From: Candidatus Oscillibacter excrementavium
GTDB lineage: Bacteria > Bacillota > Clostridia > Oscillospirales > Oscillospiraceae
Reading direction: 5' to 3'
NCBI GenBank assembly: GCA_019118505.1
Contig: DWYU01000061.1
Span: 1 to 37,847, forward strand
DNA: 37,847 nucleotides
Part shown: in pieces, positions 1 through 37,847 of the stretch
Position numbering within the stretch: position 1 is the first letter of the stretch
Layout: each line of letters starts with the position of its first letter
Made by a program: the position numbers and the translations under genes
The notes under the pieces: generated by a model
The model's database searches: none
Told to the model about the DNA's origin: nothing
The model's input: only the letters and a program-made list of their open reading frames with translations

Positions 1-94
1 GCCAAAGGCAGTCCCCCTTTTCTGCAACTGTGGATGACAAAGCGGGCGCATCGCGCGGCCTGCCCACAGGGGCTCTTCCCGCGCTGAACTCTCC

Positions 95-129
95 AAAAAA
101 GATCCCCGCCGGCGGAGCCGGCGGGGATC
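95..129 (-). terminator. Intrinsic terminator of the BMP importer operon
   Basis: A perfect 13-bp GC-rich stem (101-113 pairing with 117-129, loop GGA) is followed on the minus strand by six T (95-100). It lies just past the stop of the binding-protein gene, so it ends the minus-strand operon. Bases 1-94 hold no gene I can support. Confidence 0.9.
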
Positions 130-138
130 CCACAGGGA

Positions 139-1197
139 TTACTGCATGAAGGTGCCGTCCATCATCTGGTCCAGATAGCCCTGATACTTCTCCTGGACAT
201 CGGCGGGCACCAGGTCGCTGAGAGCGCCGGCGGACAGGGCGCCGTTCTGCAGCGTGCCGTAGATGACCTCGCCGCCGAAGGAGCCGTCCTCCACAGCCTG
301 CATGCACAGGCCCACCAGAGAGGCGTTGTCCGTCACCTGGCTGCCGATGATGCACTCGTTCTGGCCCAGCAGGTCAGAGGGCTGTGCGATGTCGTAGATG
401 GTCACGGAGCCGTTGGCGGCGTTGGCCTCGTCAATGGCCTGCCGGGCGCCGGAGTCCACGGCGGAGGCGTCGCCGAAGAACACGTCTGCCCCCTGGTCGA
501 TCATGGCCTTGGCGAACTCGATGCCCTTGTCGGTGGCGGAGAAGTCACCGGAGTAGACGATGTCCAGGGTGTTGACGGTCTTGCCCTCCTGCTCGCCCAC
601 ATAGGCGGCAGACTCCTTGAAGCCGGCATACTTGCCCAGGGTGGTGTCCAGCTCCATGCCGCCGATGAAGGCGATGGTGTTGGTCTGGGTCATCAGGCCA
701 GCCAGGGCGCCGGCGATCCAGCCCACCTGCTGGGAGTTGGGCAGCAGAGAGGTCACGTTGCCGTTGGCGGCCTTGGCGGGGGTGTCCTCGCCGCCGTTCA
801 GCAGGGCGAAGGCCACGTCGGGATACTCCTCCGCCGCCTGGAGCACGGCGTCGGTATACTGGTTGCCGGGGGCGTAGATCAGATCATAGCCCAGGTCGCA
901 GTAGGAGACGATGGTGTCATAGTAGGAGGACTGGGCGATGCTGTCGGAGACCTCCGTGGCCCAGCCGTACTCCTCGGCGGCGTCCACCATGGCGTTGTAG
1001 CAGGACATGCCCCACCCGCCGTCGGAGATGCTGGAGTCGCAGATCATGGCCACCCGATAGGTGGCCTCGCCGGGGGCATCGCCGCCGGCATCCTCACCGG
1101 AGGCATCCCCGCCGGAGGTGTCGGTGTCCGTGCCGCCGCAGGCCGCCAGGGACAGGCACATGGCCAGCGTGAGAAGAAGCGCAAGCAGTTTTTTCAT
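139..1197 (-). CDS. BMP-family substrate-binding lipoprotein of an ABC importer
   Basis: A 352-residue extracellular solute-binding protein of the BMP/PnrA (Med) class, which captures a ligand and hands it to the permeases encoded just upstream. Residues 1-20 form a lipoprotein signal ending in LSLAAC, with Cys20 the predicted lipidated residue, followed by a Gly/Asp/Thr-rich linker. The mature part has the typical BMP pattern: AMICDSSISDGGWG near the start, GYDLIYAPGNQ, and GWIAGALAG in the middle. BMP proteins with this operon order usually bind purine nucleosides, but relatives bind riboflavin or other small molecules, so the ligand is inferred. The ATG is preceded by GGAGGAAAG. It is the last gene of the six-gene minus-strand unit and is followed by a strong terminator. 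Confidence 0.9.
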   Translation of the reverse strand: MKKLLALLLTLAMCLSLAACGGTDTDTSGGDASGEDAGGDAPGEATYRVAMICDSSISDGGWGMSCYNAMVDAAEEYGWATEVSDSIAQSSYYDTIVSYCDLGYDLIYAPGNQYTDAVLQAAEEYPDVAFALLNGGEDTPAKAANGNVTSLLPNSQQVGWIAGALAGLMTQTNTIAFIGGMELDTTLGKYAGFKESAAYVGEQEGKTVNTLDIVYSGDFSATDKGIEFAKAMIDQGADVFFGDASAVDSGARQAIDEANAANGSVTIYDIAQPSDLLGQNECIIGSQVTDNASLVGLCMQAVEDGSFGGEVIYGTLQNGALSAGALSDLVPADVQEKYQGYLDQMMDGTFMQ

Positions 1198-1277
1198 GTT
1201 CTTTCCTCCAATTTCGTCAGATGTTGTGGTTGTGGGTTCCGTCTATCGATAACAGCCGCTTTTGGCGGCGATTATCC

Positions 1278-2204
1278 TCAGCGTTCCTCCTTGAGATAGG
1301 GCTTGCCGGAGCTCTTGGGGCCGGCCTTCTTCATGCCGATGCTGGCCAGCACCACCACGGTGGCCACGTAGGGGATCATCTGGAAGAACTGATAGGGCAC
1401 GCCGAAGCTACTGACCTGCAGGCGGATCTGCAGGGCGTCGCAGAAGCCGAAGAACAGGCACGCCAGCAGCACACCGGCACCGCTCCACCGGCCGAAGATC
1501 ACCGCCGCCAGGGCGATGAAGCCGCGGCCCGCCACGTTGCCGTCCACATAGGTGTTGGCGTAGCAGGTGGTGAGATAGGCGCCGCCGATGCCGGCCAGGG
1601 CGCCGCAGATGACGCAGGCCAGGTACTTCACGCCGATGACGTTAATGCCCAGGGTGGCCGCCGCCTTGGGATACTCGCCCACGGCCTTGTAGTTCAGACC
1701 GGACTTGGTGCGGTTGAAATAGATCACCGTGAAGATCACCAGGCCATAGGCCAGATACACCATGGGGGTCTGGTCCAGCAGCAGCCGGACCAGGAAGTTG
1801 TCAGAGGTGATGCCCAGGGAGGCGGACAGGGTGTTCATCAGCCCCACCTGCACCAGCTCGGACCCGGCGCCGAAGTACACCCGGTAGATGAAGGCCGCCA
1901 GGGCCGGGGCGAAGATGTTGATGGCCATGCCGTAGACGATCTGCTCCGCGCAGAGGGTGACGGTGGCATAGGCGAAGATCATGTTCACCAGGATGCCCAC
2001 CGCCGCGCCGGCCAGCACTCCCAGCATGGGGCTGCCGGTGATGAGGCTCACCAGAAAGCCCACCAGGGAGCCGATGGAGGCCAGGCCCTCCAGCCCGATG
2101 TGGACCAGGCCCGCCCGCTGGGAGTACAGCTCCGCCAGCGCCAGGAAGATCAGGGGCGTCGCCATGCGGACGCTGGAGAGAATGATGTTCATGACGAATT
2201 CCAT
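1278..2204 (-). CDS. ABC importer permease (NupQ-like, BPD_transp_2)
   Basis: A 308-residue, very hydrophobic integral membrane protein of the branched-chain/ribose/nucleoside permease family. It forms half of the channel with the product of the adjacent longer permease gene. The family motif region GLVHIGLEGLASIGS is visible near residues 31-45, and GRGFIALAAVIFGRWSGAGVLLACLFFG near residue 225 is the coupling-helix segment that contacts the ATPase. The start codon is one base from the stop of the upstream permease (TAATATG), with AAGGAGG inside that gene's end, so the two are translationally coupled. The 80-base gap to the binding-protein gene shows no hairpin that would uncouple them. Confidence 0.9.
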   Translation of the reverse strand: MEFVMNIILSSVRMATPLIFLALAELYSQRAGLVHIGLEGLASIGSLVGFLVSLITGSPMLGVLAGAAVGILVNMIFAYATVTLCAEQIVYGMAINIFAPALAAFIYRVYFGAGSELVQVGLMNTLSASLGITSDNFLVRLLLDQTPMVYLAYGLVIFTVIYFNRTKSGLNYKAVGEYPKAAATLGINVIGVKYLACVICGALAGIGGAYLTTCYANTYVDGNVAGRGFIALAAVIFGRWSGAGVLLACLFFGFCDALQIRLQVSSFGVPYQFFQMIPYVATVVVLASIGMKKAGPKSSGKPYLKEER

Positions 2205-2205
2205 A

Positions 2206-3264
2206 TTACGCGGCCTCCTTCCGTCGCTCCGTCAGCCTTCCCAGGAATGCCTTGAACTCCGGCAGCTTCACCATGGCCAGGCCCGCCACGGTGAACACGA
2301 TCACAAGGGCCTGGATGATGTCGGACACGCTGGTGGGTACGCCGGTGGCCGCCTGCATGGTGGTGGAGCCCACCCGCAGCGCCGCGAAGAAGATGGCCAC
2401 CAGAATGGTCGCCAGGGGATGGAGCTGGCCGATCAGGGCCATGGCCACGCCGTCAAAGCCGTAGCCGTTGCCGAAGCCGTTGATGAGGCGGAACTGGGTG
2501 CCCAGCAGCTCGGCGCTGCCGCCCAGCCCGGCGATGGCGCCGGAGACGATGAAGCTCATCAGGATGTACTTCTTCACCGCGAAGCCGTTGAACTCCGCCG
2601 CCGTCATGTTCAGGCCCACGGCCCGCAGCTGAAAGCCCTTGGAGGTGTAGAACAGGAAGTAGTACACCAGCAGCCCCACCACCAGGGCGATGACAAAGGC
2701 GGAGGTGACCCGCAGGCCGAAGAGGCGGCTGAGCTTGGTGGCGTCCGGCACGGCCTCCGTCTGGGGAACGCTGCCGTCCCGCAGCCAGTTGGTATAGACC
2801 ACGCCCATGAACAGGGTGGCCACATAATTCAGCATGATGGTGATAATCATCTCGTTCTGGCCCCGGTACACCTTCAGCACACCGGCGATCAGGGACCAGA
2901 TGCCGCCGGCCGCGGCGCCGCCCACCAGGCACAGGAGGATGGCCGGCAGGCCCTCGATCCCGCTCTGGGTGGCGATGTAGCAGCAGACGATGGAGCCCAT
3001 CAGGAACTGGCCCTCACCGCCCAGGTTGAACACGCCGCAGCGATAGGCGAAGCAGGCGCACAGGCTGGTGAAGATCAATGGCGTGGAGCGGGCCAGAGTG
3101 GTGCCCACGTTCCGCAGGCTGCCGAAGGCGCCGATCCACAGGGACTGCAGCGCCACAAAGGGGTTGGCCCCCAGCACGGCCATGATGATGCACCCGATGA
3201 CAAAGGCCAGCAGGATGGAGATGATGGGCACCAGGAAGCTGACCAGTTTTCCGCTGTTTTTCAT
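2206..3264 (-). CDS. ABC importer permease (NupP-like, BPD_transp_2)
   Basis: A 352-residue permease and partner of the shorter permease downstream. The N-terminus (KNSGKLVSFLVPIISILLAFVIGCIIMAVLG) is the first membrane helix. The motif RCGVFNLGGEGQFLMGSI near residues 74-91 and GYGFDGVAMALIGQLHPLA near residue 265 are diagnostic of the long permease of nucleoside-type BMP importers. The ATG follows GAGGAGGGAGCG, 15 bases after the ATPase stop. Within the Nup architecture, one long and one short permease form a heterodimeric pore driven by the double ATPase. Substrate specificity cannot be read from this sequence. Confidence 0.9.
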   Translation of the reverse strand: MKNSGKLVSFLVPIISILLAFVIGCIIMAVLGANPFVALQSLWIGAFGSLRNVGTTLARSTPLIFTSLCACFAYRCGVFNLGGEGQFLMGSIVCCYIATQSGIEGLPAILLCLVGGAAAGGIWSLIAGVLKVYRGQNEMIITIMLNYVATLFMGVVYTNWLRDGSVPQTEAVPDATKLSRLFGLRVTSAFVIALVVGLLVYYFLFYTSKGFQLRAVGLNMTAAEFNGFAVKKYILMSFIVSGAIAGLGGSAELLGTQFRLINGFGNGYGFDGVAMALIGQLHPLATILVAIFFAALRVGSTTMQAATGVPTSVSDIIQALVIVFTVAGLAMVKLPEFKAFLGRLTERRKEAA

Positions 3265-3279
3265 GCGTTCGCTCCCTCC

Positions 3280-4770
3280 TCACTTGCCGGCCATGGCCAG
3301 GCTGATCTCCTCAATGGGCGGATTCTTGCCGGAGAACACGCCCATGATCTGTCCCTCGAACATGACCACGATCCGGTCGGAGACCTCCAGGATCTCGTCG
3401 AAGTCCGCGGAGATCAGCAGCACGCCGCAGCCCTTGTCCCGGGCGTCGATCATGGTGTCGTGGACAAAGCGGGTGGCGCCGATGTCCAATCCCCGGGTGG
3501 GGTGGACCGCCACCAGCAGGTCCGGCTCGCCCTCCAGCTCCCGGGCCAGGATGACCTTCTGCTGGTTGCCGCCGGAGAGGTTTCTCGTCTCCTGCTCCAC
3601 GGAGGTGCAGCGGATGTCGTACTTCTCTTGCATCTTCAGGGCGTAGTCCCGGATGGCCTTCTTTTTCAGGAAGTAGCCCTTGGCGCTGGAGAACTCCGGA
3701 GAGTCCGTGGCCTTGAGCACGATGTTGTCCTTCACGGACATATTGCCGATGAGGCCCATTTTGTTCCGGTCCTCGGGGATGTGGGAGACGTTTTCCAGAA
3801 TGAAGCCGTTGGGGGTGAACTGGGCCACCTTGGAGCCCTTCATGTCCACCTCGCCGCCGTCCGGCGTCAGCACGCCGGTGACCACCTGGGCCAGCTGGCT
3901 CTGGCCGTTGCCGTCCACGCCGGCGATGCCCACGATCTCCCCCCGGCCCACGGTCAGGGAGACGCCGTTGAGTCCCGCGTGCTTGGAGGCCTTGTGGTAG
4001 TCCACGTTCCGCAGCTGGATCACCGGGTCCCCCGGCTCCTCCACCTTCTCATAGTGAGAGGGCGTCAGCTCCCGGCCGATCATCAGGTTGGCCAGCTCCT
4101 GGCCGTTGGTCTCGGAACGGTCCAGGGTGGTGACCACCTCCCCGGCCCGCAGGATGGTGATGCGGTCGGAGATCTGCAGCACCTCCCGCATCTTGTGGCT
4201 GATGAAGATGACGCTCTTGCCCTCCTCCGTCAGCTTGCGGATGATCTGGAACAGACCCTCCACCTCAATGTCCGTCAGGGCGGCGGTGGGCTCGTCCAGG
4301 ATCAGCAGCTCCGCTCCCCGGTACAGTGTCTTCAGGATCTCCACCCGCTGCTGGGCGCCCACGGCGATCTCCGTGATGGGCTTGTCCAGCTCCACGTCCA
4401 GGCCGTACCGCTCCGCCAGCTCCAGGATCTCTTTCTTCCGGGCCTCCTTGTCGATGAAGATCCCCTTGGTGTTCCGGTCCCCCAGAATGATGTTCTCAAA
4501 CACCGTCATGGCCTCCACCAGCATGAAGTGCTGGTGCACCATGCCGATGCCCAGCTTCACCGCCTGGGCCGGGGAGTCGATGCGGACCTCCTTCCCGTTG
4601 AGGAAGATCTTCCCCTCCGTGGGCTGGTACAGTCCAATGAGGACGTTCATCAGCGTGCTCTTTCCGGCGCCGTTCTCCCCCAGCAGGGTATGTACCTCGC
4701 CCTTGCGGACGGACAGGTTGATGTCCCTGTTGGCGTAAAAGTCGCCGAACCGCTTGCTGACGTGCTCCAT
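3280..4770 (-). CDS. Double-domain ABC ATPase of the BMP importer (NupO-like)
   Basis: A 496-residue cytoplasmic ATPase made of two fused nucleotide-binding domains, as in the ribose/nucleoside (RbsA/NupO) class. Domain 1 has Walker A GENGAGKST, a variant signature VGAQQRVEI and Walker B LLILDEPTA. Domain 2 has a degenerate Walker A (GVDGNGQSQ), a good signature LSGGNQQKV and an altered Walker B region (LLVAVHPTRGLD). Such asymmetry is normal for the family. I chose the ATG at 4770 (MEHVSKRFG): it follows GGAGG and starts at the conserved domain edge. An in-frame ATG at 4833 would overlap the response-regulator gene. The gene sits between the regulator and the permeases in one transcription unit. 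Confidence 0.9.
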   Translation of the reverse strand: MEHVSKRFGDFYANRDINLSVRKGEVHTLLGENGAGKSTLMNVLIGLYQPTEGKIFLNGKEVRIDSPAQAVKLGIGMVHQHFMLVEAMTVFENIILGDRNTKGIFIDKEARKKEILELAERYGLDVELDKPITEIAVGAQQRVEILKTLYRGAELLILDEPTAALTDIEVEGLFQIIRKLTEEGKSVIFISHKMREVLQISDRITILRAGEVVTTLDRSETNGQELANLMIGRELTPSHYEKVEEPGDPVIQLRNVDYHKASKHAGLNGVSLTVGRGEIVGIAGVDGNGQSQLAQVVTGVLTPDGGEVDMKGSKVAQFTPNGFILENVSHIPEDRNKMGLIGNMSVKDNIVLKATDSPEFSSAKGYFLKKKAIRDYALKMQEKYDIRCTSVEQETRNLSGGNQQKVILARELEGEPDLLVAVHPTRGLDIGATRFVHDTMIDARDKGCGVLLISADFDEILEVSDRIVVMFEGQIMGVFSGKNPPIEEISLAMAGK

Positions 4771-4792
4771 TCTCAGTAATTCCTCCAAAGAA

Positions 4793-5617
4793 TCAGCCCC
4801 CTCCTTGCATATGGCGCTTTCCCATGCGGGCAAGCATCAGCTCTTTTTTCTCCAGCAGTGTATAGACCATGGGCTCCGCCCAGGAGTACTGCCCCATGAA
4901 CTCCCCCTGAAACTGGCAGATGGCGTCCTCGTCGCCGCCCATGAAATCCTGAAAGTCAGAGTCCGCCAGGTCCATCCGCACCCGCAGGCTCCCCCGGCTG
5001 CGGAGGAACATCTCCTCCGCCCCGTAGTCCCGCAGGGTATCCGCCAGCTCCTTGATGGTGCGGCGGTATCCGGCGCCGTCGGCGTGCTCTCCCCAGAGCT
5101 TTTCCACGATCTCGTGGATGGACACCGGCCGCCCGTTCTGATAGACGCACAGGGCCATCAGCTCCTGGGCCTTGCCGGAGCGGAATTTCACCGGCTCCCC
5201 GTCCACCAGCATATCAAAATTCCCGAAGGTGTGAAAGAAAATCCGCTTGCGCTGGCGGCGGCGCAGCAGCTTGGCCCGCTCCATCACGTCGGCGATGTCC
5301 TCCCGATCAAAGGGCTTGAAGATGATGTAGTCCGCCTTCATCTTCAGGGCCTCCACCGCGAACCTGGGGTGGGCGGTGGCAAAGACGATGATGATGTCGC
5401 TCCGCAGCCGCCGCAGGGCCTGGGCCAGCTGGATGCCGTCCATCCCCGGCATGTCGATATCCAGCAGGGCAAAGTCCACCACATGGCCGGAGGCGTACTC
5501 GATGGCTGCGTTGGGGTCGGTGAATTTCCCCACGATTTCAAAATCGGGGAGATCCGCGCACTTGAGCTCAAAGAGCTGCAAATCCAGCAGCATGTCGTCC
5601 ACCAGGATGGTTTTCAA
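4793..5617 (-). CDS. Response regulator with winged-helix (SARP/BTAD-like) output
   Basis: A 274-residue two-component regulator. Residues 1-115 are a receiver domain with acidic residues D8/D9, phospho-acceptor D53 (LLDIDMPGMDG), T81 and K101 (FKPF). Residues about 130-215 look like a winged-helix DNA-binding domain (FGNFDMLVDGEPVKFRSGKAQELMA, then VSIHEIVEKLWG), similar to the OmpR/SARP-type domains fused to receivers in Clostridia. The remaining C-terminus is helical. It follows the sensor kinase gene by 69 bases and precedes the importer ATPase by 22 bases. It therefore probably activates this importer operon in response to the kinase. Confidence 0.85.
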   Translation of the reverse strand: MKTILVDDMLLDLQLFELKCADLPDFEIVGKFTDPNAAIEYASGHVVDFALLDIDMPGMDGIQLAQALRRLRSDIIIVFATAHPRFAVEALKMKADYIIFKPFDREDIADVMERAKLLRRRQRKRIFFHTFGNFDMLVDGEPVKFRSGKAQELMALCVYQNGRPVSIHEIVEKLWGEHADGAGYRRTIKELADTLRDYGAEEMFLRSRGSLRVRMDLADSDFQDFMGGDEDAICQFQGEFMGQYSWAEPMVYTLLEKKELMLARMGKRHMQGGG

Positions 5618-5683
5618 TCGCGGTCCCCCCCTATTCAGCTCTATTCTTATATTATATCAGATGAAGCGTACAAAAACCGTACT

Positions 5684-5704
5684 CTTTCACGGGGATCGTG
5701 AAAG
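5684..5704 (-). terminator. Hairpin at the kinase/regulator junction (possible attenuator)
   Basis: CTTTCACG (5684-5691) pairs perfectly with CGTGAAAG (5697-5704) across a 5-base loop, overlapping the kinase stop codon. On the minus strand a run of five T follows about seven bases after the stem. This is weaker than a classic terminator, so partial termination or mRNA processing between kinase and regulator is possible. Confidence 0.35.
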
Positions 5705-7198
5705 ATTTTCAGCCGCCTGCGCCTGTTTTCCATAGAGCAGCACGGCCTGGGTGCCGGCGCCCACGGCGCTGGTGATCCGCAGCTCGCTGCCGGGGAACCG
5801 GGCCATGCGCCGCCGCACGTTCTCCAGACCGATGGAGCCCGTCTCCCGGACCGCGTCCAGGTCGAACCCCACGCCGTCGTCGCTGACAGTGACCTTCCAG
5901 CTGTTGGGCAGCTCCTCCAGCCGCAGAGTGACGGTCCCGCCCCCCACTTTGGGCTTGATGCCGTGGAGGATGGCGTTTTCCACAAGGGGCTGAATGGTCA
6001 GCAGGGGGATGGGAAAGTCCGCATCCGGGATCTCATAGACCATATGCAGCCGGTCTCCCAGCTGCTGCTGGTTGATGTCCGCGTAGGCCCGCACCGCCCG
6101 GAGCTCCTCCCGGAAGGAGCCGATCCCGCCGTCGGCGGTGACGGAGTCCAGGGTGAAGCGGAGATAGCGGGCGAAGTCCCCGGCCATCTTGTAGGCGGCC
6201 TCCGGCTTCAGGACGATCAGAGCCTGCAGGGCGTTGAGGGTGTGGTAGAAGAAATGGGAGCGGATCTGGCTCATCAGCATGTTGCCCTGCTCCTGCTCCA
6301 GCTGCTCCTGCAGCTGCTGGATGGCCCGCCGGGACTTCTCCTCCTGCAGCTGCCGCAGCCGGCCGGCGTAGTAGATCCCCGCCGCGGCCAGCAGCGCGAT
6401 CAGCAGACTCACCGCCGCCTCCAGCCACAGCCCGGCGCGGAGATACCAGGGCTGCAGCGGCGCCAGGGAGACGGTCCAGACAGAGTTGAACAGCGCCTGC
6501 TGGTGGTCCACGGTCCGCGCGCCCTCCGGCAGGGGCCGCTCCGACTCCAGGATCACCTGCTTCTGCCCGTCATCCGGGTTGATCCGCCAGATTTGGCAGG
6601 CGAAGCCCTGCTCATTGATCCGGTCCAGGGAATTGCCCGCCAGGGCCTGGGGAAAGTCCAGCGTCACGGAGACGATGCCCCAGAAATAGGAACTCCCGGC
6701 CGCATCCGTCAGAAAGACCGGCAGCCGCCCGGCAATGCCGAGGCCGCCCTGAATGAGTTCAAAGGGCCCGGCGATGTACAGCTCCTTCTTCTCGATGGCG
6801 GCCCGGGCCTCCAGGTTGCCGGCCCCATCGTCATACATGTTCAGCCCGATGACGGCCTCGTTCCCCTCCAGAGGATAGACACCGGCCACGATCCCGTCCG
6901 GCGCAAAGAGAACGTTCCGCACATAGGCCTCCCGCAGCAGTACGTGGGCGACCCTGCCGAAATCGGAGTAGTCCCCGTCCGTCTGGATGAGATAGGCCTC
7001 CAGCACCCGGGTCTTGCTCATCTCGGAGAGCAGGAACTCATACATCTCCGCGCCGATGCCGCTGGCGATGTAGCCCATGCGGTCCCGCTCCTGCCGGCGA
7101 TGGCTCCACTCCATACACCCTGTCAGCACCAGTCCCGCCAGCAGTACCAGGACAAAGGCGCGGATGACCTGGGCCAGCACCGGCCGCTCCCTCCTCAT
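5687..7198 (-). CDS. Sensor histidine kinase with CHASE-like extracellular domain (LytS/YesM class)
   Basis: A 503-residue membrane sensor kinase. A first membrane helix lies near residues 11-28, an extracellular region at about 35-245, a second membrane helix at about 255-280, then a Gln/Glu-rich coiled coil and a His_kinase/HATPase core. The extracellular part has the CHASE pattern: FAPDGIVAGVYPLEGNEAVIG, then YIAGPFELIQGGLGIAGRLPVF. The phospho-acceptor block reads SQIRSHFFYHTLN (His near 315), a variant of the usual PHFLYNTLN. The N box is QPLVENAILHG and the G box is SDDGVGFD. I chose the ATG at 7198, preceded by AAGGGGG; the in-frame ATG at 7258 would lie in the promoter. It heads the importer operon and is probably its sensor. 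Confidence 0.85.
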   Translation of the reverse strand: MRRERPVLAQVIRAFVLVLLAGLVLTGCMEWSHRRQERDRMGYIASGIGAEMYEFLLSEMSKTRVLEAYLIQTDGDYSDFGRVAHVLLREAYVRNVLFAPDGIVAGVYPLEGNEAVIGLNMYDDGAGNLEARAAIEKKELYIAGPFELIQGGLGIAGRLPVFLTDAAGSSYFWGIVSVTLDFPQALAGNSLDRINEQGFACQIWRINPDDGQKQVILESERPLPEGARTVDHQQALFNSVWTVSLAPLQPWYLRAGLWLEAAVSLLIALLAAAGIYYAGRLRQLQEEKSRRAIQQLQEQLEQEQGNMLMSQIRSHFFYHTLNALQALIVLKPEAAYKMAGDFARYLRFTLDSVTADGGIGSFREELRAVRAYADINQQQLGDRLHMVYEIPDADFPIPLLTIQPLVENAILHGIKPKVGGGTVTLRLEELPNSWKVTVSDDGVGFDLDAVRETGSIGLENVRRRMARFPGSELRITSAVGAGTQAVLLYGKQAQAAENLSRSP

Positions 7199-7229
7199 GG
7201 CAGCACCCCCTTTTTGTGGCCTTTTTTCC

Positions 7230-7258
7230 AGAATACCCCCAATTGCCCGGTAATGCAA
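7230..7258 (-). promoter_or_regulatory. Candidate promoter of the kinase-regulator-importer operon
   Basis: On the minus strand, TTGCAT (7253-7258) and TATTCT (7230-7235) are separated by 17 bases, 32 bases upstream of the chosen kinase ATG. The match to the sigma-A consensus is moderate. Confidence 0.4.
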
Positions 7259-7330
7259 GCAGGGATGTCATCAAAGGCCCGGATTCCGGGCCCGGCACCA
7301 GGGAGACCTGCGCCCGGGGCTCGACCCTGA

Positions 7331-7350
7331 CGGATGCCGGGCGGCATCCG
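7331..7350. repeat. Perfect 8-bp hairpin upstream of the kinase promoter
   Basis: CGGATGCC (7331-7338) and GGCATCCG (7343-7350) flank a 4-base loop, upstream of the candidate promoter at 7230-7258. It could be a regulator site or part of an RNA structure. The rest of 7259-7402 shows nothing I can name. Confidence 0.4.
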
Positions 7351-7402
7351 GGTGACTCCGGCGTCCCGCAAATGGGAACGGCCCCAAAAAAACTGCCAGA
7401 AG

Positions 7403-7439
7403 AAAATTGCCGCTTTTCCGTCAGAAAAGCGGCAATTTT
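7403..7439 (-). terminator. Terminator of the LysR gene (bidirectional shape)
   Basis: A perfect 16-bp stem (7403-7418 with 7424-7439) encloses the loop CGTCA. The arms begin with AAAA and end with TTTT, so the hairpin can work on both strands. It lies 57 bases past the LysR stop and insulates the kinase promoter from LysR transcription. Confidence 0.9.
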
Positions 7440-7496
7440 GTGATTGCAAGAGCTGTATTTGCACCGACGACTGGCCGTGGGCTGCGGCGGGGGCGA

Positions 7497-8402
7497 TCAC
7501 TTCTCAGCTGGGGGCCAGCGGCGACTCAGCTTGCGCGCCATCTCCCGCACCAGCAGGGTGAGCTTCTTCTCCGGCGGCAGGTCTTTATACAGGATGCCGT
7601 AGGGAAAGTCCTCATTTTCCAGAATGGGGATGCAGCTCAGGTCCAGCACCTCAAAGTACTCCGGGATCCGGTAGCCCGGCAGGACCGCCGCGCCATATCC
7701 GGCACCGGCCAGGCTGAGGCACACCCGGTCATCTTCGATGAAGAAGTCCCGGTGATGGAGCCGGTGCAGGTTTACCAGATCCCGGAGGGGGTTGTCGCTC
7801 TGAAAGGGGATCAGCTTGCTGTGGGGGAGGATCAGCCGCTCGTTCTCCAGCTGGGAAAAGCGGATCTCTTTCTGGCCGGCCAGGGGATGGGAACGGGCCA
7901 CGATGGCATAGGATTTCATCTTCACCAGCTCCAGGAAGGAGAAGTCCGTCCCCTTGCGCATATGGCTGCTGGCCATCATGAAGTCGATCTGCCCGGCTCC
8001 CAGCATCATCAGCAGTTTGTCATAGGTCTCGATCTCCACCACGGGCTCCATATCCGGAAACGCCAGACGAAATTTCCCCAGCACCTCTGTCAGCATGACC
8101 AGCTCCGCGTTGGAGGTGCAGCCGATGCTGATATGGCCGTGGCTGCTCTGCCGGGTAAGGCTCTGCGTGGCAAGGTCCTGCTGGCGCAGCATCTCCTTTG
8201 CATAGGGATAAAAGGCGGCCCCCATGTCGGTGAGCTTTACCAGCTTCTGATTGCGGATGAAAAGCTGGGCCTCCAGCTCGGCTTCCAGCTGCCGGATGTG
8301 GTGCGTCACCGAGGGAACGGAAAAATACAATTCCTGGGCTGCTTTTGTGAAGCTGAGCTTGTCCGCTACAGCCACGAAGCACTGAAGCTGCTGTGTGTTC
8401 AT
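7497..8402 (-). CDS. LysR-family transcriptional regulator
   Basis: A 301-residue regulator. Residues 1-60 form the N-terminal winged helix-turn-helix (QCFVAVADKLSFTKAAQELYFSVPSVTHHIRQLE), and residues about 90-295 form the periplasmic-binding-protein-like effector domain (HISIGCTSNAELVMLTEVLG). The gene is divergent from the 3-hydroxyacyl-CoA dehydrogenase gene, with a 195-base shared control region. That is the classic arrangement in which a LysR protein controls its neighbour and represses itself. The effector is probably a substrate of the dehydrogenase/carrier pair, but this is inferred from position only. A strong terminator follows the gene. Confidence 0.9.
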   Translation of the reverse strand: MNTQQLQCFVAVADKLSFTKAAQELYFSVPSVTHHIRQLEAELEAQLFIRNQKLVKLTDMGAAFYPYAKEMLRQQDLATQSLTRQSSHGHISIGCTSNAELVMLTEVLGKFRLAFPDMEPVVEIETYDKLLMMLGAGQIDFMMASSHMRKGTDFSFLELVKMKSYAIVARSHPLAGQKEIRFSQLENERLILPHSKLIPFQSDNPLRDLVNLHRLHHRDFFIEDDRVCLSLAGAGYGAAVLPGYRIPEYFEVLDLSCIPILENEDFPYGILYKDLPPEKKLTLLVREMARKLSRRWPPAEK

Positions 8403-8468
8403 ACCTCTCGTCCTTTTCTGCGCGCTGCCTGCATAGCCCGCAGCACGGGTGTTAAAGATCCTCTAATA

Positions 8469-8489
8469 GTGTTATAGATTATTATACAC
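8469..8489. promoter_or_regulatory. AT-rich imperfect dyad in the LysR/dehydrogenase divergent region
   Basis: GTGTTATA (8469-8476) and TATACAC (8483-8489) form an imperfect inverted repeat with one bulged base. A T-N11-A spacing (8472/8484) fits a LysR binding site. It overlaps a minus-strand TATAAT (8481-8486) that could be the LysR -10 box, so autorepression is plausible. Confidence 0.4.
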
Positions 8490-8597
8490 CACGCCCGCTG
8501 GTTTGTGGTAGTATTTTTGTGAAATATGCCGACGATTCCAATCGCTGCGGATACCGCCGGCGGATACAGCGCGACACAAATGATTTGGGAGGGACTT

Positions 8598-9563
8598 ATG
8601 AAAAACTGCAAGGATCTCACCGTCATGGTGGTGGGTGCCGGCACCATGGGCCTGAGTATGGCCCAGGTCATGGCTGCCCATGGCATCAAAACCTACATGA
8701 CCAGCCGCCACGAGGCCACGCTCCAAAGCGCCCGGGAAAAGATCAATACCGCCATTAACGGGCTGATCCGGGAGGGGCTGGCGGACGAACGCTACCGGGA
8801 GCAGGTGGACCAGCACCTCTTCCCTGTCACCAACGACAAATTCCCGGAGATCGGGAAGGAAGTGGACGTGGTACTGGAGACGGTGGTGGAGAACGCCGAC
8901 TCCAAGCGGGCCATCTACCAGCAGCTGAACGACTGTTGCCGCCCGGACTGCATCATGGCCTCCAACACCTCCGGGATGGACATTTTTACCGTGACAGAAG
9001 ACGTCCTGTCCCATCCGGAGCGGCTGATCATCGCCCACTGGTTCAATCCGCCCCATCTGATGAAGCTCATCGAGGTGGTGCGGGGAGAAAAGACCTCCGA
9101 TGAGACCACGGAGTGCATCCGCACCCTGCTGGAGTATGTGGGGAAGAAACCGGCGGTTCTCAACAAGTTCGTGCCAGGGTTTATTGTCAACCGCATCGCC
9201 ACGGTCATCAACCGGGAGCTCTATTACATGATCGAGCAGGGCTGGATCAATGGCGAGGACGCGGAAAACGCCATCCGGTACACCGACGGCCTGCGCTATG
9301 GCTTTGAGGGCCCCCTGGGAATCTGGGATTTCGTGGGCCTGGAGATCCCCATGACCGTGGCAAAAGACGTGCTGCCCACCCTGTGCAACAGCGCCGACCG
9401 GATGCCCCTGGGGGACAAGCTGATCGCCGAGGGAAAAACCGGCGTCAAGGCCGGAGAGGGCGTTCTGAAATACGGCCCCATGGACGAATATGTGGAGAAG
9501 CGGAACCGCCGGATCATCCAGATGACCAAGATCATGGACCAGTGGGACAGAGAAGATCAGTGA
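8598..9563 (+). CDS. 3-hydroxyacyl-CoA dehydrogenase family protein
   Basis: A 321-residue NAD-dependent dehydrogenase. The Rossmann fold opens with VMVVGAGTMGLSMAQVMAAHG (GxGxxG near residues 14-19). The catalytic histidine lies in AHWFNPPHLMKLIEVV, the H-x-F-N-P motif of the family. The C-terminal helical domain (KKPAVLNKFVPGFIVNRI) forms the dimer and substrate cleft. Length matches 3-hydroxybutyryl-CoA, L-carnitine and lambda-crystallin-type dehydrogenases, and I cannot separate these. I chose the ATG at 8598 because GGGAGGGA precedes it and homology starts there; an upstream in-frame ATG at 8526 lacks a site. The carrier gene follows after seven bases, which suggests uptake and oxidation of a hydroxy acid. 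Confidence 0.9.
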   Translation: MKNCKDLTVMVVGAGTMGLSMAQVMAAHGIKTYMTSRHEATLQSAREKINTAINGLIREGLADERYREQVDQHLFPVTNDKFPEIGKEVDVVLETVVENADSKRAIYQQLNDCCRPDCIMASNTSGMDIFTVTEDVLSHPERLIIAHWFNPPHLMKLIEVVRGEKTSDETTECIRTLLEYVGKKPAVLNKFVPGFIVNRIATVINRELYYMIEQGWINGEDAENAIRYTDGLRYGFEGPLGIWDFVGLEIPMTVAKDVLPTLCNSADRMPLGDKLIAEGKTGVKAGEGVLKYGPMDEYVEKRNRRIIQMTKIMDQWDREDQ

Positions 9564-9569
9564 GAGGGA

Positions 9570-10844
9570 ATGAAAATGGAACAGACAGCGACGCGTACCG
9601 CAGAGTTTGAAACTTTTGACAAAAAGCGCAGGCGCTTTCTTCTGGTCTGCCTCATCGGCGCCTTCGTGGTGGGCCTTGCCTACACCTGGGCCGTACTGCA
9701 AAACCCCTTTATTCAGCAGATGGGGGGAGATGCCGTGACCTCCACGGTGGTCCTCTGCTATACGGTCACCGTGGTGTCCTCCTGCATGTCCCCCTCTGTA
9801 TTCGGGGCCTTCACCAAAAAGCTGGGACCGAAAAAGACCATCCTGCTGGGCACACTGATGTTCGGCCTGGGATACATCGTCTCCGGACGGACCTCCAGCA
9901 TGGTGCTCTTTTTCATCTCCTTCGGCCTGGGTACCGGCATCGGCTCCGGCTTCATCTACCCCACCATCATGGGCTATATGGCCACGGTTTTCCCGGATAA
10001 GCGGGGCTCTGTCTCCGGCGCTGTGGCAGGGGTCTACGGCGGCGCCTCCATTGTCTGGTCCCCCCTTCTGGCGGGCTGGATTGAGAAAAGCGGCCTGGCT
10101 GCCGCCCTTTTGATCGTGGGCGTCATTGCCCTGGTGTGCATCGGCGCTGTTTCCTTCCTGATCGAGCAGCCGCCTGAGGGGTATTTGGAGTATAAGAGCA
10201 AATCGGCCGCTCCCTCCGGGGCCGGCAAGGCCGTTAAAAAGACCAACCTGCCCGACCTGACCCGGGGACAGATGGTCAAGACCAGTATGTTCTACGTGGC
10301 CATCATCGCCTTTGCCTTTGGCTGCACCTCCGGCATGATGGTCATCTCCCAGGTGTCCTCCATCATGCAGAAAGGCTTTGCCATGACAGCGACCCAGGCG
10401 GCGGTCTATGTGTCCGTCACCTCCTTTATGAGCATGATGGGACGCTTTATCTGGGGATGGGTGACGGATCACTTCAACAAATATGTCACCCTGAGCATCA
10501 TCTGCGGACTGCCGGTCATCACCATGGGACTTCTGGCGGTCTCCGCCTCCATGCCCCTGACCGTGGCCTGCCTGGCCGTTACCGCCCTGTGCTACGGCGG
10601 CTTTGGGAGCACCATTACCCCCATTACCGCCGATCTCTTTGGCTCCAAGCACGTCACGGAGAACTACGGGGTGATGTATCTGGCCTTCGGCTTTGCCGGA
10701 CTGGTGGGGCCCCAGCTGGCCGTCAACTTCAGCAGCGGCGGGGACTATACCACCGCCTATCTGGTAGCGGCGGTCATCTCGGCCATTGCCCTTGTCATGG
10801 CCTTGCTCGTTCGGAAAAAGGTCCTGTCCAGCTATACCGACTAG
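9570..10844 (+). CDS. MFS transporter, oxalate/formate antiporter (OFA) family
   Basis: A 424-residue carrier with about twelve predicted membrane helices. The N-terminus (RRRFLLVCLIGAFVVGLAYTWAVLQNPF) is the OFA hallmark, and the cytoplasmic loop after helix 2 reads GAFTKKLGPKKTILLG, the MFS motif-A region. A hydrophilic loop (about residues 205-235) divides the two six-helix halves, and GRFIWGWVTDHF is the second-half counterpart of motif A. Family members exchange small carboxylates. The gene follows the dehydrogenase by seven bases with GAGAGGGA before the ATG, so both form one operon controlled by the divergent LysR. The likely cargo is the hydroxy acid or its product. Confidence 0.9.
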   Translation: MKMEQTATRTAEFETFDKKRRRFLLVCLIGAFVVGLAYTWAVLQNPFIQQMGGDAVTSTVVLCYTVTVVSSCMSPSVFGAFTKKLGPKKTILLGTLMFGLGYIVSGRTSSMVLFFISFGLGTGIGSGFIYPTIMGYMATVFPDKRGSVSGAVAGVYGGASIVWSPLLAGWIEKSGLAAALLIVGVIALVCIGAVSFLIEQPPEGYLEYKSKSAAPSGAGKAVKKTNLPDLTRGQMVKTSMFYVAIIAFAFGCTSGMMVISQVSSIMQKGFAMTATQAAVYVSVTSFMSMMGRFIWGWVTDHFNKYVTLSIICGLPVITMGLLAVSASMPLTVACLAVTALCYGGFGSTITPITADLFGSKHVTENYGVMYLAFGFAGLVGPQLAVNFSSGGDYTTAYLVAAVISAIALVMALLVRKKVLSSYTD

Positions 10845-11359
10845 GGACCCGTCCGCGGTTCCGCAGGGACTCGCCGCCCAACGCCTCGGGGCGAGGGCTG
10901 CGCCTGCTTCCGACAGTCCAAAGTCCCCGCGGCGCCGCGTGCCAGGGCGGCGGGGGTTCCGCGCCGGCCATCTGACATTGCGCGGAGCGGGCGGATATAA
11001 TTGGAAGCTCTGCGGCAAATGCCATCTGATCCCGCAAAAGGCCAAGCGGCCCGGACGCGACTCCCCGGCGTCCGGGCCGCGGTTTTGCCCCGTATGGGGC
11101 ACGGATTTGAGCCTGGAGACAGCGCCTCCGGGCAGCCGCTTCCAGGACCCCAGAACGGCGGGGACGCGGATGAAATCGAAGCTCGGGCAGTCTGGCGGCC
11201 GGGGCGGGCGGATGATCTCCCGGGCGGCTGCGCGGCTGTGGAACCCCCGCTCCATCGGCTTTTTTCGCCGCCGGTTCCCGGCGCGGGACCCGCCGCCCGA
11301 AGCGGGACCGCTTTTTGCCGCTGGGAAGTAAGGAAATCGTGTGAAAAGATGAACAATTG
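10845..11359. other. GC-rich non-coding stretch with several hairpins
   Basis: There is no convincing gene between the carrier stop and the next promoter. Open frames are present on both strands but lack ribosome binding sites and have Arg/Pro/Gly-rich, non-family sequence typical of GC-rich shadows. The stretch contains a terminator at 11046-11086 and a small hairpin GCCCC-GTAT-GGGGC (11087-11100). A motif around 10961-10983 resembles one at 18590-18611. A decayed gene or an untranslated RNA cannot be excluded. Confidence 0.5.
11046..11086 (+). terminator. GC-rich terminator downstream of the carrier gene
   Basis: A perfect 13-bp stem GCGGCCCGGACGC / GCGTCCGGGCCGC (11046-11058 with 11068-11080, 9-base loop) is followed by GGTTTT. 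It lies 200 bases past the carrier stop. The stem core resembles that of the hairpin at 20676-20714. Confidence 0.7.
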
Positions 11360-11387
11360 TTGACAAACTGTAAACTCTTGGTAAAAT
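11360..11387 (+). promoter_or_regulatory. Promoter of the DUF3798 importer operon
   Basis: A perfect TTGACA (11360-11365) and TAAAAT (11382-11387, five of six) are separated by 16 bases, about 42 bases before the lipoprotein ATG. This is a strong sigma-A-type promoter. Confidence 0.75.
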
Positions 11388-11390
11388 AGG

Positions 11391-11412
11391 CATAGGCCTT
11401 TTCAGGCTTATG
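11391..11412. promoter_or_regulatory. Imperfect dyad at the transcription start of the DUF3798 operon
   Basis: CATAGGCCT (11391-11399) and AGGCTTATG (11404-11412) form an inverted repeat with one mismatch, positioned right after the -10 box. This is suitable for a repressor or a leader hairpin. No regulator gene is adjacent. Confidence 0.4.
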
Positions 11413-11429
11413 AAAAATGGGAGGTTAGT

Positions 11430-12656
11430 ATGAAAAGAGTAATCAGCACCCTGCTGGCAGCCGTCATGCTGCTGGCACTCACCGCCTGCGGTGGGAACAG
11501 CGCGGAATCCACGCCCAGTGACGGCGGTTCCGATTCCGCCAGCGATACCTTCAAGATCGGCATCGTCACCGGTACCGTCTCTCAGTCTGAGGATGACCGC
11601 CGCGGCGCCGAGGCATTCCAGGCGATGTATGGCGAGGATCGGGTCGTCCTGGCCACCTATCCCGACAACTTCACCGATGAGGTGGAGACCACCATCCAGA
11701 AGATCGCCGGCCTGGCTGACGATCCCGACATCAAGGCCATCGTTGTCAACCAGGCTGTCCCCGGGACCACCGAGGCGTTCCGCCAGATCAAGGAGCGCCG
11801 GCCCGACATCCTGTGCATCGCCGGTGAGTCCCACGAGGACCTGCCCGAGATCGGCTCCGCTGCGGATCTGGTCTGCAACAACGACTTCGTCGCCCGCGGC
11901 TACCTGATCATCCGCACCGCCCACGAGCTGGGCTGCACCGACTTCGTGCACATCTCCTTCCCCCGCCACATGGCATATGAGACCATGAGCCGCCGCGCGG
12001 CCGTCATGCAGAAGGCCTGCGAGGAGTTCGGCATCGCCTTCCATCAGGAGACCGCTCCCGATCCCACCTCCGATGTGGGTATCGCCGGTGCCCAGGCCTA
12101 TATCCTGGAGAAGGTGCCCGAGTGGGTCCAGACCTACGGTGAGAAGGCCGCCTATTTCTGCACCAACGACGCACACACCGAGCCCCTGCTGAAGCAGCTG
12201 TTCCAGTACGGCGGCTACTTCATCGAGGCTGACCTGCCCTCTCCTCTGATGGGCTATCCCGGCGCTCTGGGTCTGGATCTGACCGAAGAGGCCGGCGACT
12301 TTGAGGCGATCCTGGCGAAGGTCGAGGACGCCGTGGTGGAGGCCGGCGGCGCCGGCCGGTTCGGCACCTGGGCTTACTCCTATGGCTATACCACGTCCGC
12401 CGGTCTGGCTCAGCACGCCATGAACGTCCTCAACGGCGAGAGCGATCTGACCGATATGGATGACATCGCCAAGGCCTACGAGGTCTTCTCCCCCGGCGCG
12501 GAGTGGAACGGCTCCGGCTACACCAACGCCACCACCGGTGTGAAGTCCGACAACATCTTCCTGGTGTATCAGGATACCTACATCATGGGCGATCCCGGCT
12601 ACTACATGGGTTCTACCAGCGTGGAGGTTCCCGAGGAGTACTTCACCACCGCCTAA
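11430..12656 (+). CDS. DUF3798-type substrate-binding lipoprotein
   Basis: A 408-residue extracellular binding protein. The lipoprotein signal ends LLALTAC, with Cys20 lipidated, followed by a Ser/Gly-rich linker. The mature domain begins FKIGIVTGTVSQSEDDRRGAEAF and continues with MYGEDRVVLATYPDNF, a pattern I recognise from DUF3798 proteins that accompany ribose-type ABC transporters. It adopts a periplasmic-binding-protein fold by family analogy; the ligand is unknown. Codon choice is strongly C-ending, more than in neighbours, which fits high expression. A strong promoter precedes it and a 16-bp hairpin follows, so the binding protein is probably made in excess over the transporter genes. 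Confidence 0.85.
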   Translation: MKRVISTLLAAVMLLALTACGGNSAESTPSDGGSDSASDTFKIGIVTGTVSQSEDDRRGAEAFQAMYGEDRVVLATYPDNFTDEVETTIQKIAGLADDPDIKAIVVNQAVPGTTEAFRQIKERRPDILCIAGESHEDLPEIGSAADLVCNNDFVARGYLIIRTAHELGCTDFVHISFPRHMAYETMSRRAAVMQKACEEFGIAFHQETAPDPTSDVGIAGAQAYILEKVPEWVQTYGEKAAYFCTNDAHTEPLLKQLFQYGGYFIEADLPSPLMGYPGALGLDLTEEAGDFEAILAKVEDAVVEAGGAGRFGTWAYSYGYTTSAGLAQHAMNVLNGESDLTDMDDIAKAYEVFSPGAEWNGSGYTNATTGVKSDNIFLVYQDTYIMGDPGYYMGSTSVEVPEEYFTTA

Positions 12657-12679
12657 AATATTTCTCCAACAGTTCATTC

Positions 12680-12714
12680 AAAACAGCAGGGGGAGGAACT
12701 CTCCCTGCTGTTTT
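12680..12714 (+). terminator. Hairpin between binding protein and ATPase (partial terminator or mRNA stabiliser)
   Basis: A 16-bp stem with one G-T pair (12680-12695 with 12699-12714, loop GAA) ends in TTTT. Placed directly after the binding-protein gene, it probably reduces read-through or protects the upstream mRNA, giving more binding protein than transporter. Confidence 0.75.
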
Positions 12715-12742
12715 CGGAGAAGGAGAAAGGTAAGGATATACT

Positions 12743-14326
12743 ATGGAAAACAACAACGCTCCTTTGTTGGAGATGCGAAATATCAAAAAGGACTTCTTCG
12801 GCAATCAGGTCCTGACGGACATCAACCTCACGCTGCAGGCAGGTGAGGTCCTGGGCCTTGTGGGAGAAAACGGCGCCGGTAAGAGCACGCTGATGAAGAT
12901 CCTCTTTGGCATGGATGTGATCCGAGAGACCGGCGGGTATGAGGGAGAGGTTCTGATCGATGGGCAGGAGGTCAAGTTCTCCGACCCGTTTGACGCATTG
13001 GCCGCCGGCATCGGCATGGTCCACCAGGAATTTTCCCTGATCCCCGGCTTTACCGCCGCCGAAAACATCCTGCTCAACCGGGAACCCACGAAAAAGAGCA
13101 TCGTCGCCGAGGCCTTCGGCCCCCGGCTGAATACGCTGGATTATAAGGAGATCCAGGAGCGCTCCGCCAAGGCCATCGACAAAATGGGCGTCAAGATCAG
13201 CGGAGACATGGTCATCAGCGATATGCCGGTGGGCCACAAGCAGTTTACGGAGATCGCCCGGGAGCTGAGTAAGGAGAATCTGAAGCTGCTGATCCTGGAC
13301 GAGCCCACCGCGGTCCTGACGGAGAAAGAGGCCGAGGCACTGCTGCAGTCCATCCGGAACATGGCGGCCCAGGGGATCTCCGTAATCTTCATCACCCACC
13401 GCCTGCAGGAGATCCTGTCTGTCTGCGACAAGGTCGTCATCATGCGGGACGGCTATGTGGTCAAGGACAGCCCGGCCAAGGACCTCGATGTGCCTGAGAT
13501 CACCAGATGGATGGTGGGGCGGAACGTGGAGTCCGCGCACACCACCGAGGCACGGGAGCTTCCCGACGCCCGGACCATCATGTCCATCCGGAAGCTCTGG
13601 GTGGATATGCCCGGCGAGATTGTGCGCAATGTCGACCTCGACATCAAGGAGGGCGAGATCCTGGGGATCGGCGGCCTGGCAGGCCAGGGCAAGCTGGGCA
13701 TTCCCAACGGGATCATGGGCCTGTACGAGGCGGGCGGCACCGTGGAATTCGACGGCAAGCCCATCCCCTTGAACAACCCAAGAGCGTGCCTGAGCGCGTC
13801 CCTGGCGTTCGTCTCTGAGGACCGGCGGGGCGTCGGTCTGCTGCTGGACGAGTCGCTGGAATGGAACGTGGCGTTCTCCGCCATGCAGATCCAGAACAAG
13901 TTCCTGCGGAATTTCGGCCTGTTCAAGTGGCGGGACGACGGAGCCATCCGCGCCGTGACCAACAAGTATATCGACGAGCTGAAGATCAAATGCACCGGAT
14001 CCCGGCAGAAGGCCAAGGAGCTCTCCGGCGGCAATCAGCAGAAGGTATGTCTGGCCAAGGCCTTTGCGCTGGAACCCCGGTTCCTGTTCGTGGCTGAGCC
14101 CACCCGCGGCATCGACGTCGGAGCCAAGGCTCTGGTGCTGGAGGCGCTGAAGCGGTTCAACCGGGAATTCGGCGTCACCGTGGTGGTCATTTCCTCTGAG
14201 CTGGAGGAGCTGCGCCAGACCTGCGACCGGATCGCCATCGTATCGGGAGGAAGGATCGCCGGCATCCTGCCGGCCAGCGAGTCCTCCGAGGCGTTTGGCA
14301 CGCTGATGGTCAGCCAGGTGATATAA
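12743..14326 (+). CDS. Double-domain ABC ATPase (RbsA-like)
   Basis: A 527-residue ATPase with two nucleotide-binding domains. Domain 1 has Walker A GENGAGKST and Walker B LLILDEPTAVLT, but a weak signature (ARELSKENLK). Domain 2 has a degenerate Walker A (GGLAGQGKLG), a good signature LSGGNQQKVCLA and FVAEPTRGIDVGA. This one-active-site arrangement is usual for ribose/sugar class transporters. AAGGTAAGGA precedes the ATG. The gene is 10 bases from the first permease and energises the DUF3798 importer. Confidence 0.9.
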   Translation: MENNNAPLLEMRNIKKDFFGNQVLTDINLTLQAGEVLGLVGENGAGKSTLMKILFGMDVIRETGGYEGEVLIDGQEVKFSDPFDALAAGIGMVHQEFSLIPGFTAAENILLNREPTKKSIVAEAFGPRLNTLDYKEIQERSAKAIDKMGVKISGDMVISDMPVGHKQFTEIARELSKENLKLLILDEPTAVLTEKEAEALLQSIRNMAAQGISVIFITHRLQEILSVCDKVVIMRDGYVVKDSPAKDLDVPEITRWMVGRNVESAHTTEARELPDARTIMSIRKLWVDMPGEIVRNVDLDIKEGEILGIGGLAGQGKLGIPNGIMGLYEAGGTVEFDGKPIPLNNPRACLSASLAFVSEDRRGVGLLLDESLEWNVAFSAMQIQNKFLRNFGLFKWRDDGAIRAVTNKYIDELKIKCTGSRQKAKELSGGNQQKVCLAKAFALEPRFLFVAEPTRGIDVGAKALVLEALKRFNREFGVTVVVISSELEELRQTCDRIAIVSGGRIAGILPASESSEAFGTLMVSQVI

Positions 14327-14336
14327 GGAGGGCATC

Positions 14337-15413
14337 ATGGGCAAAACGTTAGAGAATCAATCCACACTCCGGGGCTTTATCGACCGGTTCGGAATGCCCC
14401 GGCTGATCATCGCCGCGTTTGTCGTGCTGCTGTTCGTCATGGCCCCCATCGTGGGCGCCGACCTGACGATGCAGATCGGCAACGTGATCAACCGCTTCAG
14501 CTGGAACGCCGTCCTGGTGCTGGCCATGGTCCCCATGATCCAGTCCGGCTGCAGCCTGAACTTCGGCATCCCTCTGGGGATCCTGTCCGGTCTGCTGGGC
14601 GGCACGCTGTCCATCCAGCTGGGCTTCACCGGGGTCGCCAGTTTCTTCGTGGCCATCCTGCTGGCCACCCCCTTTGCCGTTCTGGTGGGCGGCGGCTACG
14701 GCTGGCTGCTGAATAAGATCAAGGGCGGCGAGATGATGATCGCCACCTATGTGGGCCTGGCCTCCATTGCATTCATGTGCATGATGTGGCTGCTGCTGCC
14801 CTACACCAGCCCCACCATGGTGTGGGGCCTGTCCGGCAAGGGCCTGCGTACCACCATCTCTCTGGATGGCTTTTACGACAAGGCGCTGGCCAACTTCCTG
14901 GCCATCCCCATTGACCCGGAGGACGGCCTGTATTTCCCCACCGGCAGCATCTTGTTCTTTGCTGTCCTGGCCCTGGGGATCTGGGCGTTCTTCCGCACAA
15001 AGACCGGCACGGCCATGACTGCGGTGGGTTCCAACCCGCAGTTTGCCAGAGCCGCCGGCATCAACGTGAACCGGATGCGCCTGCTGTCGGTGATCATGTC
15101 CACCTGGCTGGGCGCGGTGGGCATTCTGGTCTATCAGCAGGGCTTCGGCTTTATGCAGCTGTATATGGCGCCCAATAACATGACGCTGCCCACTGTGTCG
15201 GCGATCCTGATCGGCGGCGCCGCTGTCAACAAAGCGTCGATCCCCAACGTGATCATCGGCACGGTCCTCTTCCAGAGCATCGTGACCCTGACGCCCACCG
15301 TGGTGACGGCCATGATCCACATGGACATCAGCGAGGTCGTCCGCATGATCGTGTCCAACGGCATGATCCTCTATGCACTGACCAGAGTTATGAAGGGGGA
15401 GGGCTCAAGATGA
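14337..15413 (+). CDS. ABC importer permease 1 (DUF3798-associated)
   Basis: A 358-residue membrane protein of the BPD_transp_2 (ribose-type) permease family with about eight to ten hydrophobic segments. Motifs such as SGCSLNFGIPLGILSGLLGG near residues 62-81 and AVGSNPQFARAAGINVNRMR near residue 230 are the family signatures; the latter is the ATPase contact loop. It starts after AAGGAGGGCATC and overlaps the next permease by four bases (ATGA), so the two are co-translated and probably form a heterodimer. Confidence 0.88.
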   Translation: MGKTLENQSTLRGFIDRFGMPRLIIAAFVVLLFVMAPIVGADLTMQIGNVINRFSWNAVLVLAMVPMIQSGCSLNFGIPLGILSGLLGGTLSIQLGFTGVASFFVAILLATPFAVLVGGGYGWLLNKIKGGEMMIATYVGLASIAFMCMMWLLLPYTSPTMVWGLSGKGLRTTISLDGFYDKALANFLAIPIDPEDGLYFPTGSILFFAVLALGIWAFFRTKTGTAMTAVGSNPQFARAAGINVNRMRLLSVIMSTWLGAVGILVYQQGFGFMQLYMAPNNMTLPTVSAILIGGAAVNKASIPNVIIGTVLFQSIVTLTPTVVTAMIHMDISEVVRMIVSNGMILYALTRVMKGEGSR

Positions 15414-16531
15414 AGAACAAACAGAAATTCAGCTTGGGCAGATTGCTGCAGGGCAACATCGTCCCCATCATGTTCATCGTGATCTGCATCATCTGCTTCC
15501 CCATGTCCGGCTATTCCCCGGCCTATCTGCTCAACGAGCTGGTCACCCGCATGGGCCGCAACACCTTCCTGGTCCTCAGCCTGCTGATCCCCGTTATGGC
15601 GGGCCTGGGCATGAACTTTGCCATGACGCTGGGCGCCATGGCCGGCGAGATCGGCCTGATCCTGGTGTCCGACTGGCAGATCTGGGGGATCCCGGGCATC
15701 ATTCTGGCGATGATCCTCTCCATCCCCATCTCCATCCTCTTCGGCATCTTCTGCGGCAATCTGCTGAACAAGGCGAAGGGCCGGGAGATGATCACCAGCT
15801 ATATCATCGCCTTCTTCATGAACGGCGTGTATCAGCTGATCGTGCTCTTCATGATGGGCCCCATCATCCCCATCCTGCATGACACCCTGAAGCTGCCCCG
15901 GGGCTATGGCATCCGCAATACCGTCAGCCTGCTGAATATGCGGCAGCATCTGGACAACCTGCTGGCCATCAACGTGGCGGGCATCAAGATCCCGGTGCTC
16001 ACGTTCCTCATCATCGGTGTGCTCTGCCTGGTGATCGTCTGGTTCCGCCGGACCAAGCTGGGCCAGGATATGCGGGCAGTGGCGCAGGATATGGAAGTGG
16101 CCCGCAATGCCGGTATCAATGTGGACCGCACCCGCATCATCGCCATCGTCATGTCCACCGTGCTGGCGGGCTTCGGCATGATCATCTATCTGCAGAACCT
16201 GGGCAACTTCCCCACTTACAGCGCGCACACCCAGATCGGCACGTTCAGCATCGCAGCGCTGCTGGTGGGCGGCGCCTCGGTGGAGAAGGCCTCCATCAGC
16301 AACGCCTTCCTGGGCGTGTTCCTGTTCCACCTGATGTTCATCATGGCCCCCGCTGCCGGCACCGCTGTCACGGGCGACTCCATGATCGGCGAGTATTTCC
16401 GCACCTTTGTCTCTTACGGCGTCATCACCGTGGCACTGATCATGTATGAGGCACAGAAGCGCCGGACCAGAAGCGCCACCGGCCATCTGCTGGCTCTGGC
16501 GCAGCAGGAAGAGGAGGCAAGAGCGAAATGA
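15410..16531 (+). CDS. ABC importer permease 2 (DUF3798-associated)
   Basis: A 373-residue partner permease. GLGMNFAMTLGAMAGEIGLI near residues 65-84 and AVAQDMEVARNAGINVDRTR near residue 222 match the same conserved positions as in permease 1, showing that the pair arose by duplication. The C-terminal tail (KRRTRSATGHLLALAQQEEEARAK) is cytoplasmic and charged. It overlaps both neighbours by ATGA junctions. Together with the ATPase and the lipoprotein it forms a complete importer of unknown cargo. Confidence 0.88.
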   Translation: MKNKQKFSLGRLLQGNIVPIMFIVICIICFPMSGYSPAYLLNELVTRMGRNTFLVLSLLIPVMAGLGMNFAMTLGAMAGEIGLILVSDWQIWGIPGIILAMILSIPISILFGIFCGNLLNKAKGREMITSYIIAFFMNGVYQLIVLFMMGPIIPILHDTLKLPRGYGIRNTVSLLNMRQHLDNLLAINVAGIKIPVLTFLIIGVLCLVIVWFRRTKLGQDMRAVAQDMEVARNAGINVDRTRIIAIVMSTVLAGFGMIIYLQNLGNFPTYSAHTQIGTFSIAALLVGGASVEKASISNAFLGVFLFHLMFIMAPAAGTAVTGDSMIGEYFRTFVSYGVITVALIMYEAQKRRTRSATGHLLALAQQEEEARAK

Positions 16532-17016
16532 AAAAACGCAATGTCATGTTCCTCTGCCTGCTGGCCCTGATCCTGGTGGGGATCGGCGCCATTATGATGG
16601 TCATTGGCCGTGGACACACGGTGTACTTTGACAACAAGTCCCTGGATTACGAGGGCAAGACCTACGAGTCCCCCTATAAGATCGAGATCTATCAGGGCGG
16701 CAATGCCGACGGCGAATCGGTCGCGAAGCTCTATGACGGCGAGCGCGGTTCGGCCACGCAGATCGGCCAGAAGATCACCGTCACCCTGGTCATCACCCAG
16801 GAGAAGGGCGGAGATGAGGCGGAGCCCGCGGTCTATACGATCGACCTTCCCTACAGTATGGACGGCCCCGTGATCAATCTCCCCGCTTACCTTGCGGGGC
16901 TGCCTGAGGAGGCCTATCTGTCTGAGTTTGTCCCCGTTGCCTCGGAGGAACCCGAGGAGGAGACCTCTGACGATGACCTGGGACTGGGCGACGATATGAT
17001 GCTGGGCGATTTCTGA
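16528..17016 (+). CDS. Small membrane-anchored protein of the DUF3798 importer operon
   Basis: A 162-residue protein with one N-terminal hydrophobic helix (VMFLCLLALILVGIGAIMMVIG, residues 6-27) and an extracytoplasmic domain rich in beta-type sequence. It ends in a strongly acidic tail (EEPEEETSDDDLGLGDD). I do not recognise a named domain with certainty; it resembles a DUF6672-like family, which I cannot verify here. The start overlaps the second permease by four bases (ATGA), so it is expressed with the importer and is likely an accessory subunit. It could assist docking of the binding protein or regulate the transporter from outside; neither is shown. Confidence 0.7.
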   Translation: MKKRNVMFLCLLALILVGIGAIMMVIGRGHTVYFDNKSLDYEGKTYESPYKIEIYQGGNADGESVAKLYDGERGSATQIGQKITVTLVITQEKGGDEAEPAVYTIDLPYSMDGPVINLPAYLAGLPEEAYLSEFVPVASEEPEEETSDDDLGLGDDMMLGDF

Positions 17017-17034
17017 TCCAGCGGAGGAACCCGC

Positions 17035-17066
17035 GTACAGCCCATGCTGCAAAGCATGGGCTGTAC
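17035..17066. repeat. Perfect 14-bp hairpin with GCAA tetraloop
   Basis: GTACAGCCCATGCT (17035-17048) and AGCATGGGCTGTAC (17053-17066) enclose GCAA, a GNRA-type stable tetraloop. No T-run follows, so this is an RNA structure or processing site rather than a classic terminator. It lies between the importer operon and pepD. Confidence 0.7.
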
Positions 17067-17081
17067 TTCGTGGAAACAGGA

Positions 17082-17102
17082 CCCGCCGGCCATGCCGGCG
17101 GG
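17082..17102. repeat. Second GC hairpin just before the pepD ribosome binding site
   Basis: CCCGCCGGC (17082-17090) pairs with GCCGGCGGG (17094-17102), loop CAT, a few bases upstream of the pepD GAAGGAGGAGG. It could separate pepD translation from the upstream mRNA. Confidence 0.6.
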
Positions 17103-17122
17103 CAAGAAGGAGGAGGCATTTT

Positions 17123-18571
17123 ATGTCCGTTCTATCCGGCCTGAAACCGGCCGATGTGTTCGACTATTTTGAAAAGCTGTGCGCCGTGCCGCACGGCAGC
17201 GGCAACACCAAGGCGATCAGCGACCTGTGTGCGGGCTTTGCCCGGGAGCTGGGCCTGAAGTACCGGCAGGATGCTGCCAACAATCTGGTTATCTGGAAGG
17301 AGGCCTCTCCGGGCTATGAGGGGGCCGCGCCCATCATCCTCCAGGGCCACATGGACATGGTCTGCGCCAAGACAGAGGACTGCCCCAAGGACATGGCGGC
17401 GGAGGGGCTAGACCTGATGACCGACGGCCAGTGGGTCTGGGCCAAGGACACCACGCTGGGCGGAGACAACGGGATCGCCGTGGCCATGATCCTGGCCATC
17501 CTGGCGGACCAGACCCTGGCCCATCCCCCCATCGAGGCGGTGTTCACCACCGACGAGGAGACGGGCATGGACGGGGCTGTGGCCCTGGACTGCTCGGACC
17601 TGAAGGGGCGGAAGCTGCTCAACCTGGACTCGGAGGAGGAAGGGGTGTTCACCGTCTCCTGCGCCGGGGGCGTCCGGCTGGACTGCCTGCTGCCCGGCAC
17701 AGCGGAGGGCGCCGCCGGCCTGGCGGGGTACGAAGTCCTTCTGGACGGCCTGCAGGGCGGCCACTCCGGCTCTGACATCGACAAGGGCCGCGGCTCCGCC
17801 AACCAGCTGATGGGCCGCGTGCTCTACTCCGCCATGGAGCGGATACCGGGCATCCGCCTGGCAGACATCCGGGGCGGCCGCTTTGACAATGTGATCTGCT
17901 CCAAGAACTGTGCCCGGGTGGCGGTGCCCCTGGACCGGAGCGCCGACTTTGAGGCGTTCATCCGCAGCTTTGCCGGCGTCCTGAAAAACGAGTACGCGGT
18001 CAGCGACGGGGGGCTCTCCCTGACCTGCCGGAAGGCCGAGGTGCCGGAGGCGATGGACGTTCCCACCACCGAGCGGATGCTCCATGTCCTGCTGGCTCTG
18101 CCCCAGGGCGTCCAGGCCATGAGCATGGACTTCCCGGGTCTGGTCCAGACCTCTCTGAACCTGGGGGTGATGGGCATGAGGGAGGACGGCCTGCACATGA
18201 CCGTCTCCATCCGCTCCTGCATCGCCTCCCAGAAGGACATGGTGGTCCAGCGGCTGCGCTCCATTGTGGAGTATGCCGGCGGCACCGTGTCGGCACGGAA
18301 CGACTATCCCGGCTGGCAGTATGTAAAGGAATCCGCTTTCCGGGATCTGGTGCTGGAGGCCTATCGGGATGTCAGCGGAAAGGACGGCGCGCTGGAGGCC
18401 ACCCACGGCGGCCTGGAGTGCGGCCTGTTCATCGAGAAGATCCCGGGACTGGACGCCCTGTCCATGGGGCCGGAGCTCCATGACGTGCACTCCGTCCGGG
18501 AGCGGCTCAGCGTGCCCTCCACGGAGCGCGTCTATCGCATGGTGTGCGAGATCCTGAAAAGGAGCAAGTGA
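17123..18571 (+). CDS. pepD: Cytosolic beta-Ala-His / Xaa-His dipeptidase (peptidase family M20C)
   Basis: A 482-residue zinc dipeptidase that hydrolyses dipeptides in the cytoplasm. Family landmarks are visible: H76 and D78 in LQGHMDMV, bridging D115 in LGGDNGIA, and the catalytic/ligand pair E145/E146 in TDEETGMDG. The lid/dimer domain occupies the middle, with GLQGGHSGSDIDKGRG near residue 210, and the last ligand His lies in THGGLECGLF. Length is as expected for PepD. It has its own GAAGGAGGAGG site and follows the importer operon by 106 bases containing two hairpins. Coupling to the importer would fit peptide uptake, but position alone does not prove it. Confidence 0.92.
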   Translation: MSVLSGLKPADVFDYFEKLCAVPHGSGNTKAISDLCAGFARELGLKYRQDAANNLVIWKEASPGYEGAAPIILQGHMDMVCAKTEDCPKDMAAEGLDLMTDGQWVWAKDTTLGGDNGIAVAMILAILADQTLAHPPIEAVFTTDEETGMDGAVALDCSDLKGRKLLNLDSEEEGVFTVSCAGGVRLDCLLPGTAEGAAGLAGYEVLLDGLQGGHSGSDIDKGRGSANQLMGRVLYSAMERIPGIRLADIRGGRFDNVICSKNCARVAVPLDRSADFEAFIRSFAGVLKNEYAVSDGGLSLTCRKAEVPEAMDVPTTERMLHVLLALPQGVQAMSMDFPGLVQTSLNLGVMGMREDGLHMTVSIRSCIASQKDMVVQRLRSIVEYAGGTVSARNDYPGWQYVKESAFRDLVLEAYRDVSGKDGALEATHGGLECGLFIEKIPGLDALSMGPELHDVHSVRERLSVPSTERVYRMVCEILKRSK

Positions 18572-18620
18572 CGGCAGGCCTTCCCCGATGCGCGGCCACT
18601 GGACATTGCGCAAGACAGCG

Positions 18621-18657
18621 CCACCCCTCTGCCACATGAGCAGAGGGGTGGCTTTTT
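18621..18657 (+). terminator. Terminator of pepD
   Basis: A perfect 12-bp stem CCACCCCTCTGC / GCAGAGGGGTGG (18621-18632 with 18640-18651) is followed by CTTTTT. It is 50 bases past the pepD stop, between convergent genes. The minus strand lacks a T-run here, so it probably does not serve the MATE gene. Confidence 0.9.
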
Positions 18658-18704
18658 CAAATCCTGGGGAAATGCGGGGGATGGAGACAGAACGCGGATG
18701 CGCG

Positions 18705-20051
18705 CTAACAGGCGGACACTGTTTGCCCTCTTGATGGATGGAGCAATCGATCATGCCGATCCACATAGCTTTTGAGTGCAAGCGCCAAAACAGCAGACAG
18801 GATCCGCGCAAACACCGTACTCCTCCAAATCATCACCTGCCCGCCCAACAGAGGCGGCAGAAGCAGCATCAGCACCAGCATGAGAACCGGCTCGACAAAC
18901 GTCAGCACATAGGAGAGCGCACTTTTTTCCGATGCGTAAAAGCTGGCTGTCGTGACACGGGTGATGGCGACAAACGGCACGGATACAAGGAAGATCGGAA
19001 TGATTTCGGCCACTTCGATATTGACCTCCTGTGACGCGCCGAACAGGAGTCCCAGACTGTCTCTGGTGACATATAGAAGGATACAGCCGATGACGGCCAA
19101 GAGCATGGCAAAGCCGTAGGCAAGTCTTCGGAAACTCCTCATCCGCGCAAAATCCTGTTCTCCATAGCACCGGCTGATGAGCGGCTGGCTGCCGTCGCCC
19201 ACCCCCTGAAAGATCAGGTAGATGATGCAGATCATGTATGCGATGCAAGCGTAGGCCGCAATCGCCGGCTCCCCTCCGTAAGAGGCGGAAAAGCGGTTGA
19301 TGATAATCGAAGAGAGATTGGGGGACATGGCCAGCCCGAAGGGGGCGATTCCCAACTTCAAAACGGCGGCCGAGACCGCCCTGGTTTTTGAAAAGGGGAT
19401 CGCCAGGGTGAACTGCTTCTTTTGGATGAGATAGGCGAGGGCGATCAACATCGTAACGCCTTGCCCGATGACAGTCGCAATCGCGGCTCCGGCAACGCCT
19501 TGCTCCCAGACCCATACAAAGAGGTAGTCCAGGATGATATTGGTCACAAAGCCCGCGATCATGGCAGCCATCGCATAAACGGAACCGCCGAGGTTCCGGA
19601 TCAAGGGCACAAGGCCCGTGCCGAAAATCTGCAGAATCGTGCCGAAAGTCACGATCACGATATATTCCTCGGCCAGGGACAGCATTGCGCCGCTGGCGCC
19701 CAAAAGCCGCAGCAGGGGATTGCAGCAGCATAGAATCAGGATGGTCAAAATGACGCTGAAAACAATCATCAGCCAGTTGGCCCCTGCTGTATACATGCGG
19801 GCTTCCGCTTCCCGCCTCTCCGCATTTTTAATGGAGAAGTAGATCGCGCCGCCCATCCCGATCCCGGTCCCGACCGCTTGGATGAACGCGACAATGGGAT
19901 ACGCGATGTTTACGGCGGAAAGCCCCACATCCCCTAAACTGTTCCCCACGAAGAAACCGTCTACGATCGCGTAAACGCCGGACAGCGCAAAGGACAGGAT
20001 AGACGGAAAGACATATTGGAAAAATGTTTTTGTATTACGCATCTGCATCAT
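18705..20051 (-). CDS. MATE family multidrug efflux transporter
   Basis: A 448-residue cation-coupled efflux protein with about twelve membrane helices in two homologous halves. The N-terminus KTFFQYVFPSILSFALSGVYAIVDGFFVGNSLGDVGLSAVNIAYP is the MATE opening block, and QGVGDGSQPLISRCYGEQDF near residue 265 is the matching block of the second half. The gene overlaps the marR-like gene by 17 bases and starts after GGAGGCAGGAA. A MarR-controlled exporter of toxic or drug-like compounds is the simplest reading. No minus-strand terminator was found downstream. Confidence 0.92.
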   Translation of the reverse strand: MMQMRNTKTFFQYVFPSILSFALSGVYAIVDGFFVGNSLGDVGLSAVNIAYPIVAFIQAVGTGIGMGGAIYFSIKNAERREAEARMYTAGANWLMIVFSVILTILILCCCNPLLRLLGASGAMLSLAEEYIVIVTFGTILQIFGTGLVPLIRNLGGSVYAMAAMIAGFVTNIILDYLFVWVWEQGVAGAAIATVIGQGVTMLIALAYLIQKKQFTLAIPFSKTRAVSAAVLKLGIAPFGLAMSPNLSSIIINRFSASYGGEPAIAAYACIAYMICIIYLIFQGVGDGSQPLISRCYGEQDFARMRSFRRLAYGFAMLLAVIGCILLYVTRDSLGLLFGASQEVNIEVAEIIPIFLVSVPFVAITRVTTASFYASEKSALSYVLTFVEPVLMLVLMLLLPPLLGGQVMIWRSTVFARILSAVLALALKSYVDRHDRLLHPSRGQTVSAC

Positions 20052-20502
20052 TTGGATTCCTGCCTCCGGCCTCTTGGAAAAGTTTTATAAACAGCGCGCC
20101 GTCCTTGCTGAATCGGTGCATCCGTTCAAGCCCCATTTTTTGGATCACGGACAGTTCGGCTTTTCGCAATTCGGGCAGAATCGTGTCCGCATAGGCCCTC
20201 CCTGCCGCTGTGAATTGGATGCGCTTATTCCGCTTATCCCCCTGCATGGGGAGCAGTTCCACGAACTTCTGCCTTTCAAAATCCTTCAGGATCATATTGA
20301 CGGTTTGCTTTGGGATCAGCCATCGCTGGCTGATTTTCTTCTGTGTGCAGTCCTCGCCGCCCTCATCAATGGCGGTGAGCGCCAGCAGGCAGCTGACCGA
20401 AATGCCATGTGCTTTCGCCCACTCTGTATAGACATAGTTGGTCTCCTGCCAGACCGCATAGTAGCGGTTCAATTCCTCCATCAGTGCAGCATGGTTTTCC
20501 AT
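20035..20502 (-). CDS. MarR-family transcriptional regulator
   Basis: A 155-residue regulator. The central winged helix (GISVSCLLALTAIDEGGEDCTQKKISQRWLIPKQTVNMILKDFERQKFVELL) is typical of MarR proteins, followed by a basic wing (GDKRNKRIQFTAAGRAYAD). I chose the ATG at 20502 because AGGAGG lies six bases before it; longer in-frame starts run through the promoter. It forms an operon with the MATE gene and has an operator-like palindrome inside its own promoter, so it is expected to repress both genes until a ligand releases it. Confidence 0.9.
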   Translation of the reverse strand: MENHAALMEELNRYYAVWQETNYVYTEWAKAHGISVSCLLALTAIDEGGEDCTQKKISQRWLIPKQTVNMILKDFERQKFVELLPMQGDKRNKRIQFTAAGRAYADTILPELRKAELSVIQKMGLERMHRFSKDGALFIKLFQEAGGRNPNDADA

Positions 20503-20543
20503 TGCGCGCCTCCTTGCTGAATTAGTACGGTTCTGTACCGATT

Positions 20544-20574
20544 TAGTATAGTCTGTAACTGTACTATTTGTCAA
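20544..20574 (-). promoter_or_regulatory. Promoter and palindromic operator of the marR-MATE operon
   Basis: On the minus strand TTGACA (20569-20574, perfect) and TATACT (20545-20550, five of six) are 18 bases apart. An 8-base inverted repeat with one mismatch, TAGTATAG / CTGTACTA (20544-20551 and 20559-20566), covers the spacer and the -10 box, as expected for MarR repression. A related dyad (CGGT/ACCG) lies downstream near 20528-20540. Confidence 0.8.
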
Positions 20575-20675
20575 GAAGAACTTTTCTGTAAGGTTCCGAT
20601 TTCCGGCTGAGCGCACAGCTTTGTAAAAATGGATGAGGTCCGCCTTCGGCGGGCAAAGACCTGGACCGTAATAGA

Positions 20676-20718
20676 GCGAGGCCCGGGCGCGGAAATACCG
20701 CGTCCGGGCCTCGCTTTT
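20676..20718 (+). terminator. 17-bp GC hairpin between the marR promoter and the redox operon end
   Basis: GCGAGGCCCGGGCGCGG (20676-20692) pairs with CCGCGTCCGGGCCTCGC (20698-20714) with one G-T pair; the loop is AAATA, followed by TTTT on the plus strand. No plus-strand gene ends here. On the minus strand it lies about 120 bases past the SLH-flavodoxin stop and may still stop that transcript, despite lacking a T-run. Nothing else is visible in 20575-20837. Confidence 0.65.
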
Positions 20719-20837
20719 GAATTGCACGGGTTACAGTTTGGGCGATTCGGAGAAACAGGAACCGATTTCCCGTGACACAAACGCCGCCATCTGCAAGTGG
20801 CCGGATATGGGGAGGCGTGGATCGCCGCCCCGGCCGC

Positions 20838-21992
20838 TCAGGCCGCGGTGTCCAGCTCCAGTCCCAGGGTGCCCACCCACTGGGCCACCGCCTCCCGGGA
20901 GGCGGTGCCGGCAAAGCGCTGGCCGTCCAGCCAGGTGGCACCGCTGGTCAGACCCTCCACATTCCGGGCGCTGGAGCCGATGCCGCTGGAGCCGCTGGTG
21001 CAGAAGGGCACGATGGTCTTGCCGTCAAAGTCATAGCTCTCCAGGAAGGTGGAGATGATCTTGGGGGACTGTCCGTTCCAGATGGGATACCCCAGGAAGA
21101 TCACGTCATACGCCTCCAGGTCCTCCACGCTGCCGGAGATGGCAGGCCGGGCATCCGGGTCCCGTCCCTCCACCTGGGAGCGGCTGCTGGAGTTGGTGTA
21201 GTCCAGATCCGCGGACGTGTAGGGAACTTCAGGCACGATCTCATAGAGGTCCGCGTCCAGAATGGACTGAAGGTACTCCGCAATGTGCTCGGTATTGCCG
21301 GTGGCGGAGAAGTAGGCCACCAGGACCCGGGCCGTATCCTCCGCCGGAGTGGATTCCTCCGGGGCCTCCGGCGCCTGATCGTTCAGGTAGCGGTACAGGA
21401 TCACGGCCACCTGGGCGCGGGTGGCATAGCCGGCGGGATCAAAGCTGCCGTCGCTGCGGCCGGCGATGATGCCGTTGGCGGCCGCCCAGTTGACGGCCTG
21501 GACCGCATAGCCGGAAATAGCAGACGCATCTGTGAAATCAGCATCATCCTCCACGGCCTCGCTGCCGTCATACCGCCACAAAATGGCGGCGATCTGCTGG
21601 CGGGTCACCGGATCATTGAGGCCGAACCGGCCATCCCCGTACCCGGTGACAACGCCGCGGGCCGCAGCCCATGCGACGCCGTCCGCGTAGGCGCTGGCTT
21701 CCGGTACATCTGAAAAGTCCGGTGCACCGGAGACCTCCGGGCTGCCGGCGGCACGGTACAAAACGGTGGCCAGCATCCCCCGGGTCATGGTGCGGTCCGG
21801 CGAGAATGTGGCGGCTCCGGTGCCGTTCATGACGCCGTTGTCCCGGCACCAGACAGCCTCCTCTGCGTACCAGGCGCCGGTATCCACATCCGCGAAGCCG
21901 GTGTCCTCCACGGCGGCGAAGGCCGGGATGGAGATGGACAGGGACAGGACGGCCGCCGTGACAAGGGCGGCCAGTTTTTTCAGATTCCGCAT
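20838..21992 (-). CDS. Cell-surface flavodoxin: three SLH repeats fused to a flavodoxin domain
   Basis: A 384-residue exported protein. Residues 1-26 are a signal peptide ending PAFA. Three SLH repeats follow, at about 32-83 (FADVDTGAWYAEEAVWC), 92-144 (FSDVPEASAYADGVAW) and 152-203 (FTDASAISGYAVQAVNW). An acidic Pro/Glu linker (about 204-221) leads to a flavodoxin domain (222-384) with the FMN phosphate loop YFSATGNTEH, then FLGYPIWNGQ and FCTSGSSG. SLH repeats bind cell-wall polymer, so the flavodoxin would be displayed outside the cell. It is the last gene of the redox operon, 20 bases after an aldo/keto reductase gene. An exported wall-anchored flavodoxin needs external FMN loading and an extracellular electron donor. 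Confidence 0.9.
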   Translation of the reverse strand: MRNLKKLAALVTAAVLSLSISIPAFAAVEDTGFADVDTGAWYAEEAVWCRDNGVMNGTGAATFSPDRTMTRGMLATVLYRAAGSPEVSGAPDFSDVPEASAYADGVAWAAARGVVTGYGDGRFGLNDPVTRQQIAAILWRYDGSEAVEDDADFTDASAISGYAVQAVNWAAANGIIAGRSDGSFDPAGYATRAQVAVILYRYLNDQAPEAPEESTPAEDTARVLVAYFSATGNTEHIAEYLQSILDADLYEIVPEVPYTSADLDYTNSSSRSQVEGRDPDARPAISGSVEDLEAYDVIFLGYPIWNGQSPKIISTFLESYDFDGKTIVPFCTSGSSGIGSSARNVEGLTSGATWLDGQRFAGTASREAVAQWVGTLGLELDTAA

Positions 21993-22012
21993 GATGGGTC
22001 CCTCCTTCTTCC

Positions 22013-23056
22013 TTATTTTTCAAGATTTTGGTTCCCAGTAGACCACACGTGCTGCTCCTTGGCGGCGGCAGGGGTATTCTGGGCCATGACTCCCACCAGC
22101 TTGTGGGGGACGTAGGGCTCCTCCAGGTAAGCGCACTCCTCCGCCGTCAGCTTCAGTTCCACGGCCTTGGCGGCGCCCTCGATGTGGTGGAGCTTGGTGG
22201 CCCCCACCACCGGGGCGGTGACCTTCGTCAGCAGCCACGCCAGGGACACTTCCGTCATGGAGACACCCCGCTTGTCCGCCAGCTCCGCCACCCGGTCGAT
22301 GATGACCTGATCCTGTTTCGCGGTGGCGTCGTACTTGAACTTGGCGTAGCTGTCCTCTTCCAGCCGCTTGGAGGTCTCCCCCGGGTGCTTGGACAGCCGG
22401 CCGCCGGCCAGGGAGCTGTAGGGCGTCATGGCGATGTTGTCCTTGGCGCAGAGCTTCGCCATCTCCCGTTCCTCCTCCCGGAAGATCAGGTTGTAGTGGC
22501 CCTGGATGGAGATGAATTTGGCAAAGCCCTCCCGCTCCGCCAGGGCGTTGGCCTTGGCCAGCTGATAGGCGAAGCAGTTGGAGATGCCGATGTACCGGAC
22601 CTTTCCCGCCCGCACCACCCGGTTGAGGCCCTCCAGAATGTCATAGAGGGGCGTCTCATAGTCCCACATGTGGTAGATATACAGGTCGATGTAGTCCGTC
22701 CCCAGGTTCCGCAGACTGGTGTTCACCATGGTCTCAATGTGCTGCTGGCCGGAGACGCCCGCGGCGATCTCCTCCTGGGTGCGGGGGAGGAACTTGGTGG
22801 CCACCACCACGTCCTCCCGCTTGGCAAAGTCCCGGAGGGCCCGGCCCAGATACTGCTCGCTGGTGCCGGACTGGTAGCCGATGGCGGTGTCAAAGAAGTT
22901 CACCCCCAGCTCCAGACCCCGCTGGATGATCTCCCGGGAGTGGCCCTCGTCCAGGGTCCAGCTGTGCTGGCCGTTGTGGGGGTCGCCGAAGCCCATGCAG
23001 CCCATGCAGATGCGGGAGACGGTGAGGTCGGAATTCCCCAGCTTCGTGTACTCCAT
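22013..23056 (-). CDS. Aldo/keto reductase (YajO/YccK-type)
   Basis: A 347-residue NAD(P)H-dependent carbonyl reductase with a TIM-barrel fold. Catalytic landmarks are FFDTAIGYQSG (Asp and Tyr), VVVATKF (Lys) and IYHMWDYETP (His region). GISNCFAYQL and the C-terminal LTKVTAPVVGATKLHHI contribute to the cofactor site. I chose the ATG at 23056 (MEYTKLGNSDLTVSR), which follows AAGGGGGCGGG; the in-frame ATG at 23119 lies inside the cupin gene. It is one of three aldo/keto reductases in the operon, probably reducing reactive carbonyls or quinone-like compounds. Confidence 0.9.
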   Translation of the reverse strand: MEYTKLGNSDLTVSRICMGCMGFGDPHNGQHSWTLDEGHSREIIQRGLELGVNFFDTAIGYQSGTSEQYLGRALRDFAKREDVVVATKFLPRTQEEIAAGVSGQQHIETMVNTSLRNLGTDYIDLYIYHMWDYETPLYDILEGLNRVVRAGKVRYIGISNCFAYQLAKANALAEREGFAKFISIQGHYNLIFREEEREMAKLCAKDNIAMTPYSSLAGGRLSKHPGETSKRLEEDSYAKFKYDATAKQDQVIIDRVAELADKRGVSMTEVSLAWLLTKVTAPVVGATKLHHIEGAAKAVELKLTAEECAYLEEPYVPHKLVGVMAQNTPAAAKEQHVWSTGNQNLEK

Positions 23057-23069
23057 GGAACCCGCCCCC

Positions 23070-23507
23070 TTACTCCAGACCGTTGTAGGTTGCGTCCTCC
23101 ACCGGCTCCAGCCACTCATTGGCCGTCTCCTCGCCGGGCACCTCCACGGCGATGTGGCTGAACCAGCTGTTCTTCTTGGCCCCGTGCCAGTGCTTTACAT
23201 TGGCGGGAATGGTGATGACGGTGCCGGGGGTCAGGCTGACGGCAGGTTTCCCCTCCTCCTGGTACCAGCCCTCGCCGGCGGTGCAGATCAGCAGCTGGCC
23301 GCCGCCGGATTTCGCGTGGTGGATGTGCCAGTTGTTCCGGCAGCCCGGCTCAAAGGTGACGTTGGCCAGGAACACCGGGCACTTGCCCGCCTCCGTCAGG
23401 GGGTTCAGGTAGGAGTTTCCAATGAAGTACTGGGCGTAGGCGCTGTTGGCCTGCCCCCGGCCGAACACGTTGGCCTGGTCAAAGGATGCTTTGTCTTGGA
23501 TACGCAT
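23070..23507 (-). CDS. Cupin-domain protein
   Basis: A 145-residue single-domain cupin. The metal-binding motif is visible in NNWHIHHAKSGGGQLLICTAGEGWYQEEG (motif 1, His residues and Glu/Gln ligands), and IPANVKHWHGAKKNSW supplies the later His of motif 2. Cupins of this length are common beside carboxymuconolactone-decarboxylase-like and aldo/keto reductase genes in anaerobe redox clusters; their reaction is often unknown. It sits 13 bases upstream of an aldo/keto reductase gene and starts after AAGGAAG. It could be a small-molecule isomerase, a dioxygenase-like fold or a sensor. Confidence 0.85.
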   Translation of the reverse strand: MRIQDKASFDQANVFGRGQANSAYAQYFIGNSYLNPLTEAGKCPVFLANVTFEPGCRNNWHIHHAKSGGGQLLICTAGEGWYQEEGKPAVSLTPGTVITIPANVKHWHGAKKNSWFSHIAVEVPGEETANEWLEPVEDATYNGLE

Positions 23508-23538
23508 GAGAATCTTCCTTTCTGCTTGTTTTTATGAT

Positions 23539-24048
23539 TTATTTCCGCAGGGGCACGGTAAGCCCCGCCCGGAGCAGCCACGGTTGAATTTGCTCCGCCG
23601 CCTCGTCCGTCTCCCGGTCTAGGATGCCCAAGGGCTCCCCCACCTCCGCCCTGGGACAGAGGGTCTGGATGTCCCGCCGCAAATCGCAGGGGACGCCGCC
23701 GCAGTGGGCGTAGAAGGGCAGGATCCGCTTCCCGGACAGGTCGTTATGATACAGCCAGGAGGCCAGAGGTGGCGCCAGGGTGCCGCACCAGTTGGGGGTG
23801 CCCACAAAGATGACGGGATAGGGCCGCGGCGTATGGAAAACGGGGAGCAGCCTGGGGCGGACATGCCCCTGAATCTCTTTTCTGGCTTGGGAGAGCAGTT
23901 CCGGGAAGGCCGCGGGATAGGGCTGCCAGGGGTAGATCTCGCACCAGTCGCCGCCGGTGATCTGTTGCAGGGCCTCCGCCACCCGGTGGGTGTGCCCGGA
24001 GTAAGAGTAGGAGACGATCAGGAACCGGGGTTCGTTCGTGTGGTCCAT
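23539..24048 (-). CDS. Cytoplasmic flavodoxin-like protein
   Basis: A 169-residue flavodoxin without signal peptide. The phosphate loop is SYSYSGHTHRVAEAL, the second loop FVGTPNWCGTLAPPLASWL and the third FYAHCGGVPCDL. These match flavodoxins of the PF12682-like group, which carry FMN and move single electrons or hydride. Two Cys in the third loop region (HCGGVPC) are unusual. The start has AAGGAGG. It lies between the flavin reductase and cupin genes in the redox operon and is the only intracellular flavodoxin in this half, so it could be the cytosolic carrier linked to the exported ones. Confidence 0.85.
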   Translation of the reverse strand: MDHTNEPRFLIVSYSYSGHTHRVAEALQQITGGDWCEIYPWQPYPAAFPELLSQARKEIQGHVRPRLLPVFHTPRPYPVIFVGTPNWCGTLAPPLASWLYHNDLSGKRILPFYAHCGGVPCDLRRDIQTLCPRAEVGEPLGILDRETDEAAEQIQPWLLRAGLTVPLRK

Positions 24049-24082
24049 GGCCTGTCGCCTCCTTCCAAACGCCGGGGCCGGT

Positions 24083-24640
24083 TTATGCCTGCTGCTCTTT
24101 TCCGTAGGACATGCACTTGCCCAGAACCTCCCCGGTCTTCAGATACTCATAGGTGGGCATCTCGAAGAGCACCGGCTTCAGGGCCCGATAGTCGATCTTC
24201 CCCTCGGAGGTCAGGACATTCTCCTCGGCGTAGGTAGCAGCGATGGTGCAGATGAAGCTCTCGAAGTTCGGCGTCTGGTAGATGTCCTCCACCTTGCAGG
24301 CCATGGTCACCGGGGCGTCGTCGATCATGGGGGCGCCGGTGGCGTCGTCGGCGTGCCAGGCGAACAGCTCGCTCTTGTCCTCCTTGTTACCGCTGACGCA
24401 GCCGGAGCGGTCCGCCCTGGGGAGCAGGGCCTCGTCCACGATGTTGATGGACAGGGCCTTCGTCTCCCGGATGCCCCGGTTGGAGTAGTGGGCGGCCACC
24501 ATGCTGACCATCACGTGGTCGTGGCCCAGAATGCCCAGGTGGCCCACCAGGGTCCAGTTGGGCTTGCCGTTCACCATGGCCCCCACCACGACCAGCGGCG
24601 TGGGATACAGGGCCAGCGCGTTGCCAATGTTCTTTTTCAT
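24083..24640 (-). CDS. Flavin reductase family protein (FMN-binding split barrel)
   Basis: A 185-residue protein of the flavin reductase-like split-barrel family. The start MKKNIGNALALYPTPLVVVGAMVNGKPNWTLVGHLGILGHD is the family opening, and SNRGIRETKALSINIVDEALL is the FMN-contact region. Members bind FMN and reduce flavins or act as NAD(P)H-flavin oxidoreductases. A GGAGGAACC site precedes the ATG. Placed between the DUF4405 membrane protein and a flavodoxin, it could supply reduced flavin or electrons to the flavodoxin chain. Confidence 0.85.
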   Translation of the reverse strand: MKKNIGNALALYPTPLVVVGAMVNGKPNWTLVGHLGILGHDHVMVSMVAAHYSNRGIRETKALSINIVDEALLPRADRSGCVSGNKEDKSELFAWHADDATGAPMIDDAPVTMACKVEDIYQTPNFESFICTIAATYAEENVLTSEGKIDYRALKPVLFEMPTYEYLKTGEVLGKCMSYGKEQQA

Positions 24641-24676
24641 AAAGGTTCCTCCTAAAAGAAAATTACAGAATTTTGA

Positions 24677-25366
24677 TCAGCGGATCTGCCGCTCTCCCCC
24701 GGCCCGCTTCCGCAGAAACCGGGCGGCATAGTAGGCCAGGAAGATACATGTGCCTATCATGGCCAGGTAGTCCAGATAGAACAAGGGGATGGGCTCGCTG
24801 AAATCAAAAAACACGAAGTGGGTCCGCGCCAACATATAGGTGATGAGATTCCGCCGCACAAAGGCGATGAGCCCATAGACCGCCACGCACCCGCCCAGAA
24901 TGGACAGCAGCACCTGCCGGGGCCGGGAAGGCCGAAGATTTAGGGCCTTACGGGCCATCTCCAGAAACATCCCCCAGTGGAGCCCCAGGTGCAGGGCCAT
25001 CAACACGAACCCCCAGTAGGAGGCAGCCATGTGCAGGAGACGGGCAAAGCCCATCCTGCCCCGAATGGGGAGAGCCGCGAACACATAGTTGGAGAGGATG
25101 ACCCCGCTGATCATCAGGCCCGCCATGGACAGGAACACCAGCAGATCGATCACCAGCTGCAAAACCCGGACGGGGTTATATTTTCCCTGAAAGAGGCTCC
25201 GGTGCCAGCTTCTGTTCAGGACATGGTGGAGGAGGAACAGGACAAACATCCCCGCTCCCGCCCACTCATGGGCGAAATCTCCCCAGAACTGGTAGCCCAT
25301 CAGGAACAGCAGGCCCAGGGTCAGGAGCACATCCACCGCGAGTTTCACGGTCACCTTCGGCTTCAT
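24677..25366 (-). CDS. DUF4405 integral membrane protein (cytochrome b-like)
   Basis: A 229-residue membrane protein with about five to six helices. Histidine placement resembles di-heme cytochrome b: HEWAGAGMFVLFLLHHVLNRSWH in the second helix and HMAASYWGFVLMALHLGLHW in the fourth. These could hold two heme b groups across the membrane. DUF4405 proteins are of unknown function but recur near flavodoxin and redox genes. Here it lies between a lipoprotein flavodoxin and a flavin reductase, making it the only candidate in the operon for carrying electrons through the membrane. Heme binding is inferred from His spacing only. Confidence 0.8.
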   Translation of the reverse strand: MKPKVTVKLAVDVLLTLGLLFLMGYQFWGDFAHEWAGAGMFVLFLLHHVLNRSWHRSLFQGKYNPVRVLQLVIDLLVFLSMAGLMISGVILSNYVFAALPIRGRMGFARLLHMAASYWGFVLMALHLGLHWGMFLEMARKALNLRPSRPRQVLLSILGGCVAVYGLIAFVRRNLITYMLARTHFVFFDFSEPIPLFYLDYLAMIGTCIFLAYYAARFLRKRAGGERQIR

Positions 25367-25389
25367 GGGTTCACCGCCTTTCCGGTTCC

Positions 25390-26040
25390 TCAGGACAGCC
25401 CCAGGCCGTCCAGCCAGGCGGGCACCTCACTCTGGGCGTCTCCCAGGGTGCGCTCCGTGAAGGAGAGACCCTCCAGGATCGTAGCCCCTGCCGCGCTCCC
25501 GGCCAGATTGTCCAGGCTGCGGCCAAAGCCGCCGCTGGCGCTGGTGTTGAAAGGAATCAGCGTCTTGCCCGTCCAGTCGTAGGACTCCAGGAAGGTGTAC
25601 ACCGCCATAGGGGCGTCGCTCCACCAGTTGGGATAGCCCACAAAGACGGTGTCGTAGCGGCCCCAGTTCTCTACCTGGTTTGCCAGGGCCGGGCGGGCAT
25701 CTTCGGACTGCTCCTGCCGGGCGATGTCCAGCAGTTCGTCGTAATCGTCGGTGTAGGGGACGGCGGGGGCGATCTCAAACAGATCCCCGCCAGTGGCCTC
25801 CTGAATGAGCTGGGCCACCTGCTCCGTGTTGCCGGACCAGGAGAAGTAGGCGATCAGGGTGCCGCCATCCTCTTCCGGAACAGCATCCCCTGTGGCCTCT
25901 GCTTCGGCGGCGGGTTCCTCCGACTCCGTGGTGGGCTGGGCGGTTTCTTCCTCCGTCTCCTCCGGGGCGGTCTCCCCGCCGCAGGAGGCCAGAGAGAGAA
26001 CCAGGGCCCCGGCCAGGAGCATGGTCAGCAGTTTTTTCAT
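25390..26040 (-). CDS. Flavodoxin-domain lipoprotein
   Basis: A 216-residue exported lipoprotein. The signal ends LSLASC with Cys20 lipidated. A long acidic Glu/Thr linker (about 24-66) spaces the domain from the membrane. The flavodoxin domain follows, with phosphate loop YFSWSGNTEQVAQLI, then FVGYPNWWSDAPMAVYTFL and FNTSASGGFG. I chose the ATG at 26040 (MKKLLTML), which has AAAGGA before it; the longer frame start at 26064 has no site. It is tethered to the outer face of the membrane, suitable for exchanging electrons between a membrane donor and the SLH-anchored flavodoxin. Confidence 0.88.
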   Translation of the reverse strand: MKKLLTMLLAGALVLSLASCGGETAPEETEEETAQPTTESEEPAAEAEATGDAVPEEDGGTLIAYFSWSGNTEQVAQLIQEATGGDLFEIAPAVPYTDDYDELLDIARQEQSEDARPALANQVENWGRYDTVFVGYPNWWSDAPMAVYTFLESYDWTGKTLIPFNTSASGGFGRSLDNLAGSAAGATILEGLSFTERTLGDAQSEVPAWLDGLGLS

Positions 26041-26060
26041 AGCGTTCGTCCTTTCCAAAC

Positions 26061-26923
26061 TCAAAGGCTGGTCAGCACCGGGTTGTTGAGATAGTCGTAG
26101 ACCCGTTTCACTTCGCTGACCTTCCGGGTATCCAGCATGGAGGGTACGCCCTGGTCCAGGGCTGTGATCTTTTTCATATCCTCCTCGTCCAGGGCAAAGT
26201 CCCAGATGGACAGGTTTTCCTCCATCCGCTCTTTATGGACCGACTTGGGAATCACGATGCCCCCTGCTGGACATTCCAGCGGAGGATCACCTGGGCCGGC
26301 GTCCTGCCGTGCTTTTGCGCGATCTCCTGCAGGACCGGTTCCGTAAACATCCCCTTCAAACCCTCGGCGAAGGGGGCCCAGGCCTCCGGCTGCACGTTCA
26401 ATTCTCCCATCAGGGCCAGCTCCTCCGCCCGCTGGTAGTGGGGGTGGCGCTCGATCTGGTTGATCTGGGGCTGTATTTTGGCGTTGTAGCATAGATCCAG
26501 CAGACGGTCCGGCAGGAAGTTGCACACACCGATGGCCCGAATCCTCCCCTCCTGGTACAGTTCCTCCAGCGCCCGCCAGGAGCCGTAGTAGTCCCCGAAG
26601 GGCATGTGGATCAGATAGAGATCCAGATAGTCAAGCCCCAGGTTGTCCAGGGACTCCTGGAAGGCCTGCTTGGTGTTCTCATAGCCCATTTGCTGGATGT
26701 AGGCCTTGGTGGTGATGAACAGTTCCTCCCGTGGCACACCGCAGCCGGCAATGGCCCGGCCCACGGCCTTCTCGTTCTGGTAGGAGCTGGCGGTGTCGAT
26801 CAGGCGGTAGCCTGTGGAAATGGCGTCCCGCACCACCTGCTCACAGGTCTCCTCGGGAACCTGAAAGACCCCGAAGCCCTCTATGGGCATCTCCACGCCG
26901 TTGCGCAGTTTTACGATTTCCAT
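26061..26923 (-). pseudogene. Aldo/keto reductase interrupted by a one-base deletion in a G run
   Basis: Two frames together make one aldo/keto reductase of about 287 residues. The first (from 26923) runs MEIVKLRNGVEMPIEGFGVFQ through DTASSYQNEKAVG (Asp, Tyr), ITTKAYIQ (Lys) and LIHMPFGD (His region) to RWNVQQG. Then the frame shifts, and the ending (GIVIPKSVHKERMEENLSIWDF) continues in another frame to 26061. The break is at a run of five G on the minus strand (plus-strand C 26260-26264); six G would restore the protein. As written, translation stops at 26252, losing the NADPH-phosphate site (IPKSVHKER). It may be a real mutation, slippage or an assembly error. Confidence 0.85.
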
Positions 26924-26935
26924 TGCCGCGCCCCC

Positions 26936-27472
26936 TTATTTCAGCCGGTTACCCAGCTCATAGGCCCGCTGGGTGTAGGGGGAGTGCTTCGTCATGGAGG
27001 GGGAGCCGCAGCCCTTGCCCAGCACCATGCCCATGTCGGTGAGGTTCAGGTACCGCACCAGGGTCTTGTAGTGGGCCTCCAGGGCCTCAAAGGTCCAGCC
27101 GTCGCTGTTCCAGGCGGCGGCGATCAGGGCGGACTTCATGTGTTTGCCCTGAATGGAACTGTTGAAGGCGCAGAACCGGTCGACGAGAGCCTTTAACTGA
27201 GCGGACATCCCGTAGTAGTACAGGGGCGTCACGAACACCAGCATATCCGCATCCAGAATTTTTCTGCGGATGCCCTCCACATCGTCCTTCTGGACGCAGG
27301 GGCCCTCGTAGCCGCAGTGGATACAGCCGGTGCAGGGGTGAATATCAGCGTGAGCCACGTCGATGAGCTCCACGGTGTGGCCGGCCTCCTCTGCCCCCTG
27401 GCGGAAGCAGTCCGCCAGAATGTGGGTGGAGCCGTTTCGGTTGGGGCTGCCCTCTAACACCACGATCTTCAT
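26936..27472 (-). CDS. NAD(P)H-dependent oxidoreductase / iron-sulfur flavoprotein-like
   Basis: A 178-residue flavodoxin-fold reductase of the FMN_red family. The phosphate loop is EGSPNRNGSTHIL (residues 7-19) and the second loop TPLYYYGMSAQLKALVDR. A compact cysteine motif C47-x2-C50-x2-C53-x5-C59 (CTGCIHCGYEGPC) matches the arrangement that holds a 4Fe-4S cluster in archaeal/clostridial iron-sulfur flavoproteins, so electrons could pass between FMN and Fe-S. The start lies four bases after the upstream reductase stop, with GGAGATG inside that gene, indicating tight coupling. It is likely a cytoplasmic dimer reducing quinones, nitro-compounds or an electron carrier. Confidence 0.88.
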   Translation of the reverse strand: MKIVVLEGSPNRNGSTHILADCFRQGAEEAGHTVELIDVAHADIHPCTGCIHCGYEGPCVQKDDVEGIRRKILDADMLVFVTPLYYYGMSAQLKALVDRFCAFNSSIQGKHMKSALIAAAWNSDGWTFEALEAHYKTLVRYLNLTDMGMVLGKGCGSPSMTKHSPYTQRAYELGNRLK

Positions 27473-27475
27473 GGC

Positions 27476-28417
27476 TTACTTCATCTCCTTTTCCCAGTAC
27501 CGGATCACGTTCACTCCGGCCTGGCCGCCCAGCTCCTCCAGCCGGGCGATCTCGTCGGCGGAGAGGGTCAGGGCCGCGGCCTTGGCAGCGTCCTCCACCT
27601 GGCTCACCTGGGTGACGCCGATGATGGGCAGGGTGCCCTTGGCGATGGCCCAGGCCACCGGCACCTGGGCGGGGGCAACACTGTGGCGGGCGGCGATCTC
27701 CTTCAGGGCGGCGTTCAGCTTCTCCAGCTGGGGCAGCATGGGGTTGTAGACCTTGGCCCGGTCACTGCCCTCCTGGAAGGGGTGCTGGGTGTCGTACTTG
27801 CCGGACAGGGCCCCCTGCTCCAGCACCATGTAGGCGAAGAAGGTGATGTTGTGCTCCCTGCAGTAGTCCAGGATGCCGGAGGTCTCGCTGGAGCGGTTCA
27901 GCAGGCTGTAGTGGTTCTGAATGGCGGAGATGTGCAGCCCCTCCTTCTCCAAAATGGCGGCGGCCTCCCTGACCTCGGCCAGGCTGTGGTTGGAGAGGCC
28001 GATGGCCCCGATCTTGCCGCTCTTGGCCAGGGGGATCAGCTTTTCCGTCCACTTGGGGGCGTCCATGGGGTTGTGAATCCAGTAGAAGTCCATGTAATCG
28101 GTGCCCAGCAGCCTGGCGCTGGTCTCAAACAGGTCGATCACCGCATTGTCCGCGCTGGGGTTCGCGCATTGGGGAGTGAACTTGTCGGAGATGAGCGCGC
28201 TGTCCCGGGGATAGTCCTTCAAAAACGCCCCCAGCACCTTCTCCGAGGCGCCCATACCGTAGGCGTAGGCGGTGTCCCACAGGTTGAGGCCTGCCTTCAT
28301 GCCCGCGTCAAACACGGGGCGCAGGTCGGCGGCGGTGTGCTGGCCGCCGAAGGTTCCATCATTGCCCCAGGCCCAGGCGCCCAGCGCCAGCTTGGGGAGC
28401 TTCTTGTTCTGTGTCAT
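27476..28417 (-). CDS. Aldo/keto reductase
   Basis: A 313-residue NAD(P)H-dependent reductase. Catalytic residues lie in WDTAYAYGMGASEKVLG (Asp, Tyr), LISDKFTPQ (Lys) and WIHNPMDAPKW (His). GLSNHSLAEVR and ITFFAYMVLEQGALSGKY are typical family segments, and PIIGVTQVSQVEDAAKA is near the cofactor end. I chose the ATG at 28417 (MTQNKK), which has GGAGG nine bases upstream. It lies between the carboxymuconolactone-decarboxylase-like and Fe-S flavoprotein genes in the redox operon. It is the second of three aldo/keto reductases, all in the cytosol, suggesting a shared family of carbonyl substrates. Confidence 0.9.
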   Translation of the reverse strand: MTQNKKLPKLALGAWAWGNDGTFGGQHTAADLRPVFDAGMKAGLNLWDTAYAYGMGASEKVLGAFLKDYPRDSALISDKFTPQCANPSADNAVIDLFETSARLLGTDYMDFYWIHNPMDAPKWTEKLIPLAKSGKIGAIGLSNHSLAEVREAAAILEKEGLHISAIQNHYSLLNRSSETSGILDYCREHNITFFAYMVLEQGALSGKYDTQHPFQEGSDRAKVYNPMLPQLEKLNAALKEIAARHSVAPAQVPVAWAIAKGTLPIIGVTQVSQVEDAAKAAALTLSADEIARLEELGGQAGVNVIRYWEKEMK

Positions 28418-28468
28418 GATCAATTCCTCCAAAAATTCGCTGTTCTCGTTTGAAATGCGGCAGAGGCG

Positions 28469-29227
28469 TCAGCCCTCCGCCAGCAGCTCTTTGCAGGTGT
28501 TCAGGGCGTTGAACAGACGGGGGATGCCCATATAGGCGCTGGCGTGGACCAGGGCGCACACCACTTCCTCCTTCGTGTTCCCCACCTTTAGGGCGCCCTC
28601 CACATGGCTCTTCACCTGCACTTCCGCGCCGCCCATGGCGGCCAGGATGATGACGGTCAGCAGCTCCCGGGTCTTGCCGTCCAGGCCAGTGCGGGTGTTG
28701 AAGTCCCCGAAGCAGTGTTCCGTCAGGAACCGGGGCACCGCCTCGTCAAAGGGCCCCGGCAGCCAGGTGTAGCGGTCCTTGATCTCGTCCCCGTACACCG
28801 GCTTCTGGATGGCCAGCCCCTTCTCGTACCGCTCACCCTCGGCCGCGGTGCCCTGCTTGGGCAGGGGCAGGCTGATCCCGGCGGCGGTGAGCACCTCGTT
28901 GAGCACGCCGATGGCATTGAGGGTCTTGGGGAAGCCAATGAAGGGCGCGCACTGGTAAATGGCCTCCCGCAGCTCCACCGGGGTGCAGCCTACGTTCAGG
29001 CAGGCCCCCAGATGGGCCTTCAGCTGGGGCAGGGTGTTCAGCACAGTCAGGACGGTGATGGTCACCAGCTCCCGCATCCGGTTGTCCAGGCTCCCGGTGT
29101 AGCACAGCTCCCCGAAGATATACCGCTGGAGGATCTGCATGAACTCCGGGTCGGTCCCCTCCTCCCCGGCGGCGGGGCTGTGAAACAGCTCCTGCATCTT
29201 CTGTCCCGTTCGTTCTTCTCGATTCAT
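28469..29227 (-). CDS. Tandem carboxymuconolactone-decarboxylase-like (CMD/AhpD fold) protein
   Basis: A 252-residue protein with two CMD domains. Domain 1 (about 30-110) has RMRELVTITVLTVLNTLPQLKAHLGACLNVGCTPVELREAIYQCAPFIGFPKTLNA. Domain 2 (about 160-245) repeats the pattern as TRELLTVIILAAMGG, KSHVEGALKVGNTKEEVVCAL and YMGIPRLFNAL. The AhpD CxxC peroxidase motif is absent, so a peroxidase role is not supported. Decarboxylation of muconolactone in a gut anaerobe is also unlikely. Such proteins are frequent in aldo/keto reductase/flavodoxin clusters, function unknown. I chose the ATG at 29227, with GAAGG before it; the upstream frame overlaps the flavodoxin gene. Confidence 0.85.
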   Translation of the reverse strand: MNREERTGQKMQELFHSPAAGEEGTDPEFMQILQRYIFGELCYTGSLDNRMRELVTITVLTVLNTLPQLKAHLGACLNVGCTPVELREAIYQCAPFIGFPKTLNAIGVLNEVLTAAGISLPLPKQGTAAEGERYEKGLAIQKPVYGDEIKDRYTWLPGPFDEAVPRFLTEHCFGDFNTRTGLDGKTRELLTVIILAAMGGAEVQVKSHVEGALKVGNTKEEVVCALVHASAYMGIPRLFNALNTCKELLAEG

Positions 29228-29250
29228 ACGATCTGCCTTCTTTCCGGTTT

Positions 29251-29724
29251 TTACGCGTTCTCCGCCCACTGCCGCAGGGATTCCTTCGACAGGCGGCCGT
29301 TCAGCATTCTTCCGGTCTTGATGATGGCTCCCGGACAGCTGGAGGCGAGCTCTCCCGCTGTGTCGCCCAATCCGCTGCCGCCGGAGGTGGCAAACAGGAT
29401 GATGGTCTTTCCCGTGAAGTCCGCGTGCTCCAGGAAGGTCCGGATGATGTGGGGCGCGGTATACCACCAGATAGGGAAGCCCAAAAAGATCCGGTCATAG
29501 GACGAGACGTTCGCCTCCGGCCCGGCCAGCGCCGGACGGGAGGCCGGGTCATTCATCTCCACGGAGCTGCGGGAGCGGCGGTCCTGCCAGTTCAGATCCG
29601 CCGCCGTATAGGGGATCGCCGGCCGGATCTCGTACAGGTCCGCCCCGATGGCATCCGCCAGGTTCTCCGCGGCCCGCTTGGTGGTGCCGCTGGCGGAGAA
29701 AAACGCAACTAAGGTTCTGCTCAT
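29251..29724 (-). CDS. Cytoplasmic flavodoxin
   Basis: A 157-residue flavodoxin with no signal peptide. The phosphate loop is FFSASGTTKRAAENL, the second loop FLGFPIWWYTAPHIIRTFLE and the third FATSGGSGLGD. It is very similar in plan to the flavodoxin domain of the SLH fusion: both share Y/SxxDLNW-type and RSRSSVE/SRSQVE segments, suggesting they arose by duplication. I chose the ATG at 29724 (MSRTL), which follows AGGAGGAATTGACA; an in-frame TTG lies six bases upstream. It is the second gene of the redox operon and overlaps the frameshifted tail of the first. Confidence 0.88.
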   Translation of the reverse strand: MSRTLVAFFSASGTTKRAAENLADAIGADLYEIRPAIPYTAADLNWQDRRSRSSVEMNDPASRPALAGPEANVSSYDRIFLGFPIWWYTAPHIIRTFLEHADFTGKTIILFATSGGSGLGDTAGELASSCPGAIIKTGRMLNGRLSKESLRQWAENA

Positions 29725-29751
29725 TGTCAATTCCTCCTGATCGTTTCAAAT

Positions 29752-30838
29752 TTATGATACAGCTGTTAAGGTGATTGTCCCGGACAGGCTGCCCACCAGC
29801 CCCCCCGCCGGAGACCACCTGCCCCAGTTCATACAACGAACTGCTGGCGTTATAGTCCCCATAGAACATCACCACGTCCCCCCAGGGGGCGTAGTAGGCC
29901 AGGGTACCGGTGCCGCCCTCTGCCGGCGGGGCATCCGCGGTGTCCAGCGCCTGGGGCGGGTAGAAGATCTTCTCGTTGGTGCTGTAGTCCTCCACCTCCA
30001 CGGTGAGGGGAAGCTGGGCCAGCAGAGCGTCCGCGGCGGCGCTGTCATTCAGCTGATAGACCACCGTGCCGCCGTCAGACTGCACCTGGATTTGCCTGGC
30101 GGTCTGCGCTTGCTCTGTGTTGTCCGCCGGGCCGAATCCCAGTTCGTGGACCCACGCCTTGATGTCCGCCTCGGAAGAGGCGGCATCCTCCTCATAGCAG
30201 TCAAAGATACTGTCGGAGATGTTGGCCTCCGGCGCCGCCTCTGTGATGAGCTCCACACTCCGGGCCAGGCCGCCGGTGCCGTGGGAGCAGAACAGGTACA
30301 CGTCCTTGCCGGACAGGTCGTTCTGCTCCAAAAAGGTCAGCAGCGCCATGGGGACACCGTACCACCAGTTGGGATAGCCCAGAAACACCGTGCCGTACTG
30401 GTCCAGATCCTCCACGTTCTCCATCAGGTCCGGCCGGGCGTCTGCGCCCCGCTCCTCATTGGCCCGGGCCAGGCAGTCGTCCCAGTCGCTGGGGTACGGG
30501 TCGGTGACCCGAATGGGGAACAGGTCGCCGCCGGTCTCCTCCCGCACCCAGCCGGCCAGCTGCTGGACATTCCCCGGCGCCACCACACTGGGAGAGGTCA
30601 CCACATCCACATTCTCCGCCAGGACAGCGTTGTCCGCCCAGGAGAAGTAGGCCACCAGAATGCCCTCCTGGGTTCCACCGTCGCTGTGGCCGCCGTTGGC
30701 GGAAGGAGCCGCCCCGGTTCCCTCCACGGCGGTCTCCGGCGGGTCCCCGGAAGGGGCCGCCTCCTCGCCGGATACGCCGCAGGCGGCCAGGGAGAGAAGC
30801 AGCGCTGCGGGCAAAAGAAGCGAGAGCCATCGTCTCAT
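29752..30838 (-). pseudogene. Lipoprotein with flavodoxin and cyclophilin-like domains, frameshifted in a G run
   Basis: An exported lipoprotein: the signal ends LSLAAC (Cys20), then a Gly/Ser linker. A flavodoxin-like domain begins VAYFSWADNAVLAENV, and a C-terminal cyclophilin-like domain starts about IQVQSDGGTVVYQLNDS and includes WGDVVMFYGDYNASSSLYELGQVV. The flavodoxin phosphate loop is abnormal (ADN instead of a Ser/Thr-Gly-x-Thr loop, with an insertion of about 20 residues), so FMN binding is doubtful. At a run of seven G on the minus strand (plus-strand C 29810-29816) the frame is lost. With six G the protein ends GSLSGTITLTAVS and stops at 29752, the family's usual ending. As written, it runs 67 codons further, to 29549, into the next gene. 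First gene of the operon, with GGAGGAACC before the ATG. Confidence 0.85.
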
Positions 30839-30898
30839 GCAGGTTCCTCCTTGTCAGATGGGGAACACAAATGGCGCTCCCCGTCTCAGATCGCCTCC

Positions 30899-30927
30899 AT
30901 TATAGAAAGAGGAGCGTTAAATGTCTA
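30899..30927 (-). promoter_or_regulatory. Promoter of the thirteen-gene redox operon
   Basis: On the minus strand TAGACA (30922-30927, five of six) and a perfect TATAAT (30899-30904) are 17 bases apart. Transcription would start near 30892, about 55 bases before the first ATG. Confidence 0.85.
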
Positions 30928-30948
30928 ATACTTATCTTTTATCTTGAA

Positions 30949-30967
30949 CCATACGTGAAACGCATGG
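30949..30967. promoter_or_regulatory. LysR-type binding box upstream of the redox operon
   Basis: The dyad CCATACG-TGAAA-CGCATGG has one mismatch and contains ATAC-N7-GCAT, close to the LysR consensus ATAC-N7-GTAT with T-N11-A. Its centre (30958) is about 66 bases before the predicted start at 30892, the usual position of a LysR recognition site. It lies between the lysR terminator and the operon promoter. Confidence 0.75.
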
Positions 30968-30980
30968 ATTTTTCCAAAAA

Positions 30981-31012
30981 GGGACCCCCAGCCCAAACGG
31001 ACTGGGGGTCCC
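30981..31012 (-). terminator. Terminator of the second LysR gene
   Basis: A perfect 11-bp stem (30981-30991 with 31002-31012) is followed on the minus strand by TTTTT. It separates lysR transcription from the redox operon promoter, so the operon depends on its own promoter. Confidence 0.9.
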
Positions 31013-31020
31013 AGAGATTC

Positions 31021-31908
31021 CTAAATCATCTTGGCCCGGAGCATGTTGATCTCCTGAATGAACAGGGACACCGCCGGGGTGAACAGGTGGTTCTTCTTCC
31101 ACACCAGCACGCTGCGGGTGGTGTGCTCCGGCGCGATGGGGATAAACCGCAGGTCCGGACTGCTGCGGATAGCCAAGGCGCCGTCCAGGCAGAAGGCGCA
31201 GCCCAATCCCTCCTCCACCAGCAGGACAGCGTTGGACAGCAGCGTGTAGCTCAGAGGGATGTTCAGATCCTTCTCCTCGGCGTTGAGCCAGTTCAGGATC
31301 TCCGCCCGCACCCGCTCCCGCAGGGGCAGGATCAGGGGGTAGGGGCGCATCTCCTCCGCCCGGAGGGTCTCCCGGTCGGAGAGCGGGTGGTCCGCCCGCA
31401 TCAGGACGCCCCAGGTCTCCTTCTGGGAGAGGCGGACGAAGTCGTACTTGGAGGTGTCCACCGGCTCCAGCAGCAGCCCCACGTCGATCAGGCCCTTGTC
31501 CATCCGCTCCTTGATGTAGTCCGCCATCTCGTTGTAGAGATCGAACTTCACCAGGGGGTACTTGTCCGAAAACTGCTTGATGAGTTTGGCGAACAGGCGG
31601 CTGCCCACCGATTCGGTGGCCCCGATGGAAATGACGCCGCTCACCTCAGTGCTCCGCTCCACAAAGGACTGCTCCAGGCGATCCGCCAGCTCCACGATCT
31701 CCTCCGCCCGCTGGCGGAAAAAGAGGCCGTCCTCCGTGAGGGTCATGCCCTTTTTGCCCCGGTACATCAGCGTGGTGCCCAGCTCCCGCTCCAGGTCCAT
31801 CAGCTGGCGGCTCAGCGTCGGCTGGGTCACATGGAGAAGCTCCGCGGCCCGGGTGATATTCTCCTCACTGGCTGCCGCCAGAAAATAACGTAAGGTGCGA
31901 AGTTCCAT
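31021..31908 (-). CDS. LysR-family regulator, probable activator of the redox operon
   Basis: A 295-residue regulator. The N-terminal winged helix (RTLRYFLAAASEENITRAAELLHVTQPTLSRQLMDLERELG) is standard, and the effector domain (SGVISIGATESVGSRLFAKLI to about residue 290) is full length. It lies directly upstream of, and in the same direction as, the redox operon, separated by its own terminator and a LysR-type box. Unlike most LysR genes it is not divergent from its likely target. Cys182-region residues (LGCAFCLDG) include two cysteines, which could suit a thiol/redox sensor, but this is speculation. Confidence 0.9.
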   Translation of the reverse strand: MELRTLRYFLAAASEENITRAAELLHVTQPTLSRQLMDLERELGTTLMYRGKKGMTLTEDGLFFRQRAEEIVELADRLEQSFVERSTEVSGVISIGATESVGSRLFAKLIKQFSDKYPLVKFDLYNEMADYIKERMDKGLIDVGLLLEPVDTSKYDFVRLSQKETWGVLMRADHPLSDRETLRAEEMRPYPLILPLRERVRAEILNWLNAEEKDLNIPLSYTLLSNAVLLVEEGLGCAFCLDGALAIRSSPDLRFIPIAPEHTTRSVLVWKKNHLFTPAVSLFIQEINMLRAKMI

Positions 31909-31975
31909 ACAGCGATACGCCTCCCAATCACATTCCCCGCTGATTCTCGTTCAAAGGGACGCCGCATATCCGCCG

Positions 31976-32286
31976 TCATCCCTTCGCGGCAGTCCCGGGC
32001 TCCGTCCCGTCCGGCATGGGTTTGTCGCCGTAGTATCTCTGGTGCCATTGAAAGTCAAACTTCCTGCAGTAGTCCAGATCGGAGTCCACGCTTCTCCAGT
32101 TGACGATGATGCGGCTCAGGTAAATGTATGGAATCAAATCATTCTTATCCCGGAAGTGGTTATAAAACGTCTGACGGGACACGCCGGACTTTTTTGGATG
32201 TCGGCAATGGAGAGCTTGGCAAGGGGCTTTTCGTTGAATAGCTCCAGCAGTGCATCGGCAATCAGATTCTTAATATCGATGGACAT
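31976..32286 (-). pseudogene. TetR-family regulator remnant (frameshifted and truncated)
   Basis: Two frames give a TetR N-terminus. MSIDIKNLIADALLELFNEKPLAKLSIADIQK starts at 32286 after GAGGGG. It continues in another frame as SGVSRQTFYNHFRDKNDLIPYIYL, completing the helix-turn-helix. The break is a run of six A on the minus strand (plus-strand T 32190-32195); seven A would restore the frame. The reading frame then ends after only about 103 residues in total, without the 80-100 residue ligand domain, so the gene is also cut short at the 3' end. It is probably inactive, though its operator-like site at 32329-32345 remains. Confidence 0.8.
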
Positions 32287-32328
32287 ATTTCAGATGCCCC
32301 TCTTTGTCCGGAATATAGCGCGCAAAAC

Positions 32329-32345
32329 GTCAACCGCCGGTTGAC
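32329..32345. promoter_or_regulatory. Perfect 7-bp dyad, TetR-type operator candidate
   Basis: GTCAACC-GCC-GGTTGAC is a perfect inverted repeat 43 bases before the tetR remnant. It overlaps a plus-strand TTGACA (32341-32346), so it could have controlled a divergent promoter. Confidence 0.6.
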
Positions 32346-32369
32346 AATTCTTCCCCAACTGTCTAAATA
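32341..32369 (+). promoter_or_regulatory. Candidate orphan promoter divergent from the tetR remnant
   Basis: TTGACA is perfect; the -10 candidate TAAATA (32364-32369) is poor (three of six) at 17-base spacing. No open reading frame follows before the terminator at 32483. If active, the transcript would be about 135-140 nt. Confidence 0.35.
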
Positions 32370-32482
32370 CGGATCATTGAATCGGCCACGTCCACTTGTA
32401 GATAACAGCGGTGCGATTGAAAATGGCGACTCCTGACCAATACCGTTAAAATAGTAACATAACTTCCGTACAGGCGCAAGAT

Positions 32483-32512
32483 TTTGAGGGGAAGATTATC
32501 CCCTCAAATTTT
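32483..32512 (+). terminator. Terminator upstream of the blaI-like promoter
   Basis: TTTGAGGGG (32483-32491) pairs perfectly with CCCCTCAAA (32500-32508), followed by TTTT. It shields the blaI-like promoter from upstream plus-strand transcription or ends a short RNA from the orphan promoter. The rest of 32370-32482 shows no gene. Confidence 0.75.
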
Positions 32513-32515
32513 CTC

Positions 32516-32569
32516 TTGACATCACTACAACCATGTAGTACATATGAAAATATACTACATAGTTGTAGT
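32516..32569 (+). promoter_or_regulatory. BlaI/MecI-type promoter with two perfect operators
   Basis: A perfect TTGACA (32516-32521) is followed by operator 1, ACTACA-ACCA-TGTAGT (32524-32539), inside the promoter spacer, and operator 2, ACTACA-TAGT-TGTAGT (32554-32569). Both are perfect 6-bp dyads with 4-base centres, and their centres are exactly 30 bases apart, on the same helix face. The -10 box is uncertain (TACATA at 32539-32544). ACTACA/TGTAGT half-sites are the known BlaI/MecI recognition sequence. Confidence 0.9.
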
Positions 32570-32595
32570 GAATGAGAAAATGGAGGTGGATCGAT

Positions 32596-32976
32596 ATGGC
32601 AGCGTTTCAAAGCCTTTCGGAATCCGAGATGGAAATCATGCAGGTGATTTGGGAGACGGCCACCCCCGTAACCACCGCGTATTTACTGGAAGTCTTTGCC
32701 CACAAGGGTTGGAAAGGGCAGACAATCGCCACTTTTCTGACCCGCCTGGCAGACAAAGGCGTTCTGACTGTGACCCGGAAGGGGAAAGCGAACCTGTATG
32801 CCCCAGCCATATCCAAGGAGCAGTATCGTCAGAGGGAGGCAGCCAATGTCATCGACTCTATGTATCACGGTAGCCTTCAGAATTTTCTGACTGCCTTCTA
32901 TGGTGGAAAGGAAATCAGCCAGCATGAGTATAAAGAGCTGATACAGTGGCTCGATCAGGAGGTGTCCCGTGACTGA
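32596..32976 (+). CDS. BlaI/MecI/CopY-family repressor
   Basis: A 126-residue winged-helix repressor. FQSLSESEMEIMQVIWETATPVTTAYLLEVF is the family opening, and GWKGQTIATFLTRLADKGVLTVTRKGKANLYAP is the recognition helix and wing. The C-terminal half (YRQREAANVIDSMYHGSLQNFLTAFYG) is the dimerisation and cleavage region. I chose the ATG at 32596, which follows GGAGGTG. In the known system the repressor holds its own promoter shut until the paired membrane protease triggers its cleavage. It overlaps the sensor gene by eight bases and its predicted sites lie in the promoter. Confidence 0.92.
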   Translation: MAAFQSLSESEMEIMQVIWETATPVTTAYLLEVFAHKGWKGQTIATFLTRLADKGVLTVTRKGKANLYAPAISKEQYRQREAANVIDSMYHGSLQNFLTAFYGGKEISQHEYKELIQWLDQEVSRD

Positions 32977-34798
32977 ACTCCTTTTTCTCATGAGTATGAG
33001 TGCCTCTGTGTTAATCCTCTTATGTTTTCTTTTATTCCGGCTCACGGAGAATCGGCTTAGCGCCCGCCAGCAGTATACGGCTATGAAATTCGTGCTGATA
33101 TTTCTATTGCTTCCCATTGGACCGTGTTTGAGTTTTTTTAATGTAGTCTTGCAAGAAGCGGCGCAGACTCCTTCTTCGGAAATGATGCCAGTCCTGCCCG
33201 CAACATCTGGGCTCCGGCTTCCCGACGCAGTTCCAGGCGCTGCGCCGACGGAAGCGGCTGCGCTGCCGCAGCTGTCGATTTCCTCCGCCACTGGTCAAGC
33301 CTTCACAGCGCTATGGGGCCTGTGTGCAGCAGCCATCCTGATTTATAAATTTCTGCGCTTTACAAAATTCAAGCGGTGCCTGCGGCAAGCAGGACTGCTT
33401 GAGGTGTCGCCAGACACACAGCTTATATTCCGGACCTGTCTGCAAAAGCTGCATATCCGGAGGGCCGTCCGAATCCAGTTCAGTTCTGCAGTCCCCACTC
33501 CTTTCGCCACAGGGCTACTGAAACCCGCCATTATTCTGCCGAGCCGAAATTTTTCCAACCGGGAGCAGCAGTATATTCTTCTACACGAACTGACACACAT
33601 AAAATTCGGAGATTTATGGATCCGCTGGCTCTCTATGTTTGCATCGGCGGTCCATTGGTGGAATCCGCTGGTCTGGCTGTGGAATCGAAAGCTAGTCGAA
33701 CTCAGTGAGGCAAGCTGTGATGAACGGATTGTGTCGGAGTGGTCAACACAGGAGCGAATCGATTATGGTCGGGTCCTACTGAAAACGGCCTGCTATCGGG
33801 AAATGCCAGAAGGTCTGACGGCATCCATCTCTTCCGCAAGATTACTTCAAAGGAGGGTAACAAAAATGCTTCACGCCAAAGCACTTACGAAAAAGCAGAA
33901 AATGTTTTCTGTTGGTATAATTTTGGCTCTTCTGCTTTGCGGCTCGGCAGCAGCAGTGTCCATGCGAAGCCCTGTTGTCATTCAGGAAAATCCGAGACCG
34001 GCTGGCGTATCCGGACATGCTTCTGTCTCTTCGGGCCTCCAAAACACGCCCTCCAATGGGGCTCAGTTGAACGACCCGATTCTTTCTGCCACGCGAGAAG
34101 GTGACACCGGGAAAACGAATTGGACTTCGGGGGATTCTATAGCGGAAGTCGGCCAGAGCCAAGCGCGCGAGCCAGATATTTCCACGCTCACCCAGCCGCC
34201 TGGCGATGGGGCCGAAGATGAGGAGGCAGCTGAATATGCAGATCCCAGAGGCCAAGCAGGTCTCCCCCAAACATATCAAAACGCTCTGAGGGGGGATCCC
34301 ACGCTGATTTCGGCCCGAGGCGGTACGCTGCTGCCAGACGATGACCCGGAGTCCTACTATTCCATTGACGGCACTTTTTATAAGCTCTTTGTGTCGAAAG
34401 ACCACTATATGATGAGAGAATATGACGTTGGAAATTGGGATAGTTTGGATCCCTCCAAACAGCGGGCTGCCGCAGAGACCCTTGTAAACGGCGATTACCC
34501 CAGGAACAGTACCGGGGAGAGCTACGGCCCAAGCAGCTTGGCAAACTATGTAGGGTATAACCCCGATCTGACCGCGGCTCTCGGCACCCGCGGCGAAGCC
34601 GGATACGTCCGAGACGCCGACAGTGCCGCCCTGCCCAGCCTCCCCGCCGAAACATGTCCACATGAATTTATGGTTCCCCTCTACGACTCAGAGGGTACCG
34701 TGATCGGGGAATTCGTCGTCGGCTGCGGCGGGCATTTCAGCGGCGGCGCGACGGTGGACGCGGTGAAAACAGCTCTGGGGGAAAATTCCGCCCCATGA
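32969..34798 (+). CDS. BlaR1/MecR1-like M56 membrane metalloprotease with a non-penicillin-binding sensor tail
   Basis: A 609-residue protein starting at GTG (AGGAGGTGTCCC before it). Helices lie near 4-24, 40-60 and 110-128. A cytoplasmic zinc protease domain follows, with HELTH at 206-210 and LSEASCDERIVSEW as the third-ligand region, then a fourth helix at 312-332. Instead of the class-D-like penicillin-binding domain of BlaR1, the outer part is a low-complexity Ser/Gly/Glu linker (about 335-440) and a roughly 170-residue domain starting YYSIDGTFYKLFVSKDHYMM. I do not recognise that domain. It contains CPHEFMVPLYDSEGTVIGEFVVGCGG near the end. The signal sensed is unknown, so a beta-lactam role should not be assumed. 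Confidence 0.88.
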   Translation: MTELLFLMSMSASVLILLCFLLFRLTENRLSARQQYTAMKFVLIFLLLPIGPCLSFFNVVLQEAAQTPSSEMMPVLPATSGLRLPDAVPGAAPTEAAALPQLSISSATGQAFTALWGLCAAAILIYKFLRFTKFKRCLRQAGLLEVSPDTQLIFRTCLQKLHIRRAVRIQFSSAVPTPFATGLLKPAIILPSRNFSNREQQYILLHELTHIKFGDLWIRWLSMFASAVHWWNPLVWLWNRKLVELSEASCDERIVSEWSTQERIDYGRVLLKTACYREMPEGLTASISSARLLQRRVTKMLHAKALTKKQKMFSVGIILALLLCGSAAAVSMRSPVVIQENPRPAGVSGHASVSSGLQNTPSNGAQLNDPILSATREGDTGKTNWTSGDSIAEVGQSQAREPDISTLTQPPGDGAEDEEAAEYADPRGQAGLPQTYQNALRGDPTLISARGGTLLPDDDPESYYSIDGTFYKLFVSKDHYMMREYDVGNWDSLDPSKQRAAAETLVNGDYPRNSTGESYGPSSLANYVGYNPDLTAALGTRGEAGYVRDADSAALPSLPAETCPHEFMVPLYDSEGTVIGEFVVGCGGHFSGGATVDAVKTALGENSAP

Positions 34799-34829
34799 AT
34801 CCAGGGAAGAACTTGTTGGGAGTGCGCCA

Positions 34830-35541
34830 ATGATGTCATCTGATGGGAGTCCTCCCGACAAGCGCCGTCAGCAGGGCCTGCAGATGATCGGGGCCGGCGA
34901 TGACTACGACGCTTTCGACAAGTTCCTGGACCATGAGTATCTGATGTTTTGCCACAGCCACGACAAGCGGATCGGGTGGGAGACCACCATCATGGGCTGC
35001 GTCTACGATCACGCCGGCCCCGAGGCCCTGTGGTCCACCATGGCCAGCGTCACCCCCCCACTATTGGCAGCACATGATCGACGTGACGCTGAACGGCACG
35101 TTCAAGGAGGCCGTTCTGGAGCAGATCGGCGGTCTGGAGACCCACGGCGAGCCCCTGGAGATCATGGAGGATGACGAGAAGGTGGTCGTCTGGATGCGGC
35201 CCTGCGGCTCCGGCCAGTTCCTGCAGGAGACCCGGCATGTCTGTGAGGCCCCTCAGAAGTGCGTGCTCTGCAAGGCCTGCCCTCAGACCTGGAACATTGA
35301 CAACTTCCCGGTCTACTGTGTCCATGCCCCTCGGCAGGAGATCCTGTCCATCAAGCAGATCGGCTGGCTGGTCATGGTCAACTGCCCCCTGCCCGAGGAA
35401 CGCGACGTCCCCGGCTACATGTTTGCAAAGCAGAGCTGCGGCTTCGCGGTCTACAAGGACCCCAACGACATTCCGGAGTTCGTGTATAAGACCCTGGGCT
35501 TCGAGAAGCCCGCCCATGTGGAGAAACCCGCCAAGTGGTAA
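34830..35541 (+). pseudogene. Cysteine-rich protein of unknown function, frameshifted in a C run
   Basis: Two overlapping frames give one protein of about 236 residues. The first half (from ATG 34830, weak GGGAG site) reads GAGDDYDAFDKFLDHEYLMFCHSHDKRIGWETTIMGCVYDHAGPEALWSTMASVTP. The second (HYWQHMIDVTLNGTFKEAVLEQ onward) continues in another frame to 35541. The break is a run of seven C (35053-35059); six would join them. The product has PCGSG, then an ETRHVC...CVLCKACPQ cluster and later C residues (VYCVH, MVNCP, KQSCGF), suggesting metal or Fe-S binding. I do not recognise the family. The 5' end may also be truncated, since the first 20 residues look unlike the rest. Confidence 0.7.
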
Positions 35542-35577
35542 CAACTGCATCGAGGAACCACCCTCGCCCCTCGTGAA

Positions 35578-35610
35578 AATGAAGCCCTGTCAATTTGACA
35601 GGGCTTCATT
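35578..35610. terminator. Perfect 15-bp hairpin terminator after the cysteine-rich gene
   Basis: AATGAAGCCCTGTCA (35578-35592) pairs with TGACAGGGCTTCATT (35596-35610), loop ATT. Weak T-rich sequence follows on both strands. It separates the frameshifted gene from the recombinase pair. The remaining 35611-35756 holds only the recombinase leader. Confidence 0.8.
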
Positions 35611-35756
35611 AATAGGTGTTTGATATGCGCTGGTCTTGCCTAGAACGACTAACAAACGAAAACAGAGGAAAGAAAGCGGGGGGCCCGCAGTCTCCCCCGC
35701 ACATAATGTCCCTCCCACAAGATACAATAAAGAAAAATCTTGCAGGAGGAAATCCA

Positions 35757-36602
35757 ATGTATGCATGGAACATTTCCGGCGATCAGTTCGCCGCCTACAA
35801 CGCCCATCTCTGCGGCGAGGAGCGGAGCGCCGGCACCATTGAAAACTATCTCCGCCATGTGAGGACCTTTGCCGCCTGGGCGGGCGGCAGACCGGTGACC
35901 CGGGAGCTGGCCGCCGAATGGAAGGCCCATCTGCTCACTCAGGACTATGCCCCGGTGACCATCAATGCCATGCTGGCAGCCCTGAACGGCTTTTTTCACT
36001 TCCTGGGCCGGGATGACTGCCAGGTAAAATTCCTGAAAGTCCAGCGCCGGCTGTTCCGGGACGCGGGCCGGGAACTGACCCGCCCGGAGTACGAGCGGCT
36101 GCTTGCCGCCGCTCAGTCCCGCGGTCAGGAGCGGCTGGCCCTGCTGATGGAGGCCATCTGCGCCACCGGCATCCGGGTCAGTGAGGTGAAATATATCACC
36201 GTGGAGGCCGCCCGGCGGGGGCGGACAGACATCTCGTTGAAAGGCAAGATCCGCACGATCCTGATCCCCGCCAAGCTGTGCCGGAAACTGCTGAAGTACG
36301 CCCAAAAACACAAAACCGCCTCCGGTGAGATCTTCCTCACCAGAAGCGGAAAGAGTTTATCGCGCCGCCAGATCTGGGCGGAACTGAAACGGCTTTGCAA
36401 ATACGCCGGGGTAGAGCCCTCGAAGGTGTTCCCCCACAACCTGCGGCACCTGTTCGCCACGACGTTTTACAAGGCCTGCAGGGACATCGTCAAACTGGCC
36501 GACGTGCTGGGACATTCGTCCATCGAGACCACCCGGCTCTACCTGGCGGCCTCCGGCGCAGAGCACGCCCGGCAGATGGAGCGGCTGGGACTGGTGTCAT
36601 AG
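35757..36602 (+). CDS. Tyrosine recombinase 1 (XerC/D-like, catalytically complete)
   Basis: A 281-residue site-specific recombinase. The N-terminal SAM-like core-binding domain covers about 8-95 (EERSAGTIENYLRHVRTFAAWAGG). The catalytic domain (about 110-275) has all expected residues: Arg in ATGIRVSEV, Lys in LKGKIRTI, His-x-x-Arg in PHNLRHLFATT, His in LGHSSIETT and the nucleophile Tyr in TRLYL. I chose the ATG at 35757 (MYAWNISGDQF), preceded by AGGAGGAAATCCA; the longer frame from 35616 runs through non-coding leader. Its stop is two bases before the left 16-base inverted repeat of the putative invertible segment. It is the likely enzyme that inverts it. Confidence 0.92.
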   Translation: MYAWNISGDQFAAYNAHLCGEERSAGTIENYLRHVRTFAAWAGGRPVTRELAAEWKAHLLTQDYAPVTINAMLAALNGFFHFLGRDDCQVKFLKVQRRLFRDAGRELTRPEYERLLAAAQSRGQERLALLMEAICATGIRVSEVKYITVEAARRGRTDISLKGKIRTILIPAKLCRKLLKYAQKHKTASGEIFLTRSGKSLSRRQIWAELKRLCKYAGVEPSKVFPHNLRHLFATTFYKACRDIVKLADVLGHSSIETTRLYLAASGAEHARQMERLGLVS

Positions 36603-36668
36603 GCAAAATCAATATTTTGCAGTAAGAACCGGGATAACCCTCCATTTTTTCCTACATAAAGTGGCTCA

Positions 36669-36697
36669 ATTATAGCACGGATCGACAAAAAGCGCAA
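36669..36697 (-). promoter_or_regulatory. Promoter inside the putative invertible segment
   Basis: On the minus strand a perfect TATAAT (36669-36674) lies 17 bases from TTGCGC (36692-36697, three of six). In the orientation shown it fires leftward, antisense to recombinase 1. After inversion it would fire rightward about 77 bases before the recombinase 2 ATG. Confidence 0.6.
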
Positions 36698-36778
36698 GAG
36701 AGTTCCTGATTTTGGGCGCACGAAACCGGGCCGGGAAGAAAATCTTTTTTCTCGGTCCCCTTTTTCATGCCCTGATAG

Positions 36779-36834
36779 GGCCGGGAGAGTGCTCGGACGG
36801 GGCGGACCCGCTCAAAATCCACACCCTCCCGGCC
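36779..36834. repeat. 9-bp inverted repeat with 38-base loop inside the segment
   Basis: GGCCGGGAG (36779-36787) and CTCCCGGCC (36826-36834) could form a stem in the transcript, or a binding site for an accessory protein. An imperfect A/T-rich hairpin with T-runs near 36733-36765 lies beside it and may act as a terminator. Confidence 0.5.
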
Positions 36835-36890
36835 GATTTCTATCTGCGGACGTATTCAAAATATTGATTTTGTTGAGAGGGGGCTGAGAG

Positions 36891-37745
36891 ATGCGCGGAG
36901 CAGGCGCGGCCCGCCAAAGGGCGGCACCGCTGAAAAAGACCGGCGTGGAGGTCAGCCAGGCGGCCATCCAGGCCTATCTGGCGGACCTGAGCGGCCGGGG
37001 CCGCCGGGAGGAGACCGTGCGGTTTTACGCTGCCAAGCTGAAGGCGTTCTACGACTACCTGCCGCCGGACAAGCAGGTCAGCCGGGACACGCTGGAGGCG
37101 TGGCGGCAGGCGCTGCTGGCGGAGGGCTACGCCCCGGCCACGGTGAACACCCATGTCTCCGCCGTCAACGGCCTGCTGGAGTTTCTGGACCGCCGGGACC
37201 TGCAACTGATCGGACAGCTGCAGGCGGCGCCGGAGCCGCAGCCGGAGTTGAGCCGGACGGAATATCTGCGGCTGCTGTCCGCCGCCCGGACGCTGGAAAA
37301 GGAGCGGACGTATCTTCTGGTGAAGGCCATTGCCCTGACGGGCATCCATGTCCGGGAGCTGCCCCAGGTCACGGTGGAGTCTGTTGAGGATGGCCGCCTG
37401 CTGGCTGGCTCCGGCGGGGAGAAACGGTGGGTCCAGCTGCCAGCCTGCCTGCGGGAGGAGCTGTTCTCCTATTGCCGGCGGCAGGGGGTGACGGCGGGGC
37501 CGGTGTTCGTCACCAGAAGCGGCAAGCCCCTGCGGCGGACCCAGGTGACGGGAGAGATCCAAAGCCTCGCCGGCACGGCCCGGGTGGCGCCGGAGAAGTG
37601 CAATCCCCGGTGCCTGCGGAAGCTGTACTTGACCACTCAGGCGGAGATCGATCGGAGCGTACAACTGCTGGCGGAGCAGGCCTATGAGCGGATGCTGGAC
37701 ACGGAACAACTGGCCGCCGGGTGGGAGAGGATAGATCATCTATGA
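36891..37745 (+). CDS. Tyrosine recombinase-like protein 2 (catalytic residues degenerate)
   Basis: A 284-residue paralogue of recombinase 1, with the same core-binding domain (YLADLSGRGRREETVRFYAAKLKAFYDYL) and the same catalytic-domain layout. Key positions differ: the first Arg motif reads LTGIHVREL (Arg to His), the HxxR box reads PRCLRKLYL (His lost, Arg kept), and the LGHSxxxTTxxYL end is replaced by LAEQAYERMLDTEQLA, lacking the His and a correctly placed Tyr. The enzyme is probably unable to cut DNA itself. It may bind the repeats and steer recombinase 1, or be decaying. GAGAGGGGGC precedes the ATG, just outside the right repeat, so its transcription may depend on the segment's orientation. 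Confidence 0.8.
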   Translation: MRGAGAARQRAAPLKKTGVEVSQAAIQAYLADLSGRGRREETVRFYAAKLKAFYDYLPPDKQVSRDTLEAWRQALLAEGYAPATVNTHVSAVNGLLEFLDRRDLQLIGQLQAAPEPQPELSRTEYLRLLSAARTLEKERTYLLVKAIALTGIHVRELPQVTVESVEDGRLLAGSGGEKRWVQLPACLREELFSYCRRQGVTAGPVFVTRSGKPLRRTQVTGEIQSLAGTARVAPEKCNPRCLRKLYLTTQAEIDRSVQLLAEQAYERMLDTEQLAAGWERIDHL

Positions 37746-37847
37746 AAGATGGATCCATGCTGCGAATGGGCGAAAATCCCTTTCAAGGATAGGCGAAAGA
37801 CGGAAAACACCGTGAGGAAAGTGAGCCAATACCTGATTGAATAAAAA

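Follow-up and report, generated by a model that had tools for sequence, protein, structure and literature searches.

A probable promoter switch in Oscillospiraceae with a catalytically dead recombinase paralogue as the first switched gene

In Candidatus Oscillibacter excrementavium, a short segment bounded by inverted repeats separates two genes of the tyrosine recombinase family: rec1, encoding an intact Xer-like recombinase, and rec2, encoding a paralogue in which catalytic residues are missing. With good confidence, this arrangement is proposed to be a Fim-type promoter and terminator switch that controls surface proteins and is inverted by Rec1; a role of Rec2 as modulator is about an even question. 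Among gut bacteria, promoter inversion close to surface genes is widespread, and the switch itself is of a known kind; the new aspect is the dead paralogue heading the switched operon. Judged by its sequence, Rec2 is unable to cut DNA. A pair of recombinase genes next to a switch does not imply a pair of enzymes, and an ON-linked dead recombinase would, if the proposal is true, be a simple feedback part.

Anatomy of the switch and its family

The window, that is, the whole stretch of DNA analysed, is one entire contig of 37,847 bases, which ends 102 bases past rec2 (Table 1). Each arm of the inverted repeat reads CAAAAT-CAAT-ATTTTG, two half-sites flanking an asymmetric 4-base centre. In the source genome the exact 16-mer (0 mismatches) occurs at these two arms only; with up to two mismatches it occurs at five additional places, and a reversed control pattern at none. 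In the region 36400-37100, with arms at least 100 bases apart, the longest exact inverted repeat was 16 bases, against 14 for the best of 1000 dinucleotide shuffles. Since 16 exceeds the shuffle maximum and the 16-mer is otherwise absent from the genome, a chance origin of the repeat pair at 36604 and 36857 is unlikely. An earlier note on this DNA had described perfect 16-base repeats of this dyad form bounding 237 bases, and exactly such arms were found.

The segment contains a putative sigma-70-type promoter with TG ahead of its -10 box, now directed at rec1, which would face rec2 once inverted. A stricter consensus scan of 35400-37847 returned no promoters because the -35 box matches at just three of six positions; the same layout is seen in relatives, and the case for a promoter within the segment rests on this conservation and on the sequence. 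Once flipped, the segment would carry TATAAT on the plus strand at 36802-36807; transcription would then begin near 36814, leaving about 77 bases to the rec2 ATG at 36891. The promoter located here thus agrees with the earlier description of a TATAAT promoter facing away from rec2 and brought to that distance by inversion, and the neighbouring details also held: a rec2 ribosome site just beyond the right repeat, and a rec1 stop close to the left one, where a single base separates the two. The segment also carries a terminator-like hairpin, which is weak evidence taken alone, the region holding three such sites against a shuffle mean of 2.5.

Table 1. Features of the switch locus in the window
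Feature	Position	Strand	Basis or remark
rec1, Xer-like tyrosine recombinase, 281 aa, likely invertase	35757..36602	+	PF00589 E 3.1e-25, PF02899
Left inverted repeat, CAAAATCAATATTTTG	36604-36619	+	exact repeat search, shuffles
Putative invertible segment, 237 bases	36620..36856	.	present in OFF orientation
Putative sigma-70-type promoter, TTGCGC-17-TATAAT	36669..36697	-	TTGCGC 36697-36692, TATAAT 36674-36669, spacer ending TGC
Terminator-like hairpin with T tail, inside segment	36728..36758	+	terminator scan
Right inverted repeat, exact reverse complement of CAAAATCAATATTTTG	36857-36872	-	repeat search
rec2 ribosome-binding site, GAGAGGGGG	36875..36883	+	by eye, just beyond right arm
rec2, dead tyrosine recombinase paralogue, 284 aa	36891..37745	+	PF02899 E 3.1e-9, PF00589 absent

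The source genome carries six rec1-type switches, on contigs C120, C51, C86, C119, C159 and C100. Altogether 41 rec1 copies were read, 37 of them with flanks (60 relatives, 86 genus genomes) and four in short loci from a search of 394 genomes of the order. The order search, from which eight Rec2-type matches outside the genus were also read, scored at most six candidates per genome, and its counts are lower bounds. Four of the 41 rec1 contigs end 67-208 bases past rec1, inside the switch. An inverted repeat pair lies 3' of rec1 in 36 of the remaining 37 copies, with 192-299 bases between the arms (383 in one exception, G269) and exact cores of 10-23 bases (imperfect in G025C45). Cores of 10-12 bases are also reached by shuffles, so the case for those switches rests on position. 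The one loss among the 37 readable copies is in G061C1, where the switch is gone and about 75 bases separate rec1 from rec2; loss of the repeats beside a conserved recombinase pair, named in the earlier note as evidence against a switch, was seen in this copy only. The switch is followed by rec2 or its remains in 30 of the 41 copies and by no rec2 in seven, the contig being too short in four. The phase-switch reading of the earlier note is well supported, since a unit of repeats, promoter and terminator recurs in tens of copies, with both orientations represented in the family.

Half-sites near gACAgAAT and ATTyTGTC are common to the arms of the family, and the arm centre differs among the six copies of the source genome. 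Different centres could stop the six switches recombining with one another, and many homologous switches with different core bases offer a natural series for site specificity. A tandem double left repeat was seen next to one switch in the ON orientation (G079C283; L101, bases 3320-3370).

Rec1 and its paralogue Rec2

The rec1 reading frame is open back to a GTG at 35616, and the ATG at 35757 was preferred for its AGGAGG site (by eye). In alignment, the catalytic set R-K-H-R-H-Y is complete in all 40 intact Rec1 proteins, the window's included (36 + 4; the frameshifted rec1 of G061C3 was excluded from the active-site table). Solved XerA-type (4a8e) and XerD (1a0p) proteins align with Rec1 across the active site, and the scores of Rec1 against the XerC, XerD and XerA models lie under their curated cut-offs.

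Rec2 is about 35% identical to Rec1. A profile search revealed the N-terminal SAM-like domain (PF02899) and no Phage_integrase match. The catalytic Tyr is missing from 36 of 36 aligned Rec2 proteins, the window's included (28 + 8), and so are the His of the HxxR box (PRCLRK in most) and the His of the LGH motif. The broken or cut rec2 genes of G000C100, G007C44 and G081C156 were excluded from this table; that of G108e, which has an internal deletion, was kept in it and left out of the distance comparison. Against Xer proteins and lambda integrase, alignment of the Rec2 profile stops at position 229 of 260, and divergence from Rec1 is greatest at the C-terminal end. An AlphaFold2 model based on 26 Rec2 rows (mean pLDDT 89.0, pTM 0.61) has the recombinase fold, with a single long helix predicted at 239-276 in place of the Tyr-bearing helices. 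Foldseek matched this model to XerA (E 2e-11), lambda integrase, XerH and Cre with TM-scores of only 0.39-0.61, which may reflect a free hinge joining the two domains. In the tree, a single 100/100 branch separates Rec1 from Rec2, with warnings of long branches, G067C380 and G108e among those of Rec2. The earlier reading of two tyrosine recombinase genes flanking the switch hence stands for Rec1, with its intact active site, and not for Rec2. Its suggestion that the switch controls its own recombinase gene likewise needs correction: the gene that would be driven in the ON orientation encodes the dead paralogue, and intact Rec1 lies on the far side.

It might be argued that Rec2 is a decayed, functionless duplicate beside a switch and a Rec1 that work as proposed. 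Besides the seven rec1 switches without rec2, damage was found in four copies of the gene (G000C100, G025C45, G007C44 and G108e), and Rec2 is therefore not required. Decay of this kind is nevertheless unlikely in view of the substitution ratios: between the window and L040, Rec2 has dN 0.12 and dS 0.49 (154 codons), hence dN/dS 0.25, with dN 0.16 and dS 0.50 for Rec1, and among the 14 closest pairs listed dN/dS ranges over 0.24-0.72 for Rec2 and 0.16-0.56 for Rec1. Rec2 proteins also end in a conserved motif particular to them, EQxYERMLDTEQLAxGW. The Rec2 active site was read in 15 of the 86 genus genomes (in one more, G081, the gene is truncated at the contig end), and Rec2 occurs in at least eight further genomes across two families of the order; the active-site loss is common to both families, and is therefore old and kept.

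Two of the damaged copies have features of their own. In G108e (L109, minus strand), the middle of Rec2 is lost and the remainder is fused in frame into the next surface protein, giving an ORF of 1721 aa. In G007C44 (L052, from 7823), Rec2 stops after about 65 residues and enters another frame, which by eye we take to resemble an insertion-element helper ATPase.

Quite unlikely is a second reading, in which Rec2 is a regulator apart from inversion, for example a DNA-binding regulator of the surface operon. It would suit the five loci with Rec2 and no nearby rec1 (G007C39, G062C1, G101C25, G063C1 and G063C7) and the four of eight short loci (about 1.5 kb of flank) in which rec1 is not near Rec2. 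However, Rec2 is much less basic than Rec1, with a median charge of +6 versus +20 overall and 0 versus +5 over the first 100 residues, and the distances of the two proteins are correlated (r 0.48 for 21 pairs, a value reached in 37 of 5000 permutations; r 0.43 in an 18-pair subset, 0 of 5000 as high). Some Rec2-type genes without adjacent rec1 (L104, L105 and L106; G101, and G063 twice) form a separate, long-branched group.

Orientation of the segment and the genes downstream

The promoter points toward rec1 (OFF) in 27 of the 36 switches and away from it (ON) in eight, namely G000C100, G025C45, G013C25, G061C3, G079C283, G067C380, G140 and G269. One switch, G020C7, was classed as unclear, a weak promoter being scored ON and a TATAAT read by eye in the opposite direction. 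Several ON segments align better with OFF relatives when inverted. G061C3 matches G108a over 165 bases at 82% (score 116 inverted, 35 direct) and G018C19 at 107 against 43; relative to G108d, G079C283 scores 108 inverted and 57 direct, and G140 96 and 53. The inverted preference is weak for G067C380 (46 against 34 direct) and G013C25 (46 against 44), the latter a near tie; G013C12 is another, the two directions scoring 54 and 52. For G025C45 the automatic repeat finder chose the wrong pair, and hand-set arms gave ON, with an inverted alignment of 70 against 40. G108c was called OFF by its promoter alone, its alignment being poor both ways (34 and 34), and G140, G269, G414 and G463 were assigned by eye together with alignment scores. 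A second G108b switch, oriented from its promoter reading, was left out of the segment alignments and of the terminator scan. That scan covered 35 segments, one of them unclear, and found plus-strand terminators in 12 of 26 OFF and 0 of 8 ON segments, and minus-strand terminators in 2 of 8 ON and 1 of 26 OFF segments. The better inverted alignments and the strand of the terminators together indicate that, over evolutionary time, the segment has changed direction relative to its conserved flanks.

An alternative in which the repeats never recombine, and are protein-binding sites in a bidirectional promoter region of fixed orientation, draws on the window's own locus, for which no flipped copy was found in the source genome or the 86 genus genomes. 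The switch has a single match in the source genome, a genome-wide contig scan gave three loci only, and the window's switch has the same orientation as the two relatives nearest to it (identities of 77% and 71%). A flipped orientation in related genomes, sought at the suggestion of the earlier note, was accordingly found for the family and not for this locus. A fixed region is nonetheless very improbable given homologous segments in both orientations between conserved flanks, and the four fetched contigs that stop inside the switch also argue against it. A further bias was noted by eye in the order search, where the contig start lay within 300 bases of the 3' end in 11 matches and of the 5' end in two (binomial p 0.022, among the matches listed, counted whether or not a switch is present); it is as if assemblies break in the switch, with reads holding both orientations.

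Because the seven switches without rec2 are themselves mostly OFF (five OFF; one ON, G013C25; one unclear, G020C7), the bias toward OFF is not attributable to Rec2. Apparent damage at each of the first two ON loci prompted the idea that this orientation accompanies damaged recombinase genes, which would point to a resetting of the switch by Rec2. Among 29 rec1-rec2 pairs with a switch, recombinase genes were damaged in three of seven ON and two of 22 OFF loci (Fisher p 0.075, post hoc), the diverged Rec2 of G067C380 and the contig-cut Rec2 of G081C156 being counted as undamaged; no such link is claimed.

Downstream genes were surveyed in 35 loci with at least 1 kb of sequence, five of them Rec2 loci without rec1, and ORFs were sought near the end of rec2 or, failing that, of rec1. 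An ORF of at least 300 aa starts nearby in 27 loci and none is close by in eight. Signal-like hydrophobic starts were read from the table in 22 of the 27 ORFs, which reach 3478 aa and include one at a Rec2 locus without rec1 (G063C7). Pfam was run on ten downstream ORFs, seven large and three small. It revealed a GBS104-like pilus tip domain with VWA followed by a sortase (C86), Cna_B followed by a sortase (C119), SLH with a sortase further along (G004C2), SLH (G011C10 and G108f) and VWA (G108a); the partial ORF of C51 had no Pfam match. Sortase genes thus accompany surface-protein genes in three switch copies. An SLH-like fragment was seen by eye in G108b, the downstream proteins of G079C283 and G072C36 appear non-secreted, and the rec1-only switches of G011C10, G013C25 and G108f run directly into such large surface-type proteins. 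Control of genes beyond the right end of the window, raised as a possibility in the earlier note, is in keeping with the large secreted proteins and occasional sortases of these relatives, from which we infer that ON transcription would reach surface genes past the end of the window's contig. Surface proteins under these switches probably affect bacterial attachment in the gut.

Proposed mechanism and comparison with known systems

It is proposed that Rec1, the predicted invertase, binds both inverted repeats and inverts the 237 bases between them. In the OFF orientation, the promoter would yield RNA antisense to the 3' end of rec1, and the terminator would halt rec1 transcripts short of rec2. 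In the ON orientation, the promoter would drive rec2 and then, as in the relatives, large secreted surface protein genes, with a sortase in some copies; readthrough from rec1 would no longer be blocked by the terminator. Rec2 would thus accumulate mainly in ON cells, where it may act on Rec1 protein to protein, either by forming inactive mixed complexes that slow flipping or by biasing its direction, and so feed the state of the switch back onto its own flipping.

Modulation of Rec1 is the most likely role for Rec2 because ON cells would be the main producers of the protein and the recombinase fold has been kept; overall, we regard it as about an even question whether Rec2 modulates Rec1, and the readings of Rec2 as a passenger or as an unrelated regulator take up most of the remaining probability. 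More tentatively, and a little short of that even balance, the pseudo-recombinase family may represent phase-locked feedback, in which a dead copy of the invertase, made only in the ON phase, joins Rec1 complexes and sets the duration of ON, with several switches of different core sites operating in parallel within a genome. Rec1 and Rec2 alike match the fold of XerC, XerD and XerA; XerC as well as XerD is catalytic, which Rec2 is not. Xer subunits touch through their C-terminal helices, according to excerpts of one report (PMC3646895), and by analogy Rec2 could plausibly influence Rec1 through such a contact. Action between proteins is favoured by these Xer contacts, by the C-terminal divergence of Rec2 and by its lower charge.

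The closest comparison is with the fim system of Escherichia coli (fimE - fimS - fimA), in which short inverted repeats likewise flank a promoter, a tyrosine recombinase gene ends just ahead of the left repeat, and surface-structure genes lie on the opposite side. Both recombinases of the fim switch are active, and neither belongs to the switched operon. The present family differs in having one active recombinase, a dead paralogue that opens the switched operon, and several switches per genome whose core bases differ. That Rec1 and Rec2 are both working enzymes, like FimB and FimE, with the switch controlling one of them, is hardly credible: Rec2 is full length and keeps the fold, but the missing Tyr and both His in every Rec2 read, together with the predicted continuous helix, leave this reading refuted by the sequence unless Rec2 cuts by an unfamiliar route. 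In fim, termination of the fimE transcript depends on orientation, as described in excerpts of PMC2784873, which provides a precedent for the release of rec1 readthrough in the ON phase.

The same excerpts describe the cwpV switch of Clostridioides difficile, with inverted repeats of about 20 bases and about 200 bases between them ahead of a large cell-wall protein, and with a segment flipped by RecV, an Xer-type recombinase (PMC2784873). The cwpV promoter lies outside the segment and recV is not close by; here the promoter is inside and rec1 adjacent. Gut invertons, as described in excerpts of PMC11892184, resemble the present switches in having a promoter between inverted repeats, an adjacent tyrosine recombinase and surface genes near by, and in occurring in Clostridia, where inverton group 139 is linked to an invertase group. 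In the same excerpts, invertases near invertons are generally not under the inverton promoter, group 145 being a possible exception (PMC11892184). Compared by description with those invertons, the present family differs in that a recombinase paralogue, albeit a dead one, sits under the inverton promoter. A dead recombinase paralogue as the first gene of a switched operon was not found in the literature searched, most of it outside subscription journals. To our knowledge, the means by which a switch governs its rate of flipping are little known outside fim.

A third recombinase-derived protein of 423-429 aa was observed at two loci (L092:6324-7595 and L050:2748-4037, both on the minus strand), one copy lying 3' of a rec1 switch without rec2 and the other ahead of a Rec2 gene without rec1. 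It matches the Phage_integrase profile up to about position 139 of 172 only and appears, by eye, to consist of a pair of degenerate recombinase domains with an additional C-terminal part; such switches may have it as one more accessory. Also in L050 (79-1407, minus strand), the ORF after the Rec2 gene of G007C39 has a match to the Cas9 alpha-helical lobe (PF18470). In the window itself, an overlapping pair of genes on the plus strand at 32572-34798 encodes a Penicillinase_R repressor and a BlaR1-type M56 peptidase.
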